DNA from: Streptomyces sp. PsTaAH-137
Lineage (GTDB): Bacteria; Actinomycetota; Actinomycetes; Streptomycetales; Streptomycetaceae
DNA: 64,000 nucleotides
Direction: 5' to 3'
NCBI RefSeq assembly: GCF_003259365.1
Contig: NZ_QLLY01000012.1
Coordinates: 67,089-131,088 of the forward strand
The position numbers and the translations under genes are program-made. Each line of letters starts with the position of its first letter. Within the stretch, counting starts at the first letter, position 1. Of the stretch, positions 1 to 64,000 are shown one piece after another. Under the pieces are notes generated by a model, which made no database searches, was not told the DNA's origin, and saw only the letters and a list, made by a program, of their open reading frames with translations.

Positions 1-321
1 CATCAGGATCACGAGGAGCAGCGGGACGACGGCGCCCTTCACGCCGAACTGCGCCCGGGACTGGATCATCTGGGGCAGTCCGAGCTTGGGGCCCTGCGCC
101 GAGTGCAGGGCCATGACGGCGCCGCCGAGCAGATTGCCCACGACGAGCCCGATCAGCGACCAGACGACGTCGCCGCCGAAGACGACCGCGAGGGCGCCCG
201 TGACGACGGCCGTGATCTGGAGGTTGGCGCCGAGCCAGAGGGTGAACTGGCTGAAGGGGTGCCCGTGCCGTTCGCTGTCGGGGACGACGTCGATGGAGTG
301 CTGCTCCACTACCGCTGCCAT
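1..321 (-). CDS. NCS1-family permease, N-terminal part (runs off window)
   Basis: The first 107 codons of a leftward membrane transporter are present. The start is the ATG at 321. The visible protein has a short polar N-terminus, then hydrophobic helices separated by the run NLLGGAVMALHSAQGPKLG and the segment PQMIQSRAQFG. This pattern is typical of the nucleobase:cation symporter-1 family (cytosine, purine, allantoin or hydantoin permeases), in which the helix 1-2 region carries a G-P-x-x-G-x-P-Q-M motif. Substrate cannot be told from this fragment. It lies 19 bp downstream of the ABC substrate-binding gene on the same strand, so it may be the last gene of that operon. The rest of the gene lies outside the window. 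Confidence 0.75.
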   Translation of the reverse strand, partial: MAAVVEQHSIDVVPDSERHGHPFSQFTLWLGANLQITAVVTGALAVVFGGDVVWSLIGLVVGNLLGGAVMALHSAQGPKLGLPQMIQSRAQFGVKGAVVPLLLVILM

Positions 322-340
322 TCGATGGCCTCCTTACGTC

Positions 341-1285
341 TTACTTCTTGTGCAGGCCGTGCCGGCGCGCATAGTCGTTCGCCACGTCCTCGGGGTCCTT
401 CTTGTCCTTGTCGACGAGGCGGTTCAGCTCGGTCAGGTCCTCGGTGGTCAGGACGTTGCCGAGGCGGGCCAGCGCCTTGCGGACGGTCGAGTCGGCCTTG
501 CGGTCGGCGATCAGCGGCACGACGTGCTGGCCGGGGACGAGGTTCTTGGGGTCGGTGAGGACGACCCAGTGGTTCTCGGCGATGTCGGTATCGGTGGTGA
601 ACAGGTTCGCCACGTCGACATCGCCCTTCTTCAGGGCGCCCTTGACCAGCGGTCCGGAGGAGTCGAGGGACTTGAACTCCTTGAACTCGACGCCGTACAC
701 GTCCTTCAGGCCGACGGCGCCGACCTGCCGCTTCTTCACCTCGGGTGCCGCGCCGATGACCAGCTTGCCGTTGTGGTTCGCGAGGTCGGCGAGGGACTTG
801 AGCTTGTACTTCGCGGCGGTCTCCCGCGTGACGACGAAGGCGTCGGAGTCCTCGGCCATGCCGTACGGGAGGATCTGGAGGCCGTTGGGGAGGACCATGG
901 CGAGCGCGTTCTGCATCTCGCCCTCCTCGGCGGCCTTCGACTTGGTGTCGAGGTAGTGCAGGAGGGCGCCCTGGTACTCGGGCAGCAGGTCGATGTCGCC
1001 GCCCTTGAGGGCGGGGATGAGGATCTCGCGGGTGCCGAGGTTGGGCCGCACCGAGGTCTTCACCCCGGCGGCGTCGAGCACGGCCGCGTAGAGGTAGCCG
1101 AGGACCTGGTTCTCGGTGAAGTTGGCGGTGCCGATGGTGACGCCGCCCTTGCTGGACCCGGATCCCGAGCCCCCGCCGCCGTCGCCGTTCAGCGAGGTGA
1201 TGCCACTGGAGCAGGCGGCGAGTGCGGGCACGGAGGCCGCGGCGGCGAGCCCGCCGAGCAGCGTGCGTCGGTTCATCTTGCTCAT
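341..1285 (-). CDS. ABC importer substrate-binding lipoprotein, OpuC/ProX type
   Basis: A 314-residue binding protein for a quaternary-amine-type osmolyte (glycine betaine, choline, carnitine or a related betaine). The N-terminus MSKMNRRTLLGG is followed by a hydrophobic stretch ending in a lipobox (PALAAC), so it is probably an outer-leaflet lipoprotein. The mature part has the OpuAC/ProX pattern: GTANFTENQVLGYLYAAVL near the N-terminus and LLPEYQGALLHYL in the middle. The ATG at 1285 was chosen because AGGAG lies 8 bases upstream; an internal ATG at 1276 has no such site. It is the last gene of a four-gene importer operon (ATPase, permease, permease, binding protein). Related OpuC-like proteins (EgtU) bind ergothioneine, so betaine specificity is not proven. 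Confidence 0.88.
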   Translation of the reverse strand: MSKMNRRTLLGGLAAAASVPALAACSSGITSLNGDGGGGSGSGSSKGGVTIGTANFTENQVLGYLYAAVLDAAGVKTSVRPNLGTREILIPALKGGDIDLLPEYQGALLHYLDTKSKAAEEGEMQNALAMVLPNGLQILPYGMAEDSDAFVVTRETAAKYKLKSLADLANHNGKLVIGAAPEVKKRQVGAVGLKDVYGVEFKEFKSLDSSGPLVKGALKKGDVDVANLFTTDTDIAENHWVVLTDPKNLVPGQHVVPLIADRKADSTVRKALARLGNVLTTEDLTELNRLVDKDKKDPEDVANDYARRHGLHKK

Positions 1286-1296
1286 CTGGCGTGCTC

Positions 1297-1977
1297 CTAG
1301 GCGGACTTGGGGGTGGCGGCGGGGCGGTGGCGGAACATCAGGCGCTGGAGTCCGGACAGGGCGAGGTCGAGGACGACGGCGACGACCGCGACGAGCACGG
1401 CGCCGCCGAGGACCTGGACGAGGTCGCGCTGGGCGAGCCCGTCGAAGACGTAGCGGCCGAGCCCGCCGAAGGAGACGTACGCGGCGATGGTGGCGGTCGC
1501 CACGACCTGGATCAGGGCGAGCCGCAGCCCGGTCATGATCAGCGGCAGCGCGAGCGGCAACTCGACCTGGAACAGCACCTGGTGGGCGCGCATCCCCTGG
1601 CCGCGCGCGGCGTCGCGCACCTCCGGGTCGACAGCGGTCATGCCCGCGTACGTGTTCGTCACGATGGACGGCACGGCGAGGGCGACGAGCGCGATGTAGA
1701 CGGGCCACATGGACAGCCCGCTGGCCAGGAAGACCAGCACGACGAGGCCGACGGTCGGCAGCGCGCGCCCGAAGGACGACAGGTTGATCGCGACGAACGC
1801 GCCGCGTCCGGTGTGCCCGATGAGCAGCCCGACGGGCAGCGCGATCGCGGCGGCGACGAGCGTGGCGATCAGCGAGTACTGGAGGTGCTCGGCGAGCCGG
1901 TGCGCGATGCCGTCGGGGCCGGTCCACTGCTCGCCGCTGACGAGCCAGGACCCGAGGTTCTTGAACAGTTCGTACAT
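1297..1977 (-). CDS. ABC importer permease, OpuC/ProW type (second permease)
   Basis: A 226-residue inner-membrane permease of the BPD-transport family. It shows about five to six hydrophobic helices and the EAA-loop signature around DPEVRDAARGQGMRAHQVLFQVELPLALPLIMTGLR, with the conserved G facing the ATPase. The ATG at 1977 starts 5 bases after the stop of the upstream permease and the gene ends 11 bases before the binding-protein start, so the genes are translated as one operon. Together with the other permease it should form the heterodimeric channel. The DNA is fully in keeping with its neighbours. Confidence 0.87.
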   Translation of the reverse strand: MYELFKNLGSWLVSGEQWTGPDGIAHRLAEHLQYSLIATLVAAAIALPVGLLIGHTGRGAFVAINLSSFGRALPTVGLVVLVFLASGLSMWPVYIALVALAVPSIVTNTYAGMTAVDPEVRDAARGQGMRAHQVLFQVELPLALPLIMTGLRLALIQVVATATIAAYVSFGGLGRYVFDGLAQRDLVQVLGGAVLVAVVAVVLDLALSGLQRLMFRHRPAATPKSA

Positions 1978-1982
1978 GGCGG

Positions 1983-2627
1983 TCAGCCCTTCCGGGTCCG
2001 GGTCCAGGGCGTGAGCAGCCGCTGTACGGCGACCAGGAGCGCGTCCGCGACGAGCGCGAGCAGCAGCGTGAGCACGACGCCGACGATCACCGGGGTCGGG
2101 AAGTTGCGCTGGAACCCGTCGGTGAAGAGCTGGCCGAGGCCGCCGTCGCCGATGTACGTCGCCACGGAGACGAGCGAGATCGACATGACGGTCGCGATGC
2201 GGACGCCCGCCATGATCACGGGCAGGGCGAGCGGGAACTCGACCGTGAACAGCGTGCGCATCGGCCGCGTCCCCATGGCCTTCGCCGCTTCCCTCGTCTT
2301 CTGCGGCACGGAGTCGAGGCCCTCGACCGTGTTCCGCAGCAGCACGACCAGGGTGTAGATCGTCAGGCCGATGACGGTGGTGGTGCGGGTCAGTCCGGAG
2401 ACCGGCAGCAGCAGCACGAACACGGCGATCGACGGAATCGTGAACAGCACGTTGGACAGCCCGAGCAGGAAGCCGCGCAGGGGGCGGACCCGGTGGGCGA
2501 CGACGGCGAGCGGCAGGGAGATCAGCAGGCCGAGCAGGACGGCGGTGAGGGCGGCTTGGAGGTGGGAGAGGGTGAGGCTGGTGAGGTCCGAGCCGTGCTC
2601 GGATATCCAGGTCCAGTCGATGGTCAT
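1983..2627 (-). CDS. ABC importer permease, OpuC/ProW type (first permease)
   Basis: A 214-residue BPD-family permease paralogous to the next gene. It has an extracytoplasmic N-terminus (MTIDWTWISEHG), about five to six hydrophobic helices and an EAA loop near KTREAAKAMGTRPMRTLFTVEF. Its ATG overlaps the stop of the ATPase gene by 4 bp (ATGA at 2624-2627), a classic sign of translational coupling. It belongs to the quaternary-amine importer with the flanking ATPase, second permease and lipoprotein. Confidence 0.87.
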   Translation of the reverse strand: MTIDWTWISEHGSDLTSLTLSHLQAALTAVLLGLLISLPLAVVAHRVRPLRGFLLGLSNVLFTIPSIAVFVLLLPVSGLTRTTTVIGLTIYTLVVLLRNTVEGLDSVPQKTREAAKAMGTRPMRTLFTVEFPLALPVIMAGVRIATVMSISLVSVATYIGDGGLGQLFTDGFQRNFPTPVIVGVVLTLLLALVADALLVAVQRLLTPWTRTRKG

Positions 2628-3754
2628 GCGGTCCCGGCCCCCTTGGAGGCGGGCTCCGCCGAATCAAGCCCCTCCGGCGATTGAGGAGCGGGGTCCGGGG
2701 CGGCGCCCCGGGACGGCGCGCCCGTCAGGGCCTGCGCGTGCGCGACCCCGGCCCGCCCGTGGATGTCGTCCCGGGACGACACCCCGGTGAGCACCCCATC
2801 GGCATCCACCCGGACCACCAGCCCCGCTGGAGCGGCGACGGACTCGTTCAGCGCCGAGAGAAGGGAATCCCCGTCGCGCAGCGGTCGTACCGGCGACTCG
2901 GCGCCGGTAGAACGCTCACGCCAGGCCACCGGCTTGCGCCCCGCGTCGAGCACCAGCTCCCAGGAGCCGCCCTCGGGGGCCGGAGCCTGCGGTACGTCAC
3001 TCAGGTCGCTCAGCGACAACAGCTTCAAACCGCGCTCGGCGCCCAGGAAGTCCGCGACGAACTCGTCGGCGGGCCGGGCCAGAAGCTCCGCAGGAGCAGC
3101 GCACTGCACCAGATGCCCGCCCTCGCGGAACACGGCTATCCGGTCCCCGAGCCGCACGGCCTCGTCGATGTCGTGGGTGACGAACACGATGGTCTTGCTC
3201 AACTCCTGCTGGAGCCGGAGCAGTTCGTCCTGGAGCTGGGTGCGCACGACGGGGTCGACGGCGCCGAACGGCTCGTCCATGAGCAGCACCGGCGGATCGG
3301 CGGCGAGCGCGCGGGCCACGCCGACGCGCTGCTGCTGACCGCCGGAGAGCTGGTGCGGGTACCGCTTGCCCATCTCGGGGGCGAGCCCGACCCGCTCAAG
3401 AAGCTCGGCGGCGACCGTCCGGGCCTTCTTGCGGCCCCAGCCGAGCAGCAGCGGCACGGTGGCGACGTTGTCGAGGACGGTGCGGTGCGGGAAGAGGCCG
3501 GACTGCTGGATGACGTACCCGATGGAGCGCCGCAGCTCGGCGGCGTCCTGGTCGAGGACGTCGCGCCCGCCGACCCGGATCGTGCCCGAGGTGGGCTCGA
3601 CCATGCGGTTGATCATCCGGAGGCTGGTCGTCTTGCCGCACCCCGAGGAGCCGACGAAGACGGTGACGCCTCCCTCCGGCATGTCGAGGGAGAGATCGTG
3701 CACCGCAGTCGTGCCGTTCGGGAACCTCTTGTGGACCGCTTCGAACTGAATCAT
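2624..3754 (-). CDS. ABC importer ATPase, OpuCA/ProV type
   Basis: A 376-residue ATPase that powers the quaternary-amine importer. Walker A is GSSGCGKT near residue 36, the signature is LSGGQQQR near 138, and Walker B is VLLMDEP followed by a switch histidine in VTHD. The C-terminal third carries a degenerate CBS-like regulatory segment (VVRVDADGVLTGVSSRDDI), as in OpuCA/ProV, where it senses ionic strength. After that comes a disordered Pro/Ala tail. It is the first gene of the operon. The region upstream (3755-3925) is a shared promoter with the divergent lyase gene and contains an inverted repeat at 3784-3801. Confidence 0.9.
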   Translation of the reverse strand: MIQFEAVHKRFPNGTTAVHDLSLDMPEGGVTVFVGSSGCGKTTSLRMINRMVEPTSGTIRVGGRDVLDQDAAELRRSIGYVIQQSGLFPHRTVLDNVATVPLLLGWGRKKARTVAAELLERVGLAPEMGKRYPHQLSGGQQQRVGVARALAADPPVLLMDEPFGAVDPVVRTQLQDELLRLQQELSKTIVFVTHDIDEAVRLGDRIAVFREGGHLVQCAAPAELLARPADEFVADFLGAERGLKLLSLSDLSDVPQAPAPEGGSWELVLDAGRKPVAWRERSTGAESPVRPLRDGDSLLSALNESVAAPAGLVVRVDADGVLTGVSSRDDIHGRAGVAHAQALTGAPSRGAAPDPAPQSPEGLDSAEPASKGAGTA

Positions 3755-3783
3755 GGAGCGCCTCTGGAGTCCTCTTGCCCGTC

Positions 3784-3801
3784 CTGCATATCGTCATGCA
3801 G
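3784..3801. promoter_or_regulatory. Candidate operator in the divergent importer/lyase promoter
   Basis: The sequence CTGCATATCGTCATGCAG is a 6-6-6 inverted repeat (CTGCAT/ATGCAG) lying 30 bases upstream of the importer ATPase start. In the same intergenic region GTAAATCGC is directly repeated at 3839-3847 and 3850-3858, an 11-base (one helical turn) spacing, nearer the lyase gene. Both fit binding sites for a local regulator; the RpiR protein at 6440 is the nearest candidate. No binding evidence exists. Confidence 0.4.
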
Positions 3802-3925
3802 AGTTCTCGGTGGATGAATAAGTTGTCAATGGCCTGGTGTAAATCGCTGGTAAATCGCCGCCGGATCACCCCGGATCGACCGAACTGTGAGACGCGCACG
3901 CCCGCTTGAGAAGGAAAAGCCCGCT

Positions 3926-5404
3926 ATGTCCGCAAAGCCCTCTCCTGCCGCCCGCCCGGTCGTCGTCCTCGACGGCCACGGCCTGCCCGTCGCGGACGTC
4001 GTCCGCCTCGCACACTCCGAAGCCCGCCCCGTGCCCGGCACCGACGCGATGAAACGGGTCGAGGAGTCCTGGAACGCGGCCCGCGAGATCGCCGCGTGGG
4101 GTCGCGTCTACGGCCGCTCGACCGGCGTCGGCGCCAACCGCAGCGAGGACGTGCCCACCGAGGCCGCTGCCGACCACGGCCTGCGCCTGCTGCGCAGTCA
4201 CGCGGGCGCCATCGGCGACGAGCTGCCCGAACGCGAGGTGCGGGCGATGCTCGCGGTCCGCGCGAACCAGCTGCTCGCAGGCGGCGCCGGGCTGCGCCCC
4301 ACCGTCGTCACGGCGCTCTGCGAGGCCCTGACGAACGGCGCGCACCCCTCGGTCAACGAACACGGCTCGGTCGGCACCGGCGACATCGCCCCGCTCGCCC
4401 AGATGGGCCTGGCACTCGCGGGCGAACACCCCTGGCGCGGCAAGGGCACCCCGCCCGAGGCGCAGCCCCTCGACAACAACGACGCCCTGGCGCTGATCTC
4501 CTCCAACGCCCTCACCCTCGGCCAGGCCGCGCTCGCCCTGCACGAACTGCGCGACCTGCTCACCGCGACGCAGCTGGTGGCGGCGATGAGCCTGATGGCG
4601 GTCGACGGCTCCTACGAGGCGTACGCGCTGCCGGTGCACGAGGCCCGCCACCACAGGGGCAGTTACGCGGTCGCGGAGAGCATGCGGGCGATCCTCGGCG
4701 CCGACGAGCGCCCCACCCCGCCGCTCGGCCGCATCCAGGACCCGTACGGCTTCCGCTGCGTGCCGCAGATCCACGGCCCGGCGCACGACGCGGCCGACGC
4801 CCTCGAAGACGTGCTCATGGTCGAGATCAACGCGGCGGCGGAGAACCCGCTGATCTCCCCCGAGGACATGGCGGCGTACCACCACGGCGGCTTCTACATG
4901 GCCCAGCTCGCCCTCGCCCTGGACCATTTCAGGCTGGCGATGACCCAGGTGGCCCGCCTCTCGACGTCCCGCCTCTCCACCTTGAACGAGCCGAACTTCA
5001 CCCGCCTGCGCCCCTTCCTCGCGGACGGCGAGGCGGCGGCGTCGGGCGTGATGATCCTGGAGTACGCGGCCGGCGGCGCCCTCGCCGACCTCCGCGCCTT
5101 CGCCGCCCCCGCCTCGCTGGGCCACGCCGTCCTCTCCCGGGGCGTCGAGGAACAGGCCAGCTTCGCCTCCCTGGCGGCCCGCCAGACCCTGCGCCTGTGC
5201 GCGGCCTACCGCCAGGTGGTCGGCTGCGAACTCGTCGCGACGGTAAGGGCGTTGCGCCTCCGCGATCTCCGCCTCGACCCGGACCTCCCGGTGGGCCGCG
5301 CCTTCGCCCTGGCGGACGCGGAACTGGACCCGGAGATGGCGGACCGGCCGCTGACGGTGGATGTCGCGCGGGCGGCGGCGATGCTGGAACGGTTGGTGGA
5401 GTAG
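3926..5404 (+). CDS. Aromatic ammonia-lyase superfamily enzyme (HAL-like) with altered MIO site
   Basis: A 492-residue protein of the histidine/phenylalanine ammonia-lyase fold. Family landmarks are visible: RVYGRSTGVGANR (the catalytic-Tyr loop), LLRSHAGAIGDELP, RAMLAVRANQLL, QDPYGFRCVPQIHG and AAENPLI. The Ala-Ser-Gly that cyclises to the MIO prosthetic group is missing: the site reads GSVGTGDIAPL, giving Gly150-Thr151-Gly152. The usual INGT active-site motif is ISSN. It is therefore unlikely to be an ordinary HutH. Elimination of a better leaving group such as trimethylamine (as in ergothionase) would not need MIO, and the gene is divergent from an OpuC/EgtU-like importer. That reading is inference. 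The ATG at 3926 has AAGGA about 10 bases upstream; an in-frame ATG at 3887 lacks a site. Confidence 0.8.
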   Translation: MSAKPSPAARPVVVLDGHGLPVADVVRLAHSEARPVPGTDAMKRVEESWNAAREIAAWGRVYGRSTGVGANRSEDVPTEAAADHGLRLLRSHAGAIGDELPEREVRAMLAVRANQLLAGGAGLRPTVVTALCEALTNGAHPSVNEHGSVGTGDIAPLAQMGLALAGEHPWRGKGTPPEAQPLDNNDALALISSNALTLGQAALALHELRDLLTATQLVAAMSLMAVDGSYEAYALPVHEARHHRGSYAVAESMRAILGADERPTPPLGRIQDPYGFRCVPQIHGPAHDAADALEDVLMVEINAAAENPLISPEDMAAYHHGGFYMAQLALALDHFRLAMTQVARLSTSRLSTLNEPNFTRLRPFLADGEAAASGVMILEYAAGGALADLRAFAAPASLGHAVLSRGVEEQASFASLAARQTLRLCAAYRQVVGCELVATVRALRLRDLRLDPDLPVGRAFALADAELDPEMADRPLTVDVARAAAMLERLVE

Positions 5405-5439
5405 CCAACTATTCTGTCGCCCTGGCGAACGGGGGGACG

Positions 5440-6384
5440 ATGCACACAGAAGCACGGACAGAGGCGGATCCGGCGAGCGTCGGTCCGGCGGCACAGCACG
5501 GACCGACGGACGACGCGTTGCGGGCCTACCGGATCCGCTGCGCGAGCCTGGCGGTGCCGGGCGCGTTCATGCTGCTGCTCGCGACCCTCTTGCAGCTCAC
5601 CCACCCCGTGATGGGCTTCTGGTACGGGGGCGTGACACTGTCCGCGAGCGCGCTGGTCTCCTGGCGCAACTGTCGCAAGATCGCTCGGACCCTGGAGACC
5701 CATTCCTGGACCCGGTGCCAGGCGATGGTGCGGCCGCCGCGCCGGGCCCCGATCGTCGTCCTGCGGGATCCGTCGGCGGACACGCTCACTGTCCTGAGGT
5801 GCGGGTTCGTCAACCAGACCGCGCCGAAAGCCGACGGCCCCCTGTGGTGGTCCGGCACTCCTCAGGGCGGCGGTGTCCTGTCCACGCCCGGCGGCTCCGC
5901 GCTCACCTGGGCCTTCCCGGCAGGACAGCACGCGCGTCGCCGCCGCCCCGTCTTCCGCTGGATCGCGCTCCTCGGCGTCCTCATGTGCGCTCTGGGCTTC
6001 GCCGGATACCTGTCCTCGAAGCACGACCCGATGGTGGAACTGACCGTCGTCGACGACTCGACGGCGCCCGGCCCGTGCACGGTGAGCTACGAGGATCCGT
6101 TCACCGGCGATCGCCACCGGGGCGCCTTCGTGTGCCGGGGGCACCGCTTCGCCCCCATCGAAGACACGGAGTTCGGCTGGGTCGTCGCGCACGGCCCGTG
6201 GCGGGGCGACCTCTACAACGCCGACAGAGAGGGCACTCCGGACTACAAAGCGAGCGGCCTGTGCTTCCTGGGCGGCGCGTTCGTGACGCTCATCGGCGTC
6301 ATGGGCGGCGCGGTCTCCCGGTACCGCCGCCGCGCCTCCCGCACCTCCGCACACACCCTGGCGCCACCCCCACCCCTTGAATAA
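5440..6384 (+). CDS. Predicted membrane protein, DUF3592-like
   Basis: A 314-residue protein with about four hydrophobic segments: a pair near residues 33-75, one near 180-198 and one near 275-292. Between the last two lies a predicted extracytoplasmic beta-rich domain with paired cysteines (GPCTVSYEDPFTGDRHRGAFVCRG). This layout resembles DUF3592 membrane proteins of actinobacteria, whose function is unknown. The ATG at 5440 follows a G-rich ribosome-binding site. The gap to the lyase stop is only 35 bases, so the two may be co-transcribed, but nothing links the function. Confidence 0.7.
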   Translation: MHTEARTEADPASVGPAAQHGPTDDALRAYRIRCASLAVPGAFMLLLATLLQLTHPVMGFWYGGVTLSASALVSWRNCRKIARTLETHSWTRCQAMVRPPRRAPIVVLRDPSADTLTVLRCGFVNQTAPKADGPLWWSGTPQGGGVLSTPGGSALTWAFPAGQHARRRRPVFRWIALLGVLMCALGFAGYLSSKHDPMVELTVVDDSTAPGPCTVSYEDPFTGDRHRGAFVCRGHRFAPIEDTEFGWVVAHGPWRGDLYNADREGTPDYKASGLCFLGGAFVTLIGVMGGAVSRYRRRASRTSAHTLAPPPPLE

Positions 6385-6439
6385 GCTCATGCACGACGCA
6401 ATCCCCGTGAATGGAGCGGCGGGGACCGGACGGGGAGCC

Positions 6440-7312
6440 ATGAGCGAAGACACCGAACAGACCACCGGCACCACGGTCGGCGGCCAGAGCCCCGCCACCC
6501 GCCTCCAGCACCTCTTCGAGGGGCACCGGCTCACGCCCACCCAGCGGCGCATCGCGCACTGCATGGTGCGGCGGGCGGCCGATGTGCCGTTTCTGTCGTC
6601 CGTCGAGCTCGCCGAGCTGGCGGGGGTCAGCCAGCCGTCGGTGACCCGGTTCGCCGTCGCGCTGGGCTTCGACGGGTATCCGGCGCTGCGCAAGCACCTG
6701 CGTGAGGTGGCACCGGCCGCGCCGGCCGGTGCCACCTCCGCCAACGAGTACCAGCAGGCGGTCGAGGCCGAGATCGCCAATCTCCGGCACCTCGCCGACC
6801 TGCTCGCCGACCCGGCGCCCGTCGAGCGGGCCGGACGGCTCCTCGCCGCCTCCCGGCCGCTGCTCGTCCTCGGGCTGCGCGCGGCGGCCTCGCAGGCGTA
6901 CGGGTTCTCGTACTTCGCGGCCAAGGTCCACCCGGACGTCCGGCTGCTCGACGAGGGCGGCACGATGCTCGCCGACCGGATCGACGCGGCGGTCAGGGCG
7001 GGTGCCACGGCGCTGCTCTGCTTCGCGCTCCCCCGGCATCCCCGCGAGGTCGTCGACGCGCTCGCCTACGCGCAGTCGGCGGGGCTCACCGTGGTCACCG
7101 TCGCCGACTCGGCGTTCGCCCCGGTCGCCCGGCACAGCGACCTGCTGCTGCCGGCCGCGGTCGGCACCGGGCTCGCCTTCGACACGGCGTGCGCGCCGAT
7201 GCTGCTGGGCCGGGTCCTGCTGGAGGCCATGTGCGACGGCCTCCCCCAGGCCCAGGCCCGCCTGGAGGAGTTCGACGCACGGGCCCAGGACAGGGGTTTG
7301 TTCGTGGAGTAG
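6440..7312 (+). CDS. MurR/RpiR-family transcriptional regulator
   Basis: A 290-residue regulator with an N-terminal HTH_6 domain (LTPTQRRIAHCMVRRAADVPFLSSVELAELAGVSQPSVTRFAVALGF) and a C-terminal SIS sugar-isomerase-like effector domain from about residue 125 (LLVLGLRAAASQAYG, LLCFALPRHPREV). SIS domains of this family usually bind phosphosugars or similar small ligands. It is probably the local regulator of the lyase and the importer; the inverted repeats at 3784-3858 are candidate targets. The ATG at 6440 has GGGGAG just upstream; an earlier in-frame ATG at 6377 lies within the end of the preceding gene. Confidence 0.88.
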   Translation: MSEDTEQTTGTTVGGQSPATRLQHLFEGHRLTPTQRRIAHCMVRRAADVPFLSSVELAELAGVSQPSVTRFAVALGFDGYPALRKHLREVAPAAPAGATSANEYQQAVEAEIANLRHLADLLADPAPVERAGRLLAASRPLLVLGLRAAASQAYGFSYFAAKVHPDVRLLDEGGTMLADRIDAAVRAGATALLCFALPRHPREVVDALAYAQSAGLTVVTVADSAFAPVARHSDLLLPAAVGTGLAFDTACAPMLLGRVLLEAMCDGLPQAQARLEEFDARAQDRGLFVE

Positions 7313-7340
7313 CCACACGCCCCCGGCCGCACGTCTCGCG

Positions 7341-7540
7341 GTGGCCGGTCGCGCAGTTCCCCGCGCCCCTGAGGCATGCGCTGACGCGCAGCCTCCCCTG
7401 AGGCTGCGCTCCGCGCGCCTCCCGATGAGGCAGCGGCGGCGTGCCTCTCTGATGAGATGGCGCACGAAGTGCGCATCTCAGGGGCGCGGGGAACTGCGCG
7501 ACCAGCCACGACGGCGGCGCACCCGAAAAACCACCCAGGG
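7341..7540. repeat. Inverted-repeat element (copy A of the GCGCAGTTCCCCGCGCC family)
   Basis: The core occurs forward at 7350-7370 and inverted at 7480-7500, flanked by matching outer arms (GTGGCCGGTCGC at 7341 and GCGACCAGCCAC near 7498-7509). Between the arms is a nested hairpin, TGAGATG...CATCTCA at 7453-7480. The element sits between two convergent genes. Related copies are at 12930-13470, 57241-57420 and inside a coding sequence at 49239-49258. Elements like this are common in Streptomyces intergenic DNA. They may serve as terminators or RNA stem-loops, or may be non-autonomous mobile repeats. Confidence 0.75.
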
Positions 7541-7565
7541 CGCGGGAGGCGTCGGAAAGAGTTGC

Positions 7566-7619
7566 GCGGGGACCGCCGCACCCCCGTGTGACGGGGGGCG
7601 GGACGACGGCGGTCCCCGC
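7566..7619. terminator. Stem-loop between convergent genes
   Basis: A 13-bp perfect stem GCGGGGACCGCCG / CGGCGGTCCCCGC encloses a further C-run/G-run pairing. It lies between the RpiR gene (rightward) and cystathionine beta-synthase (leftward) and can terminate either. There is no T-run, as usual in Streptomyces. Apart from this and the repeat element, the 7313-7849 gap shows no coding sign. Confidence 0.55.
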
Positions 7620-7849
7620 GAGGGACGCGCACAGCCCGGTCAGGGCCTGACTGCCACGTCCAGGGCGTCCATGGAGGTCCGGGAGCCGCTCCGGAGGTCC
7701 TGACGCCGCTACGGTGCCGGGTGGGGCGGGGAGCCGCTCCCGCCCCTTCCGACATCCACCAATGTGCCGGACCCGTGTTAAGCGGGTGCTGCGGGCACGT
7801 GACACGCTCGTACCGTTTTCGCGAACCCCCGCGGCGGACCCCGACGGAC

Positions 7850-9241
7850 CTACTTGGCGGCGTCCTTGGCCAGGAACGCCAGCAGGTCCTGACGGCTCAC
7901 GACACCGGTCGGCTTGCCCTCGACCAGCACGATCGCCGCGTCCGCCCTGCCGAGCACACTCATCAGATCCGCCACCGGCTCCCCGGAACCGACCTGCGGC
8001 AGCGGCGCCGACATGTGCTTCTCCAGCGCGTCCCCGAGCGAGGCCCGCCCGGTGAACAGCGCGTCGAGCAGTTCCCGCTCCACGACCGACCCGATGACCT
8101 CGGCGGCCATCACGTCCGGGTGCCCGGCGCCCGGCTTCACGATCGGCATCTGCGAGACGCCGTACTCGCGCAGTACGTCGATCGCCTGACCGACCGTCTC
8201 CTCGGGGTGCATGTGCACGAGTTCGGGCAGGGCGCCGCCGATCTTGTCCCGCATGACGTCGCCGACGCGCGCGCTCGGCCCGGAGTCCTCCAGGAACCCG
8301 TAGTCCGCCATCCACTCGTCGTTGAAGATCTTGCTGAGGTAGCCGCGGCCGCTGTCCGGCAGCAGCACCACCACGACGTCGTCGGGCCCGAGCCGCTCCG
8401 CGACGCGCAGCGCGGCCACGACCGCCATCCCGCAGGAACCGCCGACCAGCAGCCCCTCCTCCTTGGCGAGCCTGCGCGTCATCTGGAAGGAGTCCTTGTC
8501 GGACACCGGCACGATCTCGTCGGCGACGTCACGGTCGTACGCCGTCGGCCAGAAGTCCTCGCCGACGCCCTCGACCAGGTACGGCCGCCCGGAGCCCCCG
8601 GAGTAGACCGAACCCTCGGGGTCCGCGCCGATGACCTGGACCCGGCCCTCGCTCGCGTCCTTCAGATAGCGGCCCGTCCCGGAGATGGTGCCGCCGGTGC
8701 CGACGCCCGCCACGAAATGGGTGATCCTGCCGTCCGTCTGCTCCCACAGCTCGGGGCCGGTCGAGTGGTAGTGGGAGAGCGGATTGTTCGGGTTCGAGTA
8801 CTGGTCGGGCTTCCAGGCGCCCGGCGTCTCGCGTACGAGGCGGTCGGAGACGTTGTAGTACGAGTCCGGGTGCTCGGGGTCCACCGCCGTGGGGCAGACC
8901 ACCACCTCGGCGCCGTACGCGCGCAGCACGTTGATCTTGTCGGTGCTCACCTTGTCGGGGCACACGAAGATGCACTTGTACCCCTTCTGCTGGGCCACGA
9001 TGGCCAGTCCGACACCGGTGTTTCCGCTGGTCGGTTCGACGATCGTGCCGCCCGGCTTCAGCTCCCCGCTCTGCTCGGCCGCCTCGATCATGCGCAGCGC
9101 GATGCGGTCCTTCACGGAACCGCCGGGGTTGAAGTACTCGACCTTGGCCAGAACGGTCGCCTGGAGGCCTTCGGTCACCTTGTTGAGCCTCAGCAGCGGG
9201 GTGTTGCCGACGAGGCTGATCATCGAGTCGTGGATCTGCAC
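7850..9241 (-). CDS. cbs: Cystathionine beta-synthase
   Basis: A 463-residue PLP enzyme that condenses serine (or acetylserine) with homocysteine in transsulfuration. The catalytic fold (residues 1-310) has the PLP lysine in NPGGSVKDR (Lys44) and the phosphate/substrate loops SGNTGVG and GTGGTISGTGRYL. Residues about 335-460 carry a pair of CBS domains (VGDVMRDKIGGALPELV... and ...PTGVVSRQDLLAFL), which in homologues bind adenosyl ligands. The GTG at 9241 was chosen because GGAG lies 6 bases upstream and the product MQIHDSMISLVGNTPLL matches family N-termini. The next gene is divergent, so the 9242-9442 gap holds both promoters. Confidence 0.95.
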   Translation of the reverse strand: MQIHDSMISLVGNTPLLRLNKVTEGLQATVLAKVEYFNPGGSVKDRIALRMIEAAEQSGELKPGGTIVEPTSGNTGVGLAIVAQQKGYKCIFVCPDKVSTDKINVLRAYGAEVVVCPTAVDPEHPDSYYNVSDRLVRETPGAWKPDQYSNPNNPLSHYHSTGPELWEQTDGRITHFVAGVGTGGTISGTGRYLKDASEGRVQVIGADPEGSVYSGGSGRPYLVEGVGEDFWPTAYDRDVADEIVPVSDKDSFQMTRRLAKEEGLLVGGSCGMAVVAALRVAERLGPDDVVVVLLPDSGRGYLSKIFNDEWMADYGFLEDSGPSARVGDVMRDKIGGALPELVHMHPEETVGQAIDVLREYGVSQMPIVKPGAGHPDVMAAEVIGSVVERELLDALFTGRASLGDALEKHMSAPLPQVGSGEPVADLMSVLGRADAAIVLVEGKPTGVVSRQDLLAFLAKDAAK

Positions 9242-9442
9242 GTTCTACTCCGGGTCTGCCGGTGGATGTCCTGCTGGATGTCCAGTTGCGGGATGCCGCC
9301 AGAGTATGGCGCGCACCGGGCCTTCATCTCCCCTTGCGATTGGCCGACGGTGATTACGGGGCAAGGAGTTCATGGAGCCGCAAAAAAGAGTCCCATCACA
9401 GGCGCATCACAGTCGCATCGCAGAGGCAGGTGGCCGCGGAAC

Positions 9443-10459
9443 ATGTCGAGCAGGGCGAGGGTGGCACGGCGGATCGCCGCGGGAGCGGCGTACGGGGGCG
9501 GCGGGATCGGGCTTCTCGGGGCCGCCGCGGTGGGGGTGGTGGTCGCGGAGGTGCAGATGGCGCGGCGCCAGGTGGGCAACCACGGCCCCGAACCGGTCCA
9601 TGTGCCGTCCGCCGACGGGCTGTACGGCAGGGTCTACGAGACCGTGGGCAGCGCTCCGCTGCGGTTCGCGGTGCTCGGCGACTCCACGGCCGCCGGGCAG
9701 GGCGTGCACCGGGCCCGGCAGACGCCGGGGGCGCTGCTCGCCTCCGGGCTCGCGGCGGTGGCGGAGCGCGCGGTGGAGCTGCGCAACGTGGCGCTGCCCG
9801 GCGCCCAGTCCGACGACCTCGACCGGCAGGTCGCCCTGGTCCTCGCCGATCCGGGCTGGCTGCCCGACGTCTGCGTGATCATGATCGGCGCGAACGACGT
9901 GACCCACCGGATTCCGGCGACCAAGTCGGTACGCCATCTGTCGGCCGCCGTACGACGGCTGCGCACGGCCGGGGCCGAGGTGGTCGTCGGGACCTGTCCC
10001 GACCTGGGCTCGGTGGAGCCGGTGCAGCAGCCGCTGCGCTGGATCGCCCGGCGGGCCTCGCGGCAGCTCGCCGCCGCGCAGACCATCGGGACCGTGGAGC
10101 AGGGCGGGCGCACGGTGTCGCTCGGCGATCTGCTGGGTCCTGAGTTCTCGGCGAACCCCCGCGAGCTGTTCGGTCCCGACAATTTCCATCCGTCCGCCGA
10201 GGGGTATGCGACGGCGGCGATGGCGATGCTGCCGACGCTGTGCGCCTCGCTCGGGCTGTGGCCGGAGGAGGAGCGGCCCGACGTGGCCCGTGAGGAGGGG
10301 TTCCTGCCGGTGGCCCGTGCTGCCGCGCGGGCCGCCGCCGAGGGGGGCACCGAGGTCACGGGCGCCATGCCCACGGGCCCGCGCGGCCCCTGGGCCCTCC
10401 TCAAGCGCCGCCGGCGCCGCCGCGTCCCCACCCAGGACCCGGCGCCGGTCACCCCGTAG
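9443..10459 (+). CDS. Membrane-anchored SGNH/GDSL hydrolase
   Basis: A 338-residue esterase-family protein. An N-terminal hydrophobic helix (residues about 11-34) probably anchors it in the membrane with the catalytic domain outside. Block I is FAVLGDSTAAGQGV (nucleophile Ser), block III is IGANDVTH, and block V is DNFHPSAEGYA with the catalytic Asp/His. The C-terminus is a basic Arg-rich tail. Substrate is unknown; family members act on lipids or acylated polymers. The ATG at 9443 precedes the anchor helix directly. It is divergent from cbs. Confidence 0.85.
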   Translation: MSSRARVARRIAAGAAYGGGGIGLLGAAAVGVVVAEVQMARRQVGNHGPEPVHVPSADGLYGRVYETVGSAPLRFAVLGDSTAAGQGVHRARQTPGALLASGLAAVAERAVELRNVALPGAQSDDLDRQVALVLADPGWLPDVCVIMIGANDVTHRIPATKSVRHLSAAVRRLRTAGAEVVVGTCPDLGSVEPVQQPLRWIARRASRQLAAAQTIGTVEQGGRTVSLGDLLGPEFSANPRELFGPDNFHPSAEGYATAAMAMLPTLCASLGLWPEEERPDVAREEGFLPVARAAARAAAEGGTEVTGAMPTGPRGPWALLKRRRRRRVPTQDPAPVTP

Positions 10460-10474
10460 GGAAGAAAGCCTGGC

Positions 10475-10490
10475 TGAGCAAGCGCTTAGA
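10475..10490. promoter_or_regulatory. Candidate TetR-type operator upstream of the thiolase
   Basis: TGAGCAAGCGCTTAGA contains the perfect 8-bp palindrome AAGCGCTT (10480-10487), about 107 bases upstream of the thiolase start. From memory, AGCAAGCGCTT-type palindromes are common operators of TetR-family regulators of fatty-acid genes in actinobacteria. This is a motif resemblance only. Confidence 0.35.
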
Positions 10491-10596
10491 AAAATGCGGC
10501 CGGAGTCACATGCCCAGGCCAGTGACCCGCGCCATACGTCCGGGTAACTTCCCACACGGTCCCACCTGAAAAGGTCAACGAACTCCTGGAGCCGTG

Positions 10597-11817
10597 ATGC
10601 CCGAAGCAGTGATCGTCTCAGCCGCCCGTTCCCCGATCGGCCGTGCCTTCAAGGGCTCGCTCAAGGATCTGCGCGCCGACGACCTGACCGCCACGATCAT
10701 CCAGGCGGCCCTCGCCAAGGTCCCCGAGCTCGACCCGCACGACATCGACGACCTGATGCTCGGCTGCGGCCTCCCCGGCGGCGAGCAGGGCAACAACCTC
10801 GGCCGCATCGTCGCCGTCCAGATGGGCATGGACCACCTGCCGGGCTGCACCGTCACCCGGTACTGCTCCAGCTCCCTGCAGACGACCCGCATGGCGCTGC
10901 ACGCGATCAAGGCGGGCGAGGGCGACGTCTTCATCTCGGCCGGCGTGGAGATGGTGTCGCGGTTCGCGAAGGGCAACTCCGACTCGCTCCCCGACACCCG
11001 TAACCCCTTCTTCGCCGAGGCGGAGGCCCGCACGGCGGCCGTCGCCCAGCAGGAGGGCACGTCCTGGCACGACCCGCGCGAGGACGGCCTGGTCCCGGAC
11101 GCGTACATCGCCATGGGCCAGACCGCCGAGAACCTGGCGCGCCTGAAGGGCGTCACCCGCGAGGACATGGACCGCTTCGGCGTCCGCTCGCAGAACCGCG
11201 CCGAGGAAGCCATCAAGAACGGCTTCTGGGAGCGGGAGATCACCCCGGTGACCACCCCCGACGGCACGGTCGTGTCGAAGGACGACGGCCCGCGCGCCGG
11301 CGTCACCCTGGAGGGCGTCTCGGGCCTCAAGCCCGTCTTCCGCCCCGACGGCCTGGTCACGGCGGGCAACTGCTGCCCGCTCAACGACGGCGCCGCCGCC
11401 CTCGTGATCATGTCCGACACCAAGGCCCGCGAGCTCGGCCTGACCCCGCTCGCCCGCGTGGTGTCGACCGGCGTCTCCGGCCTGTCCCCCGAGATCATGG
11501 GTCTCGGCCCGGTGGAGGCGTCCAAGCGCGCCCTGAAGCTGGCCGGCCTGTCCGTCTCGGACATCGACCTGTTCGAGATCAACGAGGCGTTCGCCGCCCA
11601 GGTCATCCCGTCCGCCCGCGACCTGGGCATCGACGAGGACAAGCTGAACGTGAACGGTGGCGCCATCGCCGTCGGCCACCCCTTCGGCATGACCGGCGCC
11701 CGCATCACCGGCACGCTGATCAACAGCCTTCAGTTCCACGACAAGCAGTTCGGCCTGGAGACCATGTGCGTCGGCGGTGGCCAGGGCATGGCGATGGTCA
11801 TCGAGCGCCTGAGCTGA
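10597..11817 (+). CDS. Acetyl-CoA acetyltransferase (thiolase)
   Basis: A 406-residue thiolase that interconverts two acetyl-CoA with acetoacetyl-CoA, or cleaves 3-ketoacyl-CoA. The acyl-accepting Cys90 is in RYCSSSLQT, NEAFAAQ supplies the oxyanion/His region, and the C-terminal GHPFGMTGAR and CVGGGQGMA carry the catalytic His and second Cys. Length is normal. The ATG at 10597 was preferred to the overlapping GTG at 10594 because GGAG is 5 bases upstream of the ATG and only 2 from the GTG. It stands alone, with its own terminator at 11892-11933. Confidence 0.93.
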   Translation: MPEAVIVSAARSPIGRAFKGSLKDLRADDLTATIIQAALAKVPELDPHDIDDLMLGCGLPGGEQGNNLGRIVAVQMGMDHLPGCTVTRYCSSSLQTTRMALHAIKAGEGDVFISAGVEMVSRFAKGNSDSLPDTRNPFFAEAEARTAAVAQQEGTSWHDPREDGLVPDAYIAMGQTAENLARLKGVTREDMDRFGVRSQNRAEEAIKNGFWEREITPVTTPDGTVVSKDDGPRAGVTLEGVSGLKPVFRPDGLVTAGNCCPLNDGAAALVIMSDTKARELGLTPLARVVSTGVSGLSPEIMGLGPVEASKRALKLAGLSVSDIDLFEINEAFAAQVIPSARDLGIDEDKLNVNGGAIAVGHPFGMTGARITGTLINSLQFHDKQFGLETMCVGGGQGMAMVIERLS

Positions 11818-11891
11818 CCCCGTACCGGTCGCGTACGGACCGGTTCCGGGCCGAACCTGACCGGAATCCGTCTATCCAATCGTGATCCAAA

Positions 11892-11933
11892 TTCCCCCAT
11901 GATGTGATCTGCATCATGGGGGAAACGGATTTT
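11892..11933 (+). terminator. Intrinsic terminator of the thiolase gene
   Basis: A 13-bp perfect stem TTCCCCCATGATG / CATCATGGGGGAA with a 7-base loop is followed by GGATTTT. It lies 75 bases after the thiolase stop. It is one of the few hairpins here with a T-run. Confidence 0.75.
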
Positions 11934-12085
11934 CGCAGGTCAGGTCGGTACCCAGGCCATATAGGGGCTAAACGCCCGGCCAAAAGACCTGTCCAATTCG
12001 TGACGTAATGCACTGACAGCGGGTTCGTCCAGGCTTCAAGCTGATGTAGGAAGTCGGGGGTCGACTTGAAACCGGGAGTACGTCA

Positions 12086-12901
12086 GTGAGCGCCATGCCT
12101 GCCACCCTCAGTGTCCTGCTGCTCGCCTCGGCCGCTGCCACGGCCGTCGGCGCCGTCTCTCTGCACCATGTGCGGGGTCTGCGCCGGCAGCTGGCGGATC
12201 TGAGAGACGAGCTGGCCCGGGGCCGCGCCACCGCCGCGCACACGGCCACCGTTCCGGCGGCCCGCACCACCAGCGACACCGAGGCGATACGCGCCGCGGT
12301 CGCCGACGCGCTCGCCGAGGAGCGGGAGCGGGAGCTGGCCGAGGCGCGGGCGTTCTGGGCGGCGCAGGAGGCGCGGGACACCTCCGATCTGCCGCCGTTC
12401 CTCGCGGGCGGCACGCTGGGCGAGGAGTTCTTCATGCCCCGGCAGGCGGACTTCGCGGGCCTCGAGCCCGTCGCCGAGCCGGTCCTCGAGCCTCTGCTGG
12501 AGACCGAGGACGAGTTCGCCGGGGACTCCCCCGAGCTGGCCGCCGCGCGGCGTCGGCACCCCTCACACCCGGACTTCGTGCCGGTGCAGTCGCCGGTCGT
12601 CAGCGATCACGAGCGGACGGTGGCCTGTCTGGAGGAGCTGGCGCAGGCGCGCACGGCTCTCGCCGATGTCCGGCCCGGCCCGCTCGGCACGCTCGATGTG
12701 TACGTCTTCGCCGACGGGACGACGCTGTGCATGACCCCGGGGCACCGGGAGACCGCCGAGCGGCTCGCCGACGCCCTCCGCGCCGGGGACACCCCGGTCC
12801 TCCTCGGCGGCTCCGGAGTCTCGGGCGCCTACGCCCTGACCTTCGAGTGCGGCCCCGACTCGATCTACATCCTGGCCGACCGAGTCATAGCCTCCGCGTA
12901 A
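12086..12901 (+). CDS. Conserved hypothetical membrane-associated protein
   Basis: A 271-residue protein that I do not recognise. It begins with one hydrophobic segment (residues about 4-24), then a coiled-coil-like charged stretch (HHVRGLRRQLADLRDELARG and, after a Thr/Ala linker, ADALAEERERELAEARAFWAAQEAR). The C-terminal 100 residues look folded (GTLDVYVFADGTTLCMTPGHRETAERLADALRAG). This suggests a single-pass membrane protein with a cytosolic coiled coil and small domain. The GTG at 12086 has GGGAG 7 bases upstream; an ATG at 12095 is the alternative. It is followed by repeat DNA. Confidence 0.7.
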   Translation: MSAMPATLSVLLLASAAATAVGAVSLHHVRGLRRQLADLRDELARGRATAAHTATVPAARTTSDTEAIRAAVADALAEERERELAEARAFWAAQEARDTSDLPPFLAGGTLGEEFFMPRQADFAGLEPVAEPVLEPLLETEDEFAGDSPELAAARRRHPSHPDFVPVQSPVVSDHERTVACLEELAQARTALADVRPGPLGTLDVYVFADGTTLCMTPGHRETAERLADALRAGDTPVLLGGSGVSGAYALTFECGPDSIYILADRVIASA

Positions 12902-12929
12902 CCGCATCCGCGGGGGACCCGGCCATACG

Positions 12930-13470
12930 GTTCCCCGCGCCCCTGGGTCGTCTTCCGGGTGCGCCACCGTCGTGGCCGCTCGCGCAGTTCCCCGCGCCCC
13001 TGGGCTGTACGTCGGCTGACGGCCGGTGAGGCTTCTCGCGCAGTTCCCCGCGCCCCTGGGTTGTACGTCGGCTGACGGCCGGTGAGGCTTCTCGCGCAGT
13101 TCCCCGCGCCCCTGGGTTGTACGTCGGCTGACGGCCGGTGGCCGCTTCTCGCGCAGTTCCCCGCGCCCCTGAGGCAGGCGCTGCGCGCCGCCTCCCCTTG
13201 AGGCTGCGCTCCGCGCGCCTCCCGATGAGGGCAGCGGTGGCGCGCCTCTCCCGATAGGGCAGCGGTGGCGCGCCTCTCCTGGTAGGGCGGCGGGCGGTGG
13301 CGCGCCTCTCCGATGAGATGCCGCACGAAGTGCGCATCTCAGGGGCGCGGGGAACTGCGCGACCAGCCACAACGGCGGCGCACCCGAAAAACCACCCAGG
13401 GGCGCGGGGAACTGCGCGACCAGCCACGACGGCGGCGCACCCAGAAAACCACCCAGGGGCGCGAGAAGCG
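12930..13470. repeat. Complex tandem and inverted repeat block (copy B)
   Basis: Forward cores (GCGCAGTTCCCCGCGCCCCT) start near 12981, 13037, 13093 and 13150, with a truncated one near 12930. The first three steps are a 56-bp tandem period whose spacer contains GTACGTCGGCTGACGGCC. Inverted cores follow at 13341-13361 and 13398-13418, with a decayed one near 13455. Between the two orientations lie several decayed repeats (GGCAGCGGTGGCGCGCCTCTC) and the same nested hairpin as copy A, near 13313-13341. The block sits between convergent genes and has no coding content. Confidence 0.8.
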
Positions 13471-13499
13471 CCGCCGGCCGGCGCCCGGCGACGAAACGT

Positions 13500-13814
13500 C
13501 TAGACCCCGGCCCGCTTCATCGCCGACTCCACCATCTCGACAGCCCGTACGAGATCATCGGCATCGCGCAGAGCCACCCCGAGATCCCGCCCCGCAACGG
13601 TGAGTTGATCAGCGGCGGCGAACATCCCGGCATCCGGCATCTCCCGCACCGCCTCCACCCCCGGCGACTCCAGCCTCTGAGCCCACCCGGACATCTCCCG
13701 GGCCACATCGAGAGCCGCCGCGGCAGCCCCCCGCTGCAACCGGCTCTGCGGCGCGGCCCGCAGCCGGTCCGCGAACTGATCCACCGCGGCAGTCAATGGC
13801 GTCGTATCAAGCAC
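13500..13814 (-). CDS. Small conserved hypothetical protein
   Basis: A 104-residue, largely helical protein (TPLTAAVDQFADRLRAAP at the start, DLGVALRDADDLVRAVEMVESAMKRAG at the end) with no recognised domain. The GTG at 13814 is preferred. A TACAGT hexamer lies 6 bases upstream of it and no ribosome-binding site is seen, so it may be a leaderless mRNA. Upstream extension of the frame would overlap the divergent DUF4287 gene. The stop TAG abuts the repeat block. Confidence 0.55.
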   Translation of the reverse strand: MLDTTPLTAAVDQFADRLRAAPQSRLQRGAAAAALDVAREMSGWAQRLESPGVEAVREMPDAGMFAAADQLTVAGRDLGVALRDADDLVRAVEMVESAMKRAGV

Positions 13815-13901
13815 TCGGCGACTGTAGCTGTTTACAAGGCCCCGTCGCTCAGGCACGGTGACGTGAAGACCCGGCAACATCGAAGCGTTCCGGAGGCGCC
13901 G

Positions 13902-14132
13902 ATGTCCCAAGTCTTCTCCGAGGAGACCCACCGCAATCTGCTCGCCCGCATCCCCCATTGCACCGGTCGTGAAATCGCCGACTGGCTGCGCACCGTAGAA
14001 GAAGGCCCGTGCTTCCTCCGTTTCGAGGAGAAGGTCAGCTGGCTGCGCGGGGAGCACGACCTCGCGTACGGCCACGCCAAGGCGATCGTCCACGAGTACG
14101 ACCTGAGGCGCGCGGCCCGGCGGTTCGGATAG
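13902..14132 (+). CDS. DUF4287 family small protein
   Basis: A 76-residue protein matching what I recall of the DUF4287 pattern: N-terminal helix, TGREIADWLR, then FEEKVSWLRGEHDLAYGHAKAIVHEYDLRRAARRF. Its function is unknown; members are short soluble helical proteins. The ATG at 13902 has GGAGG 6 bases upstream. It is divergent from the small gene at 13500 and ends at a strong bidirectional terminator. Confidence 0.75.
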   Translation: MSQVFSEETHRNLLARIPHCTGREIADWLRTVEEGPCFLRFEEKVSWLRGEHDLAYGHAKAIVHEYDLRRAARRFG

Positions 14133-14160
14133 CCGCCACCACTCCCCGTACCGAGATGGC

Positions 14161-14194
14161 GAAGGGCCCGCGCACCGAGGTGCGCGGGCCCTTC
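14161..14194. terminator. Bidirectional terminator
   Basis: A 15-bp perfect stem GAAGGGCCCGCGCAC / GTGCGCGGGCCCTTC with the loop CGAG. It lies between the convergent DUF4287 and Bax-inhibitor genes. Confidence 0.8.
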
Positions 14195-14213
14195 GACTGC
14201 GGTCGGGCGACGA

Positions 14214-15110
14214 CTAGTCGTTGCCCTGGAGGATCGCGATGAGCCGCAGGAACTCCATGTAGATCCAGACCAGGGTCATGGTCAGGCCGAACGCGGCCAG
14301 CCACGCCTCTTCCTTCGGGGCGCCGTACGCGATGCCGTCCTCGACCTGCTTGAAGTCCAGGGCCAGGAAGCACGCGCCGAGCAGCACGCCGATGATGCCG
14401 AACAGGATGCCGAGGCCACCGCTGCGGAAGCCGAGGCCGTCGCCGCCGCCGAAGACCGCGAACAGCAGGTTCACGGCCATGAGCAGGACGAAGCCCATCG
14501 CCGCGGCCATCACGAAGCCGTAGAAGCGGCGGTTGACGCGGATCCAGCCCGCCTTGTAGGCCACGAGGACCGCGACGAACACGGCCATCGTGCCGAGCAC
14601 GGCCTGCATGGCCGCGCCGCTGGCGATGTAGTTGTCGACGATGCTCGACAGGACGCCGAGGAAGACGCCTTCAAGGGCGGCGTACGCCAGGATGATCGGC
14701 GGGGACGCCTTGCGCTTGAACGCCTGGACGAAGCCGAGCACCATCGCGATCAGTCCGGAGACGATGGCGATGCCGTACGACTTGCCGATGTTCGCCTCGT
14801 CGACCGGCAGCAGCGCCCAGGCGAGCGCGGCGGTGACGACCAGGAGGCCGAGCGTGGTCGCGGTACGCATGACGACGTCGTCCATCGTCATGCGGCCGGT
14901 GGTGGCCGGCGCCTGCGGTGCGCCGTACTGGACGTCCTGCTGGGCGTACGGGTTCTGCGCGTACGGGTTGCCCGCGGGGGCCTGCGCGTACGGGTTACCT
15001 TCGGCCGTGCCGACAGCGGGGCCCCCGGCCTGCGGCTGCGCGTTGAACTGCGCGTAGCCGTTGTCGCGGCTGAACCCCCGTCGCGAGAAGACCGGGTTGC
15101 TGCTCCTCAT
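14214..15110 (-). CDS. Bax inhibitor-1 / YccA family membrane protein
   Basis: A 298-residue integral membrane protein with a Gln/Pro/Tyr-rich cytosolic N-terminus (repeats of NPYAQ, residues about 40-65). Seven hydrophobic helices follow, from about residue 85. The C-terminal part (LDFKQVEDGIAYGAPKEEAWLAAFGLTMTLVWIYMEFLRLIAIL) is the hallmark end of actinobacterial BI-1/YccA-like proteins. In other organisms BI-1 proteins act as pH-dependent calcium leak channels; the bacterial role is unclear. The ATG at 15110 is preceded by an AGGAG site. Monocistronic. Confidence 0.9.
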   Translation of the reverse strand: MRSSNPVFSRRGFSRDNGYAQFNAQPQAGGPAVGTAEGNPYAQAPAGNPYAQNPYAQQDVQYGAPQAPATTGRMTMDDVVMRTATTLGLLVVTAALAWALLPVDEANIGKSYGIAIVSGLIAMVLGFVQAFKRKASPPIILAYAALEGVFLGVLSSIVDNYIASGAAMQAVLGTMAVFVAVLVAYKAGWIRVNRRFYGFVMAAAMGFVLLMAVNLLFAVFGGGDGLGFRSGGLGILFGIIGVLLGACFLALDFKQVEDGIAYGAPKEEAWLAAFGLTMTLVWIYMEFLRLIAILQGND

Positions 15111-15246
15111 TTCACTCCTCCGTGGCCACCGAGTATGGCCTTGCCATCAAGAGTAATGGTCTGGCAAAGATACGACCCTAGTGCTCAAGTAGGATCTTTC
15201 CCATCCTGTTACGGAGGAACGTCACGGGACCCCAGGGTGTTCCGCC

Positions 15247-16422
15247 TCACAGCGGGAAGCCCGTGTACGCCTCCGCGAGGTCCGTCTCGGCCGAGCGTGC
15301 CCTGGTCAGGCGGTCGAGGGCGGCGAGCTGGATCTTGTCGTCGAAGGCGGTGGCGTCGGGTGCGCGGTGCAGCATCGTCGTCATCGCACCGCTGAACCGC
15401 TCGGCCTGCCAGACCCGCCGCAGGCAGGTCCCGGAGTAGCCGTCGAGTGGCCGGGAGTCGCCCTTGTCGCGCCGGGCGAGCAGCGCGCGGGCGAAGGTGA
15501 CGACGTCGCCGACGGCGAGGTTGAGGCCCTTGGCGCCGGTCGGCGGGACGATGTGCGCGGCGTCCCCGGCGAGGAAGAGCCGGCCGTGCCGCATCGGTTC
15601 GTGCACGTACGACCGCATGGGTGTCACGGACTTCGAGGTGACGGGTCCGCGAGCGAGGCGCCAGGCCGGGTCGTCGACCTCCAGGCGGCGGTCGAGCTCG
15701 TCCCAGATCTCCTCGTCGGACCAGTCGGCGGCGTCCGTGTCTGCGGGGACCTGGAGGTAGGCGCGGGTCACCGTGGGCGAGCGCATGCTCAGCAGCGCGA
15801 AGCCGCGCTCGCCGCGGGCGTAGACCAGTTCGTCGTGGGACGGGGCGACGTCGGCGAGGATGCCGAGCCAGCCGAACGGGTACGTGCGTTCGTACGTGCG
15901 CGAGAGCGCGGCCGGGACCGCCTTCCTGGCCACCCCCCAGAAGCCGTCGCAGCCGACCACGTAGTCGCATTCGAGGACGTCCTCGCGGCCCTCGTGCCGG
16001 AACCGGACGCGCGGCCGGTCGGTCTCCGCGCCCTCCACCGCCAGCGCCTCCGCCTCGAACAGCAGGGGGCCGCCGTCGGCGAGCTGCGCGGCTATGAGGT
16101 CCTTGCAGACCTCGGTCTGGGCGTAGACCATCACCTGCCGTCCGCCGGTCAGGGCCGGGAAGTCGACGCGGTGGCGGCGCCGGTCGAAGCGCAGCTCGAT
16201 GCCGTCGTGCGGCAGCCCCTCGCGGTCCATGCGGGCGCCGACACCGGCCTCGCGCAGCACGTCGACGGTGCCCTGCTCCAGGATTCCGGCGCGCTGGCGC
16301 TGTTCCACGTAACGGCGGTCGCGGCTCTCCAGGACGACGGACTCGATCCCGGCGTTGTGCAGCAGCCTGGCCAGGAGCAGTCCTGCCGGTCCCGCTCCGA
16401 CGATGCCGACGGTGGTGCGCAT
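15247..16422 (-). CDS. pobA: 4-hydroxybenzoate 3-monooxygenase
   Basis: A 391-residue FAD monooxygenase that hydroxylates 4-hydroxybenzoate to protocatechuate, feeding the beta-ketoadipate pathway. The N-terminal GIVGAGPAGLLLARLL binds FAD, RQRAGILEQGTVDVLREAGV is characteristic of PobA, CDYVVGCDGFWG is the DG motif, and FLAGDAAHIVPPTGAKGLNLAVGDV is the GD motif. Length is standard for the family. The protocatechuate genes are not in this window. A perfect inverted repeat 52 bases upstream (16475-16489) may be its operator. Confidence 0.95.
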   Translation of the reverse strand: MRTTVGIVGAGPAGLLLARLLHNAGIESVVLESRDRRYVEQRQRAGILEQGTVDVLREAGVGARMDREGLPHDGIELRFDRRRHRVDFPALTGGRQVMVYAQTEVCKDLIAAQLADGGPLLFEAEALAVEGAETDRPRVRFRHEGREDVLECDYVVGCDGFWGVARKAVPAALSRTYERTYPFGWLGILADVAPSHDELVYARGERGFALLSMRSPTVTRAYLQVPADTDAADWSDEEIWDELDRRLEVDDPAWRLARGPVTSKSVTPMRSYVHEPMRHGRLFLAGDAAHIVPPTGAKGLNLAVGDVVTFARALLARRDKGDSRPLDGYSGTCLRRVWQAERFSGAMTTMLHRAPDATAFDDKIQLAALDRLTRARSAETDLAEAYTGFPL

Positions 16423-16474
16423 ACGGATCCCTCTCGCCTCGCCTCTTTGCGTGCGCCCGCGCCCTGCCGATGGT

Positions 16475-16489
16475 GTTCGCGTGGCGAAC
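16475..16489. promoter_or_regulatory. Inverted repeat upstream of pobA
   Basis: GTTCGCGTGGCGAAC is a perfect 6-3-6 inverted repeat, followed by TTCGTTCATA. Its position between the pobA start and the bldA tRNA, in the pobA promoter, suggests an operator for a regulator responsive to 4-hydroxybenzoate (often IclR-type). Confidence 0.45.
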
Positions 16490-16663
16490 TTTCGTTCATA
16501 GCGGGTTGCCGTGGATCATGCGCCCGCGCGCGTGTGAGTGTCAATGGTCCGGGCACACGGGGAAGCGGGCCGCGCGGGACGGCGGGGCCGGGAGGAGAGC
16601 GACGACGGCATGTGACGGCAGGCCGGGCGACCTGCGGAAGGGCCGCGGCGCATGCGCCGGAGG

Positions 16664-16746
16664 TGCCCGGAACCGGACTTGAACCGGTACGCCCGCGAGG
16701 GGCAGCGAGGTTTAAGCTCGCCGTGTCTGCATTCCACCATCCGGGC
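16664..16746 (-). tRNA. bldA: tRNA-Leu(UAA), bldA
   Basis: A full class II tRNA can be folded by eye. The acceptor stem is GCCCGGA / TCCGGGC, the anticodon stem GCGAG / CTCGC encloses the loop CTTAAAC (anticodon TAA, 16712-16714), there is a long variable arm, and the T arm has GGTTCAAGTCC. The discriminator is A. The genome continues CCT, so the terminal CCA is not encoded. This is the only tRNA that reads UUA leucine codons. In Streptomyces it is bldA, which limits translation of TTA-containing developmental and antibiotic genes. It lies between pobA and an ABC exporter. A TTA codon occurs in the gene at 46584-49328. Confidence 0.95.
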
Positions 16747-17164
16747 AGGCTGAGCGGCTCCGCGTCGACCTTCCGAGCCTATCCGGCGGCATCCCCCGAA
16801 CAGCGGAACAACAGCCCGATGTTGTCTTATTTTATTGACGTCTGAGGGTGCATCAGCCCATGACAGCGGCTATCCGCACATGCCGGGGGCCCTTCCACGC
16901 GCGCGTGCCCCCACTCGGTGATTGACGGAATTTCACCTCCGCCCCACGTGCGGTAGCCCAGGTTCCGCTCAGCGCGGCGCCCGGCCGGCGCTCTCAGGGT
17001 CCCGTGTCATACCTGGGGATGACTCCGGCGCTCCCGGTCCACCGGAAGTCGCCCCCGCGAACGGGAACTGCGGCTGACTTCAGCGGCGCGATCGGCACGG
17101 ACGATGGAATCAGTCCCCGATCGCCTTCCCGATCGTCCTTCCCGACCGACAGGAGCACCCACCC
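16747..17164. other. Intergenic region between bldA and the ABC exporter
   Basis: About 420 bases without a gene. It must hold the leftward bldA promoter and the rightward exporter promoter. An AT-rich island TCTTATTTTATTGACGT (about 16825-16841) stands out in the GC-rich background. GTCATACCTGGGGATGAC (about 17007-17024) has inverted GTCAT/ATGAC ends nearer the exporter. No convincing -35/-10 pair can be fixed by eye. Confidence 0.5.
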
Positions 17165-17935
17165 GTGACCACCACCCCGCTCGCAGGCCGGACCACCACG
17201 GCGGCCGCCCGCGCCACGGATCTCTCCAAGATCTACGGACAGGGCGAGACCCAGGTGGTCGCGCTCGACCGGGTCTCCGTCGAGTTCCGGCAGGCCGAGT
17301 TCACCGCGATCATGGGCCCGTCCGGCTCCGGCAAGTCGACGCTGATGCACTGCGTCGCGGGCCTGGACACCTTCTCCTCCGGCTCGGTCCGCATCGGTGA
17401 GACCGAGCTCGGCACGCTCAAGGACAAGCAGCTCACCAAGCTCCGCCGGGACAAGATCGGCTTCATCTTCCAGGCGTTCAACCTGCTGCCGACGCTGACT
17501 GCCCTGGAGAACATCACGCTCCCCATGGACATCGCGGGCCGCAAGCCCGACAAGCAGTGGCTGGAGAACGTGATCCAGATGGTGGGCCTCTCCGGCCGCC
17601 TCGGCCACCGCCCCTCGGAGCTCTCCGGCGGCCAGCAGCAGCGCGTCGCGGTCGCCCGCGCGCTCGCCTCCCAGCCCGAGATCATCTTCGGCGACGAGCC
17701 CACCGGAAACCTGGACTCGCGCTCCGGCGCCGAGGTCCTCGGCTTCCTGCGCAACTCCGTGCGCGAGCTGGGGCAGACGGTCGTCATGGTCACCCACGAC
17801 CCGGTCGCCGCCGCCTACGCGGACCGCGTGATCTTCCTCGCCGACGGCCGGATCGTCGACGAGATGTACCAGCCGACGGCGGACACGGTCCTGGACCGCA
17901 TGAAGCGCTTCGACACCAAGGGCCGCACGAGCTAG
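17165..17935 (+). CDS. MacB/LolD-type ABC exporter ATPase (pair 1)
   Basis: A 256-residue ATPase. Walker A is GPSGSGKST, the Q-loop region is FQAFNLLPTLTALENI, the signature is LSGGQQQR, and Walker B is IIFGDEPTGNLD, the form typical of the MacB/LolD/FtsE group. It pairs with the large permease at 18024. Such systems extrude peptides or antibiotics, or work as mechanotransmission modules on cell-envelope substrates. The GTG at 17165 has AGGAG about 9 bases upstream. A close paralogue lies at 54665-55453. Confidence 0.93.
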   Translation: MTTTPLAGRTTTAAARATDLSKIYGQGETQVVALDRVSVEFRQAEFTAIMGPSGSGKSTLMHCVAGLDTFSSGSVRIGETELGTLKDKQLTKLRRDKIGFIFQAFNLLPTLTALENITLPMDIAGRKPDKQWLENVIQMVGLSGRLGHRPSELSGGQQQRVAVARALASQPEIIFGDEPTGNLDSRSGAEVLGFLRNSVRELGQTVVMVTHDPVAAAYADRVIFLADGRIVDEMYQPTADTVLDRMKRFDTKGRTS

Positions 17936-18023
17936 CCGGCCCCGGCCGCGGCATCGACGCACCCCGCGGCCCCCGACGAACCGGCTTGATGTGTCCCCAC
18001 CGAACCCTGGACTGAGCTGACCC

Positions 18024-20564
18024 ATGTTCAAAACAGCCCTGCGCAACGTGTTCGCGCACAAGGCCCGCCTGATGATGACGGTCCTCGCCGTCATGCTCGG
18101 CGTCGCCTTCGTCAGCGGCACCCTCGTCTTCACCAACACCATCTCCTCCGCCCTGGAGAAGTCCTCCGCCAAGGGCTTCGACCACGTCGACGTCGCCCTC
18201 ACCCCCGGCTCCACCGAGGCCGAGGGCGACAAGGTCAGCAAGGAGGTGAAGCTGACCGACGCCACCCTGAAGAAGGCGCGGAGCGTGCCGGGCGCCGCCT
18301 CGGCGACCGGCGTCGTCAGCGGCTACACGGCCGTCGCCGACCAGGACGGCAAGCTCGTGGGCAACGGCTTCTCCACCAAGGGCGGCAACTACGCCGGCAC
18401 CGCCGGCAAGCCCGACGACCGCTACCCGCTGGCGCAGGGCTCCGCCCCGCACGGGAAGAACCAGGTCGCCCTCGACTCCGAGACCGCCAAGCGCGCCGGG
18501 TACAAGGTCGGCGACCAGGTCCGGATGTCCGTCGACGGCCCCGTGCTCACGCCGACCCTGACCGGCATCTTCACCACCGACGACGGCAACGTGGCGGCCG
18601 GCGGCTCGCTCGCCCTGTTCGACACGGCGACGGCGCAGCAGCTCTTCCACAAGCCGGGCGCGTACGACGAGATCGACGTCAAGGCTGCGGCCGGCACCAA
18701 CCAGGACCAGCTGAAGACCCAGCTCGACCGGGCGATCGGCACCACGGCCGTGGACTCCGAGACCGGTCAGCAGCTCGCCGACGACCAGGCGGAGTCGATC
18801 GCCTCGTCGATGAGCTCCATGAAGACGATGCTGCTGGTCTTCGCCGGGATCGCGCTCTTCGTCGGCATCTTCCTCATCGCCAACACCTTCACGATGCTGG
18901 TCGCCCAGCGCACCAAGGAACTGGCCCTGATGCGCGCGGTCGGCGCCTCGCGCCGCCAGGTGACCCGGTCCGTGCTCCTGGAGGCGTTCGTCGTGGGCGC
19001 CGTCGCCGCCGTCACCGGCCTCGCGGTCGGCATCGGCATCGGCGCCGGGATGCGCGCGCTGATGAACGGCACCGGCGCGGTCATCCCCGACGGCCCGCTG
19101 GTGATCTCGCCCAGCACCGTGGTCTCCGCGCTCGTCGTCGGCGTCCTCATCACCATGCTGGCCGCCTGGCTGCCGGGCCGCCGCGCCGCGAAGATCCCGC
19201 CGGTCGCCGCGATGAACTCGGTGCACGCCGCCCCGACCACCAAGTCGATGGTGCTGCGCAACACGCTCGGCGCCCTGGTCTCCGCCGCCGGTGTCGCGGC
19301 CGTGCTCGCCGCGACGACGATGAGCGGCGACTCCGGCCAGGCCCCCATGGGCCTCGGCGCCGCCCTGCTCGTCATCGGTGTCTTCATCCTGACGCCGCTG
19401 CTGTCCCGCCCGCTGATCGCCGCAGCGGCCCCGCTGCTGCGCGTCTTCGGCATCTCCGGCAAGCTGGCCCGCCTCAACTCGGTCCGCAACCCGCGCCGCA
19501 CCGCCGCCACCGCCTCGGCCCTGATGATCGGCCTGACCCTGATCACCGGCCTGACGGTGATCGCGGGCAGCGTCCAGGGCGCGATCAACAAGATGGCCGC
19601 CGACGCCATCAAGGCGGACTACGTCGTCTCGATGGCGAACGGCAACGCGCTCTCCCCCGACGTCCTGAAGACCCTGGACGGCACGGACGGCGTCACCGCC
19701 AGCACCGGCCTGACCAACTCGCCCTCCCGTGTCGACGGCAAGACCGAGTTCCTGACCGGGGTCAACGGCAGGACGATCCGGCAGCTCGCCGCGCTCGACA
19801 TGAACAGCGGCCGGTTCACCGTCGGCGGCTCGGACATCGTGGTCGACGACAAGACCGCGAAGGAGTACGGCTGGAAGACCGGCTCGTCCTTCACCACGAC
19901 CTACGAGGACGGCAAGAAGCAGCGGCTGACCGTCGCGGGCGTCTACCAGCACAACGAGATGATGCAGGGCGTCCTGATCGACTCGGCGACCCTCACCCCG
20001 CACGTCGACGGCACCGCCACCGACATGCAGGTCATGGTGAAGATGTCCGGCGGCGCCACCGAGGCCAACCAGGACAGGCTCACCAAGGCCCTCGGCGAGA
20101 ACCCGGCGATCCAGGTCCAGGACAAGCAGGACATCTCCAACCAGATCGCTCAGATCTTCACGCTGATGCTGAACATGCTCTACGGCCTGCTCGCCATGGC
20201 GGTCATCGTCGCCGTCCTCGGCGTCATCAACACCCTCGCCATGTCGGTCTTCGAGCGTCAGCAGGAGATCGGGATGCTCCGCGCGATCGGCATCGACCGC
20301 AAGGGCATCAAGCGCATGGTCCGCCTGGAGTCCCTGGTGATCTCCCTGTTCGGCGGCGTCCTCGGCATCGGGCTCGGCGTGTTCTTCGGCTGGGCGGCCG
20401 GTCAGCTGATCGGCAACGCGATGTCGACGTACGAACTGATCCTGCCCTGGGGCCGGATGGGCGTCTTCCTCGCCCTGGCCGCCGTGGTCGGCATCCTGGC
20501 GGCCCTGTGGCCGGCCCGCCGCGCGGCCCGGCTGAACATGCTCGCCGCGATCAAGGCCGAGTAG
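18024..20564 (+). CDS. FtsX/MacB-type ABC permease (pair 1)
   Basis: An 846-residue permease with two FtsX modules. An N-terminal helix (RLMMTVLAVMLGVAFVSGTLVF) is followed by a large extracellular domain (residues about 45-265). Then come three helices, a second helix near 495 (MIGLTLITGLTVIAGSV), a second extracellular domain, and three C-terminal helices ending AARLNMLAAIKAE. The core sequence LMRAVGASRRQV is repeated as MLRAIGIDRKGI, showing the internal duplication. It partners the ATPase 88 bases upstream. Substrate unknown. Confidence 0.92.
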   Translation: MFKTALRNVFAHKARLMMTVLAVMLGVAFVSGTLVFTNTISSALEKSSAKGFDHVDVALTPGSTEAEGDKVSKEVKLTDATLKKARSVPGAASATGVVSGYTAVADQDGKLVGNGFSTKGGNYAGTAGKPDDRYPLAQGSAPHGKNQVALDSETAKRAGYKVGDQVRMSVDGPVLTPTLTGIFTTDDGNVAAGGSLALFDTATAQQLFHKPGAYDEIDVKAAAGTNQDQLKTQLDRAIGTTAVDSETGQQLADDQAESIASSMSSMKTMLLVFAGIALFVGIFLIANTFTMLVAQRTKELALMRAVGASRRQVTRSVLLEAFVVGAVAAVTGLAVGIGIGAGMRALMNGTGAVIPDGPLVISPSTVVSALVVGVLITMLAAWLPGRRAAKIPPVAAMNSVHAAPTTKSMVLRNTLGALVSAAGVAAVLAATTMSGDSGQAPMGLGAALLVIGVFILTPLLSRPLIAAAAPLLRVFGISGKLARLNSVRNPRRTAATASALMIGLTLITGLTVIAGSVQGAINKMAADAIKADYVVSMANGNALSPDVLKTLDGTDGVTASTGLTNSPSRVDGKTEFLTGVNGRTIRQLAALDMNSGRFTVGGSDIVVDDKTAKEYGWKTGSSFTTTYEDGKKQRLTVAGVYQHNEMMQGVLIDSATLTPHVDGTATDMQVMVKMSGGATEANQDRLTKALGENPAIQVQDKQDISNQIAQIFTLMLNMLYGLLAMAVIVAVLGVINTLAMSVFERQQEIGMLRAIGIDRKGIKRMVRLESLVISLFGGVLGIGLGVFFGWAAGQLIGNAMSTYELILPWGRMGVFLALAAVVGILAALWPARRAARLNMLAAIKAE

Positions 20565-20583
20565 CGGAGGTCCCGCACACGCG

Positions 20584-20618
20584 GAGGGGGCGCCCGGTGG
20601 TTCACCGGGCGCCCCCTC
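20584..20618 (+). terminator. Terminator of ABC exporter 1
   Basis: A 16-bp perfect stem GAGGGGGCGCCCGGTG / CACCGGGCGCCCCCTC with a 3-base loop. It starts 19 bases after the permease stop and can also serve the convergent methyltransferase gene. Confidence 0.85.
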
Positions 20619-20663
20619 GGCGTACGTACACGTGCAAACGCCGTGCAGGTCGTACGGGCTTTC

Positions 20664-21968
20664 CTACGGGTTCCAGGTCCGGGCCCGCAGCGGCATCCCC
20701 GACGCCCCGGCCGGCGGGGTCCTCACGGCGAGGATCTGGTTGACGCCGATCCGGTTGCGCTCGAAGCTCAGGGCCGACGCGGCCATGTACAGCCGCCAGA
20801 TCCTGGCCCGGCCGGGGCTGACCAGCTTCAGCGCCTCGGCCCAGCGGGCCTCCAGGTTCCGCACCCACTGGCGCAGGGTGAGGGCGTAGTGCTCCCGGAT
20901 CGCCTCGACGTCCCGCACCTCGAACCCGGCCCGCTCCAGGAGCCCGGCCGTGGTGCCGACGGGCGCGAGCTCCCCGTCGGGGAAGACGTACGCGTCGATG
21001 AACTCGTCGACCTCGTAGGCCGACTCGTCGCGCTGCGGACGGCGCGCGATCTGGTGGTTGAGCAGCCGCCCGCCGGGGGCCAGCAGGGCGTACAGGTCCT
21101 GCGCGTACTCCAGGTACCGGTCGGCGCCGACGTGCTCGGCCATGCCGATGGAGGAGATCGCGTCGTACGGGCCGTCGCGCACGTCGCGGTAGTCCTGGAC
21201 GCGGATCTCGACGCGGTCGGTGAGCCCCTCGTCGGCGACGCGCTTGCGGGCGAACGCGGCCTGTTCCTGCGAGAGGGTGACGCCGACGACGCTCACCCCG
21301 TGCTCACGGGCGGCATGGACGGCCATGGAGCCCCAGCCGCAGCCGACGTCGAGCAGCCGCATCCCGGGCCTCAGGCCGAGCTTGCGGGAGATCAGCTCCA
21401 GCTTGTCGCGCTGGGCGGATTCGAGCGTGGCGTCCGGCGACTCCCAGTAGGCGCAGGAGTAGACCATGGACGGCCCGAGGACCAGCTCGTAGAAGTCGTT
21501 GCCCACGTCGTAGTGGTGGCTGATGGCCTGCTTGTCGCTGCCCTTGGTGTGCAGATGGAGGCGGCCCTTGCGGCGCATCTCCTCGGCGGGCGGCGCGGGC
21601 GGCGGGTACGGCCCCGCCAGCTTCACCAGCTCGCGCACCCCGGCCCGGACGGACGGGTCCTTCAGGGCCTCGGCGAGGCTCCTGCGCGGAGCCTCGTCGT
21701 CGTGCTCCCAGATGAGGCCCGCCATCGCGTCCAGGGCCTCGTACAGGTCGCCCTCGACGTCCAGTTCACCGGCCACCCAGGCGCGGGCCAGGCCGAGTTC
21801 GCCCGGCTTCCAGAGCAGGCGGCGCAGGGCACGCCGGTGGCGGACCACAAGGGCGGGGGCGTCCGGGGGGCCGGCCTCGGAGCCGTCCCAGGCGCGCAGG
21901 CGCACGGGAAGTTCAGTGCCGAGCAGCTGCTCGGCGAGGTTCTTCAGCCGCTGTGCGGCGTCCTGCAT
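20664..21968 (-). CDS. Cyclopropane-fatty-acyl-phospholipid synthase family methyltransferase
   Basis: A 434-residue SAM-dependent enzyme of the CFAS/mycolic-acid methyltransferase family. It transfers a methylene or methyl group to acyl-chain double bonds in membrane lipids. An N-terminal domain (residues 1-110, LARAWVAGELDVEGDLYEAL) precedes the catalytic part. Family motifs are SDKQAISHHYDVGNDFYELVLGPSMVYSCAYW, the SAM site LLDVGCGWGSMAVHAA, and ISSIGMAEHVGADRY. The ATG at 21968 follows GGAGG at 8 bases; the frame extends further upstream but without support. Just upstream (22095-22115) is the near-palindrome TACATG...CATGTA in an AT-richer stretch, probably the promoter. Confidence 0.92.
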   Translation of the reverse strand: MQDAAQRLKNLAEQLLGTELPVRLRAWDGSEAGPPDAPALVVRHRRALRRLLWKPGELGLARAWVAGELDVEGDLYEALDAMAGLIWEHDDEAPRRSLAEALKDPSVRAGVRELVKLAGPYPPPAPPAEEMRRKGRLHLHTKGSDKQAISHHYDVGNDFYELVLGPSMVYSCAYWESPDATLESAQRDKLELISRKLGLRPGMRLLDVGCGWGSMAVHAAREHGVSVVGVTLSQEQAAFARKRVADEGLTDRVEIRVQDYRDVRDGPYDAISSIGMAEHVGADRYLEYAQDLYALLAPGGRLLNHQIARRPQRDESAYEVDEFIDAYVFPDGELAPVGTTAGLLERAGFEVRDVEAIREHYALTLRQWVRNLEARWAEALKLVSPGRARIWRLYMAASALSFERNRIGVNQILAVRTPPAGASGMPLRARTWNP

Positions 21969-22150
21969 GGCGCACACCTCCGTGTCGTCGGAGATACCGG
22001 AGCGCCCCGAGAACGGGGCCCGGTCCAACAGCAGGTAAACACCAACCGCCCGGCTCCGCAGTCCCGTTACCGGGTTACGGATGGGCAAAATACATGTAGC
22101 CACCATGTAATTTGTCCGATTGCGCCACTCACGGGAGAGCACGGCAACGC

Positions 22151-22192
22151 CGAAGGGACCGCCTGCACCACGGATGGCAGGCGGCCCCTTCG
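22151..22192 (-). terminator. Terminator of ndh
   Basis: The stem CGAAGGG-A-CCGCCTGC / GCAGGCGG-C-CCCTTCG has one internal mismatch and lies 20 bases after the ndh stop. Confidence 0.75.
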
Positions 22193-22211
22193 GGCTGTGA
22201 ACGGTGTACTG

Positions 22212-23612
22212 CTACGAGGCCTTGGCCTCGGCCTTCTTCTCCTCCGCCTTCGGCGCCTCGGCGGCGGCAGGCTTCGGTGCCGGCTTGGCGGCCTCGTAGA
22301 ACTCCTCGCGCGGAGTCTCCAGGGCGCCCAGCGCGGTGATGTCGCGCTTCTGGAACATGTTGATCGTCCACTCGGCGATCACACGGACCTTGCGGTTGTA
22401 CGTCGGCATGGCGAGCCCGTGGTAGCCACGGTGCATGTACCAGGCGAGACGGCCCTTGAGCTTGATCTTCATCTTGCCCATGACGATCATCGCGACGCCC
22501 TTGTGCAGGCCCAGACCGGCGACCGCACCCTTGTTGGCGTGCTTGTACTCGCCCTGCGGGAAGCCCCGCATGCCCGAGACCACGTTGTCCGCGAGGACCT
22601 TGGCCTGGCGCATGGCGTGCTGCGCGTTCGGCGGGCACCAGGCGTTCTCGTTGCCCGCGGCGCGGCCGACGAGGTCCGGGACCTGGGCGTTGTCGCCCGC
22701 GGCCCAGATGTAGTCGGTGCCCTGCACCTGGAGGGTGGCGGCGGTGTCCACGTGGCCGCGCGGGCCGAGCGGGAGACCGAAGCGGGCGAGCGCCGGGTTC
22801 GGCTTCACGCCGGCGGTCCACACGATGGTGTTGGCGTCGACCTCCAGGCCGTTGCTCAGCACCACGTGACCGTCGACGCAGGACGGCATCGTCGTCTTCA
22901 GGTAGACCTCGATACCGCGCGACTCAAGGTGCTTGCGGCCGTAGGTGCCGAGGTCGGGACCGACCTCCGGGAGCACCTTGTCGGCGGCGTCGACGAGCAC
23001 GAAGCGCATGTCCTCGCGCTTCACGTTCTTGTAGAACTTGGCCGCGTCGCGCGCCAGGTCCTCGACCTCACCGATCGTCTCGGCGCCCGCGAAGCCACCG
23101 CCGACGAAGACGAAGGTGAGCGCCTTGCGGCGGATCTCCTCGTCCGTGGTCGACTCGGCCTTGTCGAGCTGCTCGAGCACGTGGTTGCGCAGGCCGATGG
23201 CCTCCTCGACACCCTTCATACCGATGCCGACCTCGGCGAGGCCCGGCGTCGGGAAGGTGCGGGAGACCGCGCCGAGCGCGATCACCAGGTAGTCGAAGGG
23301 CACCTCGTACGCCTCGCCGACGAGCGGGGCGACCGTGGCGACCTTGCGGTCCTGGTCGATGGTGGTGACGCGGCCGGTGAGAATCTCGGCTCCCGGCACA
23401 GCGCGTCGCAGCGGGACGACGACGTTGCGCGGCGAGATGCTGCCGGCGGCGGTCTCGGGGAGGAAGGGCTGGTACGTCATGTACGAGCGCGGGTCCACGA
23501 CCGTGACGGTCGCTTCCGCGTAACGCATCTTCTTGAGGATGCGACGCGCTGCGTACAGGCCTACGTACCCACCCCCGACAATGAGGATCCTGGGACGCTC
23601 CGTGGTGCTCAT
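22212..23612 (-). CDS. ndh: Type II NADH dehydrogenase
   Basis: A 466-residue flavoprotein that passes electrons from NADH to menaquinone without pumping protons. The FAD Rossmann motif is ILIVGGGYVGLYAARRI, the NADH motif is FVFVGGGFAGAETIGE, and the second FAD motif is IWAAGDNAQVPD. The membrane-binding end follows, and then a low-complexity Ala/Lys/Glu tail (KPAAAEAPKAEEKKAEAKAS) which is not needed for catalysis in the family. The ATG at 23612 gives MSTTERPRILIVGGG. A Rex-like operator lies upstream at 23921-23939, which would couple expression to NADH/NAD balance. Confidence 0.94.
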   Translation of the reverse strand: MSTTERPRILIVGGGYVGLYAARRILKKMRYAEATVTVVDPRSYMTYQPFLPETAAGSISPRNVVVPLRRAVPGAEILTGRVTTIDQDRKVATVAPLVGEAYEVPFDYLVIALGAVSRTFPTPGLAEVGIGMKGVEEAIGLRNHVLEQLDKAESTTDEEIRRKALTFVFVGGGFAGAETIGEVEDLARDAAKFYKNVKREDMRFVLVDAADKVLPEVGPDLGTYGRKHLESRGIEVYLKTTMPSCVDGHVVLSNGLEVDANTIVWTAGVKPNPALARFGLPLGPRGHVDTAATLQVQGTDYIWAAGDNAQVPDLVGRAAGNENAWCPPNAQHAMRQAKVLADNVVSGMRGFPQGEYKHANKGAVAGLGLHKGVAMIVMGKMKIKLKGRLAWYMHRGYHGLAMPTYNRKVRVIAEWTINMFQKRDITALGALETPREEFYEAAKPAPKPAAAEAPKAEEKKAEAKAS

Positions 23613-23920
23613 GCCATCGAGTATCCACCCGAGTGGAGGGGGGTGCTCGTGCGCCCCTTCACAAGGTTCCCCAACCCCTCTGCTACACTTCGCCGCCCAC
23701 GTGACCCATGTCATGGTGCGCCGGGGGAACCGCACGGCTCCGCCAGTCGTTGCACACCCCTCTTGAGCAGCGACAGCGGGCATTCGGCGGCACTGGACCA
23801 CCCCCGGATTTCATCCGCGCGTAACACCGGTGGAACCGCCCGGATCGTCTCCGGAAGCGTCCTTCGTACGCCCCGGACGGACCCAAGGGCCCGTAACGGC
23901 GTCCAACAGGGCCGAATTCC

Positions 23921-23939
23921 TTGTGAAGAACTTCACGAA
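23921..23939. promoter_or_regulatory. Rex-like operator (ROP) upstream of ndh
   Basis: TTGTGAAGAACTTCACGAA matches the known Rex consensus TGTGAACNNNTTCACA with mismatches only at the C of GAAC and the final A. It contains the perfect inner repeat GTGAAG / CTTCAC (23923-23936). It lies about 310 bases upstream of the ndh start in a 529-base gap without genes. Apart from this and the toxin-antitoxin operator at its right end, the gap shows nothing else. Confidence 0.6.
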
Positions 23940-24112
23940 GTTTCCCGACGGGGTGTCGCCGGAGGGTGTCGCGGGCCCCTTCCGGGGTGCTCAGACGCCG
24001 TGCGGGGCGCTCAGAAGTGGGCTTCTCGCGGCCCTTCGCTCCCGCCGATACCGCCACCGGGCGAGGCCGAACCCGAGGCCCGCAGCGCGGGTCGCATGCA
24101 CGACACTTTCGC

Positions 24113-24134
24113 GTGTACACACAAACGCGTACAC
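24113..24134. promoter_or_regulatory. Toxin-antitoxin autoregulatory site
   Basis: The palindrome GTGTACAC (24113-24120) and a similar GCGTACAC (24127-24134), spaced 14 bases start to start, end 8 bases before the antitoxin ATG. Phd/YefM antitoxins repress their own operons by binding short palindromes with TGTACA cores, so this is a likely operator overlapping the promoter. Confidence 0.6.
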
Positions 24135-24141
24135 TTCCCGT

Positions 24142-24414
24142 ATGACGGAAAGCAACGTGACAGTGCGGGAGGCCCGCGCGCACCTCGCGGACCACATCAA
24201 TCGCGCCGAGCAGGGCACGCCCACGGTCATCACTCGCAATGGCGTACCGGTGGCCGCCGTGGTTCCGATCGCGGATTTCGACGCGCTGGAGGAAGCGGCC
24301 GATGTACTGCTCGCCCGGGAGGCGGAAGCGGTCCTCGCGGAGGGGGCCCCGACCGTGACCATGGCCGAGCTGCTGGCGGACCTGTTCACCGAGCGAACCG
24401 AAGGCGCCGCGTGA
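24142..24414 (+). CDS. Phd/YefM-family antitoxin
   Basis: A 90-residue antitoxin. The N-terminal part VTVREARAHLADHINRAEQGTPTVITRNGVPVAAVVPIADFDAL is the Phd/YefM DNA-binding fold; the acidic C-terminal helix region should wrap and neutralise the toxin. It overlaps the toxin gene by 4 bp (GTGA), the usual coupled arrangement. It is expected to autorepress through the palindromes at 24113-24134. Confidence 0.92.
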   Translation: MTESNVTVREARAHLADHINRAEQGTPTVITRNGVPVAAVVPIADFDALEEAADVLLAREAEAVLAEGAPTVTMAELLADLFTERTEGAA

Positions 24415-24680
24415 AGTACGCGTTCCGGTTCACCACAGCGGCGCAGCGGCAGCTCCGGGCCATCGACCGCCCTGCCGCCATGCGCATCCTCGCCGCCCTG
24501 ACCGCGCTCGGCGACGATCCGTACCGCGAGGACGCCGACATCAAGAAGCTCACCGGCCCCTCAGGGCTCTATCGGCTCCGCGTCGGCACCTACCGGATCG
24601 CCTACCAGGTCGAGGACGGCGAACTCATCGTCCTCGTCGTCAAGGTCGGCGACCGACGCGACGTCCACCGCAACATCTGA
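24411..24680 (+). CDS. RelE/ParE-family toxin
   Basis: An 89-residue RelE-superfamily toxin (KYAFRFTTAAQRQLRAID at the start, KKLTGPSGLYRLRVGTYRIAYQVEDGELIVLVVKVGDRRDVHR at the end). RelE members cleave mRNA in the ribosome A site. The conserved basic residues and the C-terminal Arg/His-rich strand are present. The GTG at 24411 overlaps the antitoxin stop. Intact and in frame, so the pair is probably functional. Confidence 0.92.
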   Translation: MKYAFRFTTAAQRQLRAIDRPAAMRILAALTALGDDPYREDADIKKLTGPSGLYRLRVGTYRIAYQVEDGELIVLVVKVGDRRDVHRNI

Positions 24681-24685
24681 GCAGC

Positions 24686-24714
24686 GGGCCCGGCGCCCGT
24701 AAGGCACCGGGCCC
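24686..24714. terminator. Bidirectional terminator between relE and ppx/gppA
   Basis: The stem GGGCCCGG-C-GCC / GGC-A-CCGGGCCC lies in the 44-base gap between the convergent genes. Confidence 0.65.
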
Positions 24715-24724
24715 CGTCCGGGCG

Positions 24725-25669
24725 TCAGGCCACGGACCAGGCGATGCCGTCCAGGATGTCGTGCTCGCTGACGACGACCTCGCGGGCGCCGGTCCACTCC
24801 ATGATCATCCGCAGCACCAGCGCACCGGAGGCGATCACGTCGACGCGGCCGGGGTGGATGACCGGCTTCAGGGCGCGCTGGTCGTGCGTGGAGGCCAGCA
24901 GCCAGTCCGTCAGCTCGGCGACCTTGTCGTAGGAGATCCGGGAGTGGTGGATCGCCGTCGAGTCGTAGGCGGTCAGGCCGAGGGCCAGGGCGGCCACCGT
25001 CGTCACCGAACCGGCCAGGCCCACCAGGGTGCGGGCCGAGCGGATCGGGACGGTCCGCGTGACCCGGTCGAGGGCCTCGGTGATGTCGGCGCGGATCGCC
25101 GCGAGCTGCTCGGCGGTGGGCGGGTCGGTGATCTGCCCGTCCTCGCCGACGAGGTGACGCTCGGTCATCCGGACGCAGCCGATGTCGACGGAGAGGGCCT
25201 TGTCCACGGTGTCGTCGCCGACGACGAACTCGGTGGAGCCGCCGCCGATGTCGACGACGAGGTACGGCGTGTCGAGGTCCTCGCGGCCGGTCAGTTCCCG
25301 CGTCGCACCCGTGAAGGAGAACGCGGCCTCCTGGTCACCGGTGATCACCTCGGGCTCCACGCCCAGGATGTCCAGAACACCGCGGACGAAGTCGTCGCGG
25401 TTCTCGGCGTCGCGGGAGGCCGAGGTCGCCACGAAGCGGATCCGCTCCGCGCCGTGCTCCTTGATGACGGCGGCGTACTCGCGGCAGGCGGCGAAGGTGC
25501 GCTGCAGCGCCTCCGGGGCGAGCCGGCCGGTGCGGTCGACGCCCTGGCCGAGCCGGACGATCGTCATCCGGCGGTCCAGGTCGACCAGCTCGCCCGTCTC
25601 CGGGTTCGCGTCCGCGACGAGGAGCCGGATCGAGTTCGTACCGCAGTCGATGGCCGCTACCCGGGTCAT
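24725..25669 (-). CDS. Ppx/GppA exopolyphosphatase family protein
   Basis: A 314-residue ASKHA-fold phosphatase that hydrolyses polyphosphate ends and/or pppGpp. Visible motifs are VAAIDCGTNSIRLLVA (phosphate 1), the Glu-bearing GDQEAAFSFTGA, VVDIGGGSTEFV (phosphate 2) and LVGLAGSVTTVAAL. It is the short form, lacking the C-terminal HD-like domain of E. coli Ppx. It overlaps the DUF501 gene by 4 bp (ATGA), in the order divIC, DUF501, ppx. Confidence 0.92.
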   Translation of the reverse strand: MTRVAAIDCGTNSIRLLVADANPETGELVDLDRRMTIVRLGQGVDRTGRLAPEALQRTFAACREYAAVIKEHGAERIRFVATSASRDAENRDDFVRGVLDILGVEPEVITGDQEAAFSFTGATRELTGREDLDTPYLVVDIGGGSTEFVVGDDTVDKALSVDIGCVRMTERHLVGEDGQITDPPTAEQLAAIRADITEALDRVTRTVPIRSARTLVGLAGSVTTVAALALGLTAYDSTAIHHSRISYDKVAELTDWLLASTHDQRALKPVIHPGRVDVIASGALVLRMIMEWTGAREVVVSEHDILDGIAWSVA

Positions 25670-26199
25670 GCGTTCTCCTCCACGGCGCAGGCGCTCACGC
25701 ACGGGCCCTTCTTCCACCACTCGGGCAGCATCGCAAGGGCCTCGTCGCCGAGTGGGTTGACACCCGGGCCCGCCGCCAGGGAGTGGCCGACCAGCACGTG
25801 CAGGCACTTCACGCGGTCCGGCATGCCGCCCGCGCTGGGGAAGCCCTCCAGGACCTCGATGGCGTCGCGGCGCGCGAGGTAGTCCTCGTGGGCCGCGCGG
25901 TACTTCGCCGCCAGGTCCTCGTCCGTCTTGAGGCGCTCCGTCATCTCCTTCATGACGCCGTTGGCCTCCAGCGTGCCGATGGCGGAGGCCGCGCGCGGGC
26001 ACGTCAGGTAGTACGTCGTCGGGAACGGGGTGCCGTCCTCCAGGCGCGGGGCCGTCTCGACCACGTCCGGGTTGCCGCAGGGGCAGCGGTGCGCGATGGC
26101 CCGCAGGCCGCGCGGCGGACGGCCGAGCTGCTCCTTGAACGCGTGGATGTCGGCGTCCGTGGGCTCGGTGCGCTCGGTCTGGGGCGGGGGCGTTTCCAT
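25666..26199 (-). CDS. DUF501 domain protein
   Basis: A 177-residue conserved actinobacterial protein of unknown function. It has a cysteine cluster IAHRCPCGNPDVVETAPRLEDGTPFPTTYYLTCPRA (C-x-C and a later C), suggesting metal binding. It ends CVSACAVEENA with two more cysteines. It lies between divIC and ppx/gppA, as in other actinobacteria, and is translationally coupled to the latter. Confidence 0.88.
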   Translation of the reverse strand: METPPPQTERTEPTDADIHAFKEQLGRPPRGLRAIAHRCPCGNPDVVETAPRLEDGTPFPTTYYLTCPRAASAIGTLEANGVMKEMTERLKTDEDLAAKYRAAHEDYLARRDAIEVLEGFPSAGGMPDRVKCLHVLVGHSLAAGPGVNPLGDEALAMLPEWWKKGPCVSACAVEENA

Positions 26200-26223
26200 G
26201 ACTTTTCCGGTGCGTCTTTCGTG

Positions 26224-26721
26224 TCAGTTGGCTGCCTGGTCGGCCTTGTCGACGCCGTCCCAGACGTTCGAGTACCAGGCGCGCTCGGCCGGGCTCTGGT
26301 CCGGGCGCCCGGTGGAGGTGGCGCGCGCGTCGGGCACCACGTAGCCGGTCTCGCCCGGCATCACCATGTGCAGGCGCTCCCGGATCCGCTGCTCGGCGTA
26401 CGCGTCGTCCTGCCAGCGGGCCTTCTCGTCGCGGAGCCGGTCGACGCGGTCCTTGGCCTGCTGCTGCTGGCGCTGGAGGTCCGCGATCTCGCCGCGCTGG
26501 GAGACGTACTGCCTTATCGGGTAGGCGAGCGCGACGACGAGGGTGCAGACGACCAGGGCGAGCAGGGCCGCGCGGCCGGTCAGCCGGGAGCGGCGGGCCT
26601 GGCGCTTGGTCTGTGAACGGTAGACCCGCTCGGCGGTCTGTTCGCCGAGCAGGCGCAGACGGGTCGCCGTGGAGAAGCGGGCCGAGTCGTCACGGCCCCT
26701 GTCTCGGAGCTTTCCCGGCAT
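26224..26721 (-). CDS. divIC: Septum formation initiator family protein (DivIC/FtsB-like)
   Basis: A 165-residue bitopic division protein. A basic cytosolic N-terminus (about 50 residues) is followed by a single membrane helix (ALLALVVCTLVVALAYPI). An extracytoplasmic leucine-zipper-like coiled coil comes next (ISQRGEIADLQRQQQQAKDRVDRLRDEKARWQDDAY), then the conserved RIRERLHMVMPGETGYVV. DivIC/FtsB works with FtsL in the divisome and is needed for efficient sporulation septation in Streptomyces. It is downstream of eno. Confidence 0.9.
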   Translation of the reverse strand: MPGKLRDRGRDDSARFSTATRLRLLGEQTAERVYRSQTKRQARRSRLTGRAALLALVVCTLVVALAYPIRQYVSQRGEIADLQRQQQQAKDRVDRLRDEKARWQDDAYAEQRIRERLHMVMPGETGYVVPDARATSTGRPDQSPAERAWYSNVWDGVDKADQAAN

Positions 26722-26762
26722 GACTTCTCCGCCTCCCCGTCGCCTGGCTTCGTTCCTACGTG

Positions 26763-26807
26763 CGTACGTCCCCGCACACGGTACGGGACCGAGTGCGGGG
26801 ACGTACG
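26763..26807 (-). terminator. Terminator of enolase
   Basis: A 15-bp perfect stem CGTACGTCCCCGCAC / GTGCGGGGACGTACG with a 15-base loop lies 33 bases after the eno stop, between eno and divIC. Confidence 0.75.
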
Positions 26808-26839
26808 GAACTACTGCCTCAGCAGAGCTTCGGGGCTGG

Positions 26840-29105
<2,266 letters not shown>

Positions 29106-29118
29106 GGAGAGATCCCCT

Positions 29119-29304
29119 CACCGACGCCTACGAGGTGAGCTGTCGGATTCGGGCCAGTGAGTGCCCGGTCGCGCATCCTTGTGCGCGACTTAACCCCAAG
29201 CCGTCTCGGTCTCCCTCGACGGCGGCTTACCTGGGTCCCCCGCTCCTGCCTACGGCGCTGACGCGTCGACTGTTCCCGTACGGACGTTGGCAGGATTCGG
29301 CGTG
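29119..29304 (-). ncRNA. c-di-AMP riboswitch (ydaO/yuaA type) in the rpfA leader
   Basis: On the minus strand, in order, the leader contains: a P1-side GCCGAATCCTGCC; its partner GGCAGGAGCGGGGGACCCA; GGGGTTAAG after a variable stem; a perfect GTCGCGCAC/GTGCGCGAC-type hairpin; GGGCACTC; and the diagnostic CCCGAATCCGACAGCT followed by CACCTCGTAGGCG. These match the conserved blocks of the ydaO family nearly base for base. The distal end lies 14 bases from the rpfA start codon, so control may act by termination or by masking the ribosome-binding site. In this family ligand binding switches expression off. Confidence 0.93.
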
Positions 29305-29378
29305 ACGTCCATCGGGGCCCGCTGTGGCGAGCGGTGACGACCGTAAGCAGTGGATCCGCCCGATTTCAAAGACGATCA

Positions 29379-29437
29379 GGGTCTTTGAGACTCATGTCTC
29401 ACTCGAACAAAAGTGGACATACGAGCCTCAAAGACCC
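29379..29437 (-). terminator. Terminator region of the second rpf gene, with alternative pairing
   Basis: GGGTCTTTGAG (29379-29389) pairs with CTCAAAGACCC (29427-29437) across a 37-base loop, just after the stop of the upstream rpf gene. TCAAAGAC at 29366-29373 can instead pair with GTCTTTGA at 29381-29388, forming a mutually exclusive hairpin. Confidence 0.55.
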
Positions 29438-29448
29438 CGTAACTCCCG

Positions 29449-30468
29449 CTACTTTTCGACCGATTCGAGCCCAAGATCCAGACTCTGACCAGGGAGGATG
29501 AGGTCGGGGTCGGTGCCGACCGTCTTCTTGTTCGCGTCGTAGAGCGCGGCCCACCCGCCCTGTACGTCATGGGCGTCCGCGATGTCCCAGAGGTTGTCAC
29601 CCGAGCGGACCACATAGGCCGCGTCGTCGCGCTCCTCGGCGCGGGACGCGTGACGGCCGTCCTGCGTACGCGAGTCGGCGTCGTCGTCCGCCGCGGGGTC
29701 ACCCCGGTGGCGGCCGTTGGACGAGGCGTCCCCGGAGTCGGCGGAGCCGCTGGAGTCGGTGGCCGCCGGGGAGTTCGGCGAGGCGGTGCCGGACGGGGCC
29801 GACGCGTCGTCGCCCGCGCTGTTACCCCCGGTATCGGCGGAGCTGTCGGCTGACGGCTCGTCGGACGCCTCGCCCGACGGGTCGCTCGACGGGTCACTGG
29901 CCGCGTCGTCTGACGCGTCGTCCGACGCCGTGCCCGACGCCTTGCCCGAGGACGCGCCCGAGGCCTTGTCCGATGTGCCCGACTCGTCGTGATTCTTGTC
30001 TCCCGCGTCCGCGTCGGAGCCGGAGTCCGAGTCGGCCGTGTCCGACGGCTGCGGGGTGGTGGTGGCGCCCGGGTCGACGTCCGCCGAGCCGTCGCCCTTG
30101 GTGAGCCCCGCCGTGAGCGAGCAGCTCGGCCAGGCGCTCGGCCCCTTGTCGTCGAGGACCTTCTCGGCGACGGCTATCTGCTGCGAACGGCTGGCCTGGT
30201 CGGCGCGCGGGGCGTAGTCGAGGCCGCCGTACTGCTCCCAGACCTCCTGCGAGAACTGCAGGCCGCCGTAGTAGCCGTCGCCCGCGTCCAGGCTCCACTG
30301 CCCGCCGCTCTCGCACTCGGCGACCTTGTCCCACGTGGTGGCCGTCGCCGCGCCCGCGCCGGTCGCGCCGAGCAGCGGGATCGCGATGGCGCTGCCGGTG
30401 ACTCCGGCGGCGACGACGAGAGCAGGGGCCTGGCGGGGGCGACGGTGTCGGCCGTTCCCGGAGAGCAT
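29449..30468 (-). CDS. Second resuscitation-promoting factor, long Asp/Ser linker, LysM
   Basis: A 339-residue secreted Rpf. A signal peptide (residues 1-42) precedes the Rpf domain ATTWDKVAECESGGQWSLDAGDGYYGGLQFSQEVWEQYGG, with the catalytic Glu in CESGGQW. A low-complexity Asp/Ser/Ala/Gly linker of roughly 150 residues follows. A C-terminal LysM ends the protein (YVVRSGDNLWDIADAHDVQGGWAALYDAN...LILPGQSLDL). The acidic linker probably spans the wall. It lies upstream of rpfA in tandem, separated by a terminator and the riboswitch, so the two are regulated separately. The ATG at 30468 has AAAGG 8 bases upstream; the longer frame adds a non-signal-like extension. Confidence 0.93.
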   Translation of the reverse strand: MLSGNGRHRRPRQAPALVVAAGVTGSAIAIPLLGATGAGAATATTWDKVAECESGGQWSLDAGDGYYGGLQFSQEVWEQYGGLDYAPRADQASRSQQIAVAEKVLDDKGPSAWPSCSLTAGLTKGDGSADVDPGATTTPQPSDTADSDSGSDADAGDKNHDESGTSDKASGASSGKASGTASDDASDDAASDPSSDPSGEASDEPSADSSADTGGNSAGDDASAPSGTASPNSPAATDSSGSADSGDASSNGRHRGDPAADDDADSRTQDGRHASRAEERDDAAYVVRSGDNLWDIADAHDVQGGWAALYDANKKTVGTDPDLILPGQSLDLGLESVEK

Positions 30469-30798
30469 GCGGTTGCCTTTCGCGAGACTGTCACTGCTGC
30501 ACGCGACAGGATGGATCTGTGGTGCCTGTTGTGCGTGTGTCGCGATGACTGGTGAACGTAGCGGGACTCGAACGCTTGTCACAAGTCGATGCAGCGTAGA
30601 TCACGTGACCATCACAGATTTGACACAACGTCAGTTTTTAACCACCTGTGAGGGGTCGCGAACTGTGCGGCGAATGCGTCCAGTTCGCGGCATTTCAAGA
30701 TCACGACAAAACACCCCACGGCGCCGCCCCGCCGGTCCCGAGTGGCACCGGTCACACATGTTCGACCTGCGCCGACCGCTCCCGGGTACGGTCGGGAT
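30469..30798. promoter_or_regulatory. Divergent rpf/P450 promoter region
   Basis: About 330 bases without a gene. CTTGTCACAAG (30575-30585) is a perfect inverted repeat about a central C, and TCACGTGA (30600-30607) is an 8-bp palindrome. TTTGACACAACGTCAGTTTTTA (30619-30640) is AT-rich with a TTGACA-like hexamer. These are candidate control sites for the rpf gene, which faces left. Confidence 0.4.
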
Positions 30799-32034
30799 GT
30801 GAACACCGCGCCCGTCCCCGAACTCTTCACCTGGGAGTTCGCCACCGATCCGTACCCCGCCTACGCCTGGCTGCGCGAGCACAGCCCTGTGCACTGGACG
30901 ACCTTGCCGAGCGGCGTAGAGGCCTGGCTGGTGACGCGTTACGCGGACGCGCGCCAGGCGCTCGCGGACCCGCGGCTGTCCAAGAACCCGGTGCACCACG
31001 CGGACGACGCCCACGGCAAGAGCAAGACCGGCATCCCGGGTGAGCGCAGCGCAGGCCTGATGACCCATCTGCTGAACATCGACCCGCCGGACCACACCCG
31101 GCTGCGGCGCCTGGTCTCCAAGGCGTTCACCCCGCGCCGGGTCGCCGAATTCGCCCCGCGCGTCCAGGAACTGACGGACGGCCTCATCGACGGCTTCGCC
31201 GCCCGCGGCAGCGCCGACCTCATCCACGAGTTCGCCTTCCCGCTCCCCATCTACGCGATCTGCGACCTGCTCGGCGTCCCGCGCGAGGACCAGGACGACC
31301 TGCGGGACTGGGCGGGCATGATGATCCGCCACGGCAAGGGGCCGCGCGGCGGGGTCGCCCGGGCCGTGAAGAAGATCCGCCGCTATCTCGCCGACCTCAT
31401 CCACCGCAAGCGGCTCGGCGACGGCGACGACCTGATCTCCGGCCTCATCCGCGCCTCCGACCACGGCGAGCACCTCACCGAGGAGGAGGTCGTGGCGATG
31501 TGCTTCGTGCTGCTCTTCGCGGGGTTCGAGACGACCATCAACCTCATCGGCAACGGCACGCACGCCCTGCTGCGCCACCCCGGGCAGCGGGCCGTCCTCC
31601 AGTCCGCCCTCGCCCGGGGCGAGCACGGGCTCCTGGAGACGGGCGTGGAGGAACTGCTGCGCTTCGACGGGCCCGTGGAGATGGCGACCTGGCGGTACGC
31701 GACCGAGGATCTGACGATCGGCGGGGTCGCGATCGCCGAGGGCGACCCGGTGCTCGTGGTGCTCGCCGCCGCCGACCGGGACCCCGCCCGGTTCGACAGT
31801 CCCGACACCCTCGATCTGGCCCGCCGCGACAACAAGCACCTGGGGTACGGGCACGGCATCCACTACTGCATCGGCGCCCCGCTCGCCCGCCTGGAGGGGC
31901 ACACCGCGCTGGCGACGCTGCTGACCCGCCTTCCGGACCTGCGCCTCGGCGAGGACCCCGCCGAGCTGCGCTGGCGCGGCGGGCTCATCATGCGGGGGCT
32001 GCGGACGCTGCCCGTGGAGTTCACGCCCCGCTGA
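30799..32034 (+). CDS. Cytochrome P450
   Basis: A 411-residue soluble bacterial P450. The I-helix oxygen-binding motif is LLFAGFETTINL, the ExxR pair is in EELLRF, and the haem loop is LGYGHGIHYCIGAPLARLEG with the proximal ligand Cys357. It has no membrane anchor, so it relies on ferredoxin electron donors, none of which are adjacent. Substrate unknown. The GTG at 30799 gives a standard-length N-terminus. No clear ribosome-binding site is seen and TACGGT lies 6 bases upstream, so it may be leaderless; an upstream ATG at 30742 would add 19 residues. Its 3' end overlaps convergent mazG by 14 bp. Confidence 0.93.
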   Translation: MNTAPVPELFTWEFATDPYPAYAWLREHSPVHWTTLPSGVEAWLVTRYADARQALADPRLSKNPVHHADDAHGKSKTGIPGERSAGLMTHLLNIDPPDHTRLRRLVSKAFTPRRVAEFAPRVQELTDGLIDGFAARGSADLIHEFAFPLPIYAICDLLGVPREDQDDLRDWAGMMIRHGKGPRGGVARAVKKIRRYLADLIHRKRLGDGDDLISGLIRASDHGEHLTEEEVVAMCFVLLFAGFETTINLIGNGTHALLRHPGQRAVLQSALARGEHGLLETGVEELLRFDGPVEMATWRYATEDLTIGGVAIAEGDPVLVVLAAADRDPARFDSPDTLDLARRDNKHLGYGHGIHYCIGAPLARLEGHTALATLLTRLPDLRLGEDPAELRWRGGLIMRGLRTLPVEFTPR

Positions 32035-33010
32035 CGCGCTGCAGGCCTTCGGCGGCGCGCACCGCGTCCCGGTAGGCGCGGGCCGCCGCCCGGAGTGCCG
32101 CTTCCGGGTCGACGCCGGACGCCTCGGCGCGCAGCGCCAGGGCGAGCAGTTCGGCGCCGACGTCCTCGCCCTCCGGGACCGGGACGTCGAGGCCCGCCGT
32201 GCGCACGCGCGAGCCGAGCTTCGCGGCGAGGGCCAGACCGGGCTGGCCGACCGGCACGCCGTCCGTCACCGAGTCGCGCTGCTTCGACTCGGCCTTCTTG
32301 CGCAGCCAGATCTCCCGGACCTCCTCCGGGGTGGCGGCACTCTCGTCGCCGAAGACGTGCGGGTGGCGGTGGATGAGCTTGTCGACGATGCCGCCCGCGA
32401 CGTCGTCGACGGAGAACGGCTCCTCGGTGTCCTCCTCGGCGATCCGGGCGTGGAAGACGACCTGGAGCAGGACGTCGCCCAGCTCCTCGCGCAGCTCTTC
32501 CCGGTCCCCGGCCTCAATCGCCTCGACCAGCTCGTACGCCTCCTCGATGACGTACTTCGCCAGGTCCTCGTGGGTGCGCAGCGCCGACCAGGGGCACTCC
32601 CGGCGGATGCGGTCCATGACCTGGACGAGGTCGAGGAGGCGGGCGCCCGGCAGGTCGTAGGAGCCGGGGAGGAGTTCGAGGGACGGCATCGCGACGCGGC
32701 CGGAGCCGGCCAGCGTCGCCAGGCCGTCGGTGAGACGGCGGTCGCCCTCCGCCGTGGTCAGCACGACGACGGTGCGGCCGCCGTCGGCGCAGCGCTCGAC
32801 GAGGTCGCGGGCGGCGGGCGTCCCGAGGGTGACCTCGACGCCCGCCTCCTTCAGATACGGCAGCTGCGGGTGCTCGGAGTCGGCGCAGAGCACGTCGTCG
32901 GCGGCGTGCAGGACCTGCCACGCCTGCCAGGACAGCAGCCCGGGGGCGACCCGGTGGCTGGTGGTGAGCAGGACGACGCGGCCGGCGTCGGAAGAGGTGT
33001 CGTCGTTCAC
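32021..33010 (-). CDS. mazG: MazG nucleoside triphosphate pyrophosphohydrolase with N-terminal extension
   Basis: A 329-residue house-cleaning enzyme that hydrolyses NTPs to NMP and PPi. The MazG core (from about residue 125) has LLDLVQVMDRIRRECPWSALRTHEDLAKYVIEEAYELVEAIEAGDREELREELGDVLLQVVFHARIAEE with the metal-binding EExxE and ExxD residues. The N-terminal 120 residues (VVLLTTSHRVAPGLLSWQAWQVLHAADDVLCAD) look like a degenerate tetrapyrrole-methylase-type domain, as in YabN-like MazG fusions. Start GTG at 33010; the GAGG is close to it, so the exact start is less sure. Confidence 0.9.
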   Translation of the reverse strand: MNDDTSSDAGRVVLLTTSHRVAPGLLSWQAWQVLHAADDVLCADSEHPQLPYLKEAGVEVTLGTPAARDLVERCADGGRTVVVLTTAEGDRRLTDGLATLAGSGRVAMPSLELLPGSYDLPGARLLDLVQVMDRIRRECPWSALRTHEDLAKYVIEEAYELVEAIEAGDREELREELGDVLLQVVFHARIAEEDTEEPFSVDDVAGGIVDKLIHRHPHVFGDESAATPEEVREIWLRKKAESKQRDSVTDGVPVGQPGLALAAKLGSRVRTAGLDVPVPEGEDVGAELLALALRAEASGVDPEAALRAAARAYRDAVRAAEGLQRVSGA

Positions 33011-33047
33011 GCCTCGAACGTAACGCAGGCCGCCGACAACGTCTGCG

Positions 33048-33722
33048 CTAGGCCGTCTGCTGCTGGTCCGCCGGAGCCTCCTGGGTGACTTGGGTCAGCC
33101 AGGGGGTCTTGGCGTCGACGCGGCCGACGGTGCCGGCCTTGGTGACGCCCCAGCTGCCGTAGCGCGGGTTCAGGTCGATGTTCAGTTCCTTGGACGCCTG
33201 GGAGAGCGCCTTCCAGAAGGCGGCCTGGCCCGCGGGGGTCTGGGTGTCGGCGCCGAGCGACGTCGCCAGCTTCTGCGCCTCGATCTCGGTGCGCAGCGAC
33301 TCGGTGAGCCGCTTCGGCGCGACGTTGTACTGCTGGAGCCAGGACGCCTCCAACTGCTTGGCGCCGCCCGCCTGTTGCTCCAGGCCCGCGCGCATGTCCT
33401 GCATCTCCTTGCGGGAGACGGAGACCCCGGCGTCGGTGGCGGCGCGGTGCAGCACCCGGTCCAGGACCATGGTGTGCAGGGTGTTGCGGGTGAGGCCGCC
33501 GGACTTGGCGACGGCCTGTTCGTACTGCGCGCTGTCGGCGGTGACGTCCTGCTGTGCCTGGCGCACCTCGCTCACCCTGCTCTCCAGCTGGGAGACGGTG
33601 ATGCGCTGGCCGCCGACGACGGCCGCGGCGCCGGGATGCGCCTCGCTCCCGCAGGCGGTGAGGACGGGGAGCGCGGCGACGGCGGCGGTGGACAGGACGA
33701 GCGCGGTGCGGCGGCGGTGCAA
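33048..33722 (-). CDS. SurA N-terminal-domain-like lipoprotein
   Basis: A 224-residue lipoprotein with lipobox LPVLTAC and mature start CGSEAHPGAAAVVGGQRITVSQLESRV. The helical middle (VAKSGGLTRNTLHTMVLDRVLHRAATDAGVSVSRKEM) resembles the SurA/peptidyl-prolyl isomerase N-terminal chaperone domain; there is no parvulin domain. It may assist folding of secreted proteins. A TTG at 33722 is the likely start: GGAGG lies 5 bases upstream, it directly precedes the signal peptide (HRRRTALVLSTAAV), and no ATG or GTG is near. It is downstream of mazG's start on the same strand. Confidence 0.82.
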   Translation of the reverse strand: MHRRRTALVLSTAAVAALPVLTACGSEAHPGAAAVVGGQRITVSQLESRVSEVRQAQQDVTADSAQYEQAVAKSGGLTRNTLHTMVLDRVLHRAATDAGVSVSRKEMQDMRAGLEQQAGGAKQLEASWLQQYNVAPKRLTESLRTEIEAQKLATSLGADTQTPAGQAAFWKALSQASKELNIDLNPRYGSWGVTKAGTVGRVDAKTPWLTQVTQEAPADQQQTA

Positions 33723-33867
33723 GGTGGCCTCCCTGCGGCGAGTTTGTGCGTCGGTGCACAAAGTCCGGCGGTGATCGATGTTAGGAGGTGACCGCGGGCT
33801 CGGCCACCTATTCGACAACGATTCGTCGGGAGATGAGGTACCGCCCCGGCCGCCGCGGCCTGATGAC

Positions 33868-34704
33868 TCAGCCGGTGATGGCGACCGGCGCGTCCCAGGC
33901 GTTGCGGTCGACCGTGATGGTGTAACTGCCACGCTTCTCCTTGCTGTTCACCATGTACTGGTGGGCGCGGCTGTGGTTCGTGTAGAGCGACTTGTCCCAC
34001 GGCCAGTCGGAGGTGGTGGTGTTCACCTTGTCCCACTTGGCGTACCAGAGGTTGCCCGGCAGGTCGGTGCGGTCGGTGGCGGTGGCGATCGCGGCGGCGC
34101 TGGAGCTGGAGAAGCCGTAGTAGCCGGCGCGGTAGATCTTGCCGCGCAGCACCTTGTCGAAGGCGCGGACGTAGTTCAGGACCGCCTTGTTGCAGGAGCT
34201 GTTCGTGGTGTCGTACGGCTCCATGTCCAGGTAGATCGCGCTGCCGGCCTTCATGCCGAGCGCGGCGGACTTCGCCACGGCGTCCTTGCCGTCGGCGGTG
34301 CCGAGCGTGGCGGCGTTGGACGTGGTCATCTTCTCGTTGCGGGTGCCGGTCTGGCACGGCGGCTGGGCGCCCACGTAGAGCGGGATGAGCTTCCAGCCCT
34401 GCGCGGTGACCGTCTTGACCCAGGACGCGGTGAGGTTGGGCTGGGCGCAGCCGCGGTTCTTGCCGCCCACGTAGACGGCGGCCGCGCCGTAGAACCCGGT
34501 GTTCCAGGCCTTCATCGCGGCGGCCGACGGCGCGGTGCAGGCGTCGAAGGCGCGGCCGGTGAACGTCTTCTGCGCGGGCCAGGTGGTGGCCGCGGACGCG
34601 GTGGTCGCGGCGAAGGCGCCACCGGCGACGACGACCGCTCCGGCCGCGCTCCAGGCGATGTAGCGGTTGCGCTTGGAGAGTCTGTGGCTTCCGGCCCTGG
34701 ACAT
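33868..34704 (-). CDS. Secreted DUF1906 (glycoside-hydrolase-like) protein
   Basis: A 278-residue exported protein. An N-terminal signal (YIAWSAAGAVVVAGGAFAATTASAA) precedes a TIM-barrel-like DUF1906 domain beginning GRAFDACTAPSAAAMKAWNTGFYGAAAVYVGGKNRGC. Barrel strands show as LIPLYVGAQ, AIYLDMEPYD (Asp/Glu at the strand end) and AGYYGFSSS. The family (Rv2525c-like) resembles GH25 lysozymes but activity is unproven. The ATG at 34704 was chosen over a GTG 12 bases upstream, because GGGG then sits at normal spacing. Confidence 0.85.
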   Translation of the reverse strand: MSRAGSHRLSKRNRYIAWSAAGAVVVAGGAFAATTASAATTWPAQKTFTGRAFDACTAPSAAAMKAWNTGFYGAAAVYVGGKNRGCAQPNLTASWVKTVTAQGWKLIPLYVGAQPPCQTGTRNEKMTTSNAATLGTADGKDAVAKSAALGMKAGSAIYLDMEPYDTTNSSCNKAVLNYVRAFDKVLRGKIYRAGYYGFSSSSAAAIATATDRTDLPGNLWYAKWDKVNTTTSDWPWDKSLYTNHSRAHQYMVNSKEKRGSYTITVDRNAWDAPVAITG

Positions 34705-34811
34705 GCTGATCCCCACCCCTGTCGGACGTGTGTTCCCCCGGCGCTCCGTGCGCCGAGGAGATCATGACAGGCGGCGCACCAAGGACGCGCAAAAGAAAGG
34801 CCCGGAGAGCG

Positions 34812-36392
34812 TCAGCCCCTGACCTGTCCCAGCCATTGCAGGGTGCGCCGGACCTCGGAGGGGAACGGGTGGGCCGGGCCGTGGATGCGCTCCGCGTCGT
34901 GCAGCAGCCGGACCAGGGTCTCCTGGGCGGCGCCCCGGTCGCCGACGGCGAGCAGCAACTGGCCGATGCGGCGCCGGACTTCGAGGGCGAGCCGCAGGTC
35001 CGTGGTCGCGTACTGGTTCTCGTAGTACGGCAGCAGGGAGCGGTACTCGGCGAGCGCCGCGGCCGGTTCGCCGAGGGCTTCGAGGCACTGGGCGACCTCG
35101 TAGCGGAACTGGAGCGACTGCGGGTCGGCGTGGCCGGCCTCTGCGGCGCGCTCGTCGGCGAGGCGGCGCAGTTCGGGCAGGGCGCGGCGGTACTGGCCGT
35201 CGTCCATGAGCGTGGCCGCGTACTGCTTGCGCAGGGTGCGCACGACGGGTGAGTGCTCGCCGTGCTGGGCGGCCGCGGCGGGCAGGATCGCGCCGAGGAT
35301 GTCGACGGCCTGGGTGATGCGGCCCTCGCCGAGGAGGCGCTTGACCTCGTCGACGGCGCGGGCCACGTCGGGCCGGTCGCCCTGGACGTCGGAGCCCGCG
35401 GGCTGCGGCGCGGGGGTCACGGCACGGTCGGGCCACGGGGCGTGCGGGCGCAGGAACGGGCGGGTCGGGTCGAGCGGACGGCCGCTGGGCACGCCCCGCG
35501 CGGGCAGCAGCGGCAGCAGTTCCTCGTACGTCTGCTGGGCGGACGCCGGCCGGTGCTGCGGGTCCTTCGCGAGCAGCCGCAGGACCAGCTGCTCGAGCGC
35601 CTCGGGGACCTCGGGGCGCAGCTGGCGGACCGGGACCGGGGCCTCGTACAGATGGCGGTGGAGGATGCCGAGGGCGGTGGTGCCCGCGAACGGCACGTCG
35701 CCGCTGAGGAGTTCGTGGAGCAGCACGCCGAGCGCGTACAGGTCGGTGTACGGGCCGACGGCGCCGCCCATCGCCTGCTCGGGCGCCATGTAGGCGGGCG
35801 TGCCGATGGGCGAGCCGGTGTGGGTGAGGCGGGTGGTGTCGGTCTCGAGGACGGAGGCGACGCCGAGGTCGAGGACGGTGACGGTGCCGTCCTTCTTCAC
35901 CATCACGTTGCGCGGCTTGAGGTCGCGGTGGACGATCGGCACCGCGTGCACGGCCGAGAGGACGGCGCACAGCTGGGCGGCGATCGAGACGGCCCACGGC
36001 CACGGGTAGGGGTCGTGCTCGGCGAGGTGGTCGGCGAGGTCGGAGCCGTCGACGTACTGCATGACGAGGTACAGGAACGGCGGATAGCCGGTGCCGGTCC
36101 CGTCGCCCCCCTCGGTGCCCGCGTCGTGCACCGTGACCAGGCCGGGGTGGTCGACCTGGGCGGTGACGCGGCACTCGCGCAGGAAGCGGCGGCGCAGCTC
36201 CTCGGCCTCGGCGCCCGCGACCCGGTCGGGGCGGACCAGCTTCACGGCGACACGGCGGTCCAGACGCTGGTCGTACGCCGTCCAGACCTGGCCCATGCCG
36301 CCCTGGCCGATGAGCGAGGAGAGTTCGTAGCGGCCCGCGATGAGGTGGCCGCCGGAGGTGGGGAGCCCCGACAGAGCTGACAACGCCGTCAC
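34812..36392 (-). CDS. Ser/Thr protein kinase with C-terminal TPR-like region
   Basis: A 526-residue Hanks-type kinase. The catalytic domain (about 20-290) has LIGQGGMGQVW, the ATP lysine in VAVKLVR, the catalytic loop IVHRDLKPRNVMV, DLGVAS in place of DFG, and MAPEQAMGG. A Pro-rich linker follows, then helical TPR-like repeats (ALPELRRLADERAAEAGHADPQSLQFRYEVAQCLEALGEPAAALAEYRSLLPYYENQ). No membrane helix is visible, unlike PknB-type kinases. The GTG at 36392 overlaps the stop of the upstream membrane-protein gene (GTGA), so the two are coupled and the neighbour may be a partner or membrane anchor. Confidence 0.92.
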   Translation of the reverse strand: MTALSALSGLPTSGGHLIAGRYELSSLIGQGGMGQVWTAYDQRLDRRVAVKLVRPDRVAGAEAEELRRRFLRECRVTAQVDHPGLVTVHDAGTEGGDGTGTGYPPFLYLVMQYVDGSDLADHLAEHDPYPWPWAVSIAAQLCAVLSAVHAVPIVHRDLKPRNVMVKKDGTVTVLDLGVASVLETDTTRLTHTGSPIGTPAYMAPEQAMGGAVGPYTDLYALGVLLHELLSGDVPFAGTTALGILHRHLYEAPVPVRQLRPEVPEALEQLVLRLLAKDPQHRPASAQQTYEELLPLLPARGVPSGRPLDPTRPFLRPHAPWPDRAVTPAPQPAGSDVQGDRPDVARAVDEVKRLLGEGRITQAVDILGAILPAAAAQHGEHSPVVRTLRKQYAATLMDDGQYRRALPELRRLADERAAEAGHADPQSLQFRYEVAQCLEALGEPAAALAEYRSLLPYYENQYATTDLRLALEVRRRIGQLLLAVGDRGAAQETLVRLLHDAERIHGPAHPFPSEVRRTLQWLGQVRG

Positions 36393-37030
36393 CGACCGCC
36401 GTCCTGCTTGCGCAGGTAGTCGCTCAGCTCGTCCAGCTCCGCGCGGACCTGGTCGATGCGCTGCGGGGGCTGGCCCTGGGTGCTGGGCTGCGGCGCGGGG
36501 GCGGGGGCGGGGGCGGGCGTCTGATGGGGCAGGGGCGCGGTGCCGCCCGTCTGCGTGGTCATCCCGTGCACCGGCGGCGCGACGGGCGCCTGCGGGTACT
36601 GCTGGGGCTGCGGCTGGTGCTGGGGCTGCGGGTAGCCGTACACCGGCGGCGGCTGCACGCCGTACGGCGCCGCGCCCATGGGCTGCGGGTGCCTGCGGAC
36701 GAAGCGGATGTCGCAGACCAGGTAGTACGAGACCGAGATGATCATGTCCACGAACATGAGCCCCATCGCGGTGTTCCCCCACCACGTGGTGAACTCGTCG
36801 GCTCCCGGGTCGCTGAACACGCCGACCCAGCAGATGAACTGGAGCGCGGCGACTCCGGCGAAGACGCCCCAGTCGGCCTTCCTGCGGGTGGTCACGGCGA
36901 GCCGGAGCACCGGCACGAACGCCAGGAAGCCGCACGACAGCACGGCGAGGGCCACGAAGAGCACGCGCAGGCCCGCCTGCGCTCCGGACGAGGGGAGCCT
37001 GGGCGGAGGCGCGTAGCCGTGGCCGTGCAT
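36389..37030 (-). CDS. Small membrane protein with Pro/Gln-rich tail, coupled to the kinase
   Basis: A 213-residue protein with about three to four membrane helices in residues 20-110 (VLFVALAVLSCGFLAFVPVLRLAV, VFAGVAALQFICWVGVF, MGLMFVDMIISVSYYLVCDI). A Pro/Gln/Tyr-rich cytosolic segment follows (about 120-180), ending in a short helix IDQVRAELDELSDYLRKQDGGR. No named family recognised. Its 4-bp overlap with a soluble Ser/Thr kinase suggests a functional pair in which the tail may bind or be phosphorylated by the kinase (inference). The ATG at 37030 has AGGAG 6 bases upstream. Confidence 0.75.
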   Translation of the reverse strand: MHGHGYAPPPRLPSSGAQAGLRVLFVALAVLSCGFLAFVPVLRLAVTTRRKADWGVFAGVAALQFICWVGVFSDPGADEFTTWWGNTAMGLMFVDMIISVSYYLVCDIRFVRRHPQPMGAAPYGVQPPPVYGYPQPQHQPQPQQYPQAPVAPPVHGMTTQTGGTAPLPHQTPAPAPAPAPQPSTQGQPPQRIDQVRAELDELSDYLRKQDGGR

Positions 37031-37149
37031 GGATGCTCCTGTTGTGTGGCTGGTGTTCGAACCGCGTGCTCCGTCGAGCGTATAGGCCGACTGCGACAAC
37101 CGGCCCAGGGTTGTACCGAACCGTTGTGGACCTGCTCACCCGGTGGCTC

Positions 37150-39255
37150 TCACTCCGGTGCGAGCGTGCCGTCCGTCAGCCCGTCGTGGAGGCCCTGGAC
37201 GAGTTGTCCGCCGAGCCGGGAGGCGAGCCGCAGCGCGTCCTCGAACGCGGCCAGCGCCTTGAACCGCTCGCCGTACCCGGCCTGTTCGGGCAGGGGCAGC
37301 CGGGGCAGTTGCAGCCGGCGCACGTCGAGCCGGGTCGCCGTGGAGGCATAGCTGCTGGCCTGCCGGTTGTTGGCGGTGGAGCGCAGGAACCCGGCGACGA
37401 ACCAGGGGTCGAGCGCGGCCGGGTCGGGGCGCAGCAGGGCGAGACCGCGGCCGAGGGCGGCGCCCTCGGTGGCCCCGTCGACGACGCGCGCGGTGGCGCC
37501 GCCGCCGACGACGGGCACGACGACGTCCCCGGCCCGCAGCAGGAACGGCTCGTCGTCGCCGGTGAAGGTGCCGGAGGGGGCGGCGCCGGCGAGGACGTCG
37601 TGGTCGGTGAGGACGGGGACCGCCGCGCGCGCGGGGCCGCCCGTGCGGGAGTCGGCCCCGGATGCGGCGGGGGTGCGCAGGAACAGGGCGCCCGCGCGCG
37701 CGAGTTCACCGATCGTGGTCAGCGGCCAACGGGCCGGTTCGGCGGCGGGGACGGCGGACTTCGGGGTGAGCTTCGTGGTGAGGCGGAGGGTGCCCGCGAG
37801 GTCCTCGCGCACGGCGGTCAGCTCGGCGGCGCCGCCCCCGCCCGCGGCCGGCGGCGGCAGCCTGCGGGCGGGCGCGAGGTCCACCTCGTCGTCGAGGAGT
37901 TCGATGACCGGCACCGAACGGGCCACGCCGGGGCGCTCCTTCAGCGCTCCGGCGCGGTCGAAGGTGTGCCAGGCGTCGAGCACGGCGTCCTGCACGGCGG
38001 CCCACGCCTGCTTCTCCCGTACGTCGCCGGGGGCGGCCAGCGAGGTGGTGTCGACGAGCAGCAGTTCGGGGGCCGGGCCCGGCGCGGCCGGGCCCGCGGG
38101 CCTGCGCAGCACCCACAGGTGCAGCGGGATGTTGTTCGGCGGGACAGCGCCCGCGGGCAGCGCGATCACGGCGCGCAGGGCGCCGCGGCGCAGCAGGTCG
38201 GCGCGGATGCGGCGGCCCGAGCGGCGGGAGGCGACGGTGGGCGGCATCAGCAGGACGGCGGTGCCGCCGTCCTTGAGGCGGGCCAACGCATGCTGCACCC
38301 ACGCCAGTTCGGACTCGGTGCGGGCCGGGAAGCCGTACTCCCAGCGCGGGTCGTAAGCCAGCTCGTCGTGGCCCCAGCCGCGCTCGTTGAACGGCGGGTG
38401 GGCGAGGACCACGTCGGCGGCGACGTCGCTGAGCGCGTCGGCGAGCAGGGTGTCGGCGGCGGCGGTGCGCACGGTGGGGCCCTCGCCCTCCCCGGCGGGC
38501 CCGTCGAGGGCGAGGCGCAGGGCGGTCAGCGCGGCCAGTTCGGGGGCCGTGTCCTGGCCGTAGAGGCGCTGCCGGTCGCGGGCGCCGTGGGTGCGCACGG
38601 CGTGCAGCAGGGCGCCGGTGCCGCAGGCCGGGTCGAGCGCGGTGGCGGCGGGTCCGGCGAGGGCGGCCATCAGGGCGGCGGGTCCCGGCGGGGTCAGCGT
38701 GTACTGGCGCGGGTTCGCGTCCAGGTGGCGGCCGAGCAGGAATCCGAAGGCGCGGCGGGCGCCGATGTCCGCGGCGAGTTCGGCGGCGCCGCGCAGCAGC
38801 GGCACGGACGGTTCGAGGGCGGTGGGCCCCGGGGTCGCGAGGGCGCGCTCGGCGGGCGCCCCGAAGCGGGGGGTGAGGACGCCTTCGAGGGCGGCAGACA
38901 GCCGTTCGGCGAGGCCGCGGTCGTCCGTCGTGGCGCTCAGGGCGAGCCATTCGGTGGGCCGGTCGTGCACGAGCAGCAGGACGCTTCCGGCGTGCAGCAG
39001 CGCGGTGACCGGGCCCGCCGGGTGTCCGGCGAGCTGCTGCCAGACGCGCTCGCGCAGCGGTACCTCGGCGAGCTTGCCCTGGGCGCGCAGCCACTCCTCG
39101 ACCTCGGTGAGCGCGAAGGAGGGGCTGGTGTCGGTGCCGCCCACGGGCCTGGGGAAGTCGGCGTGCCGGCGCCGCCAGTTGGAGACCGCGGCCCGGCCGA
39201 CCCCGGCGAGCCGGGCGATTCCGGCGGCTGTCACCTCTGTCGCGTTGTCCTGCAC
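37150..39255 (-). CDS. N-6 adenine DNA methylase homologue (HTH + methylase + S-like) with altered catalytic motif
   Basis: A 701-residue protein of type I methylase architecture. An N-terminal helix-turn-helix (AGIARLAGVGRAAVSNWRRRHADFP, about residues 10-60) is followed by a HsdM-like methylase with SAM motif I DPACGTGALLHAV. The C-terminal region (from about 490, TTIGELARAGALF... and GDVVVPVVGGGATARVVDG) resembles a specificity-subunit half. Motif IV, normally NPPF, reads AHPPF with His286 in place of the catalytic Asn, so methylation is doubtful. No restriction subunit is nearby. It may be a DNA-binding regulator derived from a methylase (inference). The GTG at 39255 has GGGGAG 8 bases upstream; a GTG at 39309 is an alternative. 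Confidence 0.83.
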   Translation of the reverse strand: MQDNATEVTAAGIARLAGVGRAAVSNWRRRHADFPRPVGGTDTSPSFALTEVEEWLRAQGKLAEVPLRERVWQQLAGHPAGPVTALLHAGSVLLLVHDRPTEWLALSATTDDRGLAERLSAALEGVLTPRFGAPAERALATPGPTALEPSVPLLRGAAELAADIGARRAFGFLLGRHLDANPRQYTLTPPGPAALMAALAGPAATALDPACGTGALLHAVRTHGARDRQRLYGQDTAPELAALTALRLALDGPAGEGEGPTVRTAAADTLLADALSDVAADVVLAHPPFNERGWGHDELAYDPRWEYGFPARTESELAWVQHALARLKDGGTAVLLMPPTVASRRSGRRIRADLLRRGALRAVIALPAGAVPPNNIPLHLWVLRRPAGPAAPGPAPELLLVDTTSLAAPGDVREKQAWAAVQDAVLDAWHTFDRAGALKERPGVARSVPVIELLDDEVDLAPARRLPPPAAGGGGAAELTAVREDLAGTLRLTTKLTPKSAVPAAEPARWPLTTIGELARAGALFLRTPAASGADSRTGGPARAAVPVLTDHDVLAGAAPSGTFTGDDEPFLLRAGDVVVPVVGGGATARVVDGATEGAALGRGLALLRPDPAALDPWFVAGFLRSTANNRQASSYASTATRLDVRRLQLPRLPLPEQAGYGERFKALAAFEDALRLASRLGGQLVQGLHDGLTDGTLAPE

Positions 39256-39458
39256 CGCTCCGGCTCCCCTCGTGGCGTGACGTGTAGACCGGACCTTACC
39301 GACCTCCACCTAAGAACCGCATTCACACCTGTTCACAACGCAAATCTTGTGTACACGGTTGACTCGGTTCACAGATGATGGTGTTCTTGACCCAGCCAAC
39401 CGCCGGATACACGGAAAGCCGGGGGGAGGTTGGCGTCTCTCATCTCGGAGGAACTGTC

Positions 39459-40310
39459 ATGTCTCACACCCAGCCGCAGCAGCACCCGCAGTACCCGCCG
39501 TTCCAGCAGCCGCAGCACCAGCCGCAGCAGGTCGCGCGGAACGGGCTGGGGACGGCCGCGCTGATCCTGGGCATCATCGGCGCCCTGTCCGGGATCGTCC
39601 CGATCCTGTTCTGGCTGGCCGGTGTCCTCGGCGTGATCGCCCTGATCCTGGGCCTGACGGGCCGGTCCCGCGCCAAGCGGGGCGAGGCCACGAACAAGGG
39701 CGTGGCGCTGGCCGGCGCGATCCTCGGCCTGATCGCGATGGGCCTCGCGGTCTTCGGCGCGTACACCACGTTCAAGGCGGTCGGCGACGCGGTCGACGAG
39801 ATCAACAAGTCGGTGTCGGACACGAAGGCCAAGGACACGAAGGCCGACAGCGAGGCCGACGGCAAGGCGGGCGCGGACAAGGGCGACACGAAGGACAAGG
39901 ACGAGAAGCCGGCCGCGGGCAAGACGCTCGACGCGGGCGACTCCGTGATCTACGACGACGATCTGACGGTGTCGGTGTCGAACGCGGTGGCGTTCAACCC
40001 GAACGAGTACGCCGCGGGCCACACCAAGGGCAACAAGGCCTACAAGGTCACCGTCACGGTCACCAACGACAGCAAGGCGAAGTTCGACGCGACGCTGCTG
40101 ACCGCCGACGCCCGCGCCGGCAAGGACGGCACGACCGCCGAGGCGATCTTCGACGACAAGGTCGGCGCGGGCTTCAACGGCACGATCCTGCCCGGCAAGA
40201 AGGCCACGGTCGTGTACGCCTTCGACGCTCCGGCGGACGCCGGGAACCTCACGGTCGAGGTCACGCCGAGCTTCGAGTACGACGGCACGCAGTGGGACCT
40301 GAAGCTGTAA
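39459..40310 (+). CDS. Membrane protein with DUF4190-like and DUF4352-like domains
   Basis: A 283-residue protein. A Gln/Pro-rich N-terminus (PQQHPQYPPFQQPQHQPQQ) is followed by two membrane helices in a DUF4190-like arrangement (AALILGIIGALSGIVPILFWLAGVLGVIALILGL, then GVALAGAILGLIAMGLAVFGAY). A charged Lys/Asp linker comes next, then an extracytoplasmic immunoglobulin-like DUF4352-type domain (AYKVTVTVTNDSKAKFDATLLTADARAG...NLTVEVTPSFEYDGTQWDLKL). Function unknown; such proteins are common on actinobacterial cell surfaces. The ATG at 39459 has GGAGG 7 bases upstream. Confidence 0.85.
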   Translation: MSHTQPQQHPQYPPFQQPQHQPQQVARNGLGTAALILGIIGALSGIVPILFWLAGVLGVIALILGLTGRSRAKRGEATNKGVALAGAILGLIAMGLAVFGAYTTFKAVGDAVDEINKSVSDTKAKDTKADSEADGKAGADKGDTKDKDEKPAAGKTLDAGDSVIYDDDLTVSVSNAVAFNPNEYAAGHTKGNKAYKVTVTVTNDSKAKFDATLLTADARAGKDGTTAEAIFDDKVGAGFNGTILPGKKATVVYAFDAPADAGNLTVEVTPSFEYDGTQWDLKL

Positions 40311-40347
40311 CGCTCAGAGCTTTTCGGACCGCCCGAGGGGGGCGACG

Positions 40348-40380
40348 GATGCGGCACGCGCTCACAGCGCGTGCCGCATC
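40348..40380. terminator. Bidirectional terminator overlapping the GNAT stop codon
   Basis: A 15-bp perfect stem GATGCGGCACGCGCT / AGCGCGTGCCGCATC with the loop CAC. The right half is the last codons of the convergent GNAT gene (Met-Arg-His-Ala-Leu-stop), so one sequence serves as coding end and as terminator. Confidence 0.75.
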
Positions 40381-41147
40381 CACACGTTCGGCTCCACGTA
40401 CACGGCGTGGTCGAGATCGGGCGCGCAGTGCACCGGCACCAGGGCGCCGGGCACCTCCACGGGACCCGCCGTGTCGAAAGGCAGCCCGGTCCACTCCCGC
40501 CACTGGGCGAGCGACCCGGACACGGTCATCGAGGCGGGCGCGACCTTCTCGATCGCGGCGCCCGCGCGGACGTGCACCCGCAGCCACGGGTCGTGCGGCA
40601 GCCCGTCCGACTCCCGCACCCGGTACGCGTACTCGCTCATCGGCGCGGCCGGCTCGCGGTGCTTGGCGCTGGGCCGCACCGGCGCGACGACCTGGCGGAA
40701 GCCGCGCGAGCGCGCGTTCTCCCGCATCGCCGAAAGCATCCGCCCCGACAGGCCCTTGCCCTGCATCTCCGGCAGGATCGTGATCTCGACGGCGCTGACC
40801 GTGTCGGGCACGGTCCCGCGCTCCCGGTCGGCGAACGCCCACTGGAGCACCTGGTCCCAGCCCCGGTCGGGGAGTTCCCCGCGCCCTTCGGCGCGCAGCG
40901 CGAACGGCACGCTGAACCCCCGTGCCACGACCTGCCCTTCGGCGTCGGTGGCGACGAGCACGTACTCGGGCAGCTCGTCGCGCACGCGGTGCATCAGCAG
41001 GGCGCCGACGGGGTCGTGCGGCACGAAGACCGGCCAGTTGTCGGGCATCGCCCACACCGGTCCGGCCAGGTCGGGCCGGTCGGCGAGGGTGGTGATCGTC
41101 AGGCCGTCGTGCGGCGGGGGCGGTGCGTCCATGGGGTCATCGTGCAT
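40362..41147 (-). CDS. GNAT-family N-acetyltransferase
   Basis: A 261-residue protein whose centre carries the acetyl-CoA-binding GNAT motif A (AVEITILPEMQGKGLSGRMLSAMRENARSRGF). N-terminal strands TITTLADRPDLAG and YVLVATDAEGQVVARGFSVPF fit the fold. Substrate unknown. The ATG at 41147 overlaps the upstream HNH gene by 11 bp; an ATG at 41132 would avoid the overlap, and neither has a good ribosome-binding site. The 3' end forms half of a terminator hairpin. Confidence 0.8.
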   Translation of the reverse strand: MHDDPMDAPPPPHDGLTITTLADRPDLAGPVWAMPDNWPVFVPHDPVGALLMHRVRDELPEYVLVATDAEGQVVARGFSVPFALRAEGRGELPDRGWDQVLQWAFADRERGTVPDTVSAVEITILPEMQGKGLSGRMLSAMRENARSRGFRQVVAPVRPSAKHREPAAPMSEYAYRVRESDGLPHDPWLRVHVRAGAAIEKVAPASMTVSGSLAQWREWTGLPFDTAGPVEVPGALVPVHCAPDLDHAVYVEPNVWMRHAL

Positions 41148-41874
41148 GGAAGCGCGAGGGCGCCGCAGTCGAATTTCCGCCGGTGGGGAGCTTCTGGTCG
41201 GGGCAGGTGTTCAGCACCTTCTTCATGGCGTCCCGCTCGGCGCCGGTCACCCACAGCCCGTACTTCTTCTTCACGGCGACCTGCCCGGCGACGTACGTGC
41301 ACCGGTAGCCCTTGTTGGGCGGCAGCCAGGTCGCGGTGTCGCCGTCGCCCTTGCTGCGGTTGGGGCTCGCGTCGACGGCGAGCAGGTTCAGCGGGTCGTT
41401 GGCGAGCGCGATGCGCTTGCTCGGGTCCCACTTGAAGGCGCCCTTCTGCCAGGCGTCGGAGAGCGCGACCAGGTGGTCGATGTCGACCCTGCTGGCGCCG
41501 CGCTTGAAGGTGACGTCCTTGCCGCCGTAGGGGTCGGGGGCGAGCGAGCCGCTCGCCACCTTGCACTTGCCGTCGCTGTACCGGACGTCCTTCAGGTCCC
41601 GCTTCAGGATGTCGTCGCGGGTGTCGCAGCTGTTGGAGTCGGTGTCGGCCCACGCGGTGCCGAATCGTTCCCGCGAGTAACCGGTCTTGGGCGCCCGCCC
41701 CTTGACGGTCAGCTCGTCGACGGCGGCCAGCGCACTGCCCGCCTTGCCCTGCGCCCCGGCCCCGGGGTTCCCGCTGCCGCTGCCGTCCGCGCCCTTGTCC
41801 AGCTCGGTCTTGCACCCGGTCACCGCCACGGCGGCCAGCACGACAGCCACCACGCCCCGCCCCGCGCCTCGCAT
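41137..41874 (-). CDS. HNH/DUF1524-type endonuclease-like lipoprotein
   Basis: A 245-residue exported protein with a lipobox-like N-terminus (VVAVVLAAVAVTGC). The C-terminal half carries an HNH nuclease core: RVDIDHLVALSDAW (D-H-x-x), then ALANDPLNLLAVDASPNRSKGDGDTATWLPPNKGYRCTYV with the N and later residues. This is the DUF1524/GmrSD-C-like pattern common in secreted actinobacterial nucleases. It probably degrades extracellular DNA at the cell surface. The ATG at 41874 is adjacent to a GTG at 41877; both lie after GGAGG. Confidence 0.85.
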   Translation of the reverse strand: MRGAGRGVVAVVLAAVAVTGCKTELDKGADGSGSGNPGAGAQGKAGSALAAVDELTVKGRAPKTGYSRERFGTAWADTDSNSCDTRDDILKRDLKDVRYSDGKCKVASGSLAPDPYGGKDVTFKRGASRVDIDHLVALSDAWQKGAFKWDPSKRIALANDPLNLLAVDASPNRSKGDGDTATWLPPNKGYRCTYVAGQVAVKKKYGLWVTGAERDAMKKVLNTCPDQKLPTGGNSTAAPSRFHAR

Positions 41875-42010
41875 CACGACACCCCTCCCGCATTGTTCAC
41901 ATGTGTTCGTACCGGTTGAGCCGGTTCAACGTATCGAATGCCCCGCGTCGCCCGGGGGATGCGGGGGTGGCCCGGGCGGGCTGTCGTGCGGCGGGTTCGG
42001 CGGCGCGGCC

Positions 42011-45544
<3,534 letters not shown>

Positions 45545-45676
45545 GGGGGCCTTGGCCTTTCCCGTCCGGGGTGGGCAACGCAAAGGGCCCGACACGTCTC
45601 ACGGGCCGGGGTTCTCCAGAGTACGTCGCCGGACCGACAGCCGCCGGACAGGGCCTGAGCGGCCCGGGGCCGGGGG

Positions 45677-46561
45677 CTAGCGCAGACCGGGCGGCGGGCC
45701 GATGGGGCGGGAGGCGACGGTGAACGCGGTGAAGTCCGCGTACTGGGCGCGCGGGGTGGCCCAGCTGGGGTCGCCGCCGCCGAAGAACGTCGAGAAGAAG
45801 ACGCCCGCGATGCGCAGCTCGTCACTGGTACGGAACTCCAGGCCGTCCCGGGAGAGCACCCGCCGCCCGTCGAGGTCCACGGTGACCGAGCCGTCGCGGT
45901 GCCCGGAGCGGTTGAGGACCACGGACTGCTCGACGCAGGTCCAGCGGCCGACCGGCCAGGACCAGGAGCCGCGGCCGAGCGAGGTGCCGTGCACCTTCGA
46001 GGTGGGCAGGTACGCGTACACCTCGCCGAGGCCGCCGGAGCGCCACATGTAGCGGGTGGACAGGCCGTCGTCGCCGTCGGGGATGTGGCCGCCGCTGGTG
46101 GTCGTCCCCCCGTAGAGGCCGGGCAGCTTGCCGCCCTTGACGAAGTCGAAGCCCGCCGGGAAGCGCAGGCAGTACCTCAGGTGCAGCCGGTCGACGGGCC
46201 CGGAGCGCAGCGGCAGGTAGAGCTGGACGCCGCCCCCGGGCCGGTCGTAGGTGCGCGCCACCGTGGGACTGGCCGAGCGGGCCGGGTAGCGGACCCGCAG
46301 GACCGGGCCCGGGACCGGCCCGCCGCCGGCGAGCAGTTCGGCCCGGTCGAGGCCGAACGATCCGGCGTGCCGGGCGCTGACCTGCGCCCCGAAGAGTCCG
46401 GCCACGGCCCGCGCGCCCCCGGTGAGCGGCGGGCCCGTCGGGGTGGTGGTCGGGGGCGGGGCCGGTTGCGTCGCGTGGTCGTCCTTCGAGCCGGACGAAC
46501 ACCCGACGAGCACCGCCCCGGCCGCGGCGGCCCCCGCCACCATGAACTGCCGCCTGCGCAT
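45677..46561 (-). CDS. Secreted polysaccharide-lyase-14-like lipoprotein
   Basis: A 294-residue exported lipoprotein. A twin-Arg-like start (MRRRQFMVAG) and lipobox (AVLVGCSSG) are followed by a Thr/Pro linker. The mature domain shows a jelly-roll pattern with conserved runs LRYCLRFPAGFDFVKGGKLPGLYGG, STRYMWRSGGLGEVYAYLP and SWPVGRWTCVEQSVVLN. These resemble the polysaccharide lyase 14 / alginate-lyase-like family, which depolymerises uronic-acid polymers. It is the last gene of the polysaccharide operon, where a lyase could trim or release chains. The ATG at 46561 has GGAGGGG 5 bases upstream. Confidence 0.78.
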   Translation of the reverse strand: MRRRQFMVAGAAAAGAVLVGCSSGSKDDHATQPAPPPTTTPTGPPLTGGARAVAGLFGAQVSARHAGSFGLDRAELLAGGGPVPGPVLRVRYPARSASPTVARTYDRPGGGVQLYLPLRSGPVDRLHLRYCLRFPAGFDFVKGGKLPGLYGGTTTSGGHIPDGDDGLSTRYMWRSGGLGEVYAYLPTSKVHGTSLGRGSWSWPVGRWTCVEQSVVLNRSGHRDGSVTVDLDGRRVLSRDGLEFRTSDELRIAGVFFSTFFGGGDPSWATPRAQYADFTAFTVASRPIGPPPGLR

Positions 46562-46583
46562 GGCTGCCCCTCCCTGTGCCCCG

Positions 46584-49328
46584 TCACGCGGTGTTCCTGA
46601 CATGGCCCGCGACCCGCGGCGGCGCGGTCCTGCGGTGCCGGACCTGGTGGACGGTCTGGAGCAGCACCGCGAGCCCGAGCGCGACCAGCGCGGCGAGGCC
46701 GAGCCAGGGGAAGGGCGGCAGGCTGATCTCGGTGGCGTCGTCGAGGCGCACCGAGCCGTCCCCGGACAGCGCGACGGCCGCCCGCACCCGGGAGTCGGTC
46801 AACTCCAGGCGGGCGCCCGCCTCGGCGTCGACGCCCTTGCGGCGGGCCAGCACGTCCAGGCCGACGGCGGTGACCCGCGCGCCGGGGGCGAGGTGCACCC
46901 CGCGGCGGGCCTCGCTGACGACGAGCCGGTCGAGGCGGGCCGAGCCGCGCAGGTCGACGGCCGTCTGCGCGCCGGTGACCGAGCCGCCGTCGACCCGCAG
47001 CCCCGGTGCCGCCGAGGACAGGCCCTTCACGCTGGTGCCGCCGATCCGCACCCCGGTCAGGGACACGCCCCGGGTCGTGCCGGACGCGGTGATCCCGAAC
47101 CGGTGGGCCCGCACGTCCAGGTCGCGCAGCGCGACGGGTCCGGCCCGGCCGCGTACGGCGACGCCGGTGGCACAGTCGTCGAGCGCGGTGCCGTCGACGA
47201 CGACGTGCGCCCCGGCGACCTCGACGGCCCGCGCGAAACCGGTCGCCCGGCCGCCGCGGACGGTCGCGCCGCCGATGCCCGCGGCCAGCGAGATGCCCGT
47301 ACCGCTGCCGTCACCGGCCAGGTCGGGCTCGCTCACCGTCACCCGGGAACCCGCCCCGAGCACGGCGATCGCGGCCGGGGTCGAGCCCACCAGCGGGCTG
47401 CGGACGGTGCAGGAGGCGCAGGACATCAGCCGGATGCCGCCGCTCCCGTCGCCGTACGCGACCGGGGCGCTCAGGACGAGGCCGCGCTGCGGTGTCGTCC
47501 TGATGCCCGTGCCGCCGTTGGCGCGGGTGACGACACCGGTCAGGACGCGGCCGTCGGTGCCGCCCACGACGACTCCGTGCCGCCCGCCGGCCACGGCGGA
47601 CAGGGCGCGCACGGTGGTGCCGCGGTCGCCGTTCAGGACGACGCCGTCCTCGGCCGACCCGGTCGCGGTGACCCGGTCGAGCCGGACCCCGCGGGAGCCG
47701 CCCAGGCGCAGCCCGGTGCGGTTGCCCCGGAACGCCGAGCGGACGGCGCTGCCGGTGCTGCCCCTGGCCCAGGTGACCCCCGACTGCACGGCGGGTCCCG
47801 CGCGGCCGAATCCGGTGACGGTCGAGCGCACGATGTCCATCCGGCCGCCCGCGCCCATCGCCAGATAGGGCCGGCCCGGGCCGGGTCCTGTCGAGCGGAG
47901 GGTGGCGCCGGTGAGGTCGAGGACGGCGCGCGAGCCCTTGATCCAGGTGCCGGACGCGGCCGTCCGGCCCGTCGTGAACAGGACGGTGCCGTCGGCGGGC
48001 CGGATCTGGAGGGCGCTGCCCGGCGCGAGCAGGACCGCCGCGCGCACCCGCATCGTGGGGTGCCGTCCCGGCTGGTACGTGATCCAGCCCGCCCCCGCGT
48101 TGGCGGAGAGCCAGCCCGGGGTGACCGCGCCGGGGCCCGGGTAGAGCCGCCGCACGACGACCCCGCGCCGGACCAGGGCGACGGTGCCGGGACGCAGCAC
48201 GATCAGCCGCTCGGGCCTGCCGTTGCGCGCCCAGGCCGCGACATCGGGATCGCCACCGGCCCGGGCCCCGGCTTCCTCCCGCCCGGGCTTCGTGACCCGG
48301 CCCGGATCCGGCACCTCGGGAGCCCGGGTCGGCGCGGCCGGCACCCGGGTCGGCAGGGTCGGCGCCACCGGCACCGAGGGCGCCGGAGCCCGCGTCGGCC
48401 GGGACGGCGCCGACGTGGGGTGCGCCGGGGCCGAACTCGGCGCACCCGGATCACGCGTCGGTTGGGGTGGGTCGGAGGTCGGTTGGGGTGGGTCGGATGT
48501 TGGATGCGGTGGTTCGGAGGTCGGCTGCGGTGGCGCGGATGTTGGTTGCGGGGGTCCGGAGGTCGGCTCCGCGGGCGCCGAAGTGGGCTCCGCCGGGGCC
48601 GAAGTCGGCTCCGCCGGGGCCGAGGTCGGCGCACCGGGCTCTTCCGTCGGCTCCCCCGGTTCACCTGTCGGCCGCCCCGGGCCCGAGGTCGGTGCCCCCG
48701 GGTCAGGGGTGGGCTCCGCCGGGGCCGAAGTCGGGGCCCCCGGGTCAGGGATGGGCTCCGCCGGGGCCGAAGTCGGGGCCCCCGGGTCAGGAGCCGGCTC
48801 CACCGGCGCCGAGGTCGGAACCCCCGGGTCACCCGTGGGCACCCCCGGGGCGGAGGTGGGCGCCCCCGGATCCCCGGTCGGCTCACCCGGGGCCGAGGTC
48901 GGCTCACCCGGATCATGGGTGGGCCCCGCCGGCCCCGAGGTCGGCGCCCCCGGATCCTCCGTAGGCGCCCCCGGACCCGAAGTCGGCCCGCCCGGGTCCG
49001 CGGTAGGCGGCACCGGTGCCGGAGCGGGCTCCCCCGGAGCGGAGGTCGGCGCCCCCGGATCTCCCGTCGGGCCCGCCGGAGCCGGGGCCTGATACCCCGA
49101 ACCTCCCGGCACCCCGGAGAACGCCGTCACCCCCGGTGCCACGGCCCCCGGCACCACCACCGGCGCGGCCAGCAGCGCGGCTCCCACGGCCCCGAGCGCC
49201 GCCTTGCGCAGGGCGGCACCCGGGGAAGCGCCCCGTAAGGGGCGCGGGGAACTGCGCGAGAAGCCCCACCGGCGGCCGGCCGAACGACGACCCGCACCCC
49301 GGGCCCGCGCCCCGGCCCGCCCCCTCAC
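46584..49328 (-). CDS. Wall-spanning right-handed beta-helix protein; contains a TTA codon
   Basis: A 914-residue exported protein. An atypically long Arg-rich N-terminus leads to a signal-like stretch (ALRKAALGAVGAALLAAPVVVPGAVA, about 37-62). Roughly 300 residues of Pro/Thr-rich repeats follow (PTSAPAE heptads, TGDPGAPTSAP units). Then comes a right-handed parallel beta-helix domain of about 500 residues, with short strand-turn units such as VRSPLVGSTPAAIAVLGAGSRVTVSEPDL, and a C-terminal membrane helix (WLGLAALVALGLAVLLQTVHQVRHRR). AlgG-type polyuronate epimerases share this fold. Codon 31 is TTA (49236-49238), within a genomic repeat, so translation should need bldA. The GTG at 49328 overlaps the GT2 stop. 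Confidence 0.78.
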   Translation of the reverse strand: MRGRAGARARGAGRRSAGRRWGFSRSSPRPLRGASPGAALRKAALGAVGAALLAAPVVVPGAVAPGVTAFSGVPGGSGYQAPAPAGPTGDPGAPTSAPGEPAPAPVPPTADPGGPTSGPGAPTEDPGAPTSGPAGPTHDPGEPTSAPGEPTGDPGAPTSAPGVPTGDPGVPTSAPVEPAPDPGAPTSAPAEPIPDPGAPTSAPAEPTPDPGAPTSGPGRPTGEPGEPTEEPGAPTSAPAEPTSAPAEPTSAPAEPTSGPPQPTSAPPQPTSEPPHPTSDPPQPTSDPPQPTRDPGAPSSAPAHPTSAPSRPTRAPAPSVPVAPTLPTRVPAAPTRAPEVPDPGRVTKPGREEAGARAGGDPDVAAWARNGRPERLIVLRPGTVALVRRGVVVRRLYPGPGAVTPGWLSANAGAGWITYQPGRHPTMRVRAAVLLAPGSALQIRPADGTVLFTTGRTAASGTWIKGSRAVLDLTGATLRSTGPGPGRPYLAMGAGGRMDIVRSTVTGFGRAGPAVQSGVTWARGSTGSAVRSAFRGNRTGLRLGGSRGVRLDRVTATGSAEDGVVLNGDRGTTVRALSAVAGGRHGVVVGGTDGRVLTGVVTRANGGTGIRTTPQRGLVLSAPVAYGDGSGGIRLMSCASCTVRSPLVGSTPAAIAVLGAGSRVTVSEPDLAGDGSGTGISLAAGIGGATVRGGRATGFARAVEVAGAHVVVDGTALDDCATGVAVRGRAGPVALRDLDVRAHRFGITASGTTRGVSLTGVRIGGTSVKGLSSAAPGLRVDGGSVTGAQTAVDLRGSARLDRLVVSEARRGVHLAPGARVTAVGLDVLARRKGVDAEAGARLELTDSRVRAAVALSGDGSVRLDDATEISLPPFPWLGLAALVALGLAVLLQTVHQVRHRRTAPPRVAGHVRNTA
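48330..49090 (-). repeat. Tandem repeat coding for a Pro/Thr stalk
   Basis: Within the beta-helix gene the DNA repeats with periods of 33 bp (units encoding TGDPGAPTSAP) and 21 bp (units encoding PTSAPAE or PTSxPPQ). Units differ by a few bases, consistent with unequal recombination. The reading frame stays open on both strands here, a by-product of composition. Confidence 0.8.
49239..49258. repeat. Repeat core (copy D) inside the beta-helix coding sequence
   Basis: GGGGCGCGGGGAACTGCGCG, identical to the intergenic inverted-core sequence, followed by AGAAGCCCC as in other copies. On the coding strand it encodes SRSSPRPL and brings the TTA codon with it. It lies 70-90 bases after the start codon. 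Confidence 0.85.
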
Positions 49329-50593
49329 GCCGCCGCCCCCGCCCCGGAGGACGGCGCGGCCGCCTCGGACGACGGGGCGACCGGCGCCGTACGGACCACG
49401 ACGCCGTTCTCCACCGACACCTGACGCGTGAGCCAGCGCTGGCGGCGCACGGTGAGCAGGGCGCAGATCTTGATGACGGCCATCAGGAACGACATCACCA
49501 CGAAGCCCGGCACCAGGAAGAACGACGTCGGCCTGCGTACGAGGTGCGGCAGCATCTTCATCGACCGGCTGACCCACCACCAGGCGCCCAGGCAGGCGAC
49601 GAAGAACCAGTCGTGGCGGACGATCGCGTACGTCATGAAGAACGGTGACAGCAGCAGGGTGAAGCTGCTGACGCTCTTGTCGATCATGCTGTAGGCGAGA
49701 AACGGGTGCCGCCACACCCAGCGCCGCGACAGTGCTCTCAGATCGGAGCGCCAGGTGTTGCGGGCCCACCGCAGCCGCTGCTTGCAGAAGACGCGCAGCG
49801 TCCCGGGGAACGTCGACCAGACCCGTGCCGAGCGCTGCATGTACGTACGGTGCCCGCGCTCCAGGACGAGCGTGGTCAGCCGCTTGTCGTCGCCGGACAT
49901 GCACGGCACGCCCATGAAGGTCTCGGCCATGAAGTCGTCGGAGACCTCCAGGAGCAGGGCGCGCCGGTAGACGGCGGTGCGCCCCGACAGGCAGGAGACG
50001 GCCCGGCCGAGGACGGTCTGCGACGCGTTCTCGTCGAAGTACCGGTAGTCGAGGAACATGTCGTTGACCCGCTGGAGGAACCCGCGTGGGTTGTAGACGT
50101 TCTGCCGGGTGCCGACCCCGCCGACGCGCGGGTCGGCGAACGGCCTGCGGACCTCGGCCGCGACGTCGTCGGCCCAGACGGTGTCGGAGTCGACCAGCGC
50201 GACCAGCTCCGAGCGGCAGGCCTCCCAGCCCCGCCGCAGGGCGTCGCGCTTGCCGGGGACGTCGGTGACGAGGACGGTGACCGGGTAGCCCTCCGCCACC
50301 CGGCGGCAGACGTCGTCGGTGACGTCGATGACCAGGACCACCTCGTCGACCTCGTTGGCCAGCCAGGACTCGATGGCGAGGCGGAGGATCTCCGGGTCCT
50401 CCTGGTAGACGGGGACGACGACGCCGAGCGTGGCCGGGTGCTCGCCGCGGGCGGGCCGGTACAGCGCCGCCGGCACCCGCCGCACCAGCCAGGAGGCCCA
50501 GCGGACCAGGCCGATGATGCCCAGCGGCAGATAGACGAGGTAGTAGCGGAGGTCGACGAACGCGCTGCCGAAGAAGTCGAGGAATCTGCTCAT
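49325..50593 (-). CDS. Processive family 2 glycosyltransferase (hyaluronan/alginate synthase-like)
   Basis: A 422-residue membrane polysaccharide synthase. An N-terminal helix pair (YYLVYLPLGIIGLVRWASWLV) precedes the GT-A domain: VVVPVYQEDPEIL, ALVDSDTVW (D-x-D), SGDDKRLT (the catalytic-base region) and KQRLRWARNTWRS (the Q-x-x-R-W motif of processive enzymes such as HasA, NodC and Alg8). At least three C-terminal helices follow. The motif set indicates polymerisation and co-secretion of a beta-linked chain from UDP- or GDP-sugars. It follows the nucleotide-sugar dehydrogenase by 41 bases and overlaps the beta-helix gene by 4. Confidence 0.9.
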   Translation of the reverse strand: MSRFLDFFGSAFVDLRYYLVYLPLGIIGLVRWASWLVRRVPAALYRPARGEHPATLGVVVPVYQEDPEILRLAIESWLANEVDEVVLVIDVTDDVCRRVAEGYPVTVLVTDVPGKRDALRRGWEACRSELVALVDSDTVWADDVAAEVRRPFADPRVGGVGTRQNVYNPRGFLQRVNDMFLDYRYFDENASQTVLGRAVSCLSGRTAVYRRALLLEVSDDFMAETFMGVPCMSGDDKRLTTLVLERGHRTYMQRSARVWSTFPGTLRVFCKQRLRWARNTWRSDLRALSRRWVWRHPFLAYSMIDKSVSSFTLLLSPFFMTYAIVRHDWFFVACLGAWWWVSRSMKMLPHLVRRPTSFFLVPGFVVMSFLMAVIKICALLTVRRQRWLTRQVSVENGVVVRTAPVAPSSEAAAPSSGAGAAA

Positions 50594-50634
50594 GATCCGT
50601 GTCCGTCCTCGTGGTGAGACCGCGCGGGCGGCGG

Positions 50635-51507
50635 TCAGGTCCGGCCGAGACTGGAGGCGGAGAGCACATCGTTGACCCTGACGACCGCCGTGAGCAGCGG
50701 CATGTCGATGCCGAGGCCGTCGGCGAGCGCCAGGAACCCGCGGGTGTCCTTGGGCAGGCAGACACCGCCGTACGGGCTGCCGCCGCGGATGCCGTAGTAC
50801 GGGTTGTACGAGGCTTCGGCGGAACGGGCGACGGTCTGCGCGATCGGGTCCAGATCGAGGCCGAGCGTGCGGCTGACCAGCCACATCTCGTTCCAGAAGC
50901 TGATCTTCGTAGCGTTGTAGATGTTGTGGGCGCACTTCACGAACTCGGCCTCGGCCGGGTCGGTGAAGAACTGGATCTCGCCGCCGAACGGGGCGAGGAG
51001 CGCCGCGAGCCGCTCGCGGGTGCGGGTGCTGCGGGCGGCGATCACCGTCATCCAGGGATGGCGGAAGTCCTCGACGGCGGAGGCGGCGCGCAGGAACTCC
51101 GGGTTGCTGGCGAGCGTGAAGTCCTCGCCGGGCGTGCGGCCCGAGTACTTCTCCAGGAGCGGCTTGACGACGCCCTCGGCGGTGCCGGGCGGCACGGTCG
51201 AGCGGACCACGACGACGTGCGGTGCGGTGGCGTCGGCGAGCGCCCGGCCGACCGAGGCGGTGCCGTCCTGGAAGGCGGTCAGGTCGTAGCCGTGCCCGGT
51301 GCTCGGGGTGGGCAGGGTCAGGAAGATGAAGGCGTCGGGCGCTCCCTTCAGGTCGAGCGAGTCGTGGGCGTCGAGTCCCTGGGACCGCAGGTGGTCCAGG
51401 CGGTGCGGTGACACGTCGACGAAGGTCACCTCGTGGTCGGCACGAAGCAGGCCCTTGCCGGTGGCGGTACCGACGACGCCGGAACCGACGATGAAGATCC
51501 TTGACAT
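50635..51507 (-). CDS. Short UDP-glucose/GDP-mannose dehydrogenase (no C-terminal domain)
   Basis: A 290-residue member of the nucleotide-sugar dehydrogenase family that oxidises UDP-glucose or GDP-mannose to the uronate. The NAD-binding domain has IFIVGSGVVGTATGKGLL, VVVVRSTVPPGTAEGVV and ASNPEFLRAASAVEDF. The central domain has FVKCAHNIYNATKISFWNEM and the catalytic cysteine Cys250 in GGVCLPKDTRG. Family members are normally 400-450 residues. Here the protein ends right after the central domain, so the second nucleotide-sugar-binding domain is absent. It leads the polysaccharide operon. The ATG at 51507 gives MSRIFIVGSG. Confidence 0.85.
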   Translation of the reverse strand: MSRIFIVGSGVVGTATGKGLLRADHEVTFVDVSPHRLDHLRSQGLDAHDSLDLKGAPDAFIFLTLPTPSTGHGYDLTAFQDGTASVGRALADATAPHVVVVRSTVPPGTAEGVVKPLLEKYSGRTPGEDFTLASNPEFLRAASAVEDFRHPWMTVIAARSTRTRERLAALLAPFGGEIQFFTDPAEAEFVKCAHNIYNATKISFWNEMWLVSRTLGLDLDPIAQTVARSAEASYNPYYGIRGGSPYGGVCLPKDTRGFLALADGLGIDMPLLTAVVRVNDVLSASSLGRT

Positions 51508-52030
51508 GGCGAGTTCGTCTCCCGGTCGAATGCGCGGCCCTCGGGCCCGCGCAGATGGAAACGTCACAGGAATGCGCCCAGGGGCCGGCCTGAAAAGGCC
51601 CGGAGAGGGCCTGGAAGGACCGGTGAGGACCGGGAAGATCGGGAGAGACCGGCACGCGGGCGCGGAAAGTGAATTGCTGCTTGCGGACGCCGGAGCGCCG
51701 GCTCAATGCCGGCGCGCTCTGGACCCGTCCGCCGCCCGCGCTCTCGGTCCCCCGGATTCCCGCAGCTCATGGCCGATGGCATCGGCGGCGCGGGCGACCG
51801 CGGTCGAAGACGAGAGCACTCCCCCTCAACCCCCCTGTATTGCATGAATGTTGAACGCCTCTCGGCGTTCGCCCCTCCGGGTCAGACATTAGGGCCTGAA
51901 CACCCCGTGGAGCCAGAAGAATTGAGATATGGCTACTAATTGCGCATGTCTGAAAAAGAGGAGGTTTCCTGCCGGTTTCCTGTCAGCAGGGATTTTCCCT
52001 CCGCAGGCCATACTTTCCGGGACAGACGAG
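51508..52030. promoter_or_regulatory. Upstream region of the polysaccharide operon
   Basis: About 520 bases without a convincing gene. The 51835-52010 part is clearly AT-richer than its surroundings. It contains a perfect 7-4-7 hairpin GAACGCC-TCTC-GGCGTTC (51853-51870) and an 11-base-spaced direct repeat GGTTTCCTG (51963-51971 and 51974-51982). Such features suggest a long regulated leader or multiple operators for the leftward operon. Confidence 0.45.
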
Positions 52031-52065
52031 CGGCTCCCGGCGCACGGTGGGTGCGCCGGGAGCCG
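52031..52065 (-). terminator. Terminator of ABC exporter 2
   Basis: A 15-bp perfect stem CGGCTCCCGGCGCAC / GTGCGCCGGGAGCCG with a 5-base loop lies 20 bases after the permease stop. Confidence 0.8.
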
Positions 52066-52085
52066 TCCCCCGGGTACAGAACGCG

Positions 52086-54668
52086 TCAGTCTGTCGCGAT
52101 CGCGTTCAGTACGTTCATCCGGCCCGCCCGGAACGCCGGGATCAGCGCCGCGAACAGTCCGACGAAGGCCGAGCCGACGAAGACCGAGAGGATCGTCGGC
52201 CAGGGGATCTCCAGGACGCCGAGACCCTCCAGGGCGAGGAGCTTCTGGGCGGTCGCGCCCCAGCCCATGCCGAGGCCGAGGCCGAGCAGGGCGCCGAAGA
52301 GGGCGATGACGACGGACTCCAGGCGGATCATGCGGCGCAGCTGGCGGCGGGAGAGGCCGATGGCCCGCATGAGGCCGATCTCCCTGGTCCGCTCGACGAC
52401 CGACAGGGCCAGGGTGTTCACGACGCCGAGCACCGCGACGATGATCGCGAGGGCGAGCAGCCCGTAGATCATGTTGAGGAGCTGGCCGATCTGGTCCTTG
52501 AGGGTCTCCTTGTAGTCGGTCTGGTCCTTGACCTTCACGGTCGGGTCGGCGGCGACGGACTTCTTGAGCGCCGCGTACGCCTGGTCGGCCTTCCCGTCGG
52601 CGGCCTTGGCGAACATCATCCCGTTGAGCGGGACGCGGTCCTCGGGCAGATAGCGCGTCGCGGTCGCGATGTTCGTGTACATCGCGCCCTTGTCGAAGAC
52701 GGTGTCGTCGGAGGTGATCGCCGCGACCGTCAGCTTCGCCGTCCGGCCGTGGTCGAAGGCGACGGTCATCCGGTCGCCGACCTTCACCCCGTTCTTCTCG
52801 GCGAACTCGGAGCCGACCGACATGGCGTTCTCGCCGTAGGCGGCGCCCAGTTCGCCGGAGGTGGTCTCGCGGCGCAGGTCCTGGGCGTAGGACGGGCTGG
52901 CCGCGACCAGCTCTTCCTCCTCCTTCGCCCCGCCGGGCACGGTCAGCGTCGTCTTGACGTACTTGACCTCGGTGACGCGGGCGACGTCCCCGGCCGCCCT
53001 GGTCCTCTTCAGGGCCGCGGCGGCCTGCGGGGTGATGACGCCGTTGCTGGGTTCGACGATGAAGTCGGCGCCGACCGACTTGTCGAGCTGGTCGGTGGCC
53101 GAGGCGACCATCGAGGAGCCGACGACGGAGAGGCAGGCGACGAGCGCGAGACCGATCATGAGGGCCGCGCCGGTGGCGCCGGTGCGGCGCGGGTTGCGCA
53201 GCGCGTTGCGCTCGGCCATCCGTCCCACGGGGCCGAAGAACCGGAGCAGTACGGCGCTGATGACGCGGACGACGAGCCCGGCGAGGAGCGGTCCGACGAC
53301 GACGAACCCGATGAGCGAGGCGACGATGCCGGCGCCGAGCCACAGCGAGCCCTGGCTCGCCTTGTCGGCCTGGGTGGCGAGGTAGAGCGCGTATCCGCCG
53401 CCGCCCGTGAGGAGCAGGCCGAGGACGGCGCGGACGGCTCCGGCCCTGGTGTCGGCGGGGGTGCCCGCGTCGCGCAGGGCGGCCATCGGGGAGACCTTGC
53501 CGGCCCGGCGCGCGGGCAGGTAGGCGGCGAGGACGGTGACGACGATGCCGAGCAGCAGGCCGATCGCGGGGGTCGTCCACTTCACGGTGAGGTCGTCGGT
53601 GGAGAGGTCCATGCCGGCGGCGGACATCAGCTTCATCAGGCCGACGGCGAGGCCCACTCCGGCGCCGACGCCGAGGACCGAGCCGACGACGCCGAGCAGC
53701 AGCGCCTCGACGAGGACGGAGCGGTTGACCTGCTTGCGGCTGGAGCCGATGGCCCGCATCAGGCCGATCTCGCGGGTGCGCTGGGCGACCAGCATCGAGA
53801 AGGTGTTGATGATCAGGAAGATGCCGACCAGGAACGCGATCCCGGCGAAGCCGAGCAGGGCGTACTTGATGACGTCCATGAAGGAGGAGACGTCGGAGGC
53901 GTTGGCGTCCGCGGCCTCCTTCTGGGTCTGGAGCTTGTACGGGGTGGTGAGCGTGTCCTTGATGTTCGCCTTGACCTGGGCGTCGGTGTAGCCGGTCGCG
54001 GCGGCGACGTTGATCTGCGTGAACCGGCCGGTGCTGCCGATGAGTTCCCGCTGCGCGGTGGCGGTGTCGAAGTAGACGACGGCCGCGCCGGGGTTGGTGA
54101 CGGTGAAGGCGGCGACGCCGACGATCCGGGCCTCGATGTCGCCGGTGGCGGCGATGGTGCGCAGTTCGTCGCCGAGCTTCAGGTGGTGCTTCTTGGCGGT
54201 GTCGGCGTCGACCATGACCTCGGTCGGGCCGCGCGGGGCGTGCCCGGAGGTGATCTCCATGGAGCGGAGGTCGTTCCTGGTCCAGTTGCCCGCGATGGTG
54301 GGGGCGCCGTTCTCGGAGCCCATGTTCTTGTTCTTCGCGTCGACGACGGTCACGTTCATCGAACTGACCGCACCCTCGGCCGACTTGACGCCTTTCGCCT
54401 TCGCCACGGCGGCGACGGCGGAGGCGGGCAGCGACTCGGGGCGGCCGGTGGCGCTGCCCTCCGCCTCGGAGTCCTTCGGGCTGACGGTGACGTCGGAGGA
54501 CGTGGCCGTGAACAGTTTGTCGAAGGTCTTGTCCATCGTGTCCGTGAACACGAGCGTGCCGCAGACGAACGCGACGGACAGCAGCACGGCGATCGCCGAG
54601 AGGGCCATCCGGCCCTTGTGCGCGAGGAAGTTGCGCAGCGACGTCTTCATGACGGTGTTGGCACTCAT
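52086..54668 (-). CDS. FtsX/MacB-type ABC permease (pair 2)
   Basis: An 860-residue two-module FtsX permease, paralogous throughout to the one at 18024-20564. It shows the same start (KTSLRNFLAHKGRMALSAIAVLLSVAFVCGTLVF) and the duplicated cytosolic motifs LMRAIGSSRKQV and LMRAIGLSRRQL. The same C-terminus (FRAGRMNVLNAIATD) and two large extracellular domains are also present. It overlaps its ATPase gene by 4 bp (ATGA). Substrate unknown. Confidence 0.92.
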   Translation of the reverse strand: MSANTVMKTSLRNFLAHKGRMALSAIAVLLSVAFVCGTLVFTDTMDKTFDKLFTATSSDVTVSPKDSEAEGSATGRPESLPASAVAAVAKAKGVKSAEGAVSSMNVTVVDAKNKNMGSENGAPTIAGNWTRNDLRSMEITSGHAPRGPTEVMVDADTAKKHHLKLGDELRTIAATGDIEARIVGVAAFTVTNPGAAVVYFDTATAQRELIGSTGRFTQINVAAATGYTDAQVKANIKDTLTTPYKLQTQKEAADANASDVSSFMDVIKYALLGFAGIAFLVGIFLIINTFSMLVAQRTREIGLMRAIGSSRKQVNRSVLVEALLLGVVGSVLGVGAGVGLAVGLMKLMSAAGMDLSTDDLTVKWTTPAIGLLLGIVVTVLAAYLPARRAGKVSPMAALRDAGTPADTRAGAVRAVLGLLLTGGGGYALYLATQADKASQGSLWLGAGIVASLIGFVVVGPLLAGLVVRVISAVLLRFFGPVGRMAERNALRNPRRTGATGAALMIGLALVACLSVVGSSMVASATDQLDKSVGADFIVEPSNGVITPQAAAALKRTRAAGDVARVTEVKYVKTTLTVPGGAKEEEELVAASPSYAQDLRRETTSGELGAAYGENAMSVGSEFAEKNGVKVGDRMTVAFDHGRTAKLTVAAITSDDTVFDKGAMYTNIATATRYLPEDRVPLNGMMFAKAADGKADQAYAALKKSVAADPTVKVKDQTDYKETLKDQIGQLLNMIYGLLALAIIVAVLGVVNTLALSVVERTREIGLMRAIGLSRRQLRRMIRLESVVIALFGALLGLGLGMGWGATAQKLLALEGLGVLEIPWPTILSVFVGSAFVGLFAALIPAFRAGRMNVLNAIATD

Positions 54669-55453
54669 GACGTACGGCCCCGGGAGTCGAAGTCCTTCAT
54701 GCGGTCCAGGACGGCGTCGGCGGTCGGCCGGAGCATCTCGTCGACGATGCGGCCGTCGGCCAGGTACAGGACGCGGTCGGCGTAGGCGGCGGCGACGGGG
54801 TCGTGGGTGACCATCACGATGGTCTGGCCGAGCTCGTCGACGGAGCGGCGCAGGAAGCCGAGCACCTCGGCGCCGGCCCGCGAGTCGAGGTTTCCGGTCG
54901 GCTCGTCGCCGAAGATGATCTCGGGGCGGGCGGCCAGCGCCCGTGCCACGGCGACGCGTTGCTGCTGGCCGCCGGAGAGCTGGGCGGGCCGGTGCTTGAG
55001 CCGCCCGGCGAGGCCGACGGTCTCCACGACCCGGTCCAGCCACGCGCGGTCCGGCCTGCGGCCCGCGATGTCCATCGGGAGCGTGATGTTCTCCAGCGCG
55101 TTCAGCGTCGGGAGCAGGTTGAACGCCTGGAAGATGAAGCCGATTCGGTCCCGGCGCAGCTGCGTCAGCTTCTTGTCCTTGAGGCCGGTGATCTCGGTCT
55201 CGTCCAGGTAGATCTGGCCGCCGGTCACGGTGTCGAGCCCGGCGAGGCAGTGCATCAGCGTGGACTTGCCGGAGCCCGACGGGCCCATGATCGCGGTGAA
55301 CTGGCCCCGCGCGATGTCCACGTCGACGTGGTCGAGCGCGACGACACGGGTCTCCCCGGACCCGTACGCCTTCACGACCTGCCGCGCCCTCGCGGCCACG
55401 GCCGTTCGCCCGCCAGTGCCCCCGGTCCTGGGAATGCTCACAGCCGTTGTCAC
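54665..55453 (-). CDS. MacB/LolD-type ABC exporter ATPase (pair 2)
   Basis: A 262-residue ATPase with Walker A GPSGSGKST, signature LSGGQQQR and IIFGDEPTGNLD. It is nearly identical in large blocks to the ATPase at 17165-17935. Its GTG at 55453 has GGAGAG upstream. The 55454-55746 gap to the divergent MFS gene is rich in short palindromic C/G runs (TACCCCTAGGGGGA at about 55653-55666), probably shared operators. Confidence 0.92.
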   Translation of the reverse strand: MTTAVSIPRTGGTGGRTAVAARARQVVKAYGSGETRVVALDHVDVDIARGQFTAIMGPSGSGKSTLMHCLAGLDTVTGGQIYLDETEITGLKDKKLTQLRRDRIGFIFQAFNLLPTLNALENITLPMDIAGRRPDRAWLDRVVETVGLAGRLKHRPAQLSGGQQQRVAVARALAARPEIIFGDEPTGNLDSRAGAEVLGFLRRSVDELGQTIVMVTHDPVAAAYADRVLYLADGRIVDEMLRPTADAVLDRMKDFDSRGRTS

Positions 55454-55746
55454 GGTTTCTCTCCTATGCCGGATATCGCTGCTCGCGGCGGTCCGCGAGC
55501 ACGGTTCAAGTCTGGTGACGCGGAGCCCCGGACGCCCTGGTGGAAGTCACCGTCTTTCCCGGGGGAAAACCCCACCCCTCGACGGTAGGAAGAACCCCCG
55601 CCCCGCTCGTCCTCCACCGGGACGAACCGCCCCCCGTCCGCTCTACGGAGGTACCCCTAGGGGGAGTCCACCCCTCGGTGGAGCCCTACTCAGGGTCGGC
55701 TCCACCCGCATAAGCTCCTGCCCGGAGATACGTGCAGGGGGAACGC

Positions 55747-57222
55747 ATGCCGGAGAAGAAGACCGCGGTGGTCGCCGCGCTGATGATGTCGATGGCGCTG
55801 GCCGCGCTCGACTCCACGATCGTCTCCACGGCGGTGCCGCAGATCGTCGGGGACCTCGGCGGCTTCTCCGTCTTCTCCTGGCTGTTCTCCGGCTATCTGC
55901 TCGCGGTGACGGTGACGCTGCCCGTGTACGGCAAGCTGTCGGACACCCTGGGCCGCAAGCCGGTCCTGATCGCGGGCAGCGTGCTGTTCCTGCTCGGGTC
56001 GCTGCTGTGCGCGAGCGCCTGGAACATGGCCGCGCTCATCGCGTTCCGGGTCGTCCAGGGTCTGGGCGGCGGCGCGATCCAGGGCACGGTCCAGACGCTG
56101 GCCGCCGATCTCTACCCCCTCGAACAACGCCCCAAGATCCAGGCCAAGTTGTCGACGGTGTGGGCGACGTCGTCCGTCCTCGGCCCGGCGCTCGGCGGGC
56201 TCCTCGCGTCCACGGCGGGCTGGCGCTGGATCTTCCTGATCAACCTGCCGATCGGCGCGGTCGCGCTGTTCCTCGTGGCACGGCATTTGCACGAGCCGGC
56301 CCGGGAGGCCGCGCCGCGCCCGCGCGTCGACTGGGCGGGGGCGCTCGCGGTGTTCGCGGCGGGCGGGGTGCTGCTGACCTGGCTGGTGCAGGGCGGGGTC
56401 GCGTGGGCGTGGGGCTCGGGTGCCTCGATCGCCCTGCTCTGTACGGGCGTCGCGCTGATCGGCGCGGTCGTGCTGATCGAGCGCAGGGCCGCGGAGCCGA
56501 TCCTGCCCGGGTGGGTGTGGCGGCGGCGCACCATCGCCGCGGTCAATCTGGCGCTGTGCGCGATGGGGCTGCTGATGGTGGCGCCGACGACGTTCCTGCC
56601 CACGTACGCGCAGTCGGTGCTCGGCCTGTCCCCGACCGCCGCCGGGTTCGTGCTCTCGGTGATGACGCTGAGCTGGCCGGTGTCGGCGGCGCTCAGCCAG
56701 CACGTGTACCGCAGGATCGGGTTCCGGGACACGGCGCTGATCGGGATGACGGCGGCGCTCGGGCTGCTGATCGCGTTCCCGCTGCTGCCGTTCCCCGGCG
56801 CGGTCTGGCAGCCCACGCTGCTGAGTCTGCTGCTCGGGGCCGCGCTCGGGCTGTTCCAGCTGCCGCTCATCATCGGGGTGCAGTCCACCGTCGGCTGGGC
56901 CGAGCGCGGCACCGCCACCGCGTCGATCCTCTTCTACCGGCAGATCGGGCAGACCGTCGGCGCGGCCGTGTTCGGCGCCGTCGCCAACGGGGTGATCTCG
57001 CACCGGCTCGGCGCCGGGGCCGATCTCGACTCGGTGGCGCGGGACACCGGTGCGGAGCCGGTGCGGCGGGCCATCGACGCGGCTGTCGACGCCGTGTACA
57101 TCGGCGCGGCCTGCGCGGCGGCGGTGGCCCTGACCGTCCTTATCACCCTGGCCCCACGCCGCTTCCCGGTCCTGCCCACCCAGCCGTCCCCCCAGCCGAA
57201 GCCGGCCCGCGCCCCCAAGTAG
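55747..57222 (+). CDS. DHA2-family (EmrB/QacA) drug/proton antiporter
   Basis: A 491-residue major facilitator with about 14 helices. The first helix carries ALAALDSTIVSTAVPQIVGDL (motif D1), PVYGKLSDTLGRKPVLIAG is motif A, and the helix 5 motif C-like LGPALGGLLASTAGWRWIFLINLPIG is typical of EmrB/QacA efflux pumps. It is divergent from ABC exporter 2, so the two may share a regulator. The ATG at 55747 has a GGGGGA just upstream. It is followed by repeat copy C. Confidence 0.92.
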   Translation: MPEKKTAVVAALMMSMALAALDSTIVSTAVPQIVGDLGGFSVFSWLFSGYLLAVTVTLPVYGKLSDTLGRKPVLIAGSVLFLLGSLLCASAWNMAALIAFRVVQGLGGGAIQGTVQTLAADLYPLEQRPKIQAKLSTVWATSSVLGPALGGLLASTAGWRWIFLINLPIGAVALFLVARHLHEPAREAAPRPRVDWAGALAVFAAGGVLLTWLVQGGVAWAWGSGASIALLCTGVALIGAVVLIERRAAEPILPGWVWRRRTIAAVNLALCAMGLLMVAPTTFLPTYAQSVLGLSPTAAGFVLSVMTLSWPVSAALSQHVYRRIGFRDTALIGMTAALGLLIAFPLLPFPGAVWQPTLLSLLLGAALGLFQLPLIIGVQSTVGWAERGTATASILFYRQIGQTVGAAVFGAVANGVISHRLGAGADLDSVARDTGAEPVRRAIDAAVDAVYIGAACAAAVALTVLITLAPRRFPVLPTQPSPQPKPARAPK

Positions 57223-57240
57223 TCATCCACCTGCGGCCCG

Positions 57241-57420
57241 GTGGCCGCTTCTCGCGCAGTTCCCCGCGCCCCTGAAACGAGCTCCGCTCGCTCAGGGGCG
57301 CCGATGAGATGCCGCACGAAGTGCGCATCTCAGGGGCGCGGGGAACTGCGCGAGAAGCGGCCACCGGGCCGCACCCGAAGAACAACCCAGGGGCGCGGGG
57401 AACTGCGCGACCAGCCACGA
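57241..57420. repeat. Inverted-repeat element (copy C)
   Basis: A forward core at 57253-57273 and inverted cores at 57332-57352 and 57389-57409, with the nested TGAGATG...CATCTCA hairpin at about 57304-57332. The layout matches copies A and B. It lies after the MFS gene and before the DUF485 gene; the rest of the 57223-57579 gap shows no gene. Confidence 0.8.
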
Positions 57421-57579
57421 CGGTGGCGCACCCGAACGACGACCCGGAGGCGCGGCCCGACGCCCGGTTCCGGCAAAGCGGCCCCCAAGTCACCTACCTA
57501 CGAGTAACGTTCCGGCTCCCCACGAACTCCCTGCGGACCGCCCGTCCCCGGCGGCCCCGAGCCAGGCAAGGAGACCGGG

Positions 57580-57930
57580 ATGCCGTACCGACCGCCCCAG
57601 GCACACACCCACCGCCTCCCCCGACACCCCGACCTGCCCCCACCCTCCGGCCCCACCGGCGACCTGAGACTGCTGCGCACCGCCTACCGCTGGCAGCGCC
57701 GCGTCGCCACGCTCACCGCGCTCGGCTACTTCACGCTCTTCCTGCTCCTGTCGGCGTTCGCGCCCGGCCTGATGAACCGCTCCGTCACCGGCGGCCTCTC
57801 CTCGGGCCTGCTCATAGGGCTGCTCCAACTCCCCGTCACCTGCGTGGCGCTGATCCTCTACGAGCGCACGGCCCGCCGCCGCGTCGACCCGCTGGCCCAC
57901 CGCCTGCGCCGCATCGGCGGCCGCAGGTGA
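57580..57930 (+). CDS. DUF485-family small membrane protein
   Basis: A 116-residue protein with two membrane helices (ALGYFTLFLLLSAFAPGLM and LSSGLLIGLLQLPVTCVALILYERTARRR). It resembles DUF485 proteins, which are almost always encoded just before an acetate-type sodium symporter, as here. Probably an accessory subunit. It overlaps the symporter by 4 bp (GTGA). Confidence 0.82.
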   Translation: MPYRPPQAHTHRLPRHPDLPPPSGPTGDLRLLRTAYRWQRRVATLTALGYFTLFLLLSAFAPGLMNRSVTGGLSSGLLIGLLQLPVTCVALILYERTARRRVDPLAHRLRRIGGRR

Positions 57931-59564
57931 ACCGGCTGGTGGACTCGTCGGCCGAGTCCATGTCACTGGCCGCGTTCACGGCGGTGGCGACGGCCACGCT
58001 GCTGCTCTGCATCGTCACCAGCCCCGAGCGCGACGACCTGGAGGAGTTCTACACGGGCTTCGGCCGGCTGACGCCGATGCGCAACGGGCTCGCGATCGCC
58101 GGCGACTACATCTCGGCGGCGACCGTCCTGACCACCACCGGCATCATCGCGCTGGTCGGCTACGACGGCGTGGTCCTGGCCCTCAGCACCGCGCTCTCGC
58201 TGATGCTGCTGATGTTCCTGCTGGCCGAACCGCTGCGCAACGCGGGCCTGTTCACCATGGGCGACGTCCTCGCGCGCCGGATGCCGGGCCGGGCGGCCCG
58301 CATGGCGGCCTGCGCGGTGACCCTGGCCGCGCTCATCCCGCTCATGCTGGTCCAGCTGGCGGGCGCGGGCGACCTGCTGGCGTTCCTGCTCGGCTTCAGC
58401 AACCAGACGTTCAAGACCGTCTGCGTGATCGGCGTCGGCGGCCTCATGATCAGCTACGCGGCGATCGGCGGCATGAAGGGCACCGCCGTCATCCAGATCT
58501 TCAAGATCGTGATGCTGCTCGGCTCTGGCATCGCCGTCGCGGCGGTGATCCTGCACCGCTTCGACTGGGACCCGGGCGCCCTGCTCGCCCAGGCGGCGGC
58601 CCGCAGCGGCGCGGGCCGCGCCTACCTCACCTCGGGCCTGCAGTTCACCGGCGGCAGCTTCCCCCGCCTGGACATGATCAGCTCGGAGCTGACCGTGGTG
58701 CTCGGCGGCGCCGCGCTCCCGCACGTCACGATGCGCATGTACACGGCGCGCAACGCCCGCGAGGTGCGCCGCTCGATGTCCTGGGCGGTCTCCGCGGTCG
58801 GCGTCTTCGTACTGGTCATCGCGGTGCTCGGGGTCGGCGCGGCGGCCCTGGTGGGACGTACGGGAATCGTGTCGGCCAGCGCGCAGGGCAACACGGCGTT
58901 CCTGCTCGGGGCGCGCGCGGCGTTCGGCGCGACGCTGTCGACGGCGGAGGCCCTGCTGTTCACGGCGGTCACCACGGCCATCTTCCTGACGCTGCTGGCC
59001 TCGGTGGCGGGCATGATCCTGGCCTGCGCCAACTCGCTGGCCCACGACGTGTTCGCGTACGGCAGGAAGCAGCCGACCCCGCGCAAGGAGCTGAAGACGG
59101 CCCGGATCTCGGCGCTCGCCGTCGGCGTCCCCGCCATCCTCCTGGCGACCCTGGTCCAGCACCGCAACCTCCAGCCGCTGTCCACCCTCTCCTTCTGTCT
59201 GGGCGCCTCCGCCCTGGCCCCCGCCCTGATCTACAGCCTCTTCTGGCGCCGCTACACGCGTGCGGGCCTGCTGTGGACGCTCCTCGGCGGCACCGCGGCC
59301 TGCCTGACCCTGATGACGGGCACCAACCTGGTCTCGGGGAGTGCGGTGTCGGCGTTCCCGGGCCACGACTTCAACTGGTTCCCGTTCACGACCACCGGCA
59401 TCGTCTCGATCCCCCTGGGCTTCCTGTTCGGCTGGCTGGGCACCGTACTCACCTCCCCGAAGAAGGCGGCACAGCAGCAGCGGCAGTACGAGGCCGTGGA
59501 GGGCTGGATCCTGGCGGGGGCGAGCCGGCCGGTGCCGGGCCCGGACCGGCGCTCCGCCAACTGA
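57927..59564 (+). CDS. Sodium:solute symporter, ActP/MctC-like
   Basis: A 545-residue SSS-family transporter with about 13 helices. The N-terminal FYTGFGRLTPMRNGLAIAGDYISAATVLTTTGIIALVGYDGVV is characteristic of acetate/monocarboxylate permeases, as are SYAAIGGMKGTAVIQIFKIVML and the loop GLQFTGGSFPRLDMISSELTVVLGGAALPHVTMRMYT. The likely substrate is acetate, propionate or pyruvate. The GTG at 57927 overlaps the DUF485 stop. Confidence 0.9.
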   Translation: MNRLVDSSAESMSLAAFTAVATATLLLCIVTSPERDDLEEFYTGFGRLTPMRNGLAIAGDYISAATVLTTTGIIALVGYDGVVLALSTALSLMLLMFLLAEPLRNAGLFTMGDVLARRMPGRAARMAACAVTLAALIPLMLVQLAGAGDLLAFLLGFSNQTFKTVCVIGVGGLMISYAAIGGMKGTAVIQIFKIVMLLGSGIAVAAVILHRFDWDPGALLAQAAARSGAGRAYLTSGLQFTGGSFPRLDMISSELTVVLGGAALPHVTMRMYTARNAREVRRSMSWAVSAVGVFVLVIAVLGVGAAALVGRTGIVSASAQGNTAFLLGARAAFGATLSTAEALLFTAVTTAIFLTLLASVAGMILACANSLAHDVFAYGRKQPTPRKELKTARISALAVGVPAILLATLVQHRNLQPLSTLSFCLGASALAPALIYSLFWRRYTRAGLLWTLLGGTAACLTLMTGTNLVSGSAVSAFPGHDFNWFPFTTTGIVSIPLGFLFGWLGTVLTSPKKAAQQQRQYEAVEGWILAGASRPVPGPDRRSAN

Positions 59565-59674
59565 CCAATTCTTCGCACCGGTTGAATGTTTCCGCAGTCA
59601 GCGTTTGCCCTACCGTTGCCGTCCCCGAACTAGCGTGCGGAGCTGGTGTTTCGCTGTCGCCGGGCGGGGGCGCT

Positions 59675-60400
59675 GTGGCTATTGAGCTGCCTGAAGAAGT
59701 CGTTTCCTTTCTCCAGTTCATCGGGGTGAACTGGCCGAACGTGAATGAGGACAAGGTCCGTGAGTTCGCGTCCCACGTACGGGACTTCGCGGAGAAGCTG
59801 GACGAGACGCACCAGGATTCCTCGGCGACCCTGACGAAGATGGCCGACGTGTACCAGGGCGCCTCCTACGAGGCGCTGCTGGCGAAGTGGGCGCAGCTCT
59901 CCTCCGACCACATGTCCGAGCTGCTCAACGCCTGCCACGCGGTGGCGACCGCGCTGGACGTGGCGGCGGACGTCATCGTCGGCATGAAGACCGAGGCGAT
60001 CGCCGAACTGGTGTTGCTGGCCGCGTCGTTCGTGGCCGATCAGGCGGCGGCGGTGGCGACGCTCGGGCTCGCGGAGGCGGCCGAGGTGCTGATCGTGGAG
60101 GCCGCGGAGAAGCTGATGGACTTCCTGGAGCAGCAGCTCGAGCAGTACATCATCGGGCAGGTCATCGAGGCGGCGGTGGAGCCGCTGGTGGAGACGGTCG
60201 GCCGGGCGGTCGCCGGTCTTGTCTTCCGGGCGGCGGAGTCGGCGGCGGGCGTCTCCGCGGGAGCGAGCGCGGGGACCGGTTTCTCCATCGACCCGGAACA
60301 GGTGCACGCGCGCGCGGAGTTGATGCACGGTCACGCGGAGAAGGTCGCCGCCCACGCCGAGGAGTTCACGGCCCGGCTGTCGGGGGTGACCTTCGAGTGA
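59675..60400 (+). CDS. CpnT-like WXG100-domain protein, first gene of the toxin locus
   Basis: A 241-residue helical protein. Its start (PEEVVSFLQFIGVNWPNVNEDKVREFASHVRDFAEKL) matches the WXG100-like N-terminal domain of CpnT-type proteins, which directs export by type VII/ESX-like routes. The W-x-G turn is replaced by YQGASYEALL. A long Ala/Glu-rich amphipathic to hydrophobic middle (about 105-200) follows. It has no toxin domain of its own, but its stop overlaps the next gene (GTGA), so the two ORFs form a split polymorphic toxin. The GTG at 59675 follows a G-rich site. Confidence 0.75.
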   Translation: MAIELPEEVVSFLQFIGVNWPNVNEDKVREFASHVRDFAEKLDETHQDSSATLTKMADVYQGASYEALLAKWAQLSSDHMSELLNACHAVATALDVAADVIVGMKTEAIAELVLLAASFVADQAAAVATLGLAEAAEVLIVEAAEKLMDFLEQQLEQYIIGQVIEAAVEPLVETVGRAVAGLVFRAAESAAGVSAGASAGTGFSIDPEQVHARAELMHGHAEKVAAHAEEFTARLSGVTFE

Positions 60401-61227
60401 CGAACCAGATCGTCAAGGCCCTGGAGCACGCCGCGCAGCGCACGGGCAAGGCCGTCGGGGAGGACGTCGGCAAGGCCGTCAAGGACCTCTACCACGACAC
60501 CGGGAAGCGGCTGAAGAGGGTCGCGGACAACCATGCGGAGAACGACGCGAAGCACGCGGCGGAGCTGGAGCGGCTCGCCAAGCGCCCGCGGACCGAGTCG
60601 ACGCCCGTCTACCACATGGCCGACGACGGAAGCATCCGCCGCCTCAACCCCGACCGCACCCACTCGGAGCTGACCGACGCCGACCGCGCGAAGCTCGGGC
60701 TCGACAGTTCCTCGATGGGGCGCCCGAGACCGGGTGAACAGCACGCCAAGCTGAAGAACAGGAGCGAGGGCCGCACCGATCCACGGCCGACGGCCTCGTC
60801 GTCGCAGGTCGCGGTGGGCACCACCGATCTCTCCGAGGCCACGCAGCTCGCCCGCCACGCGGACCGCAGTTACGGCACCCGGAACGCGGACGGGGATTTC
60901 ACCAGCAACAACTACGCGTCCGCGCGGGTGACCGGAGCGGACGGCAGCGGGGACTTCGTCCTCGTGGGCCGCAGCAACGGCTTCAGACACTCGGAACGGA
61001 TGATCGGAACACCGTTCCTGAGAGAGGGAGAACCCTCCCGCATAAGAGAACTCTATACAGAGAGGGAACCCTGTAGTACGGGAGCGAATTGCAGTTCATG
61101 GATGGCGGAGAGATTCCCGGGAACGACCGTGACCCACAGCATCGAATACGGCAGCGACGCCGCATCGAGAGCGCGCGGCAATTCCGCCATGAAAACCTAT
61201 CTTGACCAGCTGAAACTGAATAGATAA
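60397..61227 (+). CDS. Polymorphic toxin with C-terminal deaminase domain
   Basis: A 276-residue protein. The N-terminal part is a charged helical adaptor (KALEHAAQRTGKAVGEDVGKAVKDLYHD). The C-terminal 120 residues form a zinc-deaminase domain: His198-Ser-Glu200 (HSERMIG) supplies the H-x-E ligand and proton shuttle, and Pro225-Cys226 with Cys232 (EPCSTGANC) supplies the other ligands. The run LYTEREPC suggests the XOO_2897/SCP1.201-like nucleic-acid deaminase toxins. From about 60990 on, the DNA is AT-richer and uses rare codons (ATA, AGA, ACA), as expected of a recombined toxin tip. The SUKH-4 gene behind it is the likely immunity gene. Confidence 0.82.
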   Translation: MTNQIVKALEHAAQRTGKAVGEDVGKAVKDLYHDTGKRLKRVADNHAENDAKHAAELERLAKRPRTESTPVYHMADDGSIRRLNPDRTHSELTDADRAKLGLDSSSMGRPRPGEQHAKLKNRSEGRTDPRPTASSSQVAVGTTDLSEATQLARHADRSYGTRNADGDFTSNNYASARVTGADGSGDFVLVGRSNGFRHSERMIGTPFLREGEPSRIRELYTEREPCSTGANCSSWMAERFPGTTVTHSIEYGSDAASRARGNSAMKTYLDQLKLNR

Positions 61228-61266
61228 GATGCGACGGATTATCCATTTTTGGCGGGATGAGAGCAC

Positions 61267-61788
61267 ATGAGCAGCAACCTCGATCGCGGCATGCTTGAAG
61301 CCGTTTTCGCCCCGGAAGAGCTGATCACCGCGCCCGAGAGCATTCTCGGTCCCGTGTCGGACGCGGACGCCCGGGAGGTCCTGGGCACGCTGGGCATTCC
61401 GGTCTGGGAGAACCCGTGGTTCGACCTGGACGACGGGATCGGCGAGCGCCTCGAACCGGTCGAGGACGGCTGGATCGCCCTGGGCATGATCCCTTATGAC
61501 GACATCGCGCTCGACCCGAAATCGGGAGAGGTGCACTGCATTCCGCAGGACGGTGAGACCTATCTGCTGAACAGCGATCTGCGCTCCTTCGTGCATTTCC
61601 AGTATCTCCTCAAGCTGGAGAGCCCGAACTACGACTGGGAATCCCACAGGAAAGTGGAGCTGGAGGCGGTTCGGGAGCGCATCCGGGACACGATGAATTC
61701 CATCGATCCGGCCGCTCTGGAGAATCCGGAATCCCGCTGGTTCGACGTGCTCACGTACCTTGTGGATCCTGAACACCACTTCGAGTGA
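61267..61788 (+). CDS. SUKH-4 family immunity protein
   Basis: A 173-residue acidic soluble protein with the SUKH-4 pattern: LGIPVWENPWFDLD, then WIALGMIPYDDIALDPKSGEVHCIPQDGETYLLNSDLRSFVHFQYLL. SUKH proteins bind and neutralise diverse nucleic-acid-targeting toxins. It lies 39 bases after the deaminase toxin and is followed by a second SUKH-4-containing gene, so it is the likely cognate immunity protein. The ATG at 61267 has GAGAG upstream. Confidence 0.82.
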   Translation: MSSNLDRGMLEAVFAPEELITAPESILGPVSDADAREVLGTLGIPVWENPWFDLDDGIGERLEPVEDGWIALGMIPYDDIALDPKSGEVHCIPQDGETYLLNSDLRSFVHFQYLLKLESPNYDWESHRKVELEAVRERIRDTMNSIDPAALENPESRWFDVLTYLVDPEHHFE

Positions 61789-61802
61789 GGAGCGCGGACC
61801 CG

Positions 61803-62585
61803 GTGACTGACGACGGACAGGCGCGGACCTTCGAGCATCCCGGGATCTCCGTGCCGGTGCAGGTCGGCCCCTACTTCATGACGGGCCTCGACGACCCGGT
61901 GATGCTGGGCGAGTACGCCGAATCCGCCGGACTCCGCGTTCCCCGCCAGGAGTGCGCGCCGTGGACGCGGCTCGGCGGCGACGGCGGCTTCGAGCTGTGC
62001 GCCGACCCCGAGGGGGCGGTGTGGGCCGTGCTGCTGGACTTCGACGAGCCGGACCGCTTCGTCAGCTCCTCCGCCGAAGCGTTCGCCGGCGGCCTCGCGG
62101 AGACCCGCGAGGCGCTGCGCGTCATCCTGAGCACGGACCGGCCGCAGGAGGCCTCGGCCGCCTTCGACCGGCTCGGGGAGCGGCTGCGCACCCGGGACCC
62201 GCGGGCCTTCGCCGAGCGCGAGAGCTGGTGGCCCCTGGTGCTCGACGACATCCACGACACCGCCGCCGCGGCCTCGTACGCGGCGTTCGAGTACGTCGAC
62301 GGCATGGGCGCCAAGCAGATCGTCACCCAGTCCGGCGGCATCGCCCTGCACCCCGAGGAGCGGCTGTGGAACACGCTGCGCGCGGCCGGTGTCGAGCCGG
62401 ACCAGGTCCTGCGCATCCACACCGATCTGGCCCCCTGCTTCCTGCCCGGCCACTACTGCTCCCTGTGGATGGCGCAGACGTTCCCGGACGCGCAGCTGAC
62501 GCACCACTTCCCCTACGGCGAATCGGCCGCCTCCCGCGCCGAGGGCATCCGGCTGCTCGGCGAGACCGCGGAGGCGGGCCGGTGA
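61803..62585 (+). CDS. SUKH-4-like / deaminase-like fusion protein
   Basis: A 260-residue protein. Residues about 8-105 resemble a SUKH-4 domain (VPVQVGPYFMTG, WTRLGGDGGFELCADPEGAVWAV, DRFVSSSAEAFAGGL). Residues about 150-255 resemble the deaminase domain of the toxin two genes upstream: His183-Pro-Glu185, then Pro-Cys212 and Cys219 in APCFLPGHYC. The following run SLWMAQTFPDAQLTHHFPYG aligns with the toxin's SSWMAERFPGTTVTHSIEYG. An immunity-type and a toxin-type domain thus appear in one chain. The GTG at 61803 has AGGAG 10 bases upstream; a GTG at 61785 overlaps the previous stop. It overlaps the next gene by 4 bp. Confidence 0.75.
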   Translation: MTDDGQARTFEHPGISVPVQVGPYFMTGLDDPVMLGEYAESAGLRVPRQECAPWTRLGGDGGFELCADPEGAVWAVLLDFDEPDRFVSSSAEAFAGGLAETREALRVILSTDRPQEASAAFDRLGERLRTRDPRAFAERESWWPLVLDDIHDTAAAASYAAFEYVDGMGAKQIVTQSGGIALHPEERLWNTLRAAGVEPDQVLRIHTDLAPCFLPGHYCSLWMAQTFPDAQLTHHFPYGESAASRAEGIRLLGETAEAGR

Positions 62586-64000
62586 GCCCGGCGCCCGCGC
62601 TCGACGAGCCGCCCGACCTCACCGCCTGGCCGCCGCGCGACGGGGTGAGCGCGGCCCACGGTCCCGCGCTGCTCGACTGGGCGGCCGACGCGTCCGCCGA
62701 CCGGGCCCGGCTCTGCCTGCTCCGCGGGGCCCGCGGCAGCGGCAAGAGCCATCTGCTGACCTGGTTCCTGCTCGGCCCGACCGACCGGCCCCGCACCACC
62801 CCGCACGCCACGGTCCCGGCCGCCGGGCTGTTCACCGACGCCTTCGCCTGGGAGCTGGGCAGGCAGCTCGGCTACGGCCCGCTCGCCCCGGACCGGCTCC
62901 TCGACCGCCTCACCGCCGATCAGCGCCCGCTGCTGCTCCTCGTACCGGACCTGCACCTGGCGGGCCGCGGCCCCGCCGACCTGCTGCCCGCACAACCGTC
63001 CACGCTGGTCCGGGAGTTGCTTCTGCCGCTCCTGCGCCTGCCGCGGACGCGGGCCGTCGTGGAGGTCGGCGACACGGACCTCCTCGACGCCTGGCCGGGC
63101 GCGGAGTCCATCGACGTCGGCGCCGCACCGCACGCCGGATACGTGCCACCGGCCGGAGCCCGCGGCACGCAGGACCTCACCGCGCTGGTCCCGCGCAGCG
63201 ACGACGGACGCCCGCGCTGGGACCTGGCCCCCGCGTCCGCCCGCGAACACGCCCTGGACCAGGCGCTGTTGTCACCGGACACGCGCCGCACCGTCCGCGA
63301 GCTGCTCACCGACCCGGGGTTCCTCGTGCACGGTTCCGCCGTGTCCGTCGCGGCCTGTCTGGCCGACGAGCGGATCCCCACCCCGCCCGGTCTGCGGCAG
63401 GTCTGGCGGGCGGCGGCCCCGCAGCTGTCGGACCCCCGGCTCGGCACCGTCGAGCGCGCCGCCCTCCTCCACACGGCCGCCCTGGGAGCGAGCCCCGCCC
63501 TCGCGCGCTACCTGCTCCCTCTCGCCGAGCAGCACCCGTTCACCGCCGTCTGGGCCCGCCCGGACGCGCCCCGCACCGCCCTGACGCCGGCGCCCGACGG
63601 CATGGGGCGGCTCCTCGCCGCCGATCCGCTGGGCGCGCTCGCCCCCCTCGATCCGGCGACCGGCGCCGACACCGCCGCCGTCGCGGCGCCGAGAGGCGTG
63701 CGCCCGGACGGCATCGCCGTACGCCGTGACGGGTCGATGCTCCTCCTCACCGACACCGGCGCCCTCCAGCCCGTGACCTCCTCGCCGGAGGGCACGGCCG
63801 CCGTGGTCCTCGGCCACATCGCCGCCCATCACGGTCACCTGACGCTCCGTCACCCGGAGCTGCGCCCCACGGCCCTCGGCCAGTGCCCCGTCAGCGGCAC
63901 CACGGTCCTCGGCGACGAGCAGGGCGGCGTGCACCTCTGGGCGCTGGACACCTACCACCCCAACCCGCGCTCGCAGCTCCTGCACACGGCCCCGGTCACC
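62582..64000 (+). CDS. P-loop ATPase with C-terminal propeller-like region (runs off window)
   Basis: At least 473 codons are open to the window end. The N-terminal NTPase domain has Walker A LLRGARGSGKSH (Lys55) and a Walker B-like LLLLVPDLHLAG, with Asp but no following Glu. A helical region comes next (about 215-325). From about residue 370 short repeating strands appear (GIAVRRDGSMLLLTDTGALQPV, TTVLGDEQGGVHLWALDTY), with the V-x-L-W pattern of WD40-type propellers. This is the layout of STAND-type signalling ATPases. It is coupled to the SUKH/deaminase gene by a GTGA overlap, so it is probably the sensor or regulator of that locus (inference). Confidence 0.75.
   Translation, partial: MSPAPALDEPPDLTAWPPRDGVSAAHGPALLDWAADASADRARLCLLRGARGSGKSHLLTWFLLGPTDRPRTTPHATVPAAGLFTDAFAWELGRQLGYGPLAPDRLLDRLTADQRPLLLLVPDLHLAGRGPADLLPAQPSTLVRELLLPLLRLPRTRAVVEVGDTDLLDAWPGAESIDVGAAPHAGYVPPAGARGTQDLTALVPRSDDGRPRWDLAPASAREHALDQALLSPDTRRTVRELLTDPGFLVHGSAVSVAACLADERIPTPPGLRQVWRAAAPQLSDPRLGTVERAALLHTAALGASPALARYLLPLAEQHPFTAVWARPDAPRTALTPAPDGMGRLLAADPLGALAPLDPATGADTAAVAAPRGVRPDGIAVRRDGSMLLLTDTGALQPVTSSPEGTAAVVLGHIAAHHGHLTLRHPELRPTALGQCPVSGTTVLGDEQGGVHLWALDTYHPNPRSQLLHTAPVT

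Follow-up and report, generated by a model that had tools for sequence, protein, structure and literature searches.

The closest described system to the locus studied here is that for alginate (alg) in Pseudomonas and Azotobacter (AlgD, Alg8, Alg44, AlgG, AlgL and others, among them AlgK, AlgE and AlgX), which likewise brings together a nucleotide-sugar dehydrogenase, a processive GT2, a protein of the AlgG fold and a lyase. The dehydrogenase AlgD has three domains, whereas that of the present locus is half-size; the lyases are of PL14 (or, in related loci, PL7) instead of PL5, the family to which we take AlgL to belong; and the AlgG-fold protein is anchored and lacks the DPH motif, in a Gram-positive host. 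According to the available part of a genome survey, 64 alginate operons occur in 1733 genomes, the majority in Pseudomonas (PMC7112194). The literature searched, which covered few subscription papers, yielded no account of alginate clusters from Gram-positive bacteria. An older view, set out in the accessible text of a review, is that brown algae received the alginate-specific steps from an ancestral actinobacterium (PMC8307928); the accessible text of another paper describes an actinobacterial origin of the algal dehydrogenase as poorly supported (PMC11468063).

The window analyzed here, a stretch of 64,000 nucleotides, is part of the 8.96 Mb genome of Streptomyces sp. PsTaAH-137 and carries on its minus strand, 5' to 3', genes for a dehydrogenase, a GT2, a beta-helix protein and a PL14 lyase. 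A sequence-only reading had taken the four for an operon that makes and modifies a uronic-acid surface polymer, with the alginate genes as model, and the gene order it gave, with gaps of 41, -4 and 22 bases, was reproduced from the coordinates of the following features:

50635..51507, minus strand: half-size nucleotide-sugar dehydrogenase, 290 aa (Pfam, TIGR03026, alignment, model)
49325..50593, minus strand: membrane GT2, presumed polymer synthase, 422 aa (Pfam, PDB profile match, motifs)
46584..49328, minus strand: secreted, C-terminally anchored beta-helix protein, 914 aa, GTG start (Pfam, fold, alignment, tree)
48273..49106, minus strand: Pro-rich stalk of about 278 residues (88 Pro, 33 Thr) in the beta-helix gene
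46719..48248, minus strand: beta-helix region, model residues 22-531 (predicted model and VIA-align)
46632..46706, minus strand: C-terminal helix of 25 residues, presumed TM anchor, model residues 536-560 (DSSP on the model, hydrophobic stretch)
45677..46561, minus strand: PL14 lyase, 294 aa, twin-arginine-like start, lipobox LVGC (PF21294, 5gmt match)

All four are real genes, as had been claimed, with third codon positions 94-97% GC in the called frames, and Pfam assigns every one of them, leaving none over. The GC-frame call for the beta-helix gene starts only at 48374, and for the PL14 gene an alternative ATG start is possible 42 bases upstream. Within the stalk, the DNA at 48457-49058 shows degenerate tandem repeats of 21 and 42 bases. 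A promoter scan returned 0 hits, and 3 terminator-like elements were found against 1.1 expected. The 4-base overlap of the GT2 and beta-helix genes recurs in all 11 gene pairs checked (10 loci); together with the codon GC and with the occurrence of homologous gene sets elsewhere, this indicates that the four-gene set is more than a chance arrangement.

The four genes belong to a conserved actinobacterial cluster, and we consider it fairly likely that they represent, in Streptomyces, an actinobacterial pathway of alginate (mannuronan) type with parts unlike those of the Pseudomonas and Azotobacter alg system. One GT2 scan of named genomes gave 15 loci (nine in Streptomyces, three in Pseudonocardia, and those of Bailinhaonella, an Acidimicrobiales MAG and a Frankiales MAG), to which whole-genome searches added L068, L091, L092, L093 and L096, making 20. 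Genomes G245, G286, G396 and G401 were taken as loci L038, L034, L035 and L039 and counted once; every count of 20 includes L041 and even L042, which stops shortly after the GT2. The dehydrogenase, GT2 and beta-helix genes are consecutive in L043, in L044 and in all but one of the nine Streptomyces loci. Locus L040 starts inside the cluster, without a dehydrogenase, and L041 has a GT2 followed by a dehydrogenase only, which counts against an alginate-type pathway.

An extra gene lies between those for the beta-helix protein and PL14 in L068 and in seven of the nine Streptomyces loci; it encodes an AlgG-like protein and thereby explains the cluster. AlgG-like beta-helix proteins with a Y(G/A)xDPH motif are present in 15 of the 20 loci (not found in L038, L040, L041, L042 and L091). 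The motif reads YGLDPHDD in Streptomyces and YAIDPHTN or YGVDPHTG in Pseudonocardia, with no variation in its Tyr, Asp, Pro and His among 11 aligned DPH proteins. The DPH protein of L032 has only AlgG entries as PDB matches, with the motif aligned, and the NCBIfam AlgG model is matched in L032 (7.1e-17), L043 (7.8e-43) and L046 (8e-30), all far below the 700-bit cut-off. As described in the available part of a review, the His of DPHD is the likely proton abstractor and Tyr314 holds a possible donor water (PMC4444821); from the name of the D317A entry, we infer that Tyr314 is the Tyr of the motif. The arginine position of AlgG is occupied by Arg in L046, and by Gln, Glu, Asp or Lys in the other DPH proteins inspected; its replacement in most of them counts against an alginate-type pathway. 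That position is presumably 345.

In two loci the GT2 and a helix are fused in opposite order, as GT2-DPHD helix in L045 (8470-11574) and as helix-GT2 in L092 (8320-10764). These GT2-epimerase fusions and the overlap of the separate genes make the same point, namely that the synthase and the helix protein probably act together. A further apparent GT2-epimerase fusion, in L093, was rejected as an artefact of one frame read across a frameshift. A different combination is seen in L046 (9672-13454), where an AlgG-like helix with the DPH motif shares one protein of 1260 residues with acyltransferase-3 and SGNH domains, suggesting that epimerization and acetylation may be combined in one polypeptide.

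The assignment of the fourth gene to PL14 is upheld by the Polysacc_lyase_14 family (PF21294; 189.2 bits, cut-off 27). The solved PL14 enzymes closest to it are alginate lyases (5gmt, E 1.8e-24), with which it shares the GGKLPG, SxRxMW and YAY motifs, found in all 12 PL14 proteins checked; we assume that these motifs belong to the active site, a subject on which our literature search found nothing for PL14. It differs from those alginate lyases in having a lipoprotein signal and in lying beside synthesis genes, and the lipobox pattern is also present in 8 of the 11 other PL14 proteins checked. Among the 20 loci, PL14 is encoded in 12 and a PL7 alginate lyase in three, L044 encoding both; the PL7 protein of L043 matches Alginate_lyase2 (1.4e-37) and a solved alginate lyase (9.1e-58).

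Genes for GDP-mannose supply accompany five of the 20 loci. A nucleotidyltransferase with mannose-1-phosphate guanylyltransferase as its best NCBIfam model is present in L032 (130.8 bits, cut-off 440), L035, L038 and L040, a phosphomannomutase in L032, L035 and L040 (694.3 bits in L040, cut-off 618), and a PMI-type cupin in L046. Such genes are absent from the stretches read around the other 15 loci and from the neighbourhood of the window, which counts against alginate. Nevertheless, the DPH proteins, the PL14 and PL7 lyases and the GDP-mannose genes of the related loci together indicate an alginate-type pathway; they strengthen the original analogy with alginate, as does the AlgG fold described below, and a uronic polymer is the likely product of the cluster.

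The first gene was correctly read as a nucleotide-sugar dehydrogenase. Its product passes TIGR03026 with 192.3 bits, just above the cut-off of 189.8 and despite a missing third domain, and contains UDPG_MGDP_dh_N (98.7 bits, cut-off 27) and the central domain (72.4, cut-off 25.4). Pfam gave no match to PF03720, the third, C-terminal nucleotide-binding domain, and 13 aligned cluster homologues also end before it. The enzyme shares the first two domains and the conserved residues with GDP-mannose 6-dehydrogenase (1mfz) and UDP-glucose dehydrogenases, from which it differs in having no third domain. Six residues to which we ascribe catalytic roles (T104, E137, K191, N195, C250 and K253) are invariant in 16 aligned rows; the model has a mean pLDDT of 82.6 and is poor at 234-252, which covers the conserved Cys. 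By both sequence and structure the top match is GDP-mannose dehydrogenase, with the UDP-glucose enzyme within noise (176.4 vs. 174.9 bits; Z 25.8 vs. 24.8). We infer GDP-mannose, not UDP-glucose, as the precursor; the tie between the two enzymes and the missing nucleotide-holding domain count against alginate.

The GT2 matches Glyco_tranf_2_3 (117.4 bits, cut-off 27) and carries the motifs DxD, GDD and Q(Q/R)xRW, which we take to mark a processive synthase: D135-S-D137, G234-D-D236 and Q272-R-x-R-W276 are conserved in 13 rows, with D235 in at least 90%. It departs from the Pseudomonas and Azotobacter system in being nearest, in the libraries searched, to hyaluronan synthases among solved structures (E 1.1e-29, profile against PDB) and to NodC among NCBIfam models. 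In the GT2 tree the window falls into a group of 19 (support 99/99) next to a sister group (98/98) that includes L092; the lack of an epimerase in the window may reflect one loss or several. On plasmids no close homologue was found, the best reaching 40.5%; a conjugative Enterococcus faecium plasmid (L098:5684-8101) carries, by public annotation, a dehydrogenase-GT2 pair whose GT2 is 27.7% identical to that of the window.

Of the seven named Streptomyces species with the cluster, four were formerly placed in Chainia (L033, L036, L037 and L039), at least 14 species with a Chainia synonym having been seen. The Chainia group is known for forming sclerotia. The GT2 tree splits the four species into two groups, and a link between the cluster and sclerotia, such as a sclerotial matrix resembling alginate, is a lead, not evidence.

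A related GT2 (E 3.9e-95 to 6.0e-99) occurs in 12 of 392 Streptomyces genomes and marks a sister cluster, also seen in one genome of another family (L021). In eight of the nine sister loci read (L022 and L070-L077) an anchored-type beta-helix protein adjoins the GT2, as in the window, and in six (L071-L074, L076 and L077) a second, small beta-helix protein and a full-length dehydrogenase of the UDP-glucose/GDP-mannose kind follow; L022 stops at a contig edge, and L075 is a GT2 alone. PF03720 is present in the dehydrogenase of L077. The small beta-helix protein matched Chondroitinase B below the cut-off in the two tested, and no PL14 label and no DPH motif were seen in the sister proteins checked. 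More distant GT2 relatives lie beside GH26-like or 'glycosyl hydrolase' proteins (L023:260-3323, L024:8851-11362 and L097:6923-11494), the last on a Curtobacterium plasmid with a dehydrogenase gene in addition.

These comparisons bear on the nature of the polymer. The full-length dehydrogenases of the sister clusters, the equal closeness of the window's dehydrogenase to the UDP-glucose enzyme and the likeness of the GT2 to hyaluronan synthases would suit a glucuronan or another chain derived from UDP-glucuronate, made by the dehydrogenase and polymerized by the GT2, with PL14 as a glucuronan lyase; some PL14 enzymes do act on glucuronate chains. Such a product is unlikely, given AlgG-like DPH proteins and PL7 alginate lyases within the clusters, the GDP-mannose genes of the five loci and alginate lyases as the closest solved PL14 enzymes. 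Still less probable is a neutral or mixed chain, in which a dehydrogenase-like protein with another substrate accompanies a GT2 making a mannan- or glucan-like polymer bound by the beta-helix protein. The invariant dehydrogenase residues and the recurrent association with AlgG-like proteins and alginate-type lyases speak against this, while the missing third domain and the GH26-like neighbours of the next GT2 relatives (L023 and L024) are in its favour. An alginate-type chain is our preferred reading. Of the two observations that the sequence-only reading had named, in combination, as adverse to itself, a helix without an active site and a neutral polymer, the first was found in that no DPH site is present, and nothing firmly indicates the second.

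The beta-helix protein of the window matches Beta_helix in Pfam (34.2 bits, cut-off 25.9), and its AlphaFold2 model, from 13 sequences, has a mean pLDDT of 90.5 and a pTM of 0.83. Four AlgG entries top both fold searches, Foldseek (E 5.3e-10 to 5.7e-9, with low TM-scores of 0.25-0.30 of the query) and VIA-align (Z 29.5-29.6, rmsd 2.0-2.1, 327-330 residues aligned; Z 29.6, rmsd 2.0 and 327 residues for 4ozy). The fold alone is weak evidence, because phage proteins (tailspikes) come next and score nearly as high (Z 28.5 and 27.5); the relation to AlgG is drawn instead from profile comparison with the DPH epimerases (98.6%, E 7.9e-16), alignment and tree. In the tree, nine beta-helix proteins form a clade (99/97) within a clade of 13 rows (100/100) that also holds the DPH-bearing proteins of L045, L046, L093 and L096, with outer branches poorly resolved, some branches of the tree long, and ten rows of unusual composition. 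Compared with AlgG (4nk6, 4ozy), the window protein shares the fold over about 330 residues and, by way of the DPH-bearing actinobacterial proteins, full-length homology; it differs by the lost motif, the stalk and the C-terminal TM.

The domain had been likened to the epimerase AlgG; the fold part of this proposal stands and the catalytic part probably falls. In the alignment, SAEDGVVLNGD in the window lies opposite NVFYGVDPHDR of L045, with other residues in place of the motif's Y, D and H, and the DPH motif is absent from the window in all six frames. Most simply, the window protein would descend from a DPH-bearing epimerase, and its nesting among DPH-bearing relatives together with the loss of the motif makes it probably a pseudo-epimerase, with the AlgG fold and no DPH motif. 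Lineages with the altered beta-helix protein usually have another protein whose motif is intact; none is present in the window, L038, L040 or L091. A search of the rest of the genome for an epimerase gave a sole match of 100 codons (1.9e-5) and no AlgG candidate at E 1e-10. It is quite unlikely that the window protein still works as an epimerase or lyase by way of another active site, even though it is kept beside the GT2 in 11 aligned Streptomyces and Pseudonocardia gene pairs and retains some conserved polar residues, as all three motif residues are replaced and most such loci have a second protein with the motif intact. With its DPH position lost, an active epimerase in the window is not favoured.

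The topology also departs from the arrangement first proposed, in which a Pro/Thr stalk and a C-terminal anchor would hold the domain across the wall. From its N-terminus the protein consists of a signal-like stretch, the stalk, the helix and the TM; the helix directly adjoins the TM, and the stalk lies on the opposite side of the helix from the anchor. If the signal is cleaved, the stalk would point outward with the helix at the membrane, and to serve as a tether it would need the N-terminal stretch to be retained as a second anchor. Nor is the stalk a conserved feature, being missing in nine other Streptomyces copies aligned; the beta-helix protein of L043 has a Pro/Ala-rich N-terminal stretch. 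The first interpretation is partly borne out, then, and gives way on the DPH motif of the window copy and on the stalk. Further departures from it are the dehydrogenase without a third domain and a GT2 whose nearest matches, in the libraries searched, are hyaluronan synthase and NodC.

In even draws of genomes of the phylum, the GT2 profile (E 1e-60) was found in 5 of 396, the window's own included, the epimerase profile (1e-25) in 4 of 392, and the short-dehydrogenase profile (1e-45) in 18 of 346. In six of these 18 (own, G427, G450, G575, G596 and G599) the frames measure 306-358 codons, at E 1.2e-66 or better; in the other twelve they measure at least 429 codons, at 2.8e-53 or weaker. All four epimerase genomes are among the five other genomes with the short dehydrogenase, with the genes in one neighbourhood. 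Three of the four other GT2 genomes have the epimerase, which is absent in G636, of the sister type. In G599 the short dehydrogenase lies beside a different GT2, with an N-terminal part like that of L096 by eye and no epimerase on the contig. Fisher values of 8.6e-9 and 1.6e-6 are indicative only, as they pool the draws of 396, 392 and 346, ignore kinship and assume that G599, judged from one contig, has no epimerase. A short dehydrogenase with another membrane GT2 type occurs in L096 (7209-8390) and in L113 (9082-10341), the latter outside the table of 20; a DPH epimerase is present on the stretch in L096 and none on that of L113. Within Streptomyces the cluster is rare: 6 of 392 genomes have it at E <1e-240, four with the epimerase, and the window's genome and G245 without.

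The four genes are flanked by genes that we take to be ABC-permease-like (52086-54668) and mfd (42011-45544), and the same permease served as query for comparing the site in nine relatives of the genus. Within the stretch read, mfd is present in six of the nine: it directly adjoins the permease in two (gaps of 261 and 278 bases) and is separated from it by one opposite-strand gene of 473-482 codons in four. Two of the remaining contigs end too early, and one stretch is without mfd. As the interval varies among relatives, the four-gene set has the appearance of an insertion into a variable site.

By the features tested, the locus falls outside the canonical alg system, but it probably works in a similar way. 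The half-size dehydrogenase would oxidize GDP-mannose to GDP-mannuronate, and the membrane GT2 would polymerize and extrude beta-mannuronan. The translationally coupled, anchored AlgG-fold protein may receive and guide the emerging chain on the outer side of the membrane, and the lipoprotein, a PL14 lyase by family, may trim or clear chains. Most of the related loci would add a conversion of mannuronate to guluronate by an AlgG-like protein with the DPH motif. For the window genome, the lost motif and the lack of a good AlgG candidate elsewhere predict unepimerized polymannuronate as the product, and the window copy seems to have lost the step that turns a plain polymer into a gelling alginate.

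The cluster contributes a dehydrogenase that lacks the domain in which the nucleotide would be expected to sit, and a natural gradation of proteins from epimerases with the DPH motif to a pseudo-epimerase. With its presumed steps adjoining, it also provides concrete actinobacterial genes, some in culturable species, for questions on the origin of algal alginate. It is conceivable, if somewhat doubtful, that Actinomycetota have an alginate pathway of their own, with a half-size GDP-mannose dehydrogenase, a non-Alg8 synthase and a membrane-anchored AlgG-fold protein used as presumed active epimerase, as fusion with the synthase or as pseudo-epimerase scaffold, and that a lineage of this kind is a candidate donor of the alginate genes of brown algae; if true, it would be a guide to the unidentified algal mannuronan synthase.
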